From assembly GCF_014200435.1 (NCBI RefSeq), contig NZ_JACHBR010000001.1, forward strand, positions 372,001 to 436,000: a DNA stretch of 64,000 nt, read 5' to 3'. Below are positions 1 to 64,000 of the stretch, one piece after another. Position 1 is the first letter of the stretch. Every line of letters starts with the position of its first letter. The notes beneath the pieces are model-generated. The model ran no database searches. It worked only from the letters and a program-made list of their open reading frames with translations, and was not told the origin of the DNA. This DNA is from Sphaerisporangium krabiense. Lineage in GTDB: Bacteria > Actinomycetota > Actinomycetes > Streptosporangiales > Streptosporangiaceae. Made by a program: the position numbers and the translations under genes.

Positions 1-549
1 ATGCCCCCGTCCTCCCGACCCATGCCTCTCCCCCATCTGGGCGCGGTCCCGCCGGCCGACCCGCCGTACGACGAGGAGCGCCGCACGGTCCCGCGCGGGC
101 CCGCCGCGCCGGCACACGGCCCCCGGCCGCGCGCCCACGACCCCGCCCATGACCTCGCCCATGTCCGGGCCCGCGCCGCCCCGCGCGAGCGCCGCAGGGA
201 CGATCCTGGGGCCATGCGGCGGGCCCGCCGCGCGGACGGCGCCCCGCCCGGCGAGCGGGGGTTGCGCGCGCTCGGGCAGGCCCTGGCCGAGGTCCTCGCC
301 GGACGCCGCCCGCCCGCCGGCGTGGCCGGTCATCTGACCGAGCGCGCCTACGCCGAGCTGGTGCGCGCCGGCCGCATGATCGAGACGCGACGGCCTCCGC
401 TGGCCGGCGCGCCGCACGTCCACCGGCCGCGGGACGGCGTGGTCGAGGCGTGCCTGCTGGTGCACTGCGGCGAGCGCAGCCGCGTGCTGGCGCTGCGCGT
501 GGAGCGCCGGGGCACGCAGTGGCTGTGCACGGAGTTCGAGACGGCCTGA
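1..549 (+). CDS. Rv3235-family (DUF6459-like) protein
   Basis: The 182-residue product has a long Pro/Ala/Arg-rich, probably disordered N-terminal half (about residues 1-85). A compact C-terminal domain follows, with the pattern of the Rv3235 family: GLRALGQALAEVLAGRR, then a stretch ending in LALRVERRGTQWLCTEFE. This small family commonly sits next to secA in actinomycetes and has no established biochemical role. The gene begins at the first base of the window, so the true start could lie upstream. It converges on secA and the two share a strong hairpin terminator. The family call rests on the C-terminal pattern and the secA neighbourhood; function is unknown. Confidence 0.7.
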   Translation: MPPSSRPMPLPHLGAVPPADPPYDEERRTVPRGPAAPAHGPRPRAHDPAHDLAHVRARAAPRERRRDDPGAMRRARRADGAPPGERGLRALGQALAEVLAGRRPPAGVAGHLTERAYAELVRAGRMIETRRPPLAGAPHVHRPRDGVVEACLLVHCGERSRVLALRVERRGTQWLCTEFETA

Positions 550-557
550 AACGCCGC

Positions 558-588
558 GGCCCCGCGACCTGCGGAAGGTCGCGGGGCC
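558..588. terminator. Bidirectional terminator between Rv3235-like gene and secA
   Basis: A perfect 13-bp inverted repeat (558-570 pairs with 576-588) with a 5-nt loop lies between two convergent stop codons (549 and 628). There is no T-run, as is usual in high-G+C actinomycetes. Position and stem quality support termination from both sides. Confidence 0.75.
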
Positions 589-627
589 GGTCGGCGCTCC
601 TCCCCGGCGCGCGGCCGGGGGACGTGC

Positions 628-3429
<2,802 letters not shown>

Positions 3430-3736
3430 TTTGTGTAAAGCTCCTCGCAGGTCTGTACCGCGGCCCGGCGGCCGGGACATGAGGACATAACAGAGTTCCC
3501 CGTAACCATGGTAGGCGGTTTCACCACCGCACACAGCCACCGTCAAAGACGCTGTCGGGGCCCGGAGAGTTCCCGGCTTTCCCCACGCCGGGGACGTTCA
3601 TCCCGGTTACACCGGTACGGCCTGCGACGACCGGCGGGCACGTTGTATATCGTGCGACGTTAAGGGGAGGGAATCTTTGCCCCGCGGCACACCCCTCCCG
3701 GCACACGCGATACCGAAGCGAGATCAAGGAGTCATG
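3430..3736. promoter_or_regulatory. Divergent intergenic region secA / HGxxPAAW gene with candidate promoter
   Basis: This 307-bp gene-free stretch separates divergent genes. On the + strand a -35-like TGCGAC (3623-3628) is followed after 17 bp by TATATC (3646-3651), a plausible vegetative promoter for the small membrane protein with a leader of about 80 nt. A TTGACG on the - strand near 3540 could be part of the secA promoter, but no well-spaced -10 box accompanies it. No small ORF with a ribosome site was seen. Confidence 0.45.
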
Positions 3737-4012
3737 ATGGCCGAGAGCGCACCGGCGCAGGCACACGGCGGGCAGTCCCACGCGGGGCGTCCGACCTCCT
3801 GGCTGGCCGTCACCGTGATGCTTCTTGGGTTCACGATCGGCGGGGTGGCGCTGTGCATGGGACCCAGCTGGTTCCTGTTCTGGATCGGCGCGGGCGTCGT
3901 CGTGGTCGGCGGCATCCTCGCCCTGATCTTCGACATCTTCTCCGACGTCATCGAGGACGCCCCGCGCGAGATCGCCGTCCAGGAGCACCACTCCCCCTTC
4001 GAGCACCGCTAG
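3737..4012 (+). CDS. HGxxPAAW-type small membrane protein
   Basis: This 91-residue protein has a short polar His/Gln-rich N-terminus, a degenerate HGxxPAAW-type signature (HAGRPTSW, about 15-22), two hydrophobic helices (about 23-41 and 46-66) and a short acidic tail. The family is restricted to actinobacteria and its function is unknown; it is presumably an inner-membrane protein. Two adjacent ATGs (3734 and 3737) follow an AAGGAG box at 3726-3731. The second ATG is used here because its 5-nt spacing is better than 2 nt. The gene converges on the YcaQ-like gene. Confidence 0.75.
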   Translation: MAESAPAQAHGGQSHAGRPTSWLAVTVMLLGFTIGGVALCMGPSWFLFWIGAGVVVVGGILALIFDIFSDVIEDAPREIAVQEHHSPFEHR

Positions 4013-4021
4013 CCGCCCGGA

Positions 4022-4049
4022 CCGGGCCCGCCCTGGCCGGCGGGCCCGG
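4022..4049. terminator. Hairpin terminator between convergent genes
   Basis: A perfect 11-bp inverted repeat (4022-4032 with 4039-4049, 6-nt loop) fills the 40-bp gap between the stop of the HGxxPAAW gene and the stop of the YcaQ-like gene. It probably works in both directions. Confidence 0.7.
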
Positions 4050-4052
4050 ACG

Positions 4053-5282
4053 TCAGAGGGAACCGGCGCGCAGCGCCGACCGGAGGGGCAGGGCGGCCTC
4101 GGCGGGCACCACGCGCTCCACGCGGATGTCGTCGCACCCCACCCAGGTGGCCGCCTCCCGCAGGGCCTCGGCCATGGCCTCGGCCGCGTCGGCCCGCACC
4201 CGCCCGCCCGGACCCGGCTCGAAGCCGACCTGGCGGGCCACGAACGTCCCGCCCTCGCGCGCGGGGTCGACCCGGCCGATCAGGCGGCCCCCGGCGAGCA
4301 CCGGCATCGTGAAGTAGCCGTGCACCCGCTTGTCCTTCGGGACGTACGCCTCCAGGCGGTGGGTGAAGCCGAACACCCGCTCGGTGCGGGGACGGTCCCA
4401 CACCAGCGAGTCGAACGGGGACAGCGGGGTGGTGCGGTGGCGGCCCCGCGGGGCGGACTCCAGCGCCGCCGGGTCGGCCCACGAGACGGCCCCGCCCCGC
4501 GCCGCCTCCCAGCCGGCCACCCTGACCGGGACCAGCCCCGCCGAGCCGTCGGCCAGGGCCGTGTCGAGCATCGCGGCGTGCCGGCCCCTGAGCCGCAGGA
4601 AGTCGATCAGGTCGGCGCGGGTCGCCACGCCCAGCGCGGCCCCGGCGACGCGGGCCAGCCGCGTGACGCACTCCTCGTCGGTGAGCGTCTCCTCGAGCAG
4701 GGACGGCGGCACGACCCGCTCGGCGACGTCGTAGACCCGGCGCCAGCCGACGCGGCGGGTGCAGACGACCTCACCGATGTCCAGCAGGTACTCCACCGCG
4801 ATCTTGACGTCGGACCAGTCCCACCAGGGGCCGCCGTTCTTGGCGCCGCCCAGCTCGGTGGTGGTCAGCGGGCCCTCGTCGCGGACCTGGGCGAGCACCT
4901 TGTCGATGGTGGGCGGCACCTCGTGCCAACGGAAGCGCCGCTCGCGGTAGGCCTGGCGGCGGAACGCGTACAGCGGCCAGTGGTCGATGGGCAGGATGCA
5001 CGCCGCGTGGCACCAGTACTCGAAGGCCAGGGCGGGCTCGTGCCAGTAGGCCCGCTCGACCTTGGCCCGGCCGACCGCCCCGAGCCGCGCGTACGCCACC
5101 AGCTCGTGCGAGCGGGCGAGCACGGAGATGGTGTCGAGCTGGACGGCGGCCAGGCGGCGCAGCACGGCCGCCACCCCGCCCCTGCGGGACTCGGCGCCGA
5201 GGAAGCCCTGGGCGCGCAGGATGGCGCGCCGGGCGTCGTCGGCGGACAGTTCGGCCACGGGAACGGGGAGACCACTGGGCAT
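4053..5282 (-). CDS. Winged-helix DNA glycosylase of the YcaQ/AlkZ family
   Basis: The 409-residue product matches the HTH_42/YcaQ family: tandem winged-helix proteins that excise alkylated bases and unhook interstrand crosslinks. Near the N-terminus it carries Q-L-D at residues 48-50 (AAVQLDTISVLARSHE), corresponding to the catalytic Gln-x-Asp motif of the YcaQ (AlkX) branch rather than the Gln-x-Gln of AlkZ. Other family landmarks are the EYWCHAACILP stretch and the C-terminal PKDKRVHGYFTMPVL segment. It lies downstream of the orphan response regulator on the same strand with a 71-bp gap, so it may be read from that transcript or from its own promoter. Substrate range cannot be inferred. 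Confidence 0.85.
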   Translation of the reverse strand: MPSGLPVPVAELSADDARRAILRAQGFLGAESRRGGVAAVLRRLAAVQLDTISVLARSHELVAYARLGAVGRAKVERAYWHEPALAFEYWCHAACILPIDHWPLYAFRRQAYRERRFRWHEVPPTIDKVLAQVRDEGPLTTTELGGAKNGGPWWDWSDVKIAVEYLLDIGEVVCTRRVGWRRVYDVAERVVPPSLLEETLTDEECVTRLARVAGAALGVATRADLIDFLRLRGRHAAMLDTALADGSAGLVPVRVAGWEAARGGAVSWADPAALESAPRGRHRTTPLSPFDSLVWDRPRTERVFGFTHRLEAYVPKDKRVHGYFTMPVLAGGRLIGRVDPAREGGTFVARQVGFEPGPGGRVRADAAEAMAEALREAATWVGCDDIRVERVVPAEAALPLRSALRAGSL

Positions 5283-5353
5283 GCGTCGATGGTAGAGCCT
5301 GCCACCGACAAACCCACTACGCAGGTGTCACACCGCCACGCCCGCGCGGAAGG

Positions 5354-6055
5354 TCAGGTGATCTCCAGCAGGCGCTCGCGCACGGCGTAGACCACGGCCT
5401 CCATGCGGGAGTGGAGCTGCAGCTTCTCCAGGATGTTGCGGACGTGGTTCTTCACCGTGTTCTCGGAGATGAACAGCTCCTTGGCGATCTCACGGTTGTT
5501 CATGCCCTTGGCGACCAGGCGCAGGACCTCCATCTCCCGGTCGGTCAGCCGGGGGACGGGAAGCTGCGGAGGACGTTCGGCCTCCTTGCGGCTCATGTTG
5601 GCGAACTCGCTGATCAGCTTGGCCGCCATCGCCGGGTTGATCAGGGACTGCCCTTCGTGGACGCCGCGCACGGCGTCGGGGACCTCGTCGATCTGGACGT
5701 CCTTCAGCAGGTAGCCCGTGGCCCCCGCCTTGATCGCCTCGAAGAGGTCCTCCTCCTCGTCGCTCACGGTCAGCATGATGATCCGCGCGCTCGGCACCGA
5801 GGCCTTGATCGCTCTGGTGGCCTCGATGCCGCCCTGGCGGGGCATGCGGACGTCCATCAGGACGACGTCGGGCAGGAGGCGGTCGGCGATCTCGACCGCC
5901 TCCTGACCATCGCTGGCCTCGCCCACCACATCGATGTCCGGCTCCGCGGCCAGCGCCAGCTCGAGGCTCCGCCGGATCAGCGCGTGATCGTCAACGATCA
6001 GCACGCGGATCGGCTCGCGCCCGGAGCGGCCGGCCGTTTCGTCGGTCTGCGTCAC
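5354..6055 (-). CDS. Orphan NarL/FixJ-family response regulator
   Basis: The 233-residue protein has an N-terminal receiver domain (about 17-135) with the acidic pair VDDH, the phospho-acceptor Asp68 (VVLMDVRMP) and the conserved Lys in GYLLKDV. A C-terminal LuxR-type helix-turn-helix follows (about 168-230; [22 protein letters not shown]). No histidine kinase is adjacent, so its partner must be elsewhere or it is controlled otherwise. The start is a GTG preceded directly by a GAGGAGGAGG purine run. The secA-RR-hpf arrangement is conserved in actinomycetes, but I know no firmly assigned regulon for this position. Confidence 0.9.
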
Positions 6056-6193
6056 GCCTCCTCCTCGTGGGGAGCCAGATCGCGCGGGGTAGGTCGAGCC
6101 CTACCGCACGACGCTCCCGCGCCGTCGGAACCGCCATCATTACACGGGTTTCCGGGTCGCGGGGCGGGTCGAGAGGATCTTCGAACGCCTTGG

Positions 6194-6865
6194 TTACTGT
6201 TCTACGAGTCGCAACACTCCGTACGCGTATCCGACACGTCGGTACACGACGCTGGGATGTCCGCTCTCCTTGTCTCTGAACAGGTAGAAATCATGGCCGA
6301 CGAGTTCCATCTCCAGCAGTGCCTGGTCGATGGTCATCGGGTCGGCCTTGTGGAACTTCTCGCGGACGACGAGGGGACCGTCGCCGTCCATCTCGATGGG
6401 AACGATGGGCTCCTCGAAGGCCTCGGCCTCGCGCGGGCCCTTGGCGGCCTTGGCGCGTTCCTTGGCCTGGGGCTCGGCGGGGAGCGGCTCGGGAAGCGGC
6501 TCGTAGGTCTCGGCGAGGTCGGAGGTCAGGGCGGCCACCGAGGGGGGGCAGTGGTTGCCGTGGTGGACCTTGCGCCGGTCGGCGATGCGACGGAGCCTGC
6601 CCTCCAGCTTGCCGAGCGCGATGTCGAGCGCCGCGAAGCGGTCGTCGGCGGACGCCTCGGCCCTGATGGCGGGGCCCTTGGAGTGGATCGTCAACTCGAC
6701 CCGTTCACGATCCTCGGTAGCCCGCACGTTCGCTTCCTTGGACACCTCCACGTCGACGCGGATCAGCTTGTTGTCCAGTCGTTCGATCCTGGCCAGCTTG
6801 GTCGTCACATGATCGCGGAACCGGTCACTCACACTGGTGTGCCGTCCCTTGACGATGATGTCCAC
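6194..6865 (-). CDS. hpf: Long-form ribosome hibernation promoting factor (HPF/RaiA)
   Basis: The 223-residue protein has an N-terminal RaiA/S30AE domain (about 1-100; MDIIVKGRHTSVSDRFRDHV) that binds the 30S decoding region, a charged Ala/Pro/Glu linker, and a C-terminal dimerisation domain (about 155-223; IDQALLEMELVGHDFYLFRD). This is the long form that pairs two ribosomes into inactive 100S dimers in stationary phase. The start is a GTG after a G-rich ribosome site. The 565-bp region upstream leaves ample room for stress-responsive promoters, which are expected for this gene. Confidence 0.95.
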   Translation of the reverse strand: MDIIVKGRHTSVSDRFRDHVTTKLARIERLDNKLIRVDVEVSKEANVRATEDRERVELTIHSKGPAIRAEASADDRFAALDIALGKLEGRLRRIADRRKVHHGNHCPPSVAALTSDLAETYEPLPEPLPAEPQAKERAKAAKGPREAEAFEEPIVPIEMDGDGPLVVREKFHKADPMTIDQALLEMELVGHDFYLFRDKESGHPSVVYRRVGYAYGVLRLVEQ

Positions 6866-7430
6866 TCAAAGGCCCCCCTTCGTATCGACAGCGAGGAGGA
6901 CACCCGTCCGGCCGACCTGGTCTTCGTCCCCACATCCGCCTGCTGAGGGTCTCGCGGCTCTGTGCCACTACTGCCCTTCTCTTCTGACGGAGGACATCCG
7001 GACCTCCGGGAAGGCAGGACTTACCTCTAAGCCGCACCGTGATCGGTCGACGAAGAGTCGCCTTACGTGGGCCGTTTCGCCTGCGGCTGGCATCGGCTAG
7101 CCGGGCCGGCCCTCTTGCGGGGGTCGGTCCGGTGCAACCACGGACCCGAACGGGTGCCATGCTCGAACGCTAGTCGCTGCCGGGCCGAATGTCAGCCGTG
7201 AGATCGGCCATACGATCACATTGAGTGACTTCCTTGAGGATTCGAGTCCAGGGGAAGACCCGGCGTTGGCCATGCTCGTGCTCGGCCCGGGCGGTGTTCC
7301 CGGCCCGCTGACCTGGAAGGTCGGCATCCGCGGCGCGAGGACGTGGGTGCGTGTGCGGCCGTGGACTTTGACGGAATCATTACCCTTCGTAATCTTTTTG
7401 AGTCGGATGTCGCCGGGCGTGTCGGGCGTG
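6866..7430. other. 565-bp gene-free region upstream of hpf
   Basis: I find no credible gene here; the open frames crossing it are shadows of comF or hpf. It holds the hpf leader and, on the + strand, a strong promoter-like element at 7368-7395. A small inverted repeat, CGGAGG (6988-6993) with CCTCCG (7003-7008), could fold in the hpf leader. On the minus strand the sequence TCGACC followed by CTTAGA around 7030-7060 is a possible hpf promoter, but its spacing is not decisive. Confidence 0.5.
7368..7395 (+). promoter_or_regulatory. Promoter-like element antisense to comF
   Basis: TTGACG (7368-7373), a 16-bp spacer and TAATCT (7390-7395) form a near-consensus vegetative promoter pointing right, into the 3' end of comF on the opposite strand. 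A 5-bp inverted repeat, ATTAC/GTAAT (7379-7393), overlaps the spacer and -10 box and is followed by five T residues. No + strand gene follows, so the product would be antisense or a small RNA. Confidence 0.4.
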
Positions 7431-8102
7431 TCACAAATGTCGTCGCGGGGCCGCGACGACCACCGCCAGGGGCACCTCGGCGCCCGCCGCGCGCAGCGCC
7501 GCCGCGGCCTCCGCCAGCGTGGCCCCGGTGGTCGCGACATCGTCCACCAGAACGGCCGTACGCCCCCTCAGACGGCCGGCGGCGGCGGGGGCGACCTGGA
7601 AGGCCCCCGCCACGTTCCGCGCCCGCTCCGGCGCGCTGAGGCCCGCCTGGTCGCGCACGCGGCGGCGGTGCCCGAGCACCGGCGCGCACGCCGCGGCGCG
7701 GCCCCGTCCCCGCAGGCCGCGCGCGGCGAGGGCGGCGAGACCCGCCACGGGATCATGCCCGCGCCGCCGCAGGGCCCCGCGGGCGCTCGGCACCGGGACC
7801 AGCAGGAACGGCGCCGCGGGCGGGCCCGCCGCGCGGATCGCGGCGAGCAGGCAGGCCGCGAGCGCGGGCCGCAGCGCGGTGCGCCCGCGTTCCTTGTAGG
7901 CGAGGATCGCCCGGCGCGCCGCCCCCTCGTACACGGCCGCGGCCCAGCACTCCGGAGGGCCGCCCGGGGCGGGCGGCCTCGCGAACGGGCGGGCGCGCAT
8001 CGCCCCCAGGCACGCGGCGCACAGTACGGCGCCCGTCCGGCCGCAGCCGGCGCAGCGCGGCGGGAGGATCAGATCCAGCAGGTGGGACAGGAAGGTCGGC
8101 AC
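7431..8102 (-). CDS. ComF-family phosphoribosyltransferase-like protein
   Basis: The product carries an N-terminal zinc-ribbon pattern, LILPPRCAGCGRTGAVLCAAC, and a C-terminal PRPP-binding loop, TAVLVDDVATTGATL, both hallmarks of ComF/GntX proteins linked to DNA uptake or nucleotide salvage; their exact reaction is unsettled. The middle motif AYKERGRTALRPAL is also typical. The frame is open to an ATG at 8210, but the extra 36 residues are unlike family N-termini. I therefore place the start at the GTG at 8102 (VPTFLSHLLDLILPPRC, 223 residues). No clear ribosome site is seen for either start. The gene follows lpqB on the same strand and probably ends that transcript. Confidence 0.8.
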   Translation of the reverse strand: MPTFLSHLLDLILPPRCAGCGRTGAVLCAACLGAMRARPFARPPAPGGPPECWAAAVYEGAARRAILAYKERGRTALRPALAACLLAAIRAAGPPAAPFLLVPVPSARGALRRRGHDPVAGLAALAARGLRGRGRAAACAPVLGHRRRVRDQAGLSAPERARNVAGAFQVAPAAAGRLRGRTAVLVDDVATTGATLAEAAAALRAAGAEVPLAVVVAAPRRHL

Positions 8103-8241
8103 CCGCCCAGCATCGGCCCCGCCCCCGACGAGAACGCCGCCGAACCCCGGTCGTCCACAGCCCGTGGCCGATCCCGGCCACAACGGGCCGTCCGTCCACA
8201 GGCATGCCATCGGCGGATCGGCACGCGCGGTGCGCCGGAGG

Positions 8242-10047
8242 TCACCCCAAGGGGTATTTGGGGGTGGTCGCGCCGTTCCTCTCCACGGAGGTCCACTTCC
8301 GCTTCTGCGGGTCCCACATCAGGACCTCGCCGTCCGAGGTGCCCGCGAACACGGGCGCGGGCTCGGGCGCGGCGGTGATCGTCACGATGCGGGCCGCCGC
8401 CTTGGGCGTGTCGGACCTGCTGCCCCGGGTGACCGACCAGGTGGCCAGCTCGCGGTCGGACGCGCTCTGCGTGAGCACCAGCAGCGTGCCGGCGTCCCGC
8501 CAGGCGATGTCGAGGATCTCCTGTCCCTCGTCGGTGGGCACGAGCGGGCGCACGTTCTTGATCTCCGGCCGCGACCTGTCGATCGACCCGACCAGCACGC
8601 GGTCGCCGCCCCCGTCGTCGGCGATGACGGCGACGCGGGCGCCGTCGCGCGAGACGCGGAACGCCTTGACGTCGGAGGACTCCAGGGCAGGGGCGGGCAC
8701 GCGTTCCGCGCCGGTCGCGTCGCGCGCCCTGAGCACCTGCGATCTGCGCGGCCCCAGCTTGGCCACCGACCAGAGCTGGTCGTAGCGGTCCCAGGAGGGC
8801 GCGGTGAGCCCGGCCGCCTGCATCCAGCGCTGCCAGGGGCTGCCGGGCGCCTCTCCGGGGACCCAGACCGCGCCCGTCTTGTCCAGCAACGCCAGCGTCG
8901 ACAGGCCCTTGCCCACGGCCAGGGCGGTGAACTGCCGCGCGGGCTCGGCGCCCCGGTCGAGCGGCTGGTCGTTGTCCTTGTCGACCAGGTACGGCTTGCC
9001 CTGGCGCAGGAAGAGCGCGTCGGACGAGGCGGTCACGACGTTGGGGTCGAAGCTCGCGTAGGCGCGCGGGTCGATGACGAACGGCCCGCCGGGGAACTGC
9101 TCCCCGTTGACCCTGACCTCGATGGACCGCGATTCGGTGAGCGGCTTCAGCGTCCAGGAGAGCTGGGCGGACAGGGCCATCCTCTGCGAGGTGACCCGCG
9201 CGGAGTCGACGATGCCGTAGGTGAAGTCCACCACGACGGTGTCGTCCTCGACGGTGACGTCGTTGACGTCCACGTCGTGGCCGAACGCCGGGACGACGGC
9301 GTCGCGGATCGGGGTGGTCGGCCCGAGGAGCATGCGCTGCACCAGCGACTTGGCGAGCCCCTGCTCGGGGTCGATGGGCACCTGCACCTGGTCGGTGACC
9401 AGAACCTTCTGGTCGAAGGCCGGGAAGTACAGATCGTAGGCGCGGTAGGCGCGCTTGAAGTCGTCGTCGGACAGCAGCAGCCCGGGGGGCGCCGCCGAGA
9501 TGCGCCACTGGCCGCCGACCTTGGTCAGCTTGAACTCCTCGGTCAGCTCGCCGCCCGAGGAGGCGTCGGTGGGCACGTAGTGGCCGTCTGCGTCGAGGGC
9601 GCCGAGCTTGAGCGCCTTCATCGTGATGTGGGCCTGCGTCTCCTCGACGACCTGGCCGGGGGACTTCGGCTGGCCGTAGATCACCACCGCGTCGGTGGGG
9701 TCCCACGTGCGGCGGGCCTCTTCGGTGAGGTACTGCCGGGCCACGGTGCGCTGAGGGTCGTCGAAGCCGGCCGCGGCGGCCAGGAAGCCGTTGACGATGT
9801 CGATCGGCTCGCCGTTCGGCTTCGGCGGCGCCGCGAGGATGCGCACGTACGGCTGGCTGAGCGGGTCCTTGGCGGCCGGGCCGCGCGCCGTGAAGGGGTT
9901 GCCGCCGGTGGGCACGGTCGAGCACGCCGAGAGGAACGCGAGGGCCGCGGCCAGCGACGCGCCGAACGTGAGCCGTACGGGCCTGGAGGGGCCCGTACGG
10001 CGGGGCGGCCTGACCCGCCTGGCCGGCCGCGACGGGCTAGTCGGCAT
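8242..10047 (-). CDS. lpqB: Lipoprotein LpqB
   Basis: LpqB is the lipoprotein partner of the MtrAB system; in mycobacteria it binds the extracellular sensor domain of MtrB and modulates MtrA phosphorylation. This 601-residue protein has an Arg-rich N-terminus, a hydrophobic signal segment and the lipobox LSAC with Cys42. A GerMN-like domain (about 60-340) and a C-terminal beta-propeller ending in repeats such as VLMWDPQKRKW follow. Its start overlaps the mtrB stop by 11 bp, so it is translationally coupled in an mtrA-mtrB-lpqB operon. Confidence 0.95.
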   Translation of the reverse strand: MPTSPSRPARRVRPPRRTGPSRPVRLTFGASLAAALAFLSACSTVPTGGNPFTARGPAAKDPLSQPYVRILAAPPKPNGEPIDIVNGFLAAAAGFDDPQRTVARQYLTEEARRTWDPTDAVVIYGQPKSPGQVVEETQAHITMKALKLGALDADGHYVPTDASSGGELTEEFKLTKVGGQWRISAAPPGLLLSDDDFKRAYRAYDLYFPAFDQKVLVTDQVQVPIDPEQGLAKSLVQRMLLGPTTPIRDAVVPAFGHDVDVNDVTVEDDTVVVDFTYGIVDSARVTSQRMALSAQLSWTLKPLTESRSIEVRVNGEQFPGGPFVIDPRAYASFDPNVVTASSDALFLRQGKPYLVDKDNDQPLDRGAEPARQFTALAVGKGLSTLALLDKTGAVWVPGEAPGSPWQRWMQAAGLTAPSWDRYDQLWSVAKLGPRRSQVLRARDATGAERVPAPALESSDVKAFRVSRDGARVAVIADDGGGDRVLVGSIDRSRPEIKNVRPLVPTDEGQEILDIAWRDAGTLLVLTQSASDRELATWSVTRGSRSDTPKAAARIVTITAAPEPAPVFAGTSDGEVLMWDPQKRKWTSVERNGATTPKYPLG

Positions 10048-11797
10048 CGAAGGCCCCCTCGACGGCGGGCGAGAGCACCGGCGTGGCGTGGCCCCGCCAG
10101 GTGCGCCGCATCTCGACCTCCGGCGGCACCAGCGGCAGCGGCGAGCCGCGCAGCTCGGACCCTGCCTGCCGGGGCAGCGACAGGCGGAACTGCGACCCCT
10201 CCCCCGGCATGCCCCACGCCTGCAGCCACCCGCCGTGCAGCATGGCGTCCTCGCGGGAGATCGCCAGGCCGAGCCCGGTGCCGCCGATCGTGCGGGCCCG
10301 GGACGGGTCGGCGCGCCAGAAGCGGTCGAAGACCATGTTCTCCTCCCCGGGCTTGAGCCCCACCCCGTGGTCGCGCACCGCCACCGCCACCGCGTCGCGG
10401 TCGGCGCCGAGGGCGACCACGATGTCGCGGCCCTCGCCGTGCTCGATGGCGTTGAACAGCAGGTTGCGCAGGATGCGCTCGACCCGGCGGCTGTCGACCT
10501 CGGCCATGCAGGGCTCGCCGGGCAGCCGCAGGTCCAGCCGGGTGGACCTGCGCTCGGCCAGCGGCTGGGAATCGCCGACGGCGCGCAGCACCACGTCGCG
10601 CATGTCCACCGAGTCGATGTCGAGCGTGGCCGCGCCGGCGTCGTAGCGGCTGATCTCCAGAAGGTCGGCGAGCATCGACTCGAAGCGCTCGAGCTGGTTC
10701 TGCATCAGCTCGGCGGCGCGCGCGGTGGCGGGGTCGAAGTCCTCACGGCTCTCGTACAGCAGGTCGGCCGCCATGCGGACGGTGGTCAGCGGGGTGCGCA
10801 GCTCGTGGGAGACGTCGGAGACGAACTGCCGCTGCACCTGGGACAGCTCTTCGAGCTGGTGGATCTTCAGGGCGAGGTTGGAGGCCATCTCGTTGAAGGA
10901 CGTGGCCAGGCGGGCCAGGTCGTCCTCGCCGCGCACCTTCAGCCGTTCCTCCAGCCGTCCCGCGGCGAGGCGCTCGGCCGCCTGGCGGGTGAGCCGGACC
11001 GGCGTGACGACCTGGCGGGTCACCAGGGAGGCCACGGCGGCGAGCAGCAGCACCAGCGCCACGCCGACCACGACCAGCCACTGCTGGACGGCGGACAACG
11101 TCTTGACGTCGTCCTCCAGCGGGAAGAAGTGGTAGACCTCGTAGTCGCCGACGAGCGCGCCGATGGCCAGCGCGGGGATCGGCTGCGGCCTGCCGACGTA
11201 GTACATCGGGGTGTAGAGCGCGCGGGGCTCGTCCTTGTTCTGCAGCACGGCGTCGCGCAGTTTCCACGTGACGCTCTTGGGGTCCAGGTTGTCGGTGACG
11301 CGGTCGCTGCCGACCAGGTCGGCGTTGAGGATCACGACGCTGTAGCGCGAGTCCGCCCGCTGGGCCATGGCGTAGGCCGCCTGGTCGACCGGGTTGGCGA
11401 AGGCGGTGTCGGGACCGCCGTCGCGGGCGGGCGCGTCCGGGGGCGTGGCGGCGGACGGCTGCTCCAGGTATCCGCCCAAGGTGGTCACGTTGGCCCGCGC
11501 CTCGGAGGTCGCCGAGTCGACCCGGCCCCGCAGCACGGCCGTGTCGATCATCTGCATGAGGAAGAAGCCGAGCACCGCGACCACGGTCATGGAGATGAAG
11601 AGGGTGCTGGTGACGACCCTGAGCTGCAGCGAGCGGCGCCAGACCCGGCGCACCCGCCCGGCCGCGCGCCGCGCGCGCCTGCGGACGCCGCGCACGATCT
11701 GGCGCGGCGTCCTGCGGGTCTTCTTCTTCGGCTTCGGGCGGGCGGGGCCCGTGCGGCCGGGAAGGGGCGCGGTGGCCATGGAAGGCGTGGAGGTCAC
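10037..11797 (-). CDS. mtrB: Sensor histidine kinase MtrB
   Basis: MtrB is the membrane sensor kinase that phosphorylates MtrA; the system controls cell-wall hydrolases, division and, in Streptomyces, development. The 586-residue product has a strongly basic cytoplasmic N-terminus, a first transmembrane helix (LFISMTVVAVLGFFLMQMI), an extracellular domain, a second helix (WLVVVGVALVLLLAAVASLV) and a HAMP segment. The HisKA phospho-acceptor is His331 (SHELRTPLTTVR), followed by a HATPase domain with the N box (NLLFNAIEHGEG) and GTGLGLAISRE. It starts 16 bp after mtrA. Confidence 0.96.
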   Translation of the reverse strand: MTSTPSMATAPLPGRTGPARPKPKKKTRRTPRQIVRGVRRRARRAAGRVRRVWRRSLQLRVVTSTLFISMTVVAVLGFFLMQMIDTAVLRGRVDSATSEARANVTTLGGYLEQPSAATPPDAPARDGGPDTAFANPVDQAAYAMAQRADSRYSVVILNADLVGSDRVTDNLDPKSVTWKLRDAVLQNKDEPRALYTPMYYVGRPQPIPALAIGALVGDYEVYHFFPLEDDVKTLSAVQQWLVVVGVALVLLLAAVASLVTRQVVTPVRLTRQAAERLAAGRLEERLKVRGEDDLARLATSFNEMASNLALKIHQLEELSQVQRQFVSDVSHELRTPLTTVRMAADLLYESREDFDPATARAAELMQNQLERFESMLADLLEISRYDAGAATLDIDSVDMRDVVLRAVGDSQPLAERRSTRLDLRLPGEPCMAEVDSRRVERILRNLLFNAIEHGEGRDIVVALGADRDAVAVAVRDHGVGLKPGEENMVFDRFWRADPSRARTIGGTGLGLAISREDAMLHGGWLQAWGMPGEGSQFRLSLPRQAGSELRGSPLPLVPPEVEMRRTWRGHATPVLSPAVEGAFDAD

Positions 11798-11813
11798 GGC
11801 GCGGCCGCGCCGG

Positions 11814-12491
11814 CTACGCCGGCCCGGCCTTGTAGCCGACGCCGCGGACGGTGACCACGATCTCGGGGTGCTCGGGGTCCTTCTCGATCTTGGCCCGCAG
11901 GCGCTGGACGTGCACGTTGACCAGCCGCGTGTCCGCGGCGTGGCGGTAGCCCCAGACCTGCTCGAGCAGGACCTCGCGGGTGAAGACCTGGCGCGGCTTG
12001 CGGGCGAGCGCGACCAGCAGGTCGAACTCCAGCGGCGTGAGGTTGACCGTGTCCTCCTCGCGCTTGACCGAGTGACCGGCGACGTCGATGGTGATGTCGC
12101 CGATCTGCAGCACCTCGGGGGTCGGCTCGTCGGTGCGGCGCAGCCGCGCCCGCACCCGGGCGACGAGCTCCTTCGGCTTGAAGGGCTTGACGATGTAGTC
12201 GTCCGCGCCGGACTCCAGCCCCAGCACGACGTCGATCGTGTCGCTCTTGGCCGTCAGCATCACGATGGGCACGCCGGACTCGGCGCGGATGCGGCGGCAG
12301 ACGTCGATGCCGTCGGCACCGGGAAGCATCAGGTCGAGAAGAACCAGGTCCGGCCGGGTGTCACGGAACGCGTCCAGCGCCTTGTCGCCATCGGACACGA
12401 ACGACGGCTCGAAGCCCTCCCCCCGAAGGACAATGCCGAGCATCTCGGCGAGAGCGGCGTCGTCGTCGACGACCAGCACGCGTCCTTTCAT
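11814..12491 (-). CDS. mtrA: Response regulator MtrA
   Basis: This OmpR/PhoB-type regulator has 225 residues. The receiver domain (about 3-115) carries the phospho-acceptor Asp53 (LVLLDLMLPG), Thr80 in MLTAK and Lys102 in IVKPF. The winged-helix DNA-binding domain (about 130-223) contains LTPLEFDLLVALARKPRQVF and VHVQRLRAKIEKDP. The near-perfect family pattern and the mtrB-lpqB operon make the identity firm. It starts at ATG after GAGGGG. The upstream intergenic region contains GGTAAC/GTTACAC-type sequences that might be autoregulatory sites (inference). Confidence 0.97.
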   Translation of the reverse strand: MKGRVLVVDDDAALAEMLGIVLRGEGFEPSFVSDGDKALDAFRDTRPDLVLLDLMLPGADGIDVCRRIRAESGVPIVMLTAKSDTIDVVLGLESGADDYIVKPFKPKELVARVRARLRRTDEPTPEVLQIGDITIDVAGHSVKREEDTVNLTPLEFDLLVALARKPRQVFTREVLLEQVWGYRHAADTRLVNVHVQRLRAKIEKDPEHPEIVVTVRGVGYKAGPA

Positions 12492-12797
12492 GGCCCCTCA
12501 TTCGTTCTGCACAGGTTCGAGAAGGTTGCGGCGAAAGCGGTTAGACCGACCGAAGGTTACCCGTGCGTCAGCACCGGGCGATAAACGGTCGAACATTGGC
12601 GTCACCAAAGGCTGAATTTTAGGCGCACGTTACACAACCCGCCAATGATCTGGCTCGATGAGCTTGCCATGTGGCGTGGCGCGGGAGTGCGGCCCCCTCC
12701 CCCAAGTGTGCGTCAAGTGGGTCGTATTCGGCCATCCCCTGACGTGATCACTACGGTCAGAACCCCGAAGAGCCGCGCGACATGCCAGGATTGGGAT
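12492..12797. promoter_or_regulatory. Divergent promoter region mtrA / membrane-protein operon
   Basis: This 306-bp gene-free region holds the promoters of mtrA (leftward) and of the DUF4129-MoxR operon (rightward). A direct repeat of GGTTA, 10 bp apart, lies at about 12539-12558, and a GTTACAC heptamer at 12629-12635; the same heptamer occurs inverted upstream of whiB. Near the right edge CTGAC and GTCAG flank a GTGATCAC palindrome (about 12738-12757). No promoter with convincing -35/-10 spacing could be chosen by eye. Confidence 0.45.
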
Positions 12798-14228
12798 ATG
12801 TCAGACGGTCACGGCTCCGCGTCCAGCACCCCTGGAGGCTGGGCGCAGAACCAGCCTCCGCCGTACTCCGGTCAGGCCGGCGCGCCGTGGACGTCACCCG
12901 GCGACGCGCCCCCCGCCGACCAGGCAGGGCAGGGCCAGGTTCCCCCAGGTCAGAACGCCCCTCCCCAGGACGGCCAGGCGTACGCGCCGGGGCAGCAGGG
13001 GCCGTACGGGTACGGGCAACAGGACGGCGGGCAGGCGTACGGCCGGCAGCACGGCGGGCAGGCGTACGGGCAGGACGCGTACGGGCAGCAGTACGGCCGG
13101 CAACAGTACGGATACTCGGCGTACGGGCAGGGGGGCCAGGCGCCACCCCCGGCCGCGCCGCGCCCCGGCATCATCCCGCTGCGTCCCCTGGGCGTCGGCG
13201 ACATCCTGGACGGCACGATCAAGCTGATCCGGTCGAACCCGAAGGCCACGCTCGGCCTGTCGGCCATCGCCGCGGCCGTCGGCACGCTTCCCCTGGCGAT
13301 CGGCCAGGCGATCTACTTCAACGCGCTCGGCGGCATGCTCGCCGACCCGTCGTCGCTCACGTACGACACCGAGGCGCCGGTCGGCGGCGCGATCGCCCAG
13401 TTGGGCGGCGGCGCGCTCTCGTACATCATGCAGTTCTTCCTGGTCACGATGCTGACCGGCGTGCTCACGCGCATCCTCGGCCGCGCGGTCTTCGGCGGGC
13501 GCATCACCATCGGCGAGGCCTGGCGGCTGACCCGCCCGAGGCTGCCGGCGCTGCTCGGCCTCGCCGTTCTGACCGCGCTGATCGTGCTGGCCCCGCTGGC
13601 GCTCATCGTCCTGCTGCTGGTGGCGCTCGCGGCGATCGGCACGACCCTGGCGGGCGTCGCGTCCGCCGCGTTGCTCCTCGGTCTCGGCTACCTGGTCTAC
13701 GCGCTGATCATGACCACGCGCCTCGCGCTGGCCCCGGCCGCGGTGGTGCTGGAGGGCCGCGGCGTCTTCGAGGCGCTCCGGCGGTCCTGGGGCCTGGTCG
13801 GCGGCGCCTTCTGGCGCACGCTCGGCATCCTGGTCCTCACCATGATCCTGACCGCGCTGATCGGCGGCATCCTGTCGGTGCCCGTGAACGTGCTGACCAT
13901 GCTGGTCACCTTCACCGGCCGCGACGGCCTGATCGCCACGGTGCTCACGACGATCCTGCTCGTCATCGGCGGCATCCTCACCTCGATGATCACCTACCCG
14001 CTGCAGGCGGGCGTCAACGGCCTGCTCTACACCGACAGGCGGATGCGCGCCGAGGCGTTCGACCTCGTGCTGCGCACCGCGGCGGCGGAGCAGTACCGCC
14101 AGGGGTGGGTGTCCTCGGCCGCCGACGACCTGTGGCACCCTTCCCACGCGGCGGGCCACGCGGGCGGGTACCATCCGCAGGACCCCCGCCATCATCCCTA
14201 CGCCCCGGGCGGCCCCGGAGGGCTGTGA
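12798..14228 (+). CDS. Multi-pass membrane protein, glycerophosphodiester phosphodiesterase membrane-domain type
   Basis: The 476-residue protein has a Gly/Gln/Pro/Tyr-rich, probably disordered cytoplasmic N-terminus (about 1-125, repeats of the type GQAYGQ and QQYGRQQYG). About six hydrophobic helices follow (RPGIIPLRPLGVGDILDGTIKLIRSNP leads into them). This layout matches actinobacterial proteins annotated as the membrane domain of glycerophosphoryl diester phosphodiesterases (DUF7847-like). The catalytic domain is absent, so no enzymatic role can be claimed. The start is the ATG at 12798, reading MSDGHGSASSTPGG, rather than an upstream in-frame ATG at 12645 that falls in promoter sequence. 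Its stop overlaps the next start (GTGA), so it heads the operon with DUF4129, DUF4350, MoxR and DUF58. Confidence 0.8.
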   Translation: MSDGHGSASSTPGGWAQNQPPPYSGQAGAPWTSPGDAPPADQAGQGQVPPGQNAPPQDGQAYAPGQQGPYGYGQQDGGQAYGRQHGGQAYGQDAYGQQYGRQQYGYSAYGQGGQAPPPAAPRPGIIPLRPLGVGDILDGTIKLIRSNPKATLGLSAIAAAVGTLPLAIGQAIYFNALGGMLADPSSLTYDTEAPVGGAIAQLGGGALSYIMQFFLVTMLTGVLTRILGRAVFGGRITIGEAWRLTRPRLPALLGLAVLTALIVLAPLALIVLLLVALAAIGTTLAGVASAALLLGLGYLVYALIMTTRLALAPAAVVLEGRGVFEALRRSWGLVGGAFWRTLGILVLTMILTALIGGILSVPVNVLTMLVTFTGRDGLIATVLTTILLVIGGILTSMITYPLQAGVNGLLYTDRRMRAEAFDLVLRTAAAEQYRQGWVSSAADDLWHPSHAAGHAGGYHPQDPRHHPYAPGGPGGL

Positions 14229-14935
14229 CCATCTCCACGACCATCTCCGTGACCATCTCCGCGAGCCTCCTCGCGACCGCCTCCTCGGCGATCTTCGGCG
14301 ACATCGGCCGCGACGAGGCGCGCCGCCGGGCGTTCGAAGAGCTCGTGAGGCCCGAGTACCAGCAGGAATCGCTGCTGGAGCGCCTGGTCAGGATCGTGCG
14401 GGAGTTCTTCGGCGGCCTGCTCGACCAGGCGCCGGGCGGCGTGCCCGGCGGCCTCCTGGCGCTCGCCGTCATCGTCGTGCTCATCGCCGCGCTGATCGGC
14501 CTGATCGCCTGGCAGGCGCGGAAGGCCACGGGCGGCAGGCGCGCGGCCGAGGGCCTGTTCGGGACGCGCGAGCGCACCGCCGACGAGCACCGGCAGGAGG
14601 CCGGACGGCTGGCCGGGGAGTCCCGCTGGGCGGAGGCCATCCGCGAGCGGTTGCGCGCCATCGCCCGCGACCTGGAGCACCGGGCCATCGTCGCGCCGCA
14701 GCCGGGCCGCACGGCCGACGAGCTGGCGGAGGCCGCGGGCGCGGAGCTGCCCGCGTTCGCGGGACGGCTGGCCGGGGCCGCGCGGCTGTTCGACGACGTC
14801 ACCTACGGGCAGCGCCCTGGATCGCCGGAGGACTACGGGACGATGACGGCCCTGGACGAGGACCTGCGCGCCGCCAGGCCCGCCGCGCTCGCGGGGCGGG
14901 CGCACGCCGCCCCGCCCGGGACGGCCGCCCCATGA
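14225..14935 (+). CDS. DUF4129 domain protein
   Basis: The 236-residue product has a periplasmic-side N-terminal segment, one clear transmembrane helix (GGLLALAVIVVLIAALIGLIAW) and a C-terminal DUF4129 domain (about 120-215) with RWAEAIRERLRAIARDLEHR and RTADELA. DUF4129 proteins accompany MoxR/DUF58 operons and their role is unknown. The GTG start overlaps the previous stop (GTGA). The first 12 codons repeat the 10-mer GACCATCTCC three times, and a second in-frame GTG at 14249 is an alternative start. Its stop overlaps the next start (ATGA). Confidence 0.85.
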   Translation: MTISTTISVTISASLLATASSAIFGDIGRDEARRRAFEELVRPEYQQESLLERLVRIVREFFGGLLDQAPGGVPGGLLALAVIVVLIAALIGLIAWQARKATGGRRAAEGLFGTRERTADEHRQEAGRLAGESRWAEAIRERLRAIARDLEHRAIVAPQPGRTADELAEAAGAELPAFAGRLAGAARLFDDVTYGQRPGSPEDYGTMTALDEDLRAARPAALAGRAHAAPPGTAAP

Positions 14936-16208
14936 CCGTGACCTCTTGCCCGCCCCCGGCCACGGGCGGCTCCGCCGCGGAACCCATGAACGACTCCGCC
15001 GCGGCGTCCGTGAGCGGCTCCGCCGCAGCATCCATGAGCGGCTCCGCCGCAGCGCCCCAGAGCGGCTCCGCCGCGGTGTCCCCCACGGCGCGGGGCCTGT
15101 GGCGCGGCGCGCGGGGCGCGGTGGCGCTCGGCGTGATCGTGATCGCCGTCGCCGTGGTGACCGCGCTGGTCGTGGGCGGCTCCGGCGAGAGCGGGCGGCT
15201 CGACCCCACCGACACCACGCTCTCGGGCGGCAAGGCGCTCGCCCGGCTCCTGGCCGGCCAGGGCGTCCGCGTCGAGCGGGTCTCCACCGTCGAGGAGGTC
15301 GAGCGCCTCGACGGGACGGAGAGCCAGATCCTGATCTCCGGCACCTGGTGGCTCACCTCCGACGAGCACCGGCGGCTCGCCAGGACGCGCGCCGACCGCC
15401 TGGTCGTCGGGGCCGACCCGGCGCTGGTCACCCTGGCCCCGGGCCTGGAGGCCGCCGGCGAGGCGTCGCTCCGTTCGCGGGAACCGGGCTGCGAGCTGCC
15501 CGCCGCCGTCCGCGCGGGCAGCGCCCACATGGGCGGCGCGACGTTCCGCACCCCGCCCGAGGGCGCCGTCGGCTGCTACCCCGGCGAGGACGGGGCGAGC
15601 CTGGTGCGCGTGTTCGGCACCGGGGCTCCGACGGTGACCGTGGTCGGCGACGGCGCGTTCATGACCAACCAGCGGCTCGCCGAGGACGGCAACGCCGCGC
15701 TCGCGGTCAACCTGGCGGGGGCCAAGCCGGTGCTGATCTGGCTGGTCCCCGGCGGCAGGCCCGCGTCCGCCCCCGGCTCCGGGGACGTCTCTCCCGGCGA
15801 CCTGATCCCCGCCGGGGTGGTCTGGGCGCTGGTCCAGCTCCTCGTCGCGGTGCTGGTCGTGGCGCTGTGGCGGGGCCGCAGGCTCGGGCCGGTGGTGGTC
15901 GAGCGGCTGCCCGTGGTGGTGCGCGCCGCCGAGACCGTGGAGGGGCGGGGCCGGCTGTACCGGGCCCGCCGCGCGCGCGACCGCGCCGCCGCCACGCTGC
16001 GGGCGGCCTGCGCGGCGCGCCTGACGCCGAGGCTGGGGCTGACCGGGGACGCCACCCCGGATGAGATCGTCGCCGCGACCGCCCTGAAGTCGGGGCAGGA
16101 CGCGGTCTGGGTCCGTTCGGTCATGTACGGGCCGGCGCCGGCCGACGACGCCGCGCTGGTCGCCCTGGCGGGCCACCTCGACACCTTGGAAAGGCAGGTA
16201 CGAGAGTC

Positions 16209-16212
<4 letters not shown>
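14932..16212 (+). CDS. DUF4350 domain membrane protein
   Basis: The 426-residue protein has a repetitive Ser/Ala-rich N-terminus (residues about 12-50), a transmembrane helix (VALGVIVIAVAVVTALVVGG), an extracytoplasmic DUF4350 domain (about 85-285) and a second helix (LIPAGVVWALVQLLVAVLVVALW). A cytoplasmic tail includes RLYRARRARDRAAATLR. It matches the Rv3691 type of protein that precedes moxR2 in mycobacteria. It is translationally coupled on both sides (ATGA upstream, GTGA downstream). The repeated N-terminus is encoded by a 24-bp tandem repeat. Confidence 0.85.
14968..15081 (+). repeat. 24-bp tandem repeat in the DUF4350 gene
   Basis: Four full units of 24 bp and a partial fifth start at 14968, 14992, 15016, 15040 and 15064. 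Each opens with GGCTCCGCCGC or a one-base variant. They are in frame and encode 8-residue Ser-Ala-Ala-containing units ahead of the first transmembrane helix. Confidence 0.85.
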
Positions 16213-17377
<1,165 letters not shown>

Positions 17378-17378
<1 letters not shown>

Positions 17379-18739
17379 TGGCGCTGACCGGCCGCGCCGG
17401 GCTGATCGCCGCGCTCGGCGCGATCGCCGTGTACTTCGCGCCGCGGCCGGAGTACACGGTGCTCGGCCTCCTGCTGCTGCTCGCCGCGCTGGTCGTGGTG
17501 GACCTGCTGTTCGCGGGCGGCGTGCGCCCGCTGCGCTTCCGGCGCGGCGGGGAGCGGCTCGTGCGCCTCGGCGAGTCCGTGGCCGTCGAACTGGTCGTGG
17601 AGAACCCCGGACGCCGCCGCGTGCGGGGCACGCTGCGGGACGCCTGGCCGCCGTCCGCGGGCGCGCACCCCCGCCACCTGCGCGTGGACGTCCCGGCGGG
17701 CGAGCGCCGCCGCCTGGTCACGACGCTCACCCCGTCGCGGCGCGGCGACCGCGAGGCCGTCAAGGTGACCGTGCGCTCGCTCGGCCCGCTCGGCCTGGCC
17801 GCGCGCCAGGGCTCCCACGTGGTGCCCTGGAAGGTGCGCGTGCTGCCGCCGTTCCTCAGCCGCAAGCATCTGCCCGCCAAGCTGGCGAAGCTGCGCGAGC
17901 TGGAAGGGACGCACCCGGCGCTGGTGCGCGGGCAGGGCACCGAGTTCGACTCCCTGCGCGAGTACGTGGTCGGGGACGACGTGCGGTCGATCGACTGGCG
18001 GGCCACGGCGCGGCGGTCGGACGTCGTCGTGCGGACCTGGCGTCCGGAGCGGGACCGGCGCGTCCTGATCGTGCTGGACACCGGCCGCACCTCCGCCGGC
18101 CGCGTCGGCGTCTCTCCCCTGGCCACCCCCACCCCACCCGCCACCCCCGCCCACGGCGCCGGGCGCGGCGCCGCCGGGTGGCCGCGGCTGGACTGGTCGA
18201 TGGACGCCGCCCTGCTGCTGGCCGCGCTCGCCGCCCGCGCGGGCGACCGCGTCGACTTCCTCGCCCACGACCGGGCCGCCCGCGCCTGGACCTCGGGCGC
18301 CTCGCGGACCGGCTCGCTGTCGGCGCTGGTCAACGTGATGGCCCCGCTCGAACCCGAGCTGGTCGAGGCCGACTCCGAGCGCATGGTCGCGACGATCATG
18401 GCGAGGGCCGGGCGGCGCTGCCTGGTCGTGCTGATGACCGACCTCAACCCCGCCGCCATGGAGCAGGGCCTGCTGCCGGTCCTGCCGCGGCTCGCCGCGC
18501 GCCACCTCGTGCTGGTCGCCGCCGTGGCCGACCCGCGGGTGGCGGAGATGGCCGCGGGCCGCGGCACGCCCGAGCTGGTCTACGACGCGGCGGCGGCCGA
18601 GCACCTGCGCGGCGAGCGCGCCCGCCTCACGGCCCGCCTGCGCCGCCACGGCTGCGAGGTCGTGGACGCCACCCCCGACACCCTCGCCCCGGCCCTCGCC
18701 GACGCCTACCTCGCCCTCAAGGCCGCCGGTCGTCTGTGA
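17378..18739 (+). CDS. DUF58 domain (vWA-like) membrane protein
   Basis: The 453-residue protein starts with two hydrophobic helices (about 6-50). It continues with a beta-rich region and the DUF58 signature REYVVGDDVRSIDWRATARR (about 190-210), then a vWA-like domain with the MIDAS-type motif LDTGRTS. A low-complexity Pro/Ala/Gly insert (about 250-265) directly follows that motif. DUF58 proteins are the typical clients of MoxR ATPases. The ATG overlaps the moxR stop by one base. It ends the operon here; the usual next genes, spoIIM and RDD, lie 11 kb away. Confidence 0.9.
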
Positions 18740-18787
18740 CCCCGGCGGCGTCCGGGCCCGCCTCCGGCCCCGGTGGCCGCGTGGTGG

Positions 18788-22429
<3,642 letters not shown>

Positions 22430-22500
22430 CGAGAACCTCCGCGGTGATATCGGCATTTCCGGTTGTCGGGACCTCTGACGCACGCCAGCATGAGCCTGTC

Positions 22501-25236
22501 ATGGAATTCCAGATCATGGGTGCGTTACGGGCGCGTGACGGCGAGCACGACCGTACTCCGACGGCCCCCAAGCACCGCGATCTTCTCGTCGTCTTCCTGC
22601 TGAACCCGCGCCGTCCGCTGACCGTCGCCCGCCTGCGGCGGCTGCTGTGGCCGCGCGAGGACGGGGAGCGGTCGGAGTCGCTGGTCCGCGGCTACGTGGG
22701 CGCGCTGCGCCGCCTGCTCGGCACCGACGTCATCACGACCGTGTCGGGCACCTACACGCTGGCCGTCGAGGACGACCGGATCGACGCGCACCGGTTCCGG
22801 CGCCTGGTCGAGGAGGGCCTGGACGCGGCCGCCGCGCGGGAGGAACGCGCCCGCGCGCTGCTGGGCGAGGCGCTCGGCCTGTGGCAGGGGCGGGCCCTGG
22901 AGGACGTCGACCCCGACGGGCACCGGTGGGTGGAGACCGCCGCGCTGCGCGAGGAGTTGGAGGAGCTGCGCCTGCTGGCCGTCGAGCGGCGCGTCGATCT
23001 CGACCTGGCGGCCGGGCTGCATCGGGGCCTCATCGCCGACCTGCGCAGGCTCACTCGGGAGCATCCGCTGTGGCAGCGCTTCCACGGCCAGTACATGCTC
23101 GCCCTGTACCGGGGCGGGCGCCGCGCGGAGGCGCTGGAGGCGTACGGACGGCTGCGCGACGCCCTCGACGAGGGGCACGCCATCGAACCCGACCCGGAGC
23201 TGCAGCTCCTCTACCACCGCATGCTGCACGACGACGTCTCCCTGCACGTCGCCGCGGGGCCGCCCGTGCTGCTCCCCCACGACGTCACCGGCTTCACCGG
23301 CCGCGAGGACCTGCTCGAACACCTGGACCGCCTCACCACCGGCCCCGCGCGGGTCGTCGTCCACGGGCAGGCCGGGGTGGGCAAGTCGGCGCTCGCCGTC
23401 CACGCCGCCTGGCGCGCGCGCCCCCGGTTCCCCGATGGAGTGTTCTACGCCGACCTGCGCGGCGACCACGGCCGGCCCGTCCATCCCGCCACGGTGCTCG
23501 AGGACCTGCTGCGGTGGCTGGGCTGCCCGGCCCAGGCCATGCCCGCCACCCTGGAACGGCGGGAGTGGCTGTTTCGCACCTACACCGCGAACCGGCGGCT
23601 GCTGCTGGTGCTGGACAACGCCGTCGACGAGGGCCAGGTGCGCCCCCTGCTGGCCGCGTGCCCGACCGTCGTGACCAGCCGCTCGCCGCTCGGCGGGCTC
23701 GTCGACGCGGTGCGCCTGACCGTGGACGTCCTGGACGACCGCGAGGCGCAGGACCTGCTCGCGGGGCTGATCGGGCCGCGCCGGGCGGGCGAGGAGGCGA
23801 CGGCGACGCGCAGGCTCGGGCAGGTCTGCGGCGGCCTGCCGATCGCGCTCCGCATCGCGGGCTCGCGGCTGGCGGCGCGCCCGGCGTGGACGGTCGGCCA
23901 CCTGGCCGGGCTCCTCGACGACGAGCACCGCAGGCTGGACCAGCTCCACTCCGGCGACCAGACCGTCCGCGGCGTGTACGCGGTGGGGTACGAAGGGCTG
24001 CCGGACAAGGCCCGGCGCATGCTGCGCGCGCTCGGCGCGCTGCCGTCGCCGGACTTCGCGCACTGGGTCACCGAGCTCTTCGGCGACGAGGCCGAGGCCC
24101 TGGTCGACGCGGGGCTGATGGAGACGCACGCCGTGGACGTCGCCGGTCAGGTGCGCTACCGGCTGCACGACCTCACCCGCCTGTACGCGCGGGAGCGGCT
24201 GGTCGCCGAGGGCGGCGGCCAGGACGCCGTGCGGCAGACGCTCACGGGGTTGATGAGCGTCGTCACGACGATGGTCCGCGCCTCGCGCTTCCCCCTGCTG
24301 TCGGGGGACGGCGCGGGCGCGCGGCACGCCACGACCGACATCAAGCAGTCGGTGAACTGGCTGCTCGCCGAGCGGGTGTTCCTGACCGCGCTCGTGGCGG
24401 AGCTGCACAAGGCCGGGCTGTGGGAGCACGCCTGGCGGCTCGCCCACCTGCTCACGCCGTTCCTGGAGCGGTACCGGTTCCTGGACTCCTGGCGGCTCGC
24501 CTGCGAGTCAGGGCTGAGCGCGGCGCGGCAGACGGCGGAGGTGCGCGCCGAGGCGCTCCTGCTGCGCGACCTGGGCGACCTGCACCGGGCGGAGCAGCGG
24601 TGGGATCCGGCGGCCGAGCGGCTGCGGCTCGCGCTCGGCATGTTCCTGCGCGTGGGCGACGCCAAGAACGCCGTCCACACCCGCCGCCGTCTCGGCCAGG
24701 TCCTGCTCGAACTCGACCGGCCCGAGGACGCCGAACGCAACCTCCTGACCTGCCTGGCCGCCTACACCTCCGAGGTCTCCCCGGCCCCCGCCGGCCCCGC
24801 TCCCCAGGGCGCCGCGCTCCACGACCCGCAGGAAGAGGCCGAGACCCGGCGGGCCCTCGGCGCCGTCCTCGGGCGTACGGGACGCCTGGACGAGGCGGCG
24901 GCGCACCTCGTGCGCGCGGTGTCCCTGCTGTCCTCGACCGGCGACCGGCACCGGCACGCCGACGCGCTGCTCGACCTGACCGCGGCGCGCCTGGCCCAAG
25001 GGTCGCCCGACGAGGCGCGGGCCCACGCCCAGCGGGCGAGGAGCATCGCCGTACGGCTCGGCGACCGCCTCCTCAACACCCGGGCCCTCATCGCCCTCGC
25101 GGAGGTCCTCCTCGCCGAGGGCGCCGGGGAGCAGGCCCGCGACCTCGCCTCGGAGGCCCTGGCCGCCCTGGAGACCGGCCCCGACCCGGCCGCCCGCGCC
25201 CGGGCGCTGCGGATCCTGGACCCGTCCCGCTCCTGA
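22501..25236 (+). CDS. AfsR/SARP-family transcriptional regulator with NB-ARC and TPR domains
   Basis: The 911-residue protein has an N-terminal OmpR-like DNA-binding domain (about 1-90; RLRRLLWPREDGERSESLVRG lies within it) and a bacterial transcriptional activator domain (about 95-240). An NB-ARC ATPase follows, with Walker A GQAGVGKS (289-296) and Walker B-like LLLVLDNAVD, then a C-terminal TPR array. This is the AfsR architecture of pathway-activating SARPs, which usually control secondary metabolism or development. No biosynthetic cluster is in the window, so the target is unknown. The ATG at 22501 gives the expected MEFQIMGALRARDGE beginning, though its ribosome site is weak. Divergent from the WD40 kinase. 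Confidence 0.9.
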   Translation: MEFQIMGALRARDGEHDRTPTAPKHRDLLVVFLLNPRRPLTVARLRRLLWPREDGERSESLVRGYVGALRRLLGTDVITTVSGTYTLAVEDDRIDAHRFRRLVEEGLDAAAAREERARALLGEALGLWQGRALEDVDPDGHRWVETAALREELEELRLLAVERRVDLDLAAGLHRGLIADLRRLTREHPLWQRFHGQYMLALYRGGRRAEALEAYGRLRDALDEGHAIEPDPELQLLYHRMLHDDVSLHVAAGPPVLLPHDVTGFTGREDLLEHLDRLTTGPARVVVHGQAGVGKSALAVHAAWRARPRFPDGVFYADLRGDHGRPVHPATVLEDLLRWLGCPAQAMPATLERREWLFRTYTANRRLLLVLDNAVDEGQVRPLLAACPTVVTSRSPLGGLVDAVRLTVDVLDDREAQDLLAGLIGPRRAGEEATATRRLGQVCGGLPIALRIAGSRLAARPAWTVGHLAGLLDDEHRRLDQLHSGDQTVRGVYAVGYEGLPDKARRMLRALGALPSPDFAHWVTELFGDEAEALVDAGLMETHAVDVAGQVRYRLHDLTRLYARERLVAEGGGQDAVRQTLTGLMSVVTTMVRASRFPLLSGDGAGARHATTDIKQSVNWLLAERVFLTALVAELHKAGLWEHAWRLAHLLTPFLERYRFLDSWRLACESGLSAARQTAEVRAEALLLRDLGDLHRAEQRWDPAAERLRLALGMFLRVGDAKNAVHTRRRLGQVLLELDRPEDAERNLLTCLAAYTSEVSPAPAGPAPQGAALHDPQEEAETRRALGAVLGRTGRLDEAAAHLVRAVSLLSSTGDRHRHADALLDLTAARLAQGSPDEARAHAQRARSIAVRLGDRLLNTRALIALAEVLLAEGAGEQARDLASEALAALETGPDPAARARALRILDPSRS

Positions 25237-25456
25237 CGGGCCACGCGCGGGCCGTTCTGCCTGCTTCGCGGCCGATTTCCGGTACAGGTACGGATGTCGC
25301 TACGGATATTCAGAACCCGGCCCGGCACCTAGCGTCACGGGCAAGCGCTGTCTCGTCACCCCCCACGATCCTCCGCACGCCGTCGGCCGCGACGTTCCTC
25401 CGCGGCGTGACCGCCGCCCGTGTGCCCGGCGGCGGGCGGTACGGAAAGGAACGCGC

Positions 25457-27685
25457 ATGAGGCGCAGAGCCTTGTTCGCGGCGGCCGTCGGCCTGGCCGT
25501 CGTGACATCACTGACATCGGTGACCTCGGCCACGTCCGCCGCGGCGAAGCCACCACCCGGACCCGCCGCACGGGCCCTACCCGCCGACCCCCTCGGCCTG
25601 GCCACCCGGGCGGCGGACCAGGCCGCCGCCGCCCGGCTGGACCAGCTGCGCACGGGCGTGGACGAGGTCTGGCACCGCGCCAGGATCACGCCCGGCGCGG
25701 GCGGCCTCTACTTCGCCGCCTACGAGCGCACCTACAAGGGCCTGCCCGTGGTCGGCGGCGACGCGGTCGTGGTCGTGGACTCGGCCGGACGCGTCCGGGA
25801 GACCATCGCGGCCTCCGGGCCCACCACCGGCGTGCCCACCACGGCCACCGTGCCCGCGGCCAAGGCCCTGGCCACCGCCAGGACACGCCTGGACCGCGTG
25901 GACGACACCAGGTCCCCGCGCCTGGTCGTGTTCAACCCCGGTTCCGGGGCGCTATTGGCCTGGGAGGCGACGGTGGCGGGCATCGCCGCCGGCAAGCCCA
26001 GCATCCAGCACGTGTACGTGGACGCCCGCACCGGCGAGATCGCCGGCTCCCAGGACGAGGTCCACGCCGGCACCGGCACCGGCTACTACAACGGCCAGGT
26101 CACCATCGAGACGTCCGGCTCCGGCGCCACGTACCGGATGCTCGACCCCCTCCGCCCCGGCGTGCAGTGCGGCGGCCAGGACGGCGCCCCCTACGCAGGG
26201 CCCGACGACGACTGGGGCAACGGCCTCGGCACCAACCTGGAGACCGCCTGCGTGGACGTGCTGTACGGAGTGCAGCGCATGTACGACATGCTGCGCAACT
26301 GGCTCGGCTTCAACGGCTTCGACGGCGCGGGCCACGGCATCCCCGCACGGGTCGGGCTGAACGACATGAACGCCTACTGGAACGGCACCTATGCCAGCTT
26401 CGGCCACAACTCGACCAGGCAACGCCAGCTCACCGCGATGGACGTGGTGGCGCACGAGTACGGCCACGCGGTCTTCCACTTCACCCCCGGGAACACCGGC
26501 ACGAGCCTGGAGGTCCCCGCCCTCAACGAGGGCACCGGCGACATCTTCGGAGCCCTGACCGAGCACTACGCCGCGAATGCCACCGACCCGCCGGACTACG
26601 TGGTGGGGGAACTCGACATTGATGGGGGCGGCCCGCTGGAGTACATGTACAACCCTTCGCTGACGGGCCACTACAGCTGCTACTCCTCCTCGATCGACTG
26701 GACCAAGGTGCACGAGGCCGGCGGTCCGCTGAGCCACTGGTTCTACCTGCTCGCCGAAGGCTCCGCCCCGGGCGGGGGCAAGCCCTCCAGCCCCCTCTGT
26801 TCCGGCGCACCCCCCAAGCTGACGGGTATCGGCATCCAGAAGGCCGGCAAGATCTTCATGGGGGCGCTGCAGCGGAAGACCTCCACCTGGCGCTACTACG
26901 ACGTCCGCCGGGTCTCCATGGTCGCGGCCGTCCAGCTCTACGGCGCCGGCAGCCCCGAATGCGTCGCCACCCGGAACGCGTGGGCCGGGATCGGCGTCCC
27001 GCCCCAGTCCGGCGAGCCGCAGTGCACCTACGTACCGCCGGACTTCTCGCTGGCGCCGCTCCCGGCCTCCGGGTACGTCTACCCGGGCGGCTCGGTCAGC
27101 CTCACCATCGCCACGCAGACCGTCACGGCCCCGCCGCAGGCGGTCGCCCTGACCGCCTCCGGCCTGCCGAGCGGCATGACCGCGACGTTCACCCCCGCGT
27201 CCGTGACCTCGGGCGACTCCGCGTCGCTGACCATCGCCGCCTCCGCCGCCACGCCCGATGGCAACTACCTCGTGGCGATCAAGGGTACGGGGCCCGCCGC
27301 CACCCACACCGTGGCCTACGCCGTGGTGGTGTCGAGCACCTTAGGAGAGCGGACGTTCCGCAACGACACCGACTACCCGATCCCCGACAACGCGACGATC
27401 TCCAGCCCGCTCACCTCGACCGCCACCGGAAACGCCCTCTCGCAGGTCCAGGTGATCGTCACCATCGCCCATCCCTGCGCCTCGGACCTGGCGATCCGCC
27501 TGCGCGGCCCTGACGGTCCTCCCTACACGATCGTCACCAGCGGCACCGCCGCCTGTGCGCCGTTCGGCACCCGCGCGTACCTGGTCCCGGTCACCCAGCA
27601 GGCGGCCGGCACCTGGACCTTGGAGGTATCCGACGACTACCGCAAGGACACCGGCGTCCTGGACGGCTGGAAGATCACCGTCTGA
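25457..27685 (+). CDS. Secreted M4 (thermolysin-like) metallopeptidase with P domain
   Basis: The 742-residue preproprotein begins with a Sec signal peptide (about 1-32, Ala-rich cleavage region). An FTP/PepSY-type propeptide follows (GLPVVGGDAVVVVD), then the M4 catalytic domain. The zinc site is HEYGH (His333, Glu334, His337) with the third ligand Glu358 in NEGTGD; the M4 C-terminal domain contains the usual SHWFYLLAEG stretch. After an immunoglobulin-like or linker region (about 525-620) comes a C-terminal proprotein-convertase P domain (about 635-742). AAAGGAA lies about 6 nt before the ATG. It is a likely extracellular protease for nutrient release. It lies in the accessory block and no dedicated inhibitor is adjacent. 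Confidence 0.93.
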   Translation: MRRRALFAAAVGLAVVTSLTSVTSATSAAAKPPPGPAARALPADPLGLATRAADQAAAARLDQLRTGVDEVWHRARITPGAGGLYFAAYERTYKGLPVVGGDAVVVVDSAGRVRETIAASGPTTGVPTTATVPAAKALATARTRLDRVDDTRSPRLVVFNPGSGALLAWEATVAGIAAGKPSIQHVYVDARTGEIAGSQDEVHAGTGTGYYNGQVTIETSGSGATYRMLDPLRPGVQCGGQDGAPYAGPDDDWGNGLGTNLETACVDVLYGVQRMYDMLRNWLGFNGFDGAGHGIPARVGLNDMNAYWNGTYASFGHNSTRQRQLTAMDVVAHEYGHAVFHFTPGNTGTSLEVPALNEGTGDIFGALTEHYAANATDPPDYVVGELDIDGGGPLEYMYNPSLTGHYSCYSSSIDWTKVHEAGGPLSHWFYLLAEGSAPGGGKPSSPLCSGAPPKLTGIGIQKAGKIFMGALQRKTSTWRYYDVRRVSMVAAVQLYGAGSPECVATRNAWAGIGVPPQSGEPQCTYVPPDFSLAPLPASGYVYPGGSVSLTIATQTVTAPPQAVALTASGLPSGMTATFTPASVTSGDSASLTIAASAATPDGNYLVAIKGTGPAATHTVAYAVVVSSTLGERTFRNDTDYPIPDNATISSPLTSTATGNALSQVQVIVTIAHPCASDLAIRLRGPDGPPYTIVTSGTAACAPFGTRAYLVPVTQQAAGTWTLEVSDDYRKDTGVLDGWKITV

Positions 27686-27776
27686 CGCGCGTCCCGAGGA
27701 GGCGGCCGTCCCCGTCCCCACGACGGGTTCCGCCGGCCCGATCACCGCGACGCGCCGGTTCGGCCAGGATGGGTGC

Positions 27777-28253
27777 ATGCTGAAGAGGTTCCTGGCGCGG
27801 GCTTGGCGTGGCATGTCGGGGTCGGTGCAGTGGCGGGTGCTGTGGGTCCGGCACGCGAAGTTCATGGTCGGCGTGACCGGGGTCGTGCGGGACGGGGACG
27901 GCCGGGTGCTGCTGCTCAAGCACCGGTTCTGGCCCGAGGGACGGCAGTGGGGCCTGCCCAGCGGGTACGCGAACAAGGGTGAGACCTTCGAGGACACCTT
28001 CGCCCGCGAGGTGCGCGAGGAGACCGGCCTGGAGGTGCGGGTCCACCGGCTCAGGCATCTGAAGAGCGGCTTCCAGCTGCGGGTGGAGGTGGCGTTCGAG
28101 GCCGAGCCGGTCGGCGGCACGATGCGGCTGAACGCCCTGGAGATCCTCGACGGAGGCTGGTTCCACCCCGACGACCTCCCGGGCGAGCTCCAGCCGGAGC
28201 ACCGCGCCCTGATCCACACCGGCCCGGGTGCAGGACGCCGTCCAGATATGTGA
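27777..28253 (+). CDS. Nudix hydrolase
   Basis: The 158-residue protein contains a complete Nudix box: G-x5-E-x7-REVREETGL (GYANKGE, then REVREETGL), in an MutT-like fold. The N-terminus is basic and hydrophobic (MLKRFLARAWRG). Nudix enzymes cleave nucleoside diphosphates linked to another moiety; the substrate cannot be read from the sequence. The ATG at 27777 is chosen because it is preceded by AGGA and begins a coherent domain; the frame is open further upstream without family similarity. It lies 91 bp after the M4 peptidase. Confidence 0.85.
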   Translation: MLKRFLARAWRGMSGSVQWRVLWVRHAKFMVGVTGVVRDGDGRVLLLKHRFWPEGRQWGLPSGYANKGETFEDTFAREVREETGLEVRVHRLRHLKSGFQLRVEVAFEAEPVGGTMRLNALEILDGGWFHPDDLPGELQPEHRALIHTGPGAGRRPDM

Positions 28254-28307
28254 ATGGAATTCACCATCTTGACCTGAATTCCCGGAAGGGGCTACTTTTC
28301 AGGTCAA
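28250..28307 (+). promoter_or_regulatory. Promoter with two inverted repeats upstream of the CBM32/beta-helix gene
   Basis: TTGACC (28269-28274) and TACTTT (28293-28298) are separated by 18 bp, a good vegetative-type promoter in an A+T-richer patch. A perfect 10-bp inverted repeat, TTGACCTGAA (28269-28278) with TTCAGGTCAA (28298-28307), brackets the promoter, so a bound dimer would cover both boxes. A second inverted repeat, GTGAAT/ATTCAC (28250-28264, 3-nt spacer), lies just upstream and overlaps the Nudix stop. Confidence 0.55.
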
Positions 28308-28396
28308 CCCGCGCGGTCACCCCCCACGCCCGCGTCCCGGAGCGTTCGACGGCGCCGCTCCGGCGGCCGGACCTTCCTCGAAGGACCTCCGTCACC

Positions 28397-29926
28397 ATGC
28401 CCACGCACCGAAGGGCGGCCGTCCTCACGGCCGTCGCTCTCGCCGCCACCGCACTCCTCGCCACGAACGCCGCGATCCATGCCTCCGACGCGGCGGTCCT
28501 CCGATCCACCGGGACCCAAGCCGCCCCCGCCGCCCCGGTGGACGTCGTGAACCTGGCCTGCGGCAAGCCGATCACCGCCTCCGCCAACTCCGCCACGGCC
28601 GCCCGTGCCACCGACTGCGACGCGACCACGGCGTGGCAGTCGACGACCGTCAAGCCCGCCTGGCTCACGGTCGATCTCGGAGTCGCTCAGCGCGTCACCC
28701 GCATCGTGGTGAAGTGGGGCGCCGGGTACGGCACCTCCTACAAGTTCCGCCAGTCGGCCAACGGCTCGGTCTGGTCGACGTTCCAGGACGGCACCGGCCT
28801 CGACGGCGGCGCCGACGAGGTCGCGGTGGACGTCTACAGCCGTTACCTGCAGCTCTACCTGAGCAAGTACGCGGGGACCGGCGGCTTCACGGTCAACGAG
28901 CTGGAGCTGTACGGCCCGGCCACGCCGACGCCCACGCCCAGCCCCACCCCGACGCCCACGCCCACCCCGACCCCGACGGTCGTGGGCCGCACGGTGCGCG
29001 TCTCCACCGCGGCCGAGCTGAAGTCCGCCCTGGCCGGCGCCCGGCCCGGCGACACGATCGCGATGGCCGACGGCGTGTACCACGACGAGTTCGTGATCAC
29101 GGCGTCCGGCACCCCCGGCGGCCGCATCACGCTCACCGGCTCACGTGACGCGATCATCGAGAACGACCTGACCGGCGGCGGGACCGGCGGCTGCCCGAGC
29201 GGGCACCTCGGCTACGGGCTGCACGTCAACGGGGCGAGCCACTGGAACCTGACCGGGTTCACCGTGCGCGACTCCAAGAAGGGCATCGTCATGGACGGCG
29301 CCAGGAACACGGTGATCGACGGCGTGTACGTCCACCACATCCAGGACGAGGGCGTGCACTTCCGCAAGGGCAGCGCGGACGGGGTGATCAGGAACTCCAC
29401 CGTGACCGACACCGGCCTGGTGCAGCCCGGCTACGGCGAGGGCGTGTACATCGGCTCGGCCAACGGCAACTGGGCCTGCTTCGGCGGGCCGGACGGCGTC
29501 GACCGCAGCGACAACGTCCAGGTGCTGGACAACACCATCGGCCCGAACGTCACCGCCGAGGCCGTGGACGTCAAGGAGGGCACGAGCGGCGGCGTGATCC
29601 GCGGCAACCGCTTCGACGGCGCCGGGCAGAAGAACGTCAACTCCGGAGACAGCTGGCTGGACGTCAAGGGCGACGGCTACCTCGTCGAGTCCAACACCGG
29701 CGTGAACCCCTACACCGAGGGCGCGCGCGTCCAGACCGTCTACTCCCCCTACGGCTGCGGCAACGTCTTCCGCTCCAACACCTTCACCCTGGGCACGGCC
29801 ACCGGTTACGCGATCTTCGTGAACAACCAGCCCGCGTGCGTGTCCAGGAACGCCCCGAACGTCGTCCACGCCTCCAACTTCTCCACCGGAGGCAGGGGCC
29901 TGACCAACATCCCCCTCACCCCCTGA
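28397..29926 (+). CDS. Secreted CBM32 (F5/8 type C) plus right-handed beta-helix protein
   Basis: The 509-residue protein has a Sec signal peptide (about 1-30) and a discoidin/F5-8C domain (about 50-165; NLACGKPITASANSATAARA, WLTVDLGVAQRV). A Thr-Pro linker (about 175-196) joins it to a right-handed parallel beta-helix (about 200-500) with pectate-lyase-like repeats such as GVYVHHIQDEGVHF. It is probably an extracellular polysaccharide lyase or carbohydrate-binding protein; the substrate is unknown. The ATG at 28397 is used because it begins the signal peptide and has AAGGA 11 nt upstream. A promoter with a palindromic operator-like site lies about 90-130 bp upstream. Confidence 0.85.
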   Translation: MPTHRRAAVLTAVALAATALLATNAAIHASDAAVLRSTGTQAAPAAPVDVVNLACGKPITASANSATAARATDCDATTAWQSTTVKPAWLTVDLGVAQRVTRIVVKWGAGYGTSYKFRQSANGSVWSTFQDGTGLDGGADEVAVDVYSRYLQLYLSKYAGTGGFTVNELELYGPATPTPTPSPTPTPTPTPTPTVVGRTVRVSTAAELKSALAGARPGDTIAMADGVYHDEFVITASGTPGGRITLTGSRDAIIENDLTGGGTGGCPSGHLGYGLHVNGASHWNLTGFTVRDSKKGIVMDGARNTVIDGVYVHHIQDEGVHFRKGSADGVIRNSTVTDTGLVQPGYGEGVYIGSANGNWACFGGPDGVDRSDNVQVLDNTIGPNVTAEAVDVKEGTSGGVIRGNRFDGAGQKNVNSGDSWLDVKGDGYLVESNTGVNPYTEGARVQTVYSPYGCGNVFRSNTFTLGTATGYAIFVNNQPACVSRNAPNVVHASNFSTGGRGLTNIPLTP

Positions 29927-29932
29927 CGGGCG

Positions 29933-29965
29933 CCGCCCGGCCGCGGGAGAGCCGCGGCCGGGCGG
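29933..29965. terminator. Bidirectional terminator CBM32 gene / spoIIM-like gene
   Basis: A perfect 14-bp inverted repeat (29933-29946 with 29952-29965, 5-nt loop) sits between convergent stops at 29926 and 29982. Confidence 0.8.
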
Positions 29966-29981
29966 GTCGAGGTCACCGGGT

Positions 29982-30971
29982 TCAGGTGGACGGCGCGACG
30001 TCGGGGGCGCGTTCCAGGTCGCCGCTCTCCCCCGCGCGCAGGGCGCGACGCCCGAAGTACACGACGTAGGCGAGGAAGGCGGCCTCCGCCACGACGCCGA
30101 TGCCGACGCGCGCCCAGGTCGGCAGCGAGGACGGCGTCACCAGCGCCTCGATCAGGCCCGACACCAGCAGCACCACGACCAGGCCGAGCGCCACGCTCAC
30201 CACGGCCCGCCCCTGCTCGGCCAGCGCCTCGGCCCGCCTGCGCGGCCCGGGGTCGATGACGCTCCAGCCGAGCCGCATCCCGGCGGCCGCGGCGAGGAAG
30301 ACGGCGGTGAGTTCGAGCAGGCCGTGCGGGGTGATGAGGCCGAAGAAGACGTCGAGCCGGTCCCGGGAGGCCATGAGCCCGGCGGAGACGCCGACGTTCG
30401 CGGCGTTCTGCCAGAGAATGTACGGAATAGGGAGGCCGAGTAGCACGGACATGGCGATGACCTGCATGGACACCCAGGCGTTGTTGATCCACACCTGCCC
30501 GGCGAAGGCGCCCGCGGGATGCTCGGAGTAGTAGTCGGCGAAGTCGTGCTCGACGAGCTGCCGGATCTGCTCGGGCCCGGCCACGGCGGCCTGCACCTCG
30601 GGGTTGCGCGCCACCCACACGGCGAGGACGGCGGACACCGCCAGGAAGGCCGCGGACGTGCCCAGCCACCACCAGCGGCCGCGATAGGCCACCACCGGGA
30701 AGGACACGGTGAAGAACCGGGCGAACTCCCGCCAGGCCGGGGTGTGCGCTCCGGTCACCGCCGAGCGCGCCCGCGCGACCAGCGCCGACAGGCGGCCGAC
30801 CAGCAGAGGATCGGACCCGGACCTGACGATGGACAGATGGGTCGCCACCCGCTGGTAGAGGTCGACCAGCTCGTCCACCTCGGGGCCGGTCAGCGAGCCC
30901 CGGTGCCGCACCAGGGCCTCCAGGCGGTCCCAGGTGGGCTTGTGCGCGGCGACGAAGGCATCGATGTCCAC
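29982..30971 (-). CDS. Stage II sporulation protein M-like membrane protein
   Basis: The 329-residue multi-pass protein matches the SpoIIM/DUF95 family. A helical soluble N-terminus (about 1-95; FVAAHKPTWDRLEALV) is followed by transmembrane helices, the conserved INNAWVSMQVIAMSVLLGLP segment and FFGLITPHGLLELTAVFLAAAAGMRLGW. In B. subtilis SpoIIM acts in peptidoglycan remodelling during engulfment; in actinomycetes the homologue (Rv3694c type) accompanies RDD, MoxR and DUF58. The GTG start has no Shine-Dalgarno sequence but has TAGGCT 6 nt upstream, suggesting a leaderless mRNA. It is divergent from the RDD gene with only 37 bp between starts. Confidence 0.9.
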   Translation of the reverse strand: MDIDAFVAAHKPTWDRLEALVRHRGSLTGPEVDELVDLYQRVATHLSIVRSGSDPLLVGRLSALVARARSAVTGAHTPAWREFARFFTVSFPVVAYRGRWWWLGTSAAFLAVSAVLAVWVARNPEVQAAVAGPEQIRQLVEHDFADYYSEHPAGAFAGQVWINNAWVSMQVIAMSVLLGLPIPYILWQNAANVGVSAGLMASRDRLDVFFGLITPHGLLELTAVFLAAAAGMRLGWSVIDPGPRRRAEALAEQGRAVVSVALGLVVVLLVSGLIEALVTPSSLPTWARVGIGVVAEAAFLAYVVYFGRRALRAGESGDLERAPDVAPST

Positions 30972-31008
30972 GCGAAAAGCCTATTGGCCCGGCGGATAGG
31001 GTGGGGGC
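30972..31008. promoter_or_regulatory. Compact divergent leaderless promoters, spoIIM-like and RDD genes
   Basis: On the minus strand TAGGCT (30983-30978) lies 6 nt before the GTG at 30971. On the plus strand TAGGGT (30997-31002) lies 6 nt before the GTG at 31009. Neither start has a ribosome-binding purine run in frame of use, so both genes are probably transcribed from the first base of the start codon. Confidence 0.55.
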
Positions 31009-31914
31009 GTGGCAGATGTCGTGACCGGCGAGGCCGTCGTCGTCGAGGTCCGGGTCGCGCAGCTTCCGAGCCGCGCACTGGCGCTCATGATCGACATGGT
31101 GGTGCAGTTCGCGGGCGTCTTCGGGGTCGGCCTGCTGCTGAGCATGGTCACGTTCATCGCCGAGGAGGCTCTGGCCACCGCGTTCGGCATCCTGCTCGGC
31201 GCGCTGGTCGTCGTGGGCTATCCGGTGGTCTTCGAGACGCTCACCCGGGGCCGCAGTCTCGGCAAGCTGGCCCTCGGGCTGCGGGTCGTCAGCGACGACG
31301 GCGGGCCGGAGCGGTTCCGCCAGGCCCTGTTCCGCGGGCTCTCCGGGCTCGTCGAGTTCTGGCTGCTGTTCGGGGCGCCCGCGCTCATCTGCTCGCTGAT
31401 CTCCGAGCGCGGCAAACGGCTGGGGGACGTCTTCTCGGGCACGATCGTGATCTCCGAGCGGGGCCCGCGCCAGGCCCCTCCGCCGCAGATGCCGCCGGCG
31501 CTGGCCGGCTGGGCGGCGACGCTGGAGCTCTCCCGGCTCCCGGAGGAGCTGGCGGCCACGGCGCGCCAGTATCTGTCGCGGTTCGGCGAGCTGTCCCCGA
31601 TGGTCCAGCACGAGATGGGCGCGCGGGTCGTCGCCCGGTTCGCGGCGTTCGTCTCCCCGCCCCCGCCGCCGAACGTGCCGCCGTGGGCCTACCTCGCCGC
31701 GGTCCTGGCCGAGCGGCGCCGCCGCACGGAGGCGCGGCTCGCGCGCCAGATCCAGGGGTACTCCACCCGCCACGGCGCCGCGCCCGCCGTCCCGCACGGC
31801 GCGGCGTTCCCGGCGCCGCCGACCGGAGATCCCGTTCCTTTCCCGCCGCCGGTCTTCGCCGCCTCACCTGCGCGGACGCCCGCGACGCCCGGCGGTTTCC
31901 AGCCCCCCGCGTAG
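31009..31914 (+). CDS. RDD-family membrane protein
   Basis: The 301-residue protein has an RDD domain (about 15-155) with the transmembrane segments MIDMVVQFAGVFGVGLLLSM and ATAFGILLGALVVVGYPVVF and the family motif TRGRSLGKLALGLRVV. A cytoplasmic tail rich in Pro and Ala follows (about 160-301). The exact role is unknown; some RDD proteins act in ion transport or stress tolerance. It is normally part of the same conserved neighbourhood as MoxR, DUF58 and SpoIIM. The GTG start is likely leaderless. Confidence 0.88.
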   Translation: MADVVTGEAVVVEVRVAQLPSRALALMIDMVVQFAGVFGVGLLLSMVTFIAEEALATAFGILLGALVVVGYPVVFETLTRGRSLGKLALGLRVVSDDGGPERFRQALFRGLSGLVEFWLLFGAPALICSLISERGKRLGDVFSGTIVISERGPRQAPPPQMPPALAGWAATLELSRLPEELAATARQYLSRFGELSPMVQHEMGARVVARFAAFVSPPPPPNVPPWAYLAAVLAERRRRTEARLARQIQGYSTRHGAAPAVPHGAAFPAPPTGDPVPFPPPVFAASPARTPATPGGFQPPA

Positions 31915-32005
31915 ATTTTTCCTCAAGTCCGCGCATACACGTGGCAATGACGGGCAGAGGGACGTGCAGCGAGCCACTGGGGCATTGGTTTCGCTACGTG
32001 GGAAC

Positions 32006-32050
32006 GGGTATGGCCCGGCGCGCGAGGGAGAGGTCGCGCCGGCCATACCC
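32006..32050. terminator. Terminator between RDD gene and the ABC operon
   Basis: A long inverted repeat (32006-32022 with 32035-32050), about 16 bp with one bulged G, lies between the RDD stop (31914) and the end of the leftward ABC operon (32063). Confidence 0.7.
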
Positions 32051-32062
32051 ACCCGCACTCGC

Positions 32063-33025
<963 letters not shown>

Positions 33026-33029
33026 GGCC

Positions 33030-34021
33030 TCAGCCCTCCGTGGTGGTGACGCGGGCGGCCCGGCGCCCGGCCTTCTTGCGGACGATGCCGCGGCGCCTGC
33101 TGAACAGCCGCTCGGTCCTGGGGTCGATCGCGTCGCGGATGCCGTCCCCGAGCAGGTTGAACGCCAGCGTGGTGAGCAGCAGGGCGCCCGCGGGGAAGGT
33201 CAGGTACCACCAGGCGACGCGGTAGAAGCCCTGCGCCTCGCTGAGCAGGTTGCCCCACGAGGGCGTGGGCGGGGTGATGCCGAGCCCGAGGTAGGACAGC
33301 GTGGACTCGAAGACGATGGCGGCCGGGACCAGGAGCGTCACCAGCACGATCACCGGGGCCAGCAGGTTCGGCAGGATGTCGACGAACATGATCCGCGTGT
33401 CGCTCGCGCCGAGCGACCGCGCGGCCTCGATGTACTCCCGCTCCTTGATCGACAGGGTCTGTCCCCGGACGATCCTGGCGATCGCCGCCCAGGAGTAGAA
33501 GGCGATCACCCCGACCGTCGCCGTCAGCGACGGCCCGGCGATCGAGACGACCGCGATCGCGAAGATCAGGTACGGGAAGGACAGCACGACGTCCATGAGC
33601 CGCGACAGCAGCGTGTCCACCACGCCGCCGTAGAACCCGGCGAGCAGGCCCACCGCGACGCCGAGCGCCGCCGCCATCAGCGTGGACAGCACGCCGACCA
33701 CCAGCGAGACCCGGGCGCCGTACAGGACGCGGATGAACAGGTCGCGGCCGAGGCGGTCGGTGCCGAACCAGAAGGTGCCGTTCGGCGGCACGGGCAGGCC
33801 CTGGTCGGTGATGCCGATGTCGCGGAACTGGTCGTCGGGGGCGTGGCCGGTCCACTGCGCGATGAGCGGCGCCGCCGCGGCGAGCAGCAGCAGGACCACG
33901 ACCACGATCGCCGAGGTCAGCGCGACCCGGTCGGTGCGGATACGGGCCCAGGCCAGCGCCCACGGGCTGCGTCCCGCGATGGTCCTGCCCGGCACCGAAT
34001 CCGGCCGCATCTCGGTGAGCG

Positions 34022-34025
<4 letters not shown>
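33030..34025 (-). CDS. Oligopeptide/dipeptide ABC transporter permease, DppC type
   Basis: The 331-residue DppC/OppC permease carries the conserved HWFGTD-like segment ([23 protein letters not shown]), the helix [25 protein letters not shown] and the EAA loop [23 protein letters not shown]. The frame is open to 34145, but the GTG at 34025 overlaps the upstream ATPase stop (GTGA) and gives the expected short cytoplasmic N-terminus, so I use it. Confidence 0.93.
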
Positions 34026-35069
<1,044 letters not shown>

Positions 35070-35083
<14 letters not shown>

Positions 35084-36110
35084 TGGGACTCGCCTCCGCC
35101 GCGCGCAGCCGTGCCGCCTCGGCCTCCTGGTCGTGGCCGATGGCCTGGTGGGGCAGCCAGCACGCCGAGGCGTGGTCGCCGTCGCCGGTGACCCGGGCGA
35201 GGGGCGGCCGCTCGGCCGCGCAGACCGGCATCGCGTACCGGCAGCGGGGGTGGAACGCGCACCCGGCCGGGACCGCGATCATGCTCGGCGGCTGCCCGGG
35301 GATCGGCCTGAGCCTGCCCTCGCGGGCGCCCGTGCTGCCGGGGATCGACTCCAGCAGGCCCTTGGTGTAGGGGTGGTGCGGCCGGTAGTAGAGCGTGCGG
35401 CGGTCGGCGCGCTCCACCGGGAGCCCGGCGTACATGACCATCACCTCGTCGGCGACGCCCGCGACCACGCCGAGGTCGTGGGTGATCAGCACCAGGGCGA
35501 TGTCGAACTCGCGCTGGAGCCGGCTGATCAGTTCCAGGATCTGCGCCTGGACGGTCGCGTCCAGGGCGGTGGTGGGCTCGTCGGCGACGACGAGCTTGGG
35601 GTTGAGCGCGAGCGCCATCGCGATCATGGCGCGCTGGCGCATGCCGCCGGAGAACTGGTGCGGGTAGTCGTCCACCCGGCGCTCCGGCTTGGGGATGCCG
35701 ACGAGCCCGAGCAGCTCGATCGCGCGGCGGCGGGCCTGGGCGCGGCTGACGCTCGCGTCGTGGACGTGGATCAGCTCGCCGATCTGCCAGCCGATCTTGT
35801 AGAGCGGGTGGAGGCTGGTCAGCGGATCCTGGAAGATCACGCTGATCTCGGCGCCGCGGATCCGCCGCAGCCGCTCCTCGTCGAGCGCCAGCAGATCCAC
35901 GCCCTCGAACAGCACGCTGCCCGAGATGTCGGCCTCCGGCAGCAGGCCGAGGATCGCCTGCGTGCTCACCGTCTTGCCGCTGCCGGACTCCCCGACGATC
36001 GCCAGCGTCCTTCCGGGGTCGACGCTGAACGACAGCCCGCGGACGGCCTGCACCAGGCCGTCCGCGGTCGGGAACCCGACCGTGAGATCTTTCACCTCTA
36101 GAAGGCTCAT
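35070..36110 (-). CDS. Peptide ABC transporter ATP-binding protein, DppD type
   Basis: This is a 346-residue ATPase. Walker A is GESGSGKT, the signature is [15 protein letters not shown], Walker B is [15 protein letters not shown], and the C-terminal oligopeptide extension has [14 protein letters not shown]. It pairs with the DppF-type ATPase to form the heterodimeric motor. It is separated from the binding-protein gene by 117 bp that contain a strong hairpin, so its expression is probably lower than that of the binding protein. Confidence 0.94.
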
Positions 36111-36162
36111 CCACCGGTCCTTCGTCCGTGGTCGTCGCTCACAGGTCCTTTCACCGCTCGCC

Positions 36163-36200
36163 GCCCCTCCTCGCCCGCGGGTGCGCGGGCGAGGAGGGGC
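36163..36200 (-). terminator. Intra-operon hairpin after the binding-protein gene
   Basis: A perfect 17-bp inverted repeat (36163-36179 with 36184-36200) with a 4-nt loop lies 28 bp after the binding-protein stop and 53 bp before the DppD-type ATPase start. It could act as a partial terminator or as an RNA-stabilising 3' end that raises binding-protein levels. Confidence 0.75.
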
Positions 36201-36227
36201 GAGGAGGGGCGGGTCACGCCCGGTCGG

Positions 36228-38045
36228 TCATGGGGTCGGCGGGTCCAGCCACAGGTTGGTGACGTCGTAGAACTGGAACGCCGTCAGGTAGAGGGCGTTC
36301 TTGACCCGCTTGGAGTGGTAGATCGGATAGTTCTGGTTCTGGAAGGGCACGATGACGGCGTCGGCCAGCACCTGCTGGTCCACCTGGTGCCACAGGCCCG
36401 CGGCCGTGGCCTGGTCGGACGCGGTCAGCGCCTGCTTGATCAGGTCGTCGACCTTGGGGTTGCTGTAGCAGCCGTAGTTGCTGGTGCCCGGGGAGCAGTT
36501 GGTCTGGAACAGCGGCTGGATGATCGCCCGGCCGTTGTTGCCGTACCAGTCCGGGATCCAGCCCGGCGCGGATATGTCCCACTTGCTCGCCTTGGCGTTG
36601 GACGGCGTCTGCAGGTAGGCGTAGAAGTCGCCCTGCCGGATCGGCAGGCCCTTGACCGTGATGCCGCACTTCTTCAGGTCGGCGGAGTAGGACTGGTACA
36701 CCGCCGGGTGGTTGCCCGCGTTGCGGAACGCGCCGGTCAGCGTCAGCCCGTTGGGGTAGCCCGCCTCGGCCAGCAGCGCCTTGCACTTGGCCGGGTCGCC
36801 GTTGTCGCCGGGCGTGGGGTACGGGTCGTACTCCTGGTAGCCGATGTTGCCGGGCGGGATGACGGTGTGCAGCGGCGTGTTGAGCTCCTTGCCGCCGTAG
36901 ATCTTGTTGATGGCGGTCTTGCTGATGGCGTACTCGATGGCCTGGCGCACCTTGAGCTTGCCCATCGCGCCGTTCTCGTTCCCGCTCTGCAGGTTGAAGA
37001 CGAGGTACGGGTTGGTGACCGCGCCGGGGAAGATCTTGAAGTTGGGGTCGCCGGAGGAGGTCAGGCGGGGAAGCTGCGCGGTCGGGACCGGCAGGTCCCA
37101 CGACAGGTCGGCGGTGCCGGCCTCCAGCTGCTGCTGCACGCTGTCCGGCTCGGTGACGCTCTCCTTGACCTCGATGGCGTCGACGTACTGGTGCCGGACC
37201 GGGTCCGCCTCCTGCTTCCAGGCCGGGTTGCGCTCCAGCCGGATCTCCTTGGTCGCCACGTACTTGGTGATCTTGTACGGGCCGTTGGAGATCACGTTCT
37301 GCCGGAACCGCGCGTCGTCAGGGGCGTACCGGTCGTACTCCTGCGGCGCCGCGGAGGCGAAGTTCAGGGCCAGGATGTTGAGGAAGTCGCTCGCCGGCCG
37401 GGTCAGCGTGAAGACGATGGTGAGGTCGTCCTTGGCCTTCACGCCCTCGATCTCGTGGGAGTTCTGGAAGTCGGCCAGGCCCTGCGGCGTCGGCTTGGCC
37501 GAGGTGAACGCCTTGGCGTAGTCCGCGCAGTAGCCGGCCATCCCCTTGATCGTGCTGGTGTAGTAGCCCGGCGCGCCCGAGCCGGCCACGGGGTTGCAGA
37601 TCCGCTTGAAGCCGCGGACGAAGTCCTGCGCGGTGACCTGCCGGGGCGGATTCGTGTCCCACTGGACGCCCGGGCGCAGCTTGACGGTGTAGGTGAGCTG
37701 GTCGGCGCTGAGGCCCCCGTTGGCCGTCGTCGGGATCTCCGTGGCGACGTCCGGGATGACCTCCAGGGCCTTCTTGGCGTCGTTGGACGCCGGCAGCGTG
37801 AAGAGCTGGCGGGCGTAGGCGCGCAGGATGCCGTTGGTGACCGTGTAGTAGGTGCTGGTGGGGTCGAGGTGGTCGACGTCGCCGCCTCCGACCAGGCGCA
37901 GCGTGCCGCCCGAGGTGGGCTTGCCCGCCCGCTCCGGCGTGGCGGACCCGCTCGGGCCCGCGACGCCGCTGTCCGTCTGACACGCCGTGGCGAGCAACAT
38001 CGCCGCGGCCATACCCGCGATGGTGAGATGGCGCCTGTTGGCCAT
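36228..38045 (-). CDS. Peptide ABC transporter substrate-binding lipoprotein
   Basis: The 605-residue SBP_bac_5 (cluster C) protein has a lipoprotein signal with lipobox LATAC and Cys22 (MLLATACQTDSG). The family pattern GGTLRLVGGGDVDHLDPTSTYY follows, and LRPGVQWDTNPPRQVTAQDF marks the conserved core. It captures peptides or related solutes outside the cell for the DppBCDF-type importer. GAGGAGGGA lies 4 nt before the ATG. It is the first gene of the operon. The substrate cannot be predicted by eye. Confidence 0.94.
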   Translation of the reverse strand: MANRRHLTIAGMAAAMLLATACQTDSGVAGPSGSATPERAGKPTSGGTLRLVGGGDVDHLDPTSTYYTVTNGILRAYARQLFTLPASNDAKKALEVIPDVATEIPTTANGGLSADQLTYTVKLRPGVQWDTNPPRQVTAQDFVRGFKRICNPVAGSGAPGYYTSTIKGMAGYCADYAKAFTSAKPTPQGLADFQNSHEIEGVKAKDDLTIVFTLTRPASDFLNILALNFASAAPQEYDRYAPDDARFRQNVISNGPYKITKYVATKEIRLERNPAWKQEADPVRHQYVDAIEVKESVTEPDSVQQQLEAGTADLSWDLPVPTAQLPRLTSSGDPNFKIFPGAVTNPYLVFNLQSGNENGAMGKLKVRQAIEYAISKTAINKIYGGKELNTPLHTVIPPGNIGYQEYDPYPTPGDNGDPAKCKALLAEAGYPNGLTLTGAFRNAGNHPAVYQSYSADLKKCGITVKGLPIRQGDFYAYLQTPSNAKASKWDISAPGWIPDWYGNNGRAIIQPLFQTNCSPGTSNYGCYSNPKVDDLIKQALTASDQATAAGLWHQVDQQVLADAVIVPFQNQNYPIYHSKRVKNALYLTAFQFYDVTNLWLDPPTP

Positions 38046-38324
38046 CTTCCCTCCTCATGCCGAGAGTGGGCATTCGTGGTGGCCGGTCTCCATGAAGGAA
38101 CCCACTCCGGAGGGGTCGGTGTCGAGAGCGGTTACGCAACCGTTGGCGAGGCGCGATCCCCAAGTGATGCCGGTTCAGTGCGGAAACATCAGCGAATCGC
38201 GACAAATACCTTCATTGCCGCGCTGTTCTGCGAAGACGCGGCGGGCGCGGTGCACGAACCCGGGCGGACGGACGCGGAAGGAGCCGGACGGCCGGACGTG
38301 GAAGGGCGCCGCCGTGGGCGGGGC
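38046..38324 (-). promoter_or_regulatory. Promoter region of the peptide ABC operon
   Basis: This 279-bp region lies between the second SAH hydrolase stop and the binding-protein start, both on the minus strand. It contains CGGTT-ACGC-AACCG (about 38128-38142), a 5-bp inverted repeat that may be an operator, and a strong ribosome site next to the start. No convincing terminator for the upstream gene was found, so some read-through is possible. Confidence 0.35.
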
Positions 38325-39575
38325 TCAGGAGCCGAGCCGCCAGGAGCGCAGATAGTCCGTCTGCGCGGGCGTGAGGGCGTCGATGGCGATGCCGGCCGCG
38401 GCCAGCTTGAGCCGCGCCACCTCGGCGTCGATGTCCGCCGGGACGTCGTACACCCCGGGGGCGAGGCGGGCGCGCTCGGCGGCCAGCCACGCGACGGCCA
38501 GCGCCTGCGCGGAGAACGACATGTCCATGACGGCCGCGGGATGCCCCTCGGCGGCCGTCAGGTTGACCAGGCGGCCCTCGGCGAGCAGCAGGAGGCGGCG
38601 CCCGCCGGGCAGGACGTACTCGTCGGTGTGGGGCCGCACGCCGCGGGTGACGTCCTCGGCCAGGCCCTCCAGGGCCCGGACGTCGATCTCGACGTCGAAG
38701 TGGCCGGCGTTGGCCAGGACGGCGCCGTCGCGCATCTCGGCCAGGTGCTCGGCCCGGATCACGTCGCGGTTGCCGGTGACGGTGATGAACAGGTCGCCCG
38801 CGCGGGCCGCCCGCTCCATGGGCAGCACCTCGTACCCCTGCAGGCTGGCGTCCAGGGCCTTCACCGGGTCGATCTCGGTGACGATGACCCGCGCCCCCTG
38901 CCCCCTGGCCCGCTCGGCGACGCCGCGCCCGCAGAAGCCGAACCCGGCGACGACGACCGTGCGCCCGGCGATGAGCATGTTGGTGGCGCGCGTGATGCCG
39001 TCCAGCGTGGACTGGCCGGTGCCGTACCGGTTGTCGAACATGCGCTTGATGCGGGTGTCGTTGACCGCGACCACCGGGAAGCGCAGGGCCTGCTCGGCGG
39101 CCATCTGGCGCAGGCGGATGATGCCGGTGGTGGTCTCCTCGCAGCCGCCGCCGACCCCGTCCAGCAGGTCCAGGCGCTCGGTGTGCAGGATGTTGACCAG
39201 GTCGCAGCCGTCGTCGAGCACCAGGTCGGGCGCGATGTCCAGCGCCTCGTTGATGTGCCGGTAGTAGGTGTCGCGGTCCACCCCGGCGCGGGCCCGCACG
39301 TCCACGTCGTAGCCGCGCAGCGCCGCCGCCACGTCGTCCTGGGTGGACAGCGGGTTGGAGGCGGCGAGCGCGATCACCGCGCCCCCGGCCCTGAGCGCCC
39401 CCATCAGCACGGCGGTCTCGGCCGTGACGTGCAGGCACGCCGCGATCCTCAGGCCCTCCAGCGGGCGGGTCGCCGCGAACCGCTCCCCGACCGCGCGCAG
39501 CACGGGCATCGCGCGCATGGCCCAGTCGATCCGGCGCTCCCCGGCCTCGGCGAACTGCGCGTCGTCGGCTTCCAC
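38325..39575 (-). CDS. Second adenosylhomocysteinase paralogue, short archaeal/thermophile-type
   Basis: The 416-residue protein has the complete SAH hydrolase catalytic set: LHVTAET (His/Thr), LVLDDGCDLV (Asp), EETTTG (Glu) and NDTRIKRMFDNRYG (Lys/Asp). The NAD-binding Rossmann loop is GFGFCGRGVAERARGQGARV. It lacks the roughly 40-residue insertion of the bacterial enzyme next door. It ends in YLRSWRLGS rather than the KPDHYRY tail, as in the archaeal/Thermotoga branch, which includes S-inosylhomocysteine hydrolase. The start is the GTG at 39575 with GAAGGA about 10 nt upstream. The open frame continues further right only as a shadow of ahcY. It may hydrolyse SAH or a related ribosyl-homocysteine; the exact substrate is open. 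Confidence 0.88.
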   Translation of the reverse strand: MEADDAQFAEAGERRIDWAMRAMPVLRAVGERFAATRPLEGLRIAACLHVTAETAVLMGALRAGGAVIALAASNPLSTQDDVAAALRGYDVDVRARAGVDRDTYYRHINEALDIAPDLVLDDGCDLVNILHTERLDLLDGVGGGCEETTTGIIRLRQMAAEQALRFPVVAVNDTRIKRMFDNRYGTGQSTLDGITRATNMLIAGRTVVVAGFGFCGRGVAERARGQGARVIVTEIDPVKALDASLQGYEVLPMERAARAGDLFITVTGNRDVIRAEHLAEMRDGAVLANAGHFDVEIDVRALEGLAEDVTRGVRPHTDEYVLPGGRRLLLLAEGRLVNLTAAEGHPAAVMDMSFSAQALAVAWLAAERARLAPGVYDVPADIDAEVARLKLAAAGIAIDALTPAQTDYLRSWRLGS

Positions 39576-39621
39576 TGTCGTCGCGTCCTTCGGTAGTGCG
39601 GTGGTGCCCGATGTGGCGAAA

Positions 39622-39650
39622 GGTCCCCGCGCCGACCCGGCGCGGGGACC
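39622..39650 (-). terminator. Terminator between the two SAH hydrolase genes
   Basis: A 12-bp perfect inverted repeat (39622-39633 with 39639-39650, 5-nt loop) lies directly after the ahcY stop. It suggests that the downstream paralogue has its own promoter or receives only read-through. Confidence 0.7.
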
Positions 39651-39682
39651 TCGTGCCCGGCCTCGGCGGCCGGTGCCGCGGA

Positions 39683-41110
<1,428 letters not shown>

Positions 41111-41160
41111 CGTGTCTTCTCCTCAACCCGGATCATTCGTCTCTGCGAGTGTAAGAGCCC

Positions 41161-41198
41161 GTCAGGCCCCAATGCAGCCCCAGAACTGCGAACCTGAC
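41161..41198. promoter_or_regulatory. Nested inverted repeat between ahcY and the MerR gene
   Basis: GTCAGG (41161-41166) pairs with CCTGAC (41193-41198), and inside them GCAG (41174-41177) pairs with CTGC (41186-41189). In the 111-bp divergent gap this could be an operator or a folded ahcY leader. It does not match the conserved core of the SAH riboswitch as I know it. Confidence 0.4.
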
Positions 41199-41221
41199 AC
41201 AAGAATGTGAGAATCAGCTCT

Positions 41222-41557
41222 ATGCGTATCACCGAGGCGGCGAAACGACTGGGTATGTCTCCACGAATGCTCCGATACCGGGAGGCTCTCGGCCTTCTCC
41301 CCGCGACCCGCAGCAAGGGCGCGCATCGCCGGTACGGGCCCGACGAGCTCGCCGCCGTCACCCAGGCCATGGAACTGGAGCGGCGCTTCGACGTCTCCCC
41401 CGCGGAGCTGGCCTTCGGGCTGCGGGTGCTCAGCGAGCCCGCCGCCGCCCAGGCCGTGCGCGAGCTGGGCCTGCGCATCGGGCGCATCCACGCGCCGCGC
41501 CGGGCCCTCGACTTCGAGAAGGAGAAGGCGCTGCGGCTGCTCCGCCAGGGACGGTGA
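41222..41557 (+). CDS. MerR-family transcriptional regulator
   Basis: The 111-residue protein begins with a MerR-type winged helix-turn-helix (MRITEAAKRLGMSPRMLRYREALGLLPATRS, about 1-70, including RRYGPDELAAV). A short helical tail replaces a full effector domain, and no metal-binding Cys cluster is visible. It could respond to a small molecule or act like BldC-type short MerR proteins. A GTG at 41207 is an alternative start, adding five residues. Divergent from ahcY, so regulation of ahcY or of itself is plausible but unproven. Confidence 0.85.
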   Translation: MRITEAAKRLGMSPRMLRYREALGLLPATRSKGAHRRYGPDELAAVTQAMELERRFDVSPAELAFGLRVLSEPAAAQAVRELGLRIGRIHAPRRALDFEKEKALRLLRQGR

Positions 41558-41623
41558 CCAGCGTACCCGCCACGCCGGAGGCCGGCCGGAAGAGGCCCTG
41601 AGGAGGCCTCGCCCGCCCGGGGC

Positions 41624-42583
41624 TCAGGAACGGTCGGCCGGCGCCGAGTCCGCGGACGCGGAGGACTCCTTGCCCGGCCGATACAGATCCGGCTCCAGGT
41701 AGATGACCCGGGCGATCGGCACGGCCTCGCGGATGCGCCGCTCGGCCTCGTCGATGCCCTTGGCGACCTCGGCCGCGGTGTCGTCGTGGTCGACCGCGAT
41801 CTTGGCCGCGACCAGCAGCTCCTCGGGGCCGAGGTGCAGCGTGCGCAGGTGGATCACCTTGGTCACGCGCTCGCTGGACTCCAGGGCCTCGCAGATCTGG
41901 CGCTCGGACTCCGGCGTCGCGCTCTCGCCGATGAGCAGGGACTTGGTCTCGATCGCGAGGATCACCGCGATGACCGCCAGCAGCACGCCGATCATCAGCG
42001 TGCCGACGCCGTCCCACATGCCCTCGCCGGTGACCACGGCCATCGTGACGCCGAACAGCGCGAAGACCAGGCCGAGCAGCGCGCCCAGGTCCTCGAGGAG
42101 GACCACCGGCAGCTCGGGGGCCTTGGCCCGGCGGATGAACGTGAACCAGGACTCCTCGCCCTTGACCCCGCCGGCCTCCTTGATCGCGGTGCGGAAGGAG
42201 AAGCCCTCCGCGACGATCGCGAAGATCAGGACGCCGAAGGCCCAGCCGGGCGACTCGACCGCGTGCGGGTTCGTGATCTTCTCGAAGCCCTCGTAGAGCG
42301 AGAAGAGCGCGCCGATCGTGAACAGCACCACCGCCACCACGAACGCGTAGAAGTAGCGCTCGCGGCCGTAGCCGAAGGGGTGCTTGCGGTTCTCGCGCTT
42401 GCGCGATCGTTTGCCGCCGAGCAGCAGCAGGGCCTGGTTGCCCGAGTCCGCCACCGAGTGGACCGACTCGGCGAGCATCGAGGAGGAGCCCGTGAACAGG
42501 AACGCCACGAACTTCGCCACCGCGATCGCCAGGTTGGCACCCAACGCCGCGATGATCGCCTTGGTACCGCCGCCCGCGCTCAC
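41624..42583 (-). CDS. Cation diffusion facilitator family transporter
   Basis: The 319-residue protein has about six transmembrane helices and a cytoplasmic C-terminal domain (about 205-305; ESERQICEALESSERVTKVIHLRTLHLG). TM2 has the metal-site pattern AESVHSVADSGNQ (HxxxD). TM5, however, reads LLEDLGALLG, an Asp-based motif without the usual His. This is the SLC30A9-like branch, in which zinc transport is less certain. The GTG start is weakly supported. It stands alone between convergent MerR and the upstream isomerase gene. Confidence 0.88.
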   Translation of the reverse strand: MSAGGGTKAIIAALGANLAIAVAKFVAFLFTGSSSMLAESVHSVADSGNQALLLLGGKRSRKRENRKHPFGYGRERYFYAFVVAVVLFTIGALFSLYEGFEKITNPHAVESPGWAFGVLIFAIVAEGFSFRTAIKEAGGVKGEESWFTFIRRAKAPELPVVLLEDLGALLGLVFALFGVTMAVVTGEGMWDGVGTLMIGVLLAVIAVILAIETKSLLIGESATPESERQICEALESSERVTKVIHLRTLHLGPEELLVAAKIAVDHDDTAAEVAKGIDEAERRIREAVPIARVIYLEPDLYRPGKESSASADSAPADRS

Positions 42584-42620
42584 CCGCTGTATCCACCCAT
42601 CCGTCAGAACATACGATCAG

Positions 42621-42640
42621 GTGACCGCCAAAGCGGTCAC
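42621..42640 (-). terminator. Terminator after the SIS isomerase gene
   Basis: GTGACCGC (42621-42628) and GCGGTCAC (42633-42640) form a perfect 8-bp stem with a 4-nt loop, immediately after the isomerase stop codon (42651-42649) and before the CDF start. Confidence 0.6.
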
Positions 42641-42648
42641 GGCAGATC

Positions 42649-43770
42649 TTATTGGGAAATTCTCGACTTAAGTTCCCCGATAACGCGCACCGAAGCCGGA
42701 TCGATGCCGTATCCGAGCGCCAGGTACACGCTCCCGTAGTCGGCAAGGCCGACCAGCGAGGCCAGCCGCTCCAGCGGATGCGCCCCCTCGGCCGTCACCT
42801 CGCTGACCGCCACGCCCCGGTCGCGCGCGAGCCCGGCCGACAGCACCCGCCGCTTGGCGACCTGCGGATGCTCGTCGAGGTCGCGCAGGAGGAACAGGCG
42901 CAGCGTCGTGGCGGCGGAGTCGGCGAAGATGTCGCGCTCGGCCAGCGGGCCCTCGAACGCCGCCACCTGGTCGTGGCCGGCCTCGGGGATCTCGCCCCAG
43001 ATGGCCGGGTACTTGGCGTTCACGCCGAGCTGGGACGCCAGGCGGCGGGCGGCCGCGGCCGCGATCGGCGAGGTGCCCCAGATCATCGGGATCGTGCCCG
43101 CCAGCTCCAGCGCCAGCGTCTTGCCCGGGTTGATGAACGACTCGCTCGACGGGCGGCAGCGGTGCGCGATGTCCTCCAGGCGCTTGGCCGCGGCCTCGAC
43201 CGCGTCCTGGCCCACGTCGGCCAGCCCGAGCGCCGCGGCGACCCCCAGCAGCGGCATGGTCACGCCCCACAGGTTGGTGCGGGCCCCGCTCACCGCGCCC
43301 GCCACCGGGACGACAGGAAGATGAAGGCCGGACGCCTGCTCGGCGATCGCCGCCAGCGGGGCGCGCGACGGGCCGACGGTCACCAGGCGGCAACCGCGCC
43401 GCGCCGCCTCCAGGGCCAGCGTGCGGGTCTCCTCGGTGGCGCCCGAGGACGACACCGCGACCACGAGGTCGGCCGCCCCCACCCAGCCGGGGAGCCGGTA
43501 GGACCGCACGGTCACGATCGGGATCGGGACGCCCGGGCCGCACACCGCCGCCAGCATGTCGCCCGCGACGGCAGAGCCGCCCATGCCCGCCACGACCAGC
43601 GCCCGCGGACGCCCCTCGTCCGACAGGCGCGCCACGCCCCCCTCCAGCGCGCCCCGGTGGGACGTGCGCACCTGCGCGCCGGAGGTGGCCACGGCGGGCA
43701 GCATGCCCGACGGGTCGCCCTCGGTCAGGAACGCCGTGTCGTCCAGCCGCTCCGCCTCGAACGAGCTCAC
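42649..43770 (-). CDS. SIS-domain bifunctional phosphoglucose/phosphomannose isomerase family protein
   Basis: The 373-residue protein has two SIS-type subdomains. Key stretches are ALVVAGMGGSAVAGDML, LVVAVSSSGATEETRTLAL (sugar-phosphate binding Ser/Thr loop) and GTSPIAAAAARRLASQLGVNAK. Family members interconvert fructose-6-P with glucose-6-P and/or mannose-6-P. Its GTG start overlaps the Trm112-like stop (GTGA), and it ends the manB operon, so a role in feeding mannose-1-P synthesis is likely. Confidence 0.88.
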   Translation of the reverse strand: MSSFEAERLDDTAFLTEGDPSGMLPAVATSGAQVRTSHRGALEGGVARLSDEGRPRALVVAGMGGSAVAGDMLAAVCGPGVPIPIVTVRSYRLPGWVGAADLVVAVSSSGATEETRTLALEAARRGCRLVTVGPSRAPLAAIAEQASGLHLPVVPVAGAVSGARTNLWGVTMPLLGVAAALGLADVGQDAVEAAAKRLEDIAHRCRPSSESFINPGKTLALELAGTIPMIWGTSPIAAAAARRLASQLGVNAKYPAIWGEIPEAGHDQVAAFEGPLAERDIFADSAATTLRLFLLRDLDEHPQVAKRRVLSAGLARDRGVAVSEVTAEGAHPLERLASLVGLADYGSVYLALGYGIDPASVRVIGELKSRISQ

Positions 43771-43940
43771 GCCTTGCGCGCCTCGTCGAGCAGCAGCACC
43801 GGGATGTCGTCGCGGACGGGGTAGATCAGCCCGCAGGTCTCCGACGCGCACGCCAGCTCGTCGCCCTCGGACAGCGGGGTGAGCGGCGACTTGCAGTTCG
43901 GGCAGGTCAGGATGTCGAGCAGCCAGTCGGCGATCTGCAC
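43767..43940 (-). CDS. Trm112-family small zinc-binding protein
   Basis: This 57-residue gene is easily missed. It reads VQIADWLLDILTCPNCKSPL and continues to a CASETCGLIYPVRDDIPVLL segment. Two Cys pairs (Cys13/Cys16 and Cys31/Cys36) form the Trm112-like zinc ribbon, and YPVRDDIPVLL is the family hallmark. GAGGAG lies 6 nt before the GTG. It starts 2 bp after the manB stop and overlaps the isomerase start, so it is fully embedded in the operon. Eukaryotic Trm112 activates methyltransferases; the bacterial role is unclear. Confidence 0.9.
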   Translation of the reverse strand: MQIADWLLDILTCPNCKSPLTPLSEGDELACASETCGLIYPVRDDIPVLLLDEARKA

Positions 43941-43942
43941 GG

Positions 43943-45355
43943 TCAACTCCTCACGATGGCGAGGACCTCGTCACGGACCGCCGCCATCAGCGTTTCGTCC
44001 GCCCCCTCGGCGTTCAGCCGGAGGAGCGGCTCTGTGTTGGACGGACGAAGATTGAACCACCAGCCGGGACCCGACACCGTGAGACCGTCGAGATCGTCGG
44101 TGCTCGTGCCCGGACGGCCCTCGTAGGCGGCGCGGACGCGCGCCACGGTCGCCGCCTGGTCCGCCACGGTGCTGTTGATCTCGCCGGAGGCGGCGTAGCG
44201 CGCGTAGCTCGCGAGCATGTCCGACAAGGGGACCTCCCGCTCGCCGAGCGCGGCGAGAAGGTGCAGCGCCGCCAGCAGGCCGGAGTCGGCGAACCAGAAG
44301 TCCTTGAAGTAGTAGTGCGCGGAGTGCTCGCCGCCGAAGACGGCGCCCGTGCGGGCCATCTCGGCCTTGATGAACGAGTGGCCGACGCGGGTGCGGACCG
44401 GGACGCCGCCGTGCTCGGCGACGATCTCGGGGACGGCCCGGGAGGTGATCAGGTTGTGGATGATCGTGGCGCCGGGGTGGCGGGCGAGCTCGCGCACCGC
44501 GACCAGGGCCGTGATCGCCGAGGGCGAGACCGACTCGCCGCGCTCGTCGACCACCCAGCAGCGGTCGGCGTCGCCGTCGAAGGCCAGGCCGACGTCCGCC
44601 CCCTTGTCCAGGACGGCCTTCTGCAGGTCGCGCAGATTGTCCGGCTCCAGGGGATTGGCCGGGTGGTTCGGGAAATCGCCGTCGAGCTCGAAGTACAGCG
44701 GCGTCAGCTCGACCGGCAGGCCCGCGAACACCGTGGGCACGGTGTGGCCCGCCATGCCGTTCCCGGCGTCCACCACCACCTTGAGCGGCCTGATCCCCGA
44801 AAGGTCGACCAGTCCGCGCAGATGAGCGGCGTAGCCGTCGAGCAGGTCGCGCCGGACCACCGACCCCGTACCGGAGCCCCCACGGACGCCCTCCTGAGCG
44901 CCCGCGCCGGGGTCGCCGTGCGCCTCTTCGCCGGGGCCGCCCGGCGCTGAGGCGAGGAGCTCGGCCGCGCGGTCGCGGACCTGCGTCAGACCCGTCTCCG
45001 CGCTCATCGGGACGGCGCCCGCGCGGCACAGCTTCATCCCGTTGTAGCGCGCGGGATTGTGGCTGGCCGTAAACATCACCCCAGGTAACCCCAGGCTGCC
45101 GCTCGCGTAGTAGAGCAGATCGGTCGAGCCGAGCCCCGCGTCGACCACCTCGGCGCCCCGGCCGGTGGCGCCCCGGGCGAACGCCTCGGCCAGCGGGCCG
45201 GACGACGGGCGCATGTCGCGGGCGATGACGAGGGCGCCGGCGCCGAGCACCTCGACGAAGGCCGCGCCGACCGCCTCGGCCGCGCGCTCGTCCAGCTCCT
45301 CGGGCACGACGCCACGGACGTCGTACGCCTTGAAGATCTTGGGAAGATCGCCCAC
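43943..45355 (-). CDS. manB: Phosphomannomutase/phosphoglucomutase
   Basis: This alpha-D-phosphohexomutase interconverts hexose-6-P and hexose-1-P, leading to GDP-mannose or other nucleotide sugars. The 470-residue product has the phosphoserine loop FTASHNPARYNGMK, the metal loop AFDGDADRCWVVDE, the sugar loop GGEHSAHYYF and the phosphate-binding RPSNTEPLLRLNAE. A low-complexity Gly/Ala/Glu insert (about 140-165) interrupts domain 1. The GTG at 45355 with GGAG 5 nt upstream is preferred to the in-frame GTG at 45376, which lacks a ribosome site. First gene of the operon manB-Trm112-SIS isomerase. Confidence 0.94.
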   Translation of the reverse strand: MGDLPKIFKAYDVRGVVPEELDERAAEAVGAAFVEVLGAGALVIARDMRPSSGPLAEAFARGATGRGAEVVDAGLGSTDLLYYASGSLGLPGVMFTASHNPARYNGMKLCRAGAVPMSAETGLTQVRDRAAELLASAPGGPGEEAHGDPGAGAQEGVRGGSGTGSVVRRDLLDGYAAHLRGLVDLSGIRPLKVVVDAGNGMAGHTVPTVFAGLPVELTPLYFELDGDFPNHPANPLEPDNLRDLQKAVLDKGADVGLAFDGDADRCWVVDERGESVSPSAITALVAVRELARHPGATIIHNLITSRAVPEIVAEHGGVPVRTRVGHSFIKAEMARTGAVFGGEHSAHYYFKDFWFADSGLLAALHLLAALGEREVPLSDMLASYARYAASGEINSTVADQAATVARVRAAYEGRPGTSTDDLDGLTVSGPGWWFNLRPSNTEPLLRLNAEGADETLMAAVRDEVLAIVRS

Positions 45356-45558
45356 TGCCGCTCCGCCCCTAGTCACGTCTCATCGGGTCGAGCCTACTGT
45401 GTTCCACCGGGCCCGCCGACGAACCCGTGGGCGCCTGTGGACGGCGGCCTCATCCGGCCACGGGCGCGCCGCCCGCCCCGGTGAACGTTTGGGGAAACCA
45501 TGCGAAGCGCGTAGCCACGCGTGGTAAAGGCCGTGCGCCGGCGCCCCTCGGGACGGCC

Positions 45559-45924
45559 TCAGCGCTCGCGGTTCTGCTGGGCCGAGCGCAGCACCCGCAG
45601 GTGGCCCCTGCGCCCGACCTCGACCCCCTGCCCGACGGGCTCACCCGACGACGGCGCGGGCCTCGCGGCCTCGCGCACCGCGTTGGCCAGCGCCTCGAGA
45701 TCGTCGGAGCTCGGCTGGCCCGCCTCCGACGGCAGCCGCACGACCTCCCACCCACGCGGGGCCGTCAGCCGCTCCGCGTGGTCCGCGCACAGGTCGTAGC
45801 AGTGTGGTTCGACGTACGTCGCCAAAGGGCCGAGAACCGCCGTGGAGTCGGCGTAGACGTACGTGAGTGTGAAGACGGCAGGCTGCCTGCAGGCGGTACG
45901 GGAACAGCTGCGGACGGGGCTCAC
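45559..45924 (-). CDS. DUF3499 family protein
   Basis: The 121-residue protein has the DUF3499 pattern SPVRSCSRTACRQPAVFTLTYVYADSTAV..., with paired Cys residues (CSRTAC) and a second metal-ligand-like group in EPHCYDLCADH, suggesting a zinc fold. The C-terminus is charged and probably flexible. The function is unknown; the family is actinobacterial and conserved next to this metallopeptidase-like gene. The GTG has no ribosome site but TACGGT lies 6 nt upstream, indicating a leaderless mRNA. Confidence 0.85.
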   Translation of the reverse strand: MSPVRSCSRTACRQPAVFTLTYVYADSTAVLGPLATYVEPHCYDLCADHAERLTAPRGWEVVRLPSEAGQPSSDDLEALANAVREAARPAPSSGEPVGQGVEVGRRGHLRVLRSAQQNRER

Positions 45925-46283
45925 GGAGGGACCGTATCCGGTCCGCGTTCACATTGCCACCACCCGGCACCTCTTAACGAGCGTGTCGCCACAATTCGGA
46001 CACTTACCTAGCATTTACGGGCCCCTGAAACACCCACGGAACGTCTTTGATCTTGCGCATGGCTGTACCTATGGATGCACGTTCCGTCCCGTTCCCACGA
46101 TGCTCCGAGACGGACGCACTCGGCCCCCGCACGACCGGTTCGGGGCGCGGCGGCGTTCTGGAGCCGTCGGACGGAAGGGTGAGGAACGATCCCTTCCGTC
46201 CGACGGCGGAAGAACGCCGCCTCAAAGGCGCCCCGAACCCGCCGAGCGAAGCGAGGCCATAGGCACTGATCTAGGCTTGCTCT
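45925..46283. other. 359-bp divergent intergenic region containing a nested palindrome
   Basis: No gene is credible here. The two flanking genes each have a TANNNT box 6 nt from the start codon: TACGGT at 45936-45931 on the minus strand and TAGGCT at 46272-46277 on the plus strand. Between them lies a large nested palindrome at 46119-46246, listed separately. Confidence 0.7.
46119..46246. repeat. Nested 128-bp palindrome, possible structured RNA or miniature element
   Basis: Four concentric arms are perfect: CTCGGC/GCCGAG (46119-46124 with 46241-46246), GGTTCGGGGCGC with its complement (46137-46148 with 46228-46239), GGCGGCGTTCT with its complement (46149-46159 with 46211-46221), and a 16-bp arm (46164-46179 with 46191-46206). 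That makes 45 base pairs in total, closed by an 11-nt loop (46180-46190). Interruptions are an asymmetric 12/1 loop, a 6-nt right bulge and a 4/4 internal loop. It lies between divergent genes, so it is not a simple terminator. Confidence 0.85.
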
Positions 46284-46748
46284 GTGAGTCCTGCCTCAGG
46301 CGGCACGCCCCGCCCCAACGGCCCGCGGCGGCGTGACCGGCACGGGCGCGGCATGCGTGGTCCGCTCGCTCCGCGGGAAGTGCCCATCTCGCGAACGCGC
46401 AGCGAGCGTTTCGACGACTTCGTGCTGGACGCGGTCGACCGTCTCAAGCCCAAGTGGGGCGGCCAGCTCTCCACGGTCGAGTTCGCCGTCGAGGAGGTCC
46501 CGCCGTCCGACGAGCTGCTCGACGGGCCCGGCCGGCTCTCCTTGGACCCGATCCCCTTCGGCCGCGCGCAGCCCGCCGCGGGCGGCTCCCCGGCCGTCGT
46601 CGTGGTCTACCGGCGTCCCCTGGAGGCCAGGGCGCGTGACCGCGACACGCTGGGCGCGCTGGTGCACGACGTGGTGGTGGAGCAGGTGGCGAACCTGCTC
46701 GGCCTCTCCCCCGACACCGTGGACCCCGGCTACGACGACCGCCACTGA
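46284..46748 (+). CDS. Metallopeptidase-family (DUF1025-type) protein with degenerate active site
   Basis: The 154-residue protein has a basic N-terminus, then the family pattern RSERFDDFVLDAVDRLKPKWGGQLSTVEFAVEEVP and VVVYRRPLEARARDRDTLGALVHDVVVEQVANLLGL. In catalytic members this last helix carries HExxH; here it reads HDVVVEQVA, so the zinc site is lost. It is therefore probably not an active peptidase. The GTG at 46284 has no ribosome site but TAGGCT lies 6 nt upstream, suggesting a leaderless transcript. It converges on the DUF5719 gene. Confidence 0.82.
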   Translation: MSPASGGTPRPNGPRRRDRHGRGMRGPLAPREVPISRTRSERFDDFVLDAVDRLKPKWGGQLSTVEFAVEEVPPSDELLDGPGRLSLDPIPFGRAQPAAGGSPAVVVVYRRPLEARARDRDTLGALVHDVVVEQVANLLGLSPDTVDPGYDDRH

Positions 46749-46815
46749 GGCCCGTCCCTCCGCCCGGCGGCGGCACGTCCCGGCGCGGACCTCACGACCA
46801 GGGCGTCACGACACG

Positions 46816-46849
46816 GCCCGGCCACGGGATCTCGGCGACCGGGCCGGGC
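46816..46849. terminator. Possible terminator between convergent genes
   Basis: GCCCGGCC (46816-46823) pairs with GGCCGGGC (46842-46849) across an 18-nt loop, between the metallopeptidase-like stop (46748) and the DUF5719 stop (46859). The large loop makes this a weak call. Confidence 0.4.
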
Positions 46850-46858
46850 GAGGTGACG

Positions 46859-48757
46859 TCACGGCAGGACGACGGCCGTGGACTCGGCGATGGGGGGCAC
46901 GAGGGCCGAGGTGCGTGCCTGCGCGAGGGGCTGCACGGTCAGGTACAGGCCGTCGGGCGCCTTCTCGTCCAGCACCCTGCCGCCGTACACGGGCCCCGAG
47001 CCGGGCAGCGGCAGCACGATCAGGCTGAAGTCGCCTCCCCCGGCGGGGACGACCGGCTTGATCTCCCTGGTCCGGGCGGCGGGGATGTCGACCTCGACGG
47101 GCGCGGGGGCGGCGCCCTTGGCGGGCACGACCTGCACGCTCACCTTGCCCGCCGCGGCGGGGGCCGAGAGGATCAGCCGGGAGGAGACCTTCTTGCCGGC
47201 CCGGTTGTCGGCGACCACGCTGCCGACGTCGATCGGCGGGGAGCCCGCGCTGAACGCGACGTCCTGCTCGGCGCCCGTACCGGTGGCCATCAGCCCGGCC
47301 ACGATCGGGACGTCCGCGGTGAGCACGAGCGCCGACGGCTGGCCGCCGATGCCGGTGGTCACGTCGAGCGAGGCGGTGGAGCCCGCGGGCACGTCGAGCG
47401 ACTCGCGGTTCTTCATGGCGTAGAACCCGTCCGCGGTGAGCGCCTTGATCCGGACCACGGTGTCGCGCTCGCCGGGCGCGGTGACGAACAGCTCCCGGGG
47501 GCCGCCTCCGCCGGGGATGCCGGGGACGACGACGCTCGTGGCGGGCGCCGACGAGGCGGGCAGCCAGTCGGCGCCCTTGCCCGCGCCGAGCACGGCGCGC
47601 GCGGACGCCGCGACGCGCCCGCTGACGGTGCGCACCTCGACGGCCATCAACAGCGGCGAGGGCGCGAGGTCGCGCATGCGGATCGCGCGGTGCTCCCCGG
47701 GCTTGAGCACCAGGCCGTTGCCGGAGTCGCCCAGCACGGGGCCCTCGCCGGCGTACGCCGTGATCGTGACGACGGCCTGGGCGGTGTCGGCGTTGGTCAG
47801 GTACAGCGTGACGTCGGCGGCGGCGGGCCCGGGTCCGACGAACCAGGCGCTCGCGCCGGGCTCGGCGCACCGTACCGAGGCCAGCCCGCGCGCCGCGCCG
47901 TCCGCCTTGCGGCCGGTCTGCGCGGCCTCCAGCCCCGCGGCCATCGCCCCGGTGCCGTAGATCTCCACGGGGTCGGCCTTGGCGGGCAGCTCACGCTGCC
48001 AGAGACTCCCCGGCCGGTCGAGCGTCACCTGCTGGGGCGGCTTCGCGCCGGCCCCGCCGTCCGTGGCGCCGGCCCGCGCCGTCGCGGCGGCGTCCTGCGC
48101 CACCGTGGCGGGTGAGACCTCCGTGACGGTGGCGACGCCCGCGCCCTTGCCGCCGGGCGGCGTGATGGCGCTCACGCGCGCCCCCGCGGGGTCGGGGCAG
48201 ACGGCGCTGACCGAGGCGACGGCGACCCTGCCCGGGGTCGCGGCGGGGGCGGCGACGGCGGCGGGACGGGTGACGAAGGCGACGCCGAACAGGGCGGCCA
48301 GGGCGACGATGACGAGCGCCAGGAACCCGAACCGGTTCTCCACGAGCCCCCGGCCCACCCCCGCCGCTCCGGAGCCCCCTCGGCCTCCCGCGGGCTTTCC
48401 CACGGCACGTTTCTGCCGCGCCCCTCGCCCCTCGGCCCTCCTGGCCCCGGCCCGCCGAGCCCCGCCTCGTCCGCCGGAGGCGGAGCCCGCCGGGGAACCC
48501 GGCCCGGAGGGTGTCGCAGAGCCCGGCCCGGCGCCTGCCCGAGAAGCCCCAGGGCCCGTCATAGGGCCTGCCCCGGTGCCTGACGCCTGGTCCGGCCCGG
48601 CGCCCGGCGGGTGACCCGGAACGGGACCTCCGCCCGGCTCCGGCCACGACCCCGATCCGAACACCGGCGCCGGCCCCATGGCGGAGCCCGATGTCCGGCC
48701 TGTCGCGGGGCGGAAAGCCTCTGGGAGGTCGCCGGGTTCTTCCTGCCACCCCGTCAC
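46859..48757 (-). CDS. DUF5719 family membrane-anchored extracytoplasmic protein
   Basis: The 632-residue protein has a long low-complexity Gly/Pro/Ala/Arg cytoplasmic N-terminus (about 1-130), one transmembrane helix (FGFLALVIVALAALFGVAFV) and a large beta-rich extracytoplasmic region (about 165-632). That region contains stretches such as DVTLYLTNADTAQAVVTITAYAG and LKPGEHRAIRMRDLAP that match DUF5719. The GTG start overlaps the stop of the upstream GT2 gene (GTGA), so the pair is co-translated. The reading frame stays open far upstream inside the GT2 gene, but that part is only a shadow. Function unknown; probably a cell-surface partner of the GT2 protein. Confidence 0.85.
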   Translation of the reverse strand: MTGWQEEPGDLPEAFRPATGRTSGSAMGPAPVFGSGSWPEPGGGPVPGHPPGAGPDQASGTGAGPMTGPGASRAGAGPGSATPSGPGSPAGSASGGRGGARRAGARRAEGRGARQKRAVGKPAGGRGGSGAAGVGRGLVENRFGFLALVIVALAALFGVAFVTRPAAVAAPAATPGRVAVASVSAVCPDPAGARVSAITPPGGKGAGVATVTEVSPATVAQDAAATARAGATDGGAGAKPPQQVTLDRPGSLWQRELPAKADPVEIYGTGAMAAGLEAAQTGRKADGAARGLASVRCAEPGASAWFVGPGPAAADVTLYLTNADTAQAVVTITAYAGEGPVLGDSGNGLVLKPGEHRAIRMRDLAPSPLLMAVEVRTVSGRVAASARAVLGAGKGADWLPASSAPATSVVVPGIPGGGGPRELFVTAPGERDTVVRIKALTADGFYAMKNRESLDVPAGSTASLDVTTGIGGQPSALVLTADVPIVAGLMATGTGAEQDVAFSAGSPPIDVGSVVADNRAGKKVSSRLILSAPAAAGKVSVQVVPAKGAAPAPVEVDIPAARTREIKPVVPAGGGDFSLIVLPLPGSGPVYGGRVLDEKAPDGLYLTVQPLAQARTSALVPPIAESTAVVLP

Positions 48758-51700
48758 CGGACCAGCACTCCCTCCGGTTCGCGTTCCACGGGCGCCTCGG
48801 CGTACTCCTCGGCGGCCTCGGCGTCGCGCGCGCCGGGCGCGGCGAAGACCAGCACCAGGGCCAGGAGGGCGAGCTGCGCCCACAGCCAGACCTCGTGCCA
48901 GAACGCCTCGTGGCGGATCGTCACGGCGCCGCCCTCCGCGGGCGCCTCGAAGCCCTGCGCCCAGCCGTCCACGACCCGTCCCGCGAGCGCGGATCCGCCC
49001 GCCGCGGCCGTCCACCCGTCGGCGGGCTCGGCCAGCACGAGCGCGCGGCCCGCGGGCCCCTTGGGCACGGTGGCCGTCAGCGCGCCGTCCGCCGTCTCGG
49101 CGAGGGTGACGGGGGCGCGCCGTCCGTCCGGGCCGAGCAGGTAGACACGCCCGAGCGGCCGGGTCATGCTCCACAGCCCGGCGTCGGCCGACAGGTTGAC
49201 CCGCGTCAGGGCGGGGTCGGAGTCCAGGGCCCGCTGGATCGCCGGATCGACGGGGCCGGGCACGGCGACGAAGCGGACGCCGTAGGTGGCCAGGGTGAGC
49301 GCGTCGTCGCCGCCGCGCCCGGAGAGCACGCCCGCGACGACGTCGGTGAGGCGGGCGCGCATCGCGCCGGGCACGGGCAGGTCGGTCTCGCCGAGCAGCG
49401 GCGTGCGGCCGCGCAGCAGGGTGAAGGCGACGCGCCCGCCGGGCTCCCCGCGGATGACCACGGTGCTCTCGGCGGCGCCGCCGGGCGCGGTGGTGGCGGC
49501 GGCGTAGTCGCTGATCACGCTCGGCACCCCGCGCCTGAGCGGCCCGCTCACGCCGTCCTTCACCCACAGCCCGGCCACCACCGCGGGGGTGGCGGCGGCG
49601 ACGAGCACGACGAGGACGGCGGCGGCGCGGCGCAGCCCGCCCGCGGAGGCGAACTCCATGACGCGGTGGCCGGTGAGCGCGGCGGCGGCGATCAGCCCCG
49701 TGGCCGCGAAGGCCAGCGGCACCCCTGGCCAGGCGGGGACGCCGTCCACGGGGACGCGGGCGACGACGATGGCCACCAGGACCCCGAACAGCGCGACGCC
49801 CCAGCCCACCACCACGACGATCTTGTGCCGCCGGAACAGCAGGGCGGCCAGCGCGGCGGCGATGAGCCCGCCGGTCGCCCACACCGGCGGCACCCCGGGG
49901 CCGCCCGGGTTGAGCAGCAGCAGGGCGTCGGCGGGAAGGCGCGGATCGGCCAGGCCGGGGACGTGCAGCCCGGCCTCGAGCAGGATGCGCCCGGGATGGA
50001 CGACGATCTGCGCGAGCCAGGGGAACAGCAGGACGATCGGCACGGCCATCGCGATGCCGAGGGAGAGCCCGACGCCGCGCCGCACCCCGCCGAACGACAC
50101 GGCCGCCAGCCCGGCCAGGACGGCGACCAGCACGTAGACCAGGGGTGCGAAGGCGGTGCCGACGGCGAGCAGCAGCCCGAACGTCCAGGCGGCGCGGCGC
50201 GCGCGGCGGCGCTCCGCGGTGATGACGCGAGAGGCGAGCGCGGCGTAGGCGGGCAGCAGGACGAACACGACCGCGGTGCCGAGGCGCCCCGCCGCGACGG
50301 CTCCCGTGGCGACGGGCAGCAGCGCGTAGGAGGCGGCCAGCCAGACACGCGCCAGCGGGTGGGAGATCATGGAGCGGGTGGCGACGTAGGCCGACAGTCC
50401 GGCCAGGGGCACGCAGCCGAGCAGCAGCACCGACACCGCGAGCCAGGTCTTGCCGAGGAAGAGCGCCGACAGCCCCGCCATGATCGCGACGTAGGGGGGC
50501 GGCCAGCCGTCCGAGCCGAGCCCGGCGGCGTGGTAGCCGGAGGTGTAGAAGTGCCACAGGTCGGAGGCCCCGCCGACGACGGGCACGAGCGCGCCGCCGC
50601 CGAGCAGCCCGCCGGTGACCAGCGCCCGCTCCGCGGCCAGCGTGACGGCCACGAGGGCGAGGCCGAGCAGCACGCCCGGGTTGCCGAGGACGCGTTGCAG
50701 CACGCCGGTGTCGGTGAAGAGCTCGTCCGCCTCCTCGCCCTTGGGCTCGGAGATCACCGCGTGGTGCCGCCCCGCCGAGTCGAGCGGGCCGGACCCGAAC
50801 AGGAAGCCCTGCACCATGTCGGTGAGGCGCCTGAAGGCCATGCCGGGCGGGGTGAACAGCTTCTTCACCCGGGGATAGCCCTGTTTCCTGCCCTGCTTCC
50901 TCGCCTTCCTGGCCTTCATGAGCCGGAGCGGCGAGGTGAGGACGGAGAAGAGCGCGACGATCTCGTCCAGCGCGTTGGCCGGCTGCTTGGCGAGCAGCAG
51001 CAGGAGCGTGCGGAACAGGGACATCACGGTGTTGCGCAGCAGCGACCACAGCAGGGACCTGAACGGCAGGTTGGCCATGATCACGAACATGGCGTTGCGG
51101 CGGTCCAGCCTGCGGGGGTGGTCGGTGCTCGCGGTGATGCGGCGCCTGCGGCGGGCGGCGGCCTCGGCGTGCCAGGCGACGGCGTCGGTGACGTTGAGCA
51201 CGTGGTGCCCGGCCGAGGTGGCCCGCCAGCACAGGTCGAGGTCGTCACGGAAGAGCGGGAGTCCGGGGTCGAGCCCGCCGAGCTTCTCCCAGACGTCGCG
51301 GCGGATCAGCATGCCGGCCGTGGAGACCGACAGCACCTGTCTCACGCCGTCGTGCTGGCCCTGGTCGTACTCGCGGGCCTCCAGGCCGGTGTCGCGGCGG
51401 CCGGACCGGTCGACCGTGACGCCCGCTTCGAGCAGGAGGCGGCGGTCGAGCCAGTCGCGCAGCTTGGGACCGAGGATGACGGCCTTCTGGTCCTGGGCGG
51501 CGGCCCAGAGCAGGGCCTCCAGCGCGTGCGGGTCGGGCGCGCAGTCGTCGTGCAGCAGCCAGATCCACTCGTCGGCGCCCGCGCGCGGCAGGCGTTCCAG
51601 CACCTCGGCGACGGCCTCGCCGAACCCGGTCGAACGGGGAAGGCCGAGGACGCCGCTCTCGCCGAAGGCGTCGGTGAGCATGCGGCGGCTTCCGTCACGG

Positions 51701-51897
51701 CTGCCGTTGTCGACGCCGACGAGACGGTCCAGGGGACGCGACTGCCGGAGCACGCCCTCCAAGGTCTCCTTGAGCCAGCGTGCGCCGTCATGGGCGACGA
51801 CGATCGCGGTGACGGTGGCGCGCTGCGGGTGCACGGAGGTGGTGTCCTTGGAGGTTTCGTGTGGCTTGCGCCGATCACGATACGGCACCCCGGGCAT
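48754..51897 (-). CDS. Large family 2 glycosyltransferase with multi-pass membrane domain
   Basis: This 1047-residue protein has an N-terminal GT2 domain (about 28-265): VTAIVVAHDGARWLKETLEG, the DxD-like LLHDDCAPDP, and a later acceptor-site region with LFRDDLDLCWRA. About a dozen transmembrane helices follow (from about 295 and 400 onward), with large extracytoplasmic loops and a C-terminal periplasmic domain and final helix. It probably glycosylates a lipid-linked or cell-wall acceptor. The start is uncertain: ATG at 51897 is the longest, and GTG at 51834 (with AAGGA upstream) would remove 21 residues. It is coupled to DUF5719 downstream. Its nearness to manB and the isomerase suggests shared sugar precursors (inference). 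Confidence 0.88.
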   Translation of the reverse strand: MPGVPYRDRRKPHETSKDTTSVHPQRATVTAIVVAHDGARWLKETLEGVLRQSRPLDRLVGVDNGSRDGSRRMLTDAFGESGVLGLPRSTGFGEAVAEVLERLPRAGADEWIWLLHDDCAPDPHALEALLWAAAQDQKAVILGPKLRDWLDRRLLLEAGVTVDRSGRRDTGLEAREYDQGQHDGVRQVLSVSTAGMLIRRDVWEKLGGLDPGLPLFRDDLDLCWRATSAGHHVLNVTDAVAWHAEAAARRRRRITASTDHPRRLDRRNAMFVIMANLPFRSLLWSLLRNTVMSLFRTLLLLLAKQPANALDEIVALFSVLTSPLRLMKARKARKQGRKQGYPRVKKLFTPPGMAFRRLTDMVQGFLFGSGPLDSAGRHHAVISEPKGEEADELFTDTGVLQRVLGNPGVLLGLALVAVTLAAERALVTGGLLGGGALVPVVGGASDLWHFYTSGYHAAGLGSDGWPPPYVAIMAGLSALFLGKTWLAVSVLLLGCVPLAGLSAYVATRSMISHPLARVWLAASYALLPVATGAVAAGRLGTAVVFVLLPAYAALASRVITAERRRARRAAWTFGLLLAVGTAFAPLVYVLVAVLAGLAAVSFGGVRRGVGLSLGIAMAVPIVLLFPWLAQIVVHPGRILLEAGLHVPGLADPRLPADALLLLNPGGPGVPPVWATGGLIAAALAALLFRRHKIVVVVGWGVALFGVLVAIVVARVPVDGVPAWPGVPLAFAATGLIAAAALTGHRVMEFASAGGLRRAAAVLVVLVAAATPAVVAGLWVKDGVSGPLRRGVPSVISDYAAATTAPGGAAESTVVIRGEPGGRVAFTLLRGRTPLLGETDLPVPGAMRARLTDVVAGVLSGRGGDDALTLATYGVRFVAVPGPVDPAIQRALDSDPALTRVNLSADAGLWSMTRPLGRVYLLGPDGRRAPVTLAETADGALTATVPKGPAGRALVLAEPADGWTAAAGGSALAGRVVDGWAQGFEAPAEGGAVTIRHEAFWHEVWLWAQLALLALVLVFAAPGARDAEAAEEYAEAPVEREPEGVLVR

Positions 51898-52122
51898 GGC
51901 GGGTCCGCCACTCCGCCAAACCGGTCGGCCGATCCGCGACGTGGGCGGATGGCACGGTCCACCAGGGGAATCCGGGGAGCGGCGGGACGTCCACGGCGCC
52001 GACGATCGAGCCCCCTCGCCGGCGGCCGGTCAGGGTTCCCTCGACCCCGGACCCTCCGCCGTGACCTTGATCGTTCGGCGTCGTCTCAGATGGTGTGCGC
52101 GTCGGCGCGGCCTCCGCGGATC

Positions 52123-52380
52123 TCAGCCGGCCTCACGCTTGATACGGCGGCGCTCCCGCTCGGACAATCCCCCCCAGATGCCGAACCTCTCATCATGCTG
52201 AAGCGCATATTCCAGACACTCCGCACGTACTTCACAGGACCGGCACACCTTCTTCGCCTCGCGGGTCGAACCGCCCTTCTCCGGAAAAAACGCCTCCGGA
52301 TCCGTCTGCGCGCACAACGCGCGCTCTTGCCATCCCAGCTCTTCCGCGCCGAGCACCTGTGCCATGACCAGGTCGGTCAC
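52123..52380 (-). CDS. whiB: WhiB-family iron-sulfur transcription factor, WhiB/WhmD type
   Basis: The 85-residue protein has four cluster-ligand cysteines (Cys23, Cys46, Cys49, Cys55 in the CxxCxxxxxC pattern), the GIWGG turn (67-71) and a basic C-terminal helix (SERERRRIKREAG). The central sequence LGWQERALCAQTDPEAFFPE is characteristic of the original WhiB, required for sporulation septation in Streptomyces. GGAGG lies 7 nt before the GTG. WhiB proteins bind a [4Fe-4S] cluster and work with a sigma factor and, for WhiB, with WhiA. It is monocistronic here. Confidence 0.95.
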   Translation of the reverse strand: MTDLVMAQVLGAEELGWQERALCAQTDPEAFFPEKGGSTREAKKVCRSCEVRAECLEYALQHDERFGIWGGLSERERRRIKREAG

Positions 52381-52645
52381 TGCACACCTCCTGCTTATCG
52401 CCCGCCCGCCCCGCAACGGAGCCCCCCTTTTTGAACACCTTCCTCAATACCCAGGACGTGAAAGGTGTAACAACACAGCTGTAATTACACGCGTGTGCCG
52501 CGTGTGGCGTCAAGCAGCAGGACAGTATCCGGGGAAAGACCAGCTCACCCCGGTATGCGGGCCTCGGCGGGATATGCGGACCCGTGGCCATATGCCGCCA
52601 CGCAGGGGATCCGTCGGCCTCGTGTGATCCCCGATCTTCGATGGC
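52381..52645 (-). promoter_or_regulatory. whiB upstream region with palindromic GTGTAA/TTACAC site
   Basis: This 265-bp region contains GTGTAA (52465-52470) and TTACAC (52485-52490) as an inverted repeat, with GTAATTAC (52481-52488) as an inner palindrome. The patch is A+T-richer than its surroundings. TATTGA on the minus strand (about 52450-52445) could be a -10 box for whiB with a leader of about 60 nt. Confidence 0.4.
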
Positions 52646-55009
52646 TCAGCGGTCGGAACCGTACCAAGGCGCTTGCTGGTCCACACCCGACCCGGACTGA
52701 TCTCTACCTGGACTTTCCTCGGGCCTTGCCGAACGGTCCGGGGCGTAGATGGCCGTGGGGTCGATGGCCTCGTCCTGCCGCGGCCGGGCCGGGCCGGGCG
52801 GCGGGCCGTCCAGCACGTCCGGCTGGTAGGTCTGCTGGTCGTAACGGACGGTCCGGTCCGCGGGCCGGTCCTCCCAGGACTGCCCGGCCTGGGAGTAGCC
52901 CTGGTCCTGCGGGGGCCGGTACTGCTCCGCCGGGGGACGCGGGTAACCGGGCGTGTCGGCGGGGTTCTGCGGGTGTCCGAGCGGGCCGCCGCCGTACCCG
53001 GCGGTGTAGTCCGGCACCCGGACCGGGTGCGTCCCGGTGTCGCCCGCGCCGGAGTACTCCCCCTGCTGCGCCGGGTCGCCCGACTGGGCCTGCTGGTAGC
53101 TCTGCGCCTGCTGGTACGCCTGCGCGAGCTGCTGCCGGCGCGCGTCCGCCGGCTCGGCGTACAGCGGGGACTGCTCGTGGCCGGCGTACCCGCCCTGGCC
53201 CTGCTGCTCCGTCCAGGTGGGCGCGCCCGCCTGCTGATGGGCGGGCCCCGCGTCCAGCGGGCTGGTCTGCGGCCCGGTCTGACCGTACGACGGAACGTCC
53301 AGCGGGCTGACCTGCGGCGCGGTCTGGCCGTAGGCGGGGTCGAGGGGGCTGACCTGCGGTCCGGTCTGACCGTACGGGGCGTCCAGCGGGCTCGCCTGCG
53401 GTCCGGTCTGGCCGTACGGAGCGTCCAGCGGGCTCGCCTGCGGCCCCGTCTGCCCGTACGCCGCGTCGAGAGGGCTCACCTGCGGTCCGGTCTGGCCGTA
53501 GGAGGGCGCGCCCGTCGTCTGCTGAGGAGCCTGGTCCCCGGCGGAGTGCTGCGGCATGGCCTGGCGCGCGCCGGTCGTGAACGCGTCCGCGTTGGCGAAG
53601 TCAGAACCCCCGGGAGCGGCGTAGGGAGAAGGCGCCGGGGGCGTGTGCGAGCCCTGCCCGTACGAGGGATCGGAGGTCTGCGGCGTGTACACCGACGCGG
53701 CGGGCTGCCCGAAGGCGCCCATTCCGTGCCCGGGCTGCGCGTCGGCCGGCGGCGCGGCCGAGGGGGGCGAGGAGTAGCTCTTCTCCTGCCGGACGGTCGG
53801 CGTGTGGATGTCGATCGGCTGCGAGTGCTGCCCCGCGTACGCCCCGGTCCCGGAGGCCGCCTCGCCCGCGGCGGCGTACGGCTGCGGCTCCCCCTGGCGG
53901 CCGTACGCCTGATCGCCCTGCGGGGCGTACGCCTGATCGCCCTGCCGGCCGTACTGCTGGTCGCCCTGCGGCGGGAACTGCCGCTGCTCGCCGGTGAAGC
54001 GAGGGTCGCCGTGGTACTGCGGCTCACCCTGCGGCGGGAAAGTCTGGTCGGGCGCGGGGGCGTAGGGCTGGTCGGGCGCGGGGGCGTACGGCTGGTCGCC
54101 GGACGGCGGGTTCTGCCGCGCGTACTGCTGCTGGTACGGATCCGGCGCGCCCTGCGCGGCGGCGTAGGTCTCGGCGGGGGCGCCGCCGTAGGGCTGCTGC
54201 GGGGCGTGCGAGGCGGGGGGAAGCGCGGGCAGCCCGGTGCCGGGCGCGCTCGCCGCGGTCTCCGCGGGCGCCTGGCCCGGCGGCGTGTGGACCGGAGGGA
54301 CGTGGCCCGGGTGCGGCCGGCCCGGAGGGACCTGGCCCGGGGGGACCGGAGCGCCGGGGGCCTGTCCACCGGGAGCCGGGGCGCCGGGAGGCGGGGGGAA
54401 TCCTCCGGCCGGGGCGTTCTGGGGCGCTCCGTAGGGCGGCTGGTCGGGACGCCCTCCGTACGGGCCGTTCTCGCCGGCCGGCGGGCCGAAGCCGCCGGGC
54501 TGCTCGGCGAATCCTCCGGGCGGGGGGCCGTAGGCGCCGGGGAAGCCGGCGGGCGCCTCACCGGGACGCGCGCCGTAGGCGCCGGCGCGGGGCCGGGCGG
54601 GCTGGAGCACCGAGAGGCCGTGGACCAGGCCCACGGCGACCAGGGCCAGGCAGGCCAGCCCGGTCAGCAGACGCTCGAGCGTGCCGGAGCCGCCGGTGAG
54701 CACGCCGATCAGGGTCACCAGTCCGAGCAGCGCCGTGAGCCCGAGCGCCGCGACGGCGACGAGGTTGACCAGGCGGGCGCGCGGGAGCGGGTCGCCGAAC
54801 CGGGTGACGAGGACGACCGCTCCGACGGCCAGCGCGACGTTGACCGGGGAGACCAGCGAGAGCAGGACCAGGGCGGACCGCAACCCGAAGGACAGTCCCT
54901 CAGCACCGATGATCAGGTTCCACGCGCCGGTCAGCACCTCCGCGCACACCACCGCGAGCATGATCCACGCCGCCGGCTCCCGTAGCCGTCCTGGCTCGAC
55001 TTTGACCAC
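52646..55009 (-). CDS. Membrane protein with long Pro/Gln/Gly/Tyr-rich repetitive C-terminal tail
   Basis: The 787-residue protein has four predicted transmembrane helices in its first 150 residues (WIMLAVVCAEVLTGAWNLII; LVSPVNVALAVGAVVLVTRF; LVNLVAVAALGLTALLGLVT; LLTGLACLALVAVGLVHGLS). A cytoplasmic or surface tail of over 600 residues follows, poor in large hydrophobic residues and rich in P, Q, G, Y, A. It includes six imperfect 14-residue repeats of the type YGQTGPQxSPLDxP. The GTG at 55009 is chosen because a GGGGGGT purine run lies 4-5 nt upstream; an upstream frame extension to 55054 lacks a ribosome site. I do not recognise a catalytic domain. It is divergent from fbiA. Such tails are typical of actinomycete proteins that may phase-separate or act in polar growth (inference). 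Confidence 0.8.
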   Translation of the reverse strand: MVKVEPGRLREPAAWIMLAVVCAEVLTGAWNLIIGAEGLSFGLRSALVLLSLVSPVNVALAVGAVVLVTRFGDPLPRARLVNLVAVAALGLTALLGLVTLIGVLTGGSGTLERLLTGLACLALVAVGLVHGLSVLQPARPRAGAYGARPGEAPAGFPGAYGPPPGGFAEQPGGFGPPAGENGPYGGRPDQPPYGAPQNAPAGGFPPPPGAPAPGGQAPGAPVPPGQVPPGRPHPGHVPPVHTPPGQAPAETAASAPGTGLPALPPASHAPQQPYGGAPAETYAAAQGAPDPYQQQYARQNPPSGDQPYAPAPDQPYAPAPDQTFPPQGEPQYHGDPRFTGEQRQFPPQGDQQYGRQGDQAYAPQGDQAYGRQGEPQPYAAAGEAASGTGAYAGQHSQPIDIHTPTVRQEKSYSSPPSAAPPADAQPGHGMGAFGQPAASVYTPQTSDPSYGQGSHTPPAPSPYAAPGGSDFANADAFTTGARQAMPQHSAGDQAPQQTTGAPSYGQTGPQVSPLDAAYGQTGPQASPLDAPYGQTGPQASPLDAPYGQTGPQVSPLDPAYGQTAPQVSPLDVPSYGQTGPQTSPLDAGPAHQQAGAPTWTEQQGQGGYAGHEQSPLYAEPADARRQQLAQAYQQAQSYQQAQSGDPAQQGEYSGAGDTGTHPVRVPDYTAGYGGGPLGHPQNPADTPGYPRPPAEQYRPPQDQGYSQAGQSWEDRPADRTVRYDQQTYQPDVLDGPPPGPARPRQDEAIDPTAIYAPDRSARPEESPGRDQSGSGVDQQAPWYGSDR
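53250..53510 (-). repeat. 42-bp tandem repeat encoding YGQTGPQxSPLDxP units
   Basis: Six imperfect 14-codon units in the Pro/Gln-rich protein have the consensus Tyr-Gly-Gln-Thr-Gly-Pro-Gln-x-Ser-Pro-Leu-Asp. They differ mostly at position 8 and at the unit junction, and two junctions carry one extra codon. Confidence 0.8.
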
Positions 55010-55223
55010 AACTACCCCCCAATGGGTCCATACGGCAGTCGCAGTTTCGCACATGCGCCCACTTTCAGGGCGCCAGACTCAACAACCTCACAAACCACAT
55101 AAGCCGCCGATCTCCGTCATTCACCCAGGTCATCGGGCGTCTGAGCTGCGATTACGCCCGGCTCGGCGGCCACCTCCCCAGCCCAACACGTGGCGAGAAG
55201 AAGGCAATGGAACACTTGACATC

Positions 55224-56150
55224 ATGCGCATCGTGTCCCTAGCCGGGGGAATCGGCGGCGCCCGCTTCCTCCGCGGCCTTCGCGCCGCGGCCCCCGACGC
55301 CGAGATCACCGTCATCGGCAACACCGGCGACGACATCACCCTCTTCGGCCTTCGCGTCTGCCCCGATCTCGACACCGTCATGTACACCCTCGGCGGTGGC
55401 ATCGACGAGGAACAAGGGTGGGGCCGGGCCGGCGAGAGCCACACCGTCAAGGCCGAGCTCGCCGCCTACGGCATGGAACCGCAGTGGTTCGGCCTCGGCG
55501 ACAAGGACTTCGCCACGCACATCGTGCGCACCCAGATGCTCGACGCCGGCTATCCCCTCTCGGCCGTCACCGAGGCCCTGTGCGCGCGCTGGCAGCCCGG
55601 CGTGCGGCTCATCCCCATGACCGACGACCGCGCCGAGACGCACGTCGTCATCGAGGACGAGCGGGGCAGGCGGGCCATCCACTTCCAGGAATGGTGGGTG
55701 CGGCTGCGCGCCTCCGTCCCGGCCCTGCAGATCGCCCTGGTCGGCGCCGAGCAGGCCAAGCCCGCGCCCGGCGTGATCGAGGCGATCGGCGCGGCCGACG
55801 TCGTGGTGCTCCCGCCGTCCAACCCGGTCGTCAGCATCGGGACGATCCTCCAGATCCCCGGTATCCGCGACGCGCTCGACGCGAAGACCGTGGTCGGCGT
55901 CTCCCCCATCATCGGCGGCGCCCCCGTCCGGGGCATGGCCGACGCCTGCCTCACCGCCATCGGCGTCGAGACCACCGCCCAGGCCGTGCTGGAGCTGTAC
56001 GGCGCGCGGCTGCTCGACGGGTGGCTCGTCGCCGAGGAGGACGCGGGCGTCCGGCTCGACGGCGTCCGCGTCCAGGCCAGGCCCCTGCTGATGAGCGACC
56101 TCGACGCCACCGCCGCGATCGCCCGCGCCGCGCTGGAGCTGGCCGGATGA
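55224..56150 (+). CDS. fbiA: Coenzyme F420 biosynthesis: phospho-lactate/PEP guanylyl-diphosphate transferase FbiA (CofD)
   Basis: FbiA transfers the phospholactyl (in actinobacteria, enolpyruvyl) phosphate moiety from the GPP-activated donor to the deazaflavin FO, giving dehydro-F420-0 or F420-0. The 308-residue protein starts [19 protein letters not shown]. It carries the nucleotide-binding [43 protein letters not shown] and [14 protein letters not shown] signatures of CofD. The ATG at 55224 gives the canonical N-terminus; the longer frame upstream is not similar to the family. Its stop overlaps the fbiB start (ATGA). Confidence 0.95.
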
Positions 56151-57418
56151 GCGCGGTCACGATACACGCGGTGCCGGGGCTGCCCGAGGTGCGCCCCGGC
56201 GACGACATCGCCGCCCTCATCGCCCGCGCCGCCCCCGACCTCGCCGACGGCGACATCCTCGTCGTCACCTCCAAGATCGTGAGCAAGGCCGAGGGCCGCG
56301 TGCGGCGCGACGACGACCGCACCCGGGCCATCGCCGAGGAGACCGAGCGCGTCGTCGCCCGGCGCGGTGACACCGTCATCGCGCAGACCCGGCACGGCTT
56401 CGTCATGGCCGCCGCCGGCGTCGACGCCTCCAACACCGAGCCCGGCACCGTACTGCTGCTGCCCGCCGACCCCGACGCCTCGGCCCGCCGCGTCCGCGCG
56501 GGGCTCGCCGCCAAGGTCGGCGTGATCCTCTCCGACACCTTCGGCCGGCCCTGGCGCAACGGCCTCACCGACGTGGCCATCGGCGCGGCGGGCGTGCGCC
56601 CCTTCGCCGACTTCCGCGGCACGTCCGACGCCTACGGCAACCCCCTCGTCGCCACGATCACCGCGCTCGTCGACGAGATCGCCGCCGCGGCCGAGCTGGT
56701 GAAGGGCAAGCTCGACGGCGTTCCTGTGGCGATCGTCCGCGGCCTGTCCCACCTGGTCACCGACGAGGACGGCCCCGGCGTCCGCCCCCTCGTCCGCCCC
56801 GCCGACGAGGACATGTTCCGGTACGGCTCCGCCGACGTGCTCTTCGCGCGGCGCACGATCCGCGAGTTCTCCGCCGAGCCCGTCGACCCCGCGGCGGTGA
56901 CCCGCGCCGTACGCGCCGCCATCAGCGCGCCCGCCCCGCACCACACCACTCCGTGGCGGTTCGTGCTGCTGGAGACCGCCTCCACGCGCGAGAAGCTCCT
57001 CGACGCCATGCTCGCCGCCTGGGTGCGTGACCTGCGCGCCACCGGCTTCACCGAGGAGTCCATCGCCCGCCGGGTACGACGCGGCGACGTCCTGCGCCGC
57101 GCCCCCTACCTGGCCGTTCCCTGCCTGGTCATGGACGGCTCCCACACCTACCCCGACGACCGCCGCAACGCGGCCGAACGCGAGATGTTCGTCGTCGCCA
57201 CGGGCGCCGGAGTCCAGAACTTCCTCGTCCACCTCGCCGTCGAGGGCCTCGGCTCCGCCTGGGTCTCCTCCACGATGTTCTGCCGCGACGTGGTCAGAGA
57301 GGTCCTCGACCTCCCGGAAACCTGGGACCCCATGGGCACGGTGGCCATCGGCCACCCCTCGGCCCCGCCCCCCGACCGCCCCCCACGCGACCCCGCCGAC
57401 TTCATCGTCACCCGCTGA
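56147..57418 (+). CDS. fbiB: Coenzyme F420:gamma-glutamyl ligase/dehydro-F420 reductase FbiB
   Basis: This 423-residue fusion has an N-terminal CofE ligase domain (about 1-245; [39 protein letters not shown]) that adds glutamates to F420-0. A C-terminal nitroreductase-like FMN domain follows (about 250-423; [32 protein letters not shown]), which in mycobacteria reduces dehydro-F420-0. It is translationally coupled to fbiA. Its 3' end overlaps the convergent methyltransferase gene by 11 bp, leaving no room for a terminator. Confidence 0.95.
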
Positions 57419-58121
57419 CCGCCGCCCGGCGAGGGACGCCCCCCGCCGGCCTCCTGCAGACGTACACCACCCCGGGAGGGACGTTGCGCCACACCGGGCC
57501 GGTGGCCAGCACCTCGTCGAAGGCCGCCCTGAGCCGGGCGCGGAAGGCCCGCGCGCCCGCCAGGGGCATCGCGGGCAGATAGTTCACCGTGGTGAAGGCC
57601 CCGCCCGGGGCGAGCACCCGCCCGATCTCGGCGAGCATCCGGGCCTGGCGCTCGCCGGGGAACAGCGACCAGGGCAGCGTGCTCACCACGGCGTCGGCCC
57701 GGCCCGCCCCGGCGGCCTCCAGCAGCGCGCCGAGATCGGCGGCGTCCCCGTGGATCACCTCCAGCCACGGCCTGACCCGGCGCAGGTGCGCCACCATCGA
57801 CGGGTCGATCTCGATCGCGATGTGCCGCCCGCCGGGCGCCATCCTGGCGCGGACGCCCTCGCTGACCGGCCCGGTGCCGGGGCCGAGTTCGACCACGACC
57901 GGCGTTCCCATGGCCGGGACCACCGTGGTGAGGGCCCGCGCCAGGACGGCCGAGCTCGGGGCCACGGCCCCCACCACTCCCCACCGCCGCAGCGCCACTT
58001 TCATGAAGGCCCGCAGGTCCGAGGCCCCCTCGGGGGCACCGGCCGGTCTGAGCCGGACTGTTCCACTCATGAGCGGCAATGAGATCGCCGCGGCGCCCTC
58101 GGGCGCAGGGCGAGGGGACAT
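57408..58121 (-). CDS. Class I SAM-dependent methyltransferase, phospholipid N-methyltransferase-like
   Basis: The 237-residue protein has SAM motif I ([16 protein letters not shown]), an acidic motif II residue in [12 protein letters not shown] and motif IV-like [14 protein letters not shown]. Together with the region [18 protein letters not shown] this resembles the PmtA-type group that methylates phosphatidylethanolamine or related lipids. The substrate is unproven. The ATG at 58121 is preferred because a GGCCCTACCG box lies 7-8 nt upstream, mirrored before the divergent kinase gene; the ATG at 58070 is an alternative. Confidence 0.8.
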
Positions 58122-58129
58122 AGTCTTCC

Positions 58130-58198
58130 CGGTAGGGCCAGGCATACCCCCGGGGTGGGCCTGGCCGCCTTGGAGGGCCGGCCGGCCAGGCCCTACCG
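58130..58198. promoter_or_regulatory. Symmetric divergent promoters sharing a GGCCCTACCG box
   Basis: CGGTAGGGCC (58130-58139) and its exact complement GGCCCTACCG (58189-58198) face outward in the 85-bp gap. Each box ends 8 nt before a start codon (ATG at 58121, GTG at 58207). The TACCGG/TACCGT core sits where a -10 box of a leaderless transcript would be. Confidence 0.5.
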
Positions 58199-58206
58199 TC
58201 GTTCGG

Positions 58207-59475
58207 GTGCGACCCCGCCAAGCCTGGCGCGCCCTCACCAGGCGCGACCTGATCGTCTCCGCCCTGCCATGGCGCGCGATGGCCTACCTGCTGTCCGGCA
58301 TCGGCGTCGGCATCGTCGTGCTGGTGCTCTTCCTGGCCTCTCTCGCCGTCGGCGCCGCCCTGACGCTGGTGCTGATCGGCATCGCGCTCGTGCCGGCCAT
58401 CGCACTCGGCGGCGCGCCGGTCGCCGCGCTGGAACGCCTGCGGCTGCGTCTCGTCGACGGTGAGAGGATCCGAAGCCCGCACCGCAAGCCCGAGCGGCCC
58501 GGCCTGCGCGCCTGGGTGGAGTGGCGTTTCAAGGAGCCCGCCACCTGGCGCGAGCTGGGCTACACGGCGTTGCTGATCGCCGTGCTCTGGCCGGCCGAGG
58601 CGCTGGTGGTCGTCTACTGCCTGGTGCTGCCGCTCATGATGATCTACACGCCGTTCGGCTTCAGCGAGATCGGCGAGATCAACCTGCTCAAGCTATGGCT
58701 GGTGGACAGCCTCCCGGAGGCGCTCCTGGTCGGCGTGCTCGGCGTGCTCGCGCTCACCTTGGCGGTCTACCCTCTGACGGCGGTGGCGTTCGGCCACGCC
58801 ATGCTGGCCCGGCTGCTGCTGGCTCCGCGCGGCGACGAGCAGGGCGAACGGCTGGCCGAGCTGACCCGCTCCCGCACCCGGCTGCTCGCGGCCTTCGAGT
58901 CCGAGCGGCGCCGCATCGAACGCGACCTGCACGACGGCGCCCAGCAGCGGCTGGTCTCCCTCACCATGACGCTCGGCCTGGCCAGGATGATCCGCGGCGA
59001 GGAGGCGGCCGAACTGGTCGCCCAGGCGCACGAGCAGGCCAAGCTCGCGCTCGCCGAGATCCGGGACCTGATCAGAGGCATCCATCCGCGCATCCTCGCC
59101 GATCGCGGCCTGCCCGCGGCCGTGGCCGACGTCGCCGACCGCTCCCCGGTCCCGGTGGAAGGCTCCATCGACTGCCCCCGGCTCCCCGAGGCGATCGAGT
59201 CGGTCGCCTACTTCGTGGTGTGCGAGGCCCTGGCCAACGTCGCCAAGCACAGCGGCGCCGCATCCGTCTCGATCGACGGGCGGATCGAGGACGGGCGCCT
59301 CGTCGTCGAGGTCAGGGACGACGGTGTGGGCGGCGCCGACGCGGGTGCGGGCACCGGACTCGCGGGCCTGGCCGACCGCGTCTCGGTGGTCGACGGCAGA
59401 CTGATGCTGTCCAGCCCGGCCGGCGGCCCGACCCTGCTGCGCGTGGAGATCCCGTGTACGACGGTCGCGGCCTGA
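58207..59475 (+). CDS. Sensor histidine kinase of the NarL/DesK type with sensor (DUF) membrane domain
   Basis: The 422-residue protein has an N-terminal membrane module of about four helices (LLSGIGVGIVVLVLFLASLA; ELGYTALLIAVLWPAEALVV; further helices to about 205). A HisKA_3 dimerisation domain follows with His242 (ERDLHDGAQQRLVSL), then a HATPase domain (N box VVCEALANVAKHSGA; G box DDGVGGADAGAGTGLAGL). The GTG start has no ribosome site, but TACCGT lies 7 nt upstream. The cognate regulator follows after about 22 bp, forming a two-component system. The signal is unknown. Confidence 0.88.
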   Translation: MRPRQAWRALTRRDLIVSALPWRAMAYLLSGIGVGIVVLVLFLASLAVGAALTLVLIGIALVPAIALGGAPVAALERLRLRLVDGERIRSPHRKPERPGLRAWVEWRFKEPATWRELGYTALLIAVLWPAEALVVVYCLVLPLMMIYTPFGFSEIGEINLLKLWLVDSLPEALLVGVLGVLALTLAVYPLTAVAFGHAMLARLLLAPRGDEQGERLAELTRSRTRLLAAFESERRRIERDLHDGAQQRLVSLTMTLGLARMIRGEEAAELVAQAHEQAKLALAEIRDLIRGIHPRILADRGLPAAVADVADRSPVPVEGSIDCPRLPEAIESVAYFVVCEALANVAKHSGAASVSIDGRIEDGRLVVEVRDDGVGGADAGAGTGLAGLADRVSVVDGRLMLSSPAGGPTLLRVEIPCTTVAA

Positions 59476-59497
59476 CGTCGCCATGAACGGAGACCGT

Positions 59498-60157
59498 GTG
59501 AGTGACGATCGCGGCCTGACCGTCGTCATCGCCGAGGACGGCGTCCTGCTGCGCGAGGGGCTGTCCGGGCTGCTGGCCCGGTTCGGCCACCGGGTGGTGG
59601 CGTCCGTGGGGGACGCCGACGCCCTGGTCGCCGCCGTCGCCGAGCACGCTCCCGACATCGTGGTCACCGACGTGCGCATGCCACCCGGCTACTCCGAGGA
59701 GGGCCTGCGCGCCGCCGTCGCGCTGCGCACCGCCGACCCCGAGCTCGCCGTGCTCGTCCTCAGCCAGTACGTCGAGCAGACCTACGCCTCCGAGCTCCTG
59801 GACACCGGGGACGGCACCGGGGTCGGCTACCTGCTGAAAGACCGCGTCGGCGACGTGGCGGAGTTCATCGACGCCCTGCGCACGGTCGCCGCGGGCGGCA
59901 CCGTGGTGGACCCCGAGGTGGTCAGGCAGTTGCTGCGCCGCCGCCGCGACCCGCTGGCGCGTCTCAGCCCGAGGGAGGGCGAGGTGCTCGCCCTCATGGC
60001 GGAAGGCAGATCGAACGCGGCGATCGCGCGGGCGCTCGTGGTGTCGGAGGCGGCCGTCGGCAAGCACGTCGGCAACATCCTCACCAAGCTCGACCTCCCT
60101 CCCGACGAGGACCACCACCGCCGCGTCCTCGCCGTCGTCGCCTACCTCCGCGGCTGA
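59498..60157 (+). CDS. LuxR-type response regulator of the adjacent two-component system
   Basis: The 219-residue protein has a receiver domain (about 8-135) with phospho-acceptor Asp58 (DIVVTDVRMPPGY), Lys in VGYLLKDRVGD, and a C-terminal LuxR helix-turn-helix (about 150-215; LSPREGEVLALMAEGRSNAAIA). The GTG at 59498 is preferred because GGAG lies 5 nt upstream; the in-frame ATG at 59483 would add five residues. It is downstream of the kinase gene and converges on the acetyltransferase with a 2-bp gap, so no terminator separates them. Confidence 0.9.
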   Translation: MSDDRGLTVVIAEDGVLLREGLSGLLARFGHRVVASVGDADALVAAVAEHAPDIVVTDVRMPPGYSEEGLRAAVALRTADPELAVLVLSQYVEQTYASELLDTGDGTGVGYLLKDRVGDVAEFIDALRTVAAGGTVVDPEVVRQLLRRRRDPLARLSPREGEVLALMAEGRSNAAIARALVVSEAAVGKHVGNILTKLDLPPDEDHHRRVLAVVAYLRG

Positions 60158-60159
60158 CC

Positions 60160-60738
60160 TCACCGCCCGCCCGGCGATTCCTCCGGGGGATTCCACTCAC
60201 GCCGGAGCATCGCGTAGACCAGTTCGTCGCTCCACTCGCCCTTGAACAGCTCGTTCTCCACGAGGTGGGCCTCCCGTCGCATGCCGAGACGCTCCAGCAG
60301 CCTGGCAGAAGGAGTGTTGCGCGCCTCGCAGCGGCCGTAGATCCGGTGCAGGCCGAGATCCTCGAAGCCCAGGCGCAGGATCTCCCGGGACGCCTCGGTG
60401 GCCAGCCCGCGACCGTGGTGGTCGGGGTGGAAGACGAAACCGATCTCGCCCTGACGATGCTCGGCACTCCGCCAGAACAGGGTGAGATCGCCGATCAGCA
60501 CCCCCGTCTCCCGCAGCTCGGCGGCGATGTTCAACGTGTCACCGCCCTCACGCAGCTGCGCCCAGCCGATCTTGTTCTCCAGGGCCGCTCTGGTCTCGTC
60601 GCGTGTGCGCGCGTCCCAGTAGAGGAACCGGGCGACGTCGGGGCGCGAGTGGAACGCGTACAAAGCCTCAAGGTCGTCCATGGTGAAGGGACGAAGCGAC
60701 AGCCGCGCGGTTTCGATGGGATATGAAGGCTTCAGCAC
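60160..60738 (-). CDS. GNAT-family N-acetyltransferase, RimJ/RimL type
   Basis: The 192-residue protein begins with ETARLSLRPFTMDDLEALYAFH, typical of the RimJ/RimL branch. It carries the acetyl-CoA loop HPDHHGRGLATEASREILRLGFEDLGLHRIYGRC and a C-terminal ARLLERLGMRREAHLVENELFKG. The acceptor (ribosomal protein N-terminus, antibiotic or other amine) cannot be told from sequence. It lies downstream of fbiC on the same strand, after a terminator hairpin. Confidence 0.85.
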   Translation of the reverse strand: MLKPSYPIETARLSLRPFTMDDLEALYAFHSRPDVARFLYWDARTRDETRAALENKIGWAQLREGGDTLNIAAELRETGVLIGDLTLFWRSAEHRQGEIGFVFHPDHHGRGLATEASREILRLGFEDLGLHRIYGRCEARNTPSARLLERLGMRREAHLVENELFKGEWSDELVYAMLRREWNPPEESPGGR

Positions 60739-60801
60739 CCGACGAGCCTATTCACCCCCCGGCTCACGTGCCTCGGGATATATCTCGCGCCGCACCGAGA
60801 G

Positions 60802-60829
60802 CACGGTCCGGGTGGCGGCCCGGACCGTG
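60802..60829 (-). terminator. Terminator after fbiC
   Basis: An 11-bp perfect inverted repeat (60802-60812 with 60819-60829, 6-nt loop) lies between the fbiC stop (60866) and the acetyltransferase start (60738). Confidence 0.7.
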
Positions 60830-60865
60830 GGACGCCTGACCGTGGGGCGCCTCGTCTCGGGTGGT

Positions 60866-63448
60866 TCAGCCGGTGACCAACGGGAGGGTTCTGCGGACGC
60901 TTCCGCAGACGCCGTCGCTGGCGGTGGCGGCCGCTACGCGGTCGGGTGAGGGGATGCCGTAGTCGGTGGTGCGCTGGCGGAGGGGGCGGCCGGTGGGTTC
61001 CACCATGGCGGCGATCTGGCTGATCGTCTTGTAGGAGCCGTTCTCCGAGCCCGCCATGCGGCTGATGGTCTCCTCCATCAGGGTGCCGCCGAGGTCGTTG
61101 ACGCCGCCGGAGAGGACGGCGCGGCACAGGTCGTCACGGAGCTTCACCCACGAGCACTGGATGTTGGCGATGGCGCCGTGCAGCATGACGCGCGCCAGGG
61201 CGTGGACGGCGCGGTTCTCGCGGGCGGTCGGGCCGGGGCGGGCGATGCCCGCCAGGTAGATCGGCGCGCTGTGGTGGACGAAGGGCAGCAGCACGAACTC
61301 GGAGAAGCCGCCGGTCTCCTCCTGGATGCGGCGGATCAGCCGGATGTGCGCGACCCAGTGCGCCGGGGTGTCCACATGGCCGTACATCATGGTGGCCGTG
61401 GTCGGGATGCCGAGCCCGTGCGCGGTGGTGATCACGTCGATCCACTCGCGGGTGGGCAGCTTGCCCTTGGTGAGCACCCACCGCACGTCGTCGTCCAGGA
61501 TCTCGGCCGCCGTGCCGGGCAGCGAGTCGACCCCGGCCTCGCGGGCGGCCTGGAGCCAGTCGCGGATCGACAGGTCGGTCCGGCTGGCCCCGTTGACGAC
61601 CTCCATGGGCGAGAAGGCGTGGACGTGCAGGCCGGGGCAGCGTTCCTTGACGGCGCGCGCGATGTCGAAGTAGGCGGTGCCGGGCAGGTCGGGGTGGATG
61701 CCGCCCTGCATGCAGACCTCGGTGGCCCCGGCCGCCCAGGCCTCTGCGGCGCGGTCGGCGACCTGTTCCAGGGAGAGGGTGAAGGCGTCGGCGTCGGTGC
61801 GGCGCTGCGCGAACGCGCAGAACCGGCATCCGGTGTAGCAGACGTTGGTGAAGTTGATGTTGCGGTTCACCACGTAGGTCACGTCGTCGCCGACCGCCTC
61901 CCTGCGCAGGCCGTCGGCGACGCGGCAGAGTTCCTCCAGGTCGGCGCCGTCGGCGGACAGCAGCGTGAGGGCCTCGTCGTCGGTGAGGGCGGCGGGGTCG
62001 GTCTCGGCGCGGCGCAGCGCCGCCCGCATGTCCGGGCTCGCGGTCCCGTTCGGCGGGGCGGGGACGGCGGCGGGGACGCGGTCGCGCAGTGCCTCCCAGT
62101 CGCCGTACACGTTGTCGAAGTCGTCGCGCCGGTCGGCCGTGCGCCCGGTGGAGTCGACCTCGACGTGCAGGTCGGTGCGGCCCGAGGAGGCGAGTCCCCC
62201 GAACCCGCCGTCGGGCTCCTGCCACGGCAGGCCGGAGGGGTCGACGTCGAGGGCGAGCCCGGTGCGCGGGTCGGCCAGGGCGTCGACGTGCGCGCGCAGG
62301 CGCGGGTCCAGCCAGGGCTCCCCCGCGAGCACGTACTCGGGGTAGATGGTGAGGCGCTCCTTGAGCGTGAACCCGGCGGCGGCCGTGCGGGCGGCCAGCT
62401 CGTCGATCTGGGGCCAGGGACGCTCGGGGTTGACGTGGTCGGGCGTCAGCGGCGACACCCCGCCCCAGTCGTCGATCCCGGCGCGGATCATGAGCGCGTA
62501 CTCGTCGCCGATGAGGTTGGGCGGGGCCTGGACGCGGGCCTTGGCGCCGAGGACGAGGCGGGTGACGGCGATCGTCGCGGCGAGTTCCCGCAGGTCGGCG
62601 TCTGGCATGCCGCGCATGGCCGTGTCGGGCTTGGCGCGGAAGTTCTGCACGATGACCTCCTGGACGCCCCCGTACTCGCGGGCGACCCGGCGGATCGCGA
62701 AGATCGACTCGGCGCGGTCGGTGACGGTCTCGCCGATGCCGATGAGGATGCCGGTGGTGAACGGCACGTTGGAGCGCCCGGCGTCCTCCAGCACGCGCAG
62801 CCGGACGGCCGGGTCCTTGTCGGGCGAGCCGTAGTGGGCGGCGCCCTTCTCCTCGAACAGCCGCCGCGAGGTGGTCTCCAGCATCATGCCCATGGAGGGG
62901 GCGACCGGCTTGAGCCGCTGCAGGTCGCGCCAGGTCATGACGCCGGGGTTGAGGTGGGGCAGCAGGCCGGTCTCCTCCAGCACGCGGATCGCCATGGCCC
63001 GCACGTAGGAGAGCGTGTCGTCGTACCCGTGGGCGTCTAGCCACTCGCGGGCCTGGTGCCAGCGGTCCTCGGGGCGGTCGCCGAGGGTGAACAGGGCCTC
63101 CTTGCAGCCGAGTGCCGCGCCCTGGCGGGCGATGTCCAGCACTTCGTCGGGGCCGAGGAAGGCGGCGGGGAGCTTTCCGGGCGCCGTGGCGAACGTGCAG
63201 TAGCCACAGCGGTCGCGGCACAGGCGGGTCAGAGGGATGAATACCTTGCGGCTGTAGGTGACGACGCCGGGCCGTCCGACCGCGGCCAGCCCGGCGTCCC
63301 TGACGCGGCCGGCGTATTCGAGGAGCCGTTCCAGATCGGCCCCCCGGGCGTGCAACAGAACCGTGGCCTCCGTCACGTCGAGCGCCTTGCCGTCTCTGGC
63401 CCTGGCCAGCGCCCGCCGCATCGCGGCATCTGTGGGGTTCACGTCCAT
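60866..63448 (-). CDS. fbiC: 7,8-didemethyl-8-hydroxy-5-deazariboflavin (FO) synthase FbiC
   Basis: FbiC makes FO, the chromophore of coenzyme F420, from a ribityl-uracil precursor and tyrosine by two radical-SAM reactions. The 860-residue fusion has a CofG-like N-terminal half with CxxxCxxC at Cys77, Cys81 and Cys84, and a CofH-like C-terminal half with the second cluster motif at Cys537, Cys541 and Cys544 ([10 protein letters not shown]). The C-terminal [22 protein letters not shown] is the CofH signature. No Shine-Dalgarno sequence precedes the ATG, but TAATGT lies 6 nt upstream, pointing to a leaderless mRNA. It lies within 4 kb of fbiAB on the opposite strand. Confidence 0.96.
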
Positions 63449-63618
63449 GGAGGCACATTACGGAACGGGGCGGCGCGCGCCTGCGACCGGGGGCCTGCCG
63501 TTCTTCGTGGCTTAAGCAGCACTAAAGGGTATTGGTGACCAATTCTCGATGGACGTTAATACATGCACGCGAACATAATTGAGATGTCACGGAAAGTCCT
63601 CCCCGCAAGGAGTCCCCC
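63449..63618. promoter_or_regulatory. Divergent promoter region fbiC / small membrane protein with palindrome
   Basis: On the minus strand TAATGT (63460-63455) is the likely -10 box of a leaderless fbiC transcript. In the A+T-richer middle, ATTGGTGACCAAT (63531-63543) is a perfect 13-nt odd palindrome and a candidate operator. For the plus-strand gene, TAATTG near 63576 could serve as a -10 box, and AAGGAG lies 7 nt before its ATG. Confidence 0.5.
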
Positions 63619-63837
63619 ATGTCCTGGCTGGTCCTCGCCTTCATCGTCGCCGTCGCCGTGCTCGCCCCGCTCTTCGGCGCCGACACCCGCGACGGGCGCG
63701 ACTGGAAGCCCCGCGCCGTCCACGCTCCCCGGGTGACCGGCCGACTATCCGCGCTCAGAACGCGCGATAGTCGCGTGCCGGCATCCGCGGCCCGCGTGCC
63801 GGTGGCCGCCGCCCGCCGAGTTCGAGCAGGCGCGTGA
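63619..63837 (+). CDS. Small single-pass membrane protein
   Basis: The 72-residue product has one N-terminal transmembrane helix (MSWLVLAFIVAVAVLAPLFG), a short GADTRDGRDWKPR stretch seen in small actinobacterial membrane proteins, and a basic tail. AAGGAG lies 7 nt before the ATG, so translation is likely. The last 83 bp overlap the 3' end of the convergent DNA glycosylase gene on the other strand. I do not recognise a function. Confidence 0.65.
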   Translation: MSWLVLAFIVAVAVLAPLFGADTRDGRDWKPRAVHAPRVTGRLSALRTRDSRVPASAARVPVAAARRVRAGA

Positions 63838-64000
63838 CCCGGTAGCGGTGCCCGCGGTAGGGGGCGAGCAGCTCCAGCATCCCGGCGTCGTCGGTCCTGC
63901 CGCCGGTGAGCGACCACCCGACCAGTGAGGGCAGGTGGTAGTCGCCGACGGAGACCGCGTCGGCGTCGCCGTGGGCCCGCTGCCGCACCTCCGCCGACGT
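63755..64000 (-). CDS. DNA-3-methyladenine glycosylase family protein, 3' end only
   Basis: The C-terminal 81 residues are in the window and the gene continues past the right edge. The segment reads TSAEVRQRAHGDADAVSVGDYHLPSL and ends with MLELLAPYRGHRYRVTRLLEL and GPRMPARDYRAF. The VSVGDYHLP stretch and the PYRGHRYRV segment match the AlkA-like HhH-GPD proteins that usually neighbour fbiAB in actinomycetes. Such enzymes remove alkylated bases. The catalytic domain lies outside the window, so activity cannot be judged. Confidence 0.8.
   Translation of the reverse strand, partial: TSAEVRQRAHGDADAVSVGDYHLPSLVGWSLTGGRTDDAGMLELLAPYRGHRYRVTRLLELGGRRPPARGPRMPARDYRAF

Follow-up and report, generated by a model that had tools for sequence, protein, structure and literature searches.

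The large palindrome that lies between two divergent genes in the window, a 64,000-nucleotide stretch of the Sphaerisporangium krabiense genome, belongs to a repeat of about 130 bases that is scattered in many copies among soil actinomycetes. The copies that we examined are dispersed and modular, close relatives differ in whether a given orthologous site carries one, and none was found inside a called gene. One strand conserves a fold that combines covarying Watson-Crick stems with tandem G·A pairs and GNA-type tips. The explanation that we favor, with somewhat better than even confidence, is a small mobile repeat, non-coding and about 120-140 bases long, that resembles ERIC and REP elements, the pattern of copies pointing to mobility itself.

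Folded as RNA, the window palindrome reaches −95.9 kcal/mol, compared to a mean of −61.2 kcal/mol (sd 4.1) for shuffled sequences (z = −8.4), and none of 200 shuffles is as stable. The nested palindrome described in the original prediction is therefore real and far above chance, although its limits had to be redrawn. Four concentric arms spanning positions 46119 to 46246 had been proposed; the three inner tiers hold, whereas the outermost arm (46119-46124/46241-46246) is specific to this locus. We place it outside of the repeat unit because the 5′ flanks of other copies are unrelated, and because its 3′ side supplies one half of the conserved mini-hairpin at 46241-46257. End-to-end alignment with the other copies of the same genome and with positions 1-135 of model R1 delimits the conserved unit to positions 46137 to about 46268 of the forward strand, which extends it 3′ of the previously proposed end.

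The unit, read on the forward strand throughout, consists of a three-tier hairpin followed by a 3′ mini-hairpin and a tail whose family form is CCATNNNCACNG. RNA folding pairs 46137-46148 with 46228-46239 in a 12-bp outer stem (helix 1) and 46149-46159 with 46211-46221 in an 11-bp inner stem (helix 2), which are paired in 91.8% and 96.1% of the aligned cells, respectively; the sequence of the outer stem varies between copies and its pairing is kept. Beyond a purine 3×3 internal loop with GGA on each side (46160-46162 and 46208-46210), which reads GGA/GGA in 14 of 30 aligned copies and GAG/CGA in another 12, the upper stem pairs 46163-46179 with 46191-46207 over 17 bp. This stem is fully paired in the window copy and in some others, and rich in G·A pairs elsewhere. 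The 3′ arms of the three stems (46191-46207, 46211-46221 and 46228-46239) are assigned by both RNA folding and covariation. The 11-nt terminal loop, TGAGGAACGAT (46180-46190), offers a further closure in which GAGGNACGA can pair as GA-G-(GNA)-C-GA. On the 3′ side, a 6-nt bulge, TCAAAG (46222-46227; 5 or 6 nt in other copies), precedes the outer arm. The mini-hairpin GCCGAGC-GAA-GCGAGGC (46241-46257) contains two G·A pairs and a GNA triloop, and the tail reads CCATAGGCACTG in the window copy (46257-46268).

Covariation supports this fold. Alignment A2 comprises 30 of 41 candidates, aligned by sequence alone after exclusion of 11 non-copies or redundant units. Both sides have changed in 33 of its 48 pairs, compared to 19.1 in shuffles, and its covariation score is 0.282, compared to 0.089 for shuffled alignments and at most 0.056 for slid structures. 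Paired cells amount to 85.1% versus 71.3% in shuffles; the scored structure was taken from one A2 sequence, which favors the percentage paired in the slid control. Unguided, RNAalifold proposed 27 pairs, 18 of which show double changes. Compensatory changes had been put forward as the mark of a structured RNA conserved only at this locus; they were found, but across dispersed copies. Since the A2 candidates were picked by the tip motif GAGG[AGT][AT]CGA, conservation of the tip within A2 is circular and constitutes no evidence. Its independent basis is provided by 12 copies found by BLAST in the own genome and by 120 rows found by the covariance model, itself built from A2. The tip GAGGNACGA is present in 105 of these 120 rows (N being A in 77, G in 18, T in 8 and C in 2). 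A mini-hairpin was recognized in 106 rows, 96 of which have a GNA triloop; the search for the mini-hairpin rewarded G·A pairs, which biases its tally of pairs and leaves the triloop tally unbiased. Among mismatched cells of the upper and mini helices, 129 are G·A or A·G and a single one is C·T or T·C. Because the complementary strand would carry C·T instead of G·A, the fold belongs to one particular strand. G·T also exceeds A·C over the four helices (42 versus 18), with the reverse in the outer stem (5 versus 7).

These data bear on a rather improbable alternative, a passive palindrome spread by replication slippage and recombination, whose arms would be kept complementary by hairpin-templated repair and not by selection. 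Double changes do occur within the same orthologous copy of two genomes that are about 95% identical, and templated correction easily explains such changes. At the window locus, the pair C46172-G46198 is G-C in the orthologous copy of a congener, G008, whose aligned pieces share about 91-98% identity with the own genome (G000), and a G-C pair of the copy at G000:C1:3023628 is T-A in G008. Tandem arrays and internal deletions, which also occur, would suit a passive origin. However, templated correction should erase mismatches, yet the G·A pairs are kept in 129 cells against one C·T, and the tips, apart from a free middle base, are conserved. A passive origin also leaves the dispersal to unrelated sites unexplained.

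This dispersal is extensive. DNA searches revealed 12 copies in the own genome, including the window copy and two tandem units, with units of 121-138 bp; the 128-bp query also gives an antisense self-match there. The covariance model, built from 30 copies, finds 13. Eleven of 60 genomes, the own one included, match in DNA searches, some with short pieces only. Within the genus, copies were detected in seven of 11 genomes (G000, G001, G003, G004, G006, G008 and G010), and DNA searches found none in the other four (G002, G005, G007 and G009). The covariance model matches 44 of 150 sampled genomes of the family and 16 of 394 genomes of the class, four of these 16 being outside of the family; with up to 22 candidates scored per genome for the family and up to 8 for the class, the number of matches per genome is to be read as at least that found. 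Seven copies from the four genomes outside of the family have both the outer and the inner stem in common, as well as the bulge, the mini-hairpin and the tail. Among them, the GAGGNACGA tip occurs only in the two copies from G201, and the five copies from the other genus carry other tips. Plasmid and phage collections returned no match to the repeat.

The scattered copies that, in the original prediction, would indicate a miniature element or REP unit are thus numerous in this genome and its relatives. As for the flanking duplications that would go with them, inspection by eye of the flanks of solitary copies revealed no clear target-site duplication. Together with the outer arms, this observation weighs on the proposal of a miniature inverted-repeat element, which would be moved through its terminal repeats by a cut-and-paste (DDE) transposase. 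The inverted arms at the ends of a large hairpin and the dispersal of copies devoid of genes are what such an element would show. Still, the sequence of the outer arm changes with that of its partner from copy to copy, so that there is no constant terminal repeat, and the unit extends past the hairpin on one side only; we regard this origin as very improbable.

Two further arrangements of copies were observed. At L249 (G010:C9) and L154 (G008:C1:5211259), what comes after the full copy is a series of very short tandem repeats consisting of tail sequence only (GCGCCATCAACACA, for example). In an analysis that took in 100 loci, the genus g23 displayed inverted pairs with their 5′ ends facing each other at six loci, separated by 59-63 nt in four and by 98-127 nt in two (L030, L258, L260, L262, L064 and L065). 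A larger composite element formed by these six pairs was considered and rejected, as the spacers differ between most loci.

Comparison of orthologous sites reveals turnover of the repeat between close relatives. At the window locus, G008 is the sole congener of ten with a full copy, to which an extra 48-bp 3′ module is added. G006 has a fragment of the 3′ part only (model positions 77-133, E = 1.2e-6), in the opposite orientation, and nothing is detectable (E < 1) in the corresponding stretch of the eight others. Two tandem units at G000:C1:3359239 correspond to one in G008, and other sites also differ between G000 and G008 in the presence of a copy; gains and losses are often not separable because the intergenic DNA at these sites differs much between the two genomes. 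As part of our preferred explanation, and with the same modest confidence, the window copy would be a lineage-specific insertion in the spacer between the DUF3499 and zincin genes that need have no role in either gene.

The nine congeners without a full copy carry GCAC[G/A]ATCTAGG at the place where the element ends in ...GGCACTGATCTAGG. Since GCAC is thus native at this place, the last bases of the unit, within the tail at 46257-46268, may be target sequence. Copies at G008:634120 and G008:5545796 look similar to the window locus in this respect and could likewise end in native sequence. The site G000:C2:1275878 was compared with congeners other than G010, of which G002, G004 and G009 gave no orthologous match. 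There, the element is missing from G001, G003, G005 and G007, where CCGCC mostly replaces GGCAC; the copy of G006 is degenerate, and G008 shows the 3′ part only. This site does not clearly show the native-target pattern, and a target at the end of the unit is suggestive only.

Partial copies illustrate the modular organization of the repeat. In about ten copies (for instance L139:4276, L042:1639 and L129:1501), the outer stem, mini-hairpin and tail are kept and the inner and upper hairpins are deleted, which indicates that the outer stem and the 3′ module survive as a short form. Initial counts gave an excess of 5′ over 3′ truncations (24 versus 5, with equal detection power for the two halves) that turned out to be an artifact of local alignment: the 5′ outer arm is still there in 15 of the 24, these being short forms (about ten), diverged copies (three), a copy interrupted by a run of N and one with a long altered middle. 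After correction, nine partial copies begin inside the 3′ half and lack the 5′ outer arm, compared to about three that credibly lack the 3′ side, and there is no clear asymmetry. Reverse transcription and rolling-circle transposition, which the excess had brought to mind, were abandoned once it dissolved on inspection.

We analyzed the placement of 114 copies, counting orthologous or tandem copies singly and dropping six antisense or partial rows of the 120, using genes called by codon-position score, as were those of the neighbor analysis below. Copies avoid called genes (none of the 114 lies inside one) and gather near the 3′ ends of genes, with no bias toward the sense orientation. Between co-directional genes, the folding strand is sense in 37 cases and antisense in 31; 29 copies lie between convergent genes, 13 between divergent genes, and 4 are undetermined. 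The 5′ end of the element has the end of a co-directional gene within 60 nt in 29 of 66 cases, and a divergent start that close in none of 45. For its 3′ end and a distance of 15 nt, the figures are 25 of 61 for convergent gene ends and 6 of 52 for gene starts. The window copy, located between divergent genes, thus represents one of the rarer kinds of placement. At L153 (G008:C1:634120), the tail of the element runs into the start of the next gene, where, judged by eye, a TTG in the tail region may have replaced the ATG start seen in G000. The copies at L242, L064 and L065, which come from two genera, are each located at the 3′ end of a member of one gene family; these genes appear, from reading their sequence, to code for a cobalamin adenosyltransferase, and their common placement would be either a shared insertion or a hot spot.

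The neighbors of the window copy are a divergent DUF3499 gene (PF12005, 45559-45924, reverse strand) and a Zincin_1 metallopeptidase-like gene (PF06262, 46284-46748, forward strand). The element ends 15 nt upstream of the GTG start of the latter, a proximity compatible with the earlier proposal that it serves as a structured or regulatory leader of this gene. We consider such a role highly unlikely. The copy lies upstream of a −10-like box, TAGGCT (46272-46277, forward strand), which is outside of the element, identical in ten of 11 genomes (TAGTCT in G008) and located 6-7 nt before the conserved GTG start; this conserved box suggests that the zincin transcript is leaderless and would not include the element. 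In addition, the gene is there in nine of ten congeners in which no full copy stands at this place, and the family as a whole lacks a sense bias (37 versus 31). Across the genus, the zincin gene is preceded by a conserved stretch, GCAC[G/A]ATCTAGGCTTG, just upstream of the GTG codon (46264-46286 in the window), which looks like a leaderless promoter.

Placement also informs on whether the repeat acts as RNA. A 3′-UTR element involved in stability, 3′-end formation or protein binding, or alternatively a multi-copy small RNA, whose spread would be due to recombination or to an earlier mobilizer, is a reading that we hold to be possible and rather doubtful. Clustering at gene 3′ ends would fit it, and the covariation, the excess of G·T over A·C (42 versus 18) and the G·A pairs on one strand suit RNA and single-stranded DNA alike. 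What sets the two apart is the equal use of both orientations between co-directional genes, together with 5′ flanks that are unrelated and, by eye, share no promoter. The T run that could follow the unit is absent, and Rfam returned no match at gathering score. An intrinsic terminator was rejected for want of a T run in the 3′ flanks and of a sense bias. Because orientation relative to transcription is unbiased and the 5′ flanks share no promoter, we infer that single-stranded DNA is the likelier functional form.

Under the mobile-repeat explanation, the folded strand would be what is recognized during copying or movement of the element. In the simplest case, an enzyme provided in trans would handle this strand as single-stranded DNA, and new copies would tend to end beside CAC. 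Searches for Y1_Tnp, TnpB and RVT_1 reverse transcriptase found none of them consistently present or adjacent to copies. Among the 11 genus genomes, TnpB (C-terminal domain) is matched in 8, Y1 in 7 and RVT_1 in none, the latter being matched in 3 of 14 controls; G010, which has 20 DNA matches to the repeat (partial ones included), has none of the three, which argues that they do not fit. Of 16 copy-bearing actinomycetes searched, 10 have no Y1, and the covariance model found no copy in 38 actinomycete Y1 loci of about 3 kb or less (11 from the genus and 27 further ones) nor in 30 TnpB loci. Y2_Tnp (IS91-like) matched none of the 11 genus genomes, and the controls also gave no match. Clustering of 186 neighbor proteins from 98 loci gave a largest cluster of six members, and reading of the sequences in the 15 largest clusters revealed no recurrent mobility gene. 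A more specific version of the proposal would see, in several actinomycete families, mobile hairpins that travel as one folded strand of DNA. The enzyme responsible would be unrelated to Y1, TnpB or reverse transcriptase and would recognize a structural code of G·A pairs and GNA tips, with insertion beside CAC. We advance it tentatively, with odds clearly against all of its parts being correct.

The original prediction recognized no known family in the palindrome, in agreement with Rfam, where the window stretch and eight loci gave nothing at gathering score; the best sub-threshold matches of the window stretch are eukaryotic microRNA hairpins (MIR9657, 31.9 bits for a cut-off of 53). We found no description of this repeat family in the open-licence literature, and the word “Actinobacteria” is absent from the main text of three papers on palindromic repeats (PMC3733652, PMC6006769 and PMC2817692). 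REP, BIME and REPIN sequences are presented as extragenic and dispersed, with tandem and inverted arrangements and a hairpin in single-stranded form (PMC2817692, PMC6006769), REPs being 20-40 bp long (PMC3733652). The actinomycete repeat shares the extragenic, dispersed location, both types of arrangement and the single-stranded hairpin. It differs by its unit of about 130 nt, compared to a REP palindrome of 20-40 bp, by the lack of a counterpart to the GT[AG]G foot (no common GTAG or GTGG tetranucleotide was noticed by eye 0-2 nt 5′ of the stem), and by the absence from 38 Y1 loci of the arrangement in which copies flank a linked Y1 (RAYT) gene. The suggestion of a mobile unit of the REP/BIME kind therefore survives in part: scattered copies, tandem arrays and the lack of a full copy at the window site in nine of ten congeners agree with it, and its length, the lack of a visible GTAG foot and the absence of copies from the examined surroundings of Y1 transposase genes exclude a canonical REP. 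Tandem-clustered GTAG-tagged hairpins with the same GAGGNACGA tip exist in the Chromatiaceae MAG PL23b_bin.34 (L107 and L115; also L085 and L116). This MAG gave three Y1 matches, and a pattern scan of those loci showed no GTAG-tagged hairpin; the common tip may reflect either shared recognition or convergence.

CGTC repeats, as characterized in PMC3733652, have no associated transposase, stems of 8-9 bp, a CGTC motif and a short tail after the hairpin, mostly CCA, and are found in five other phyla. The actinomycete repeat is likewise palindromic, without associated transposase and with a short tail after the hairpin, but its stems of 12, 11 and 17 bp and its far longer unit set it apart, and no CGTC end was noticed. 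By published definitions, it is neither of GTAG nor of CGTC type. ERIC sequences (also IRU or RU-1) of enterobacteria are described as small non-autonomous mobile sequences of 127 bp (PMC2759123, PMC2229807). Compared by description, the actinomycete repeat is, like ERIC, a long dispersed intergenic palindrome of similar length (about 127 bp), in an unrelated host taxon. We know of no dedicated transposase for ERIC, and a mini-hairpin with tail and G·A/GNA features are, to our knowledge, not ERIC traits. The clear single-strand structure of the actinomycete repeat, with its covariation and non-canonical pairing code, would make the folded strand, along with defined mutants, a concrete bait in the search for the factor that moves palindromes which, like CGTC repeats and ERIC, are transposase orphans. 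By analogy, the repeat would work most like ERIC, as a long palindrome without known enzyme, and is best read as a new ERIC/REP-like small mobile palindrome that is probably handled as folded single-stranded DNA.
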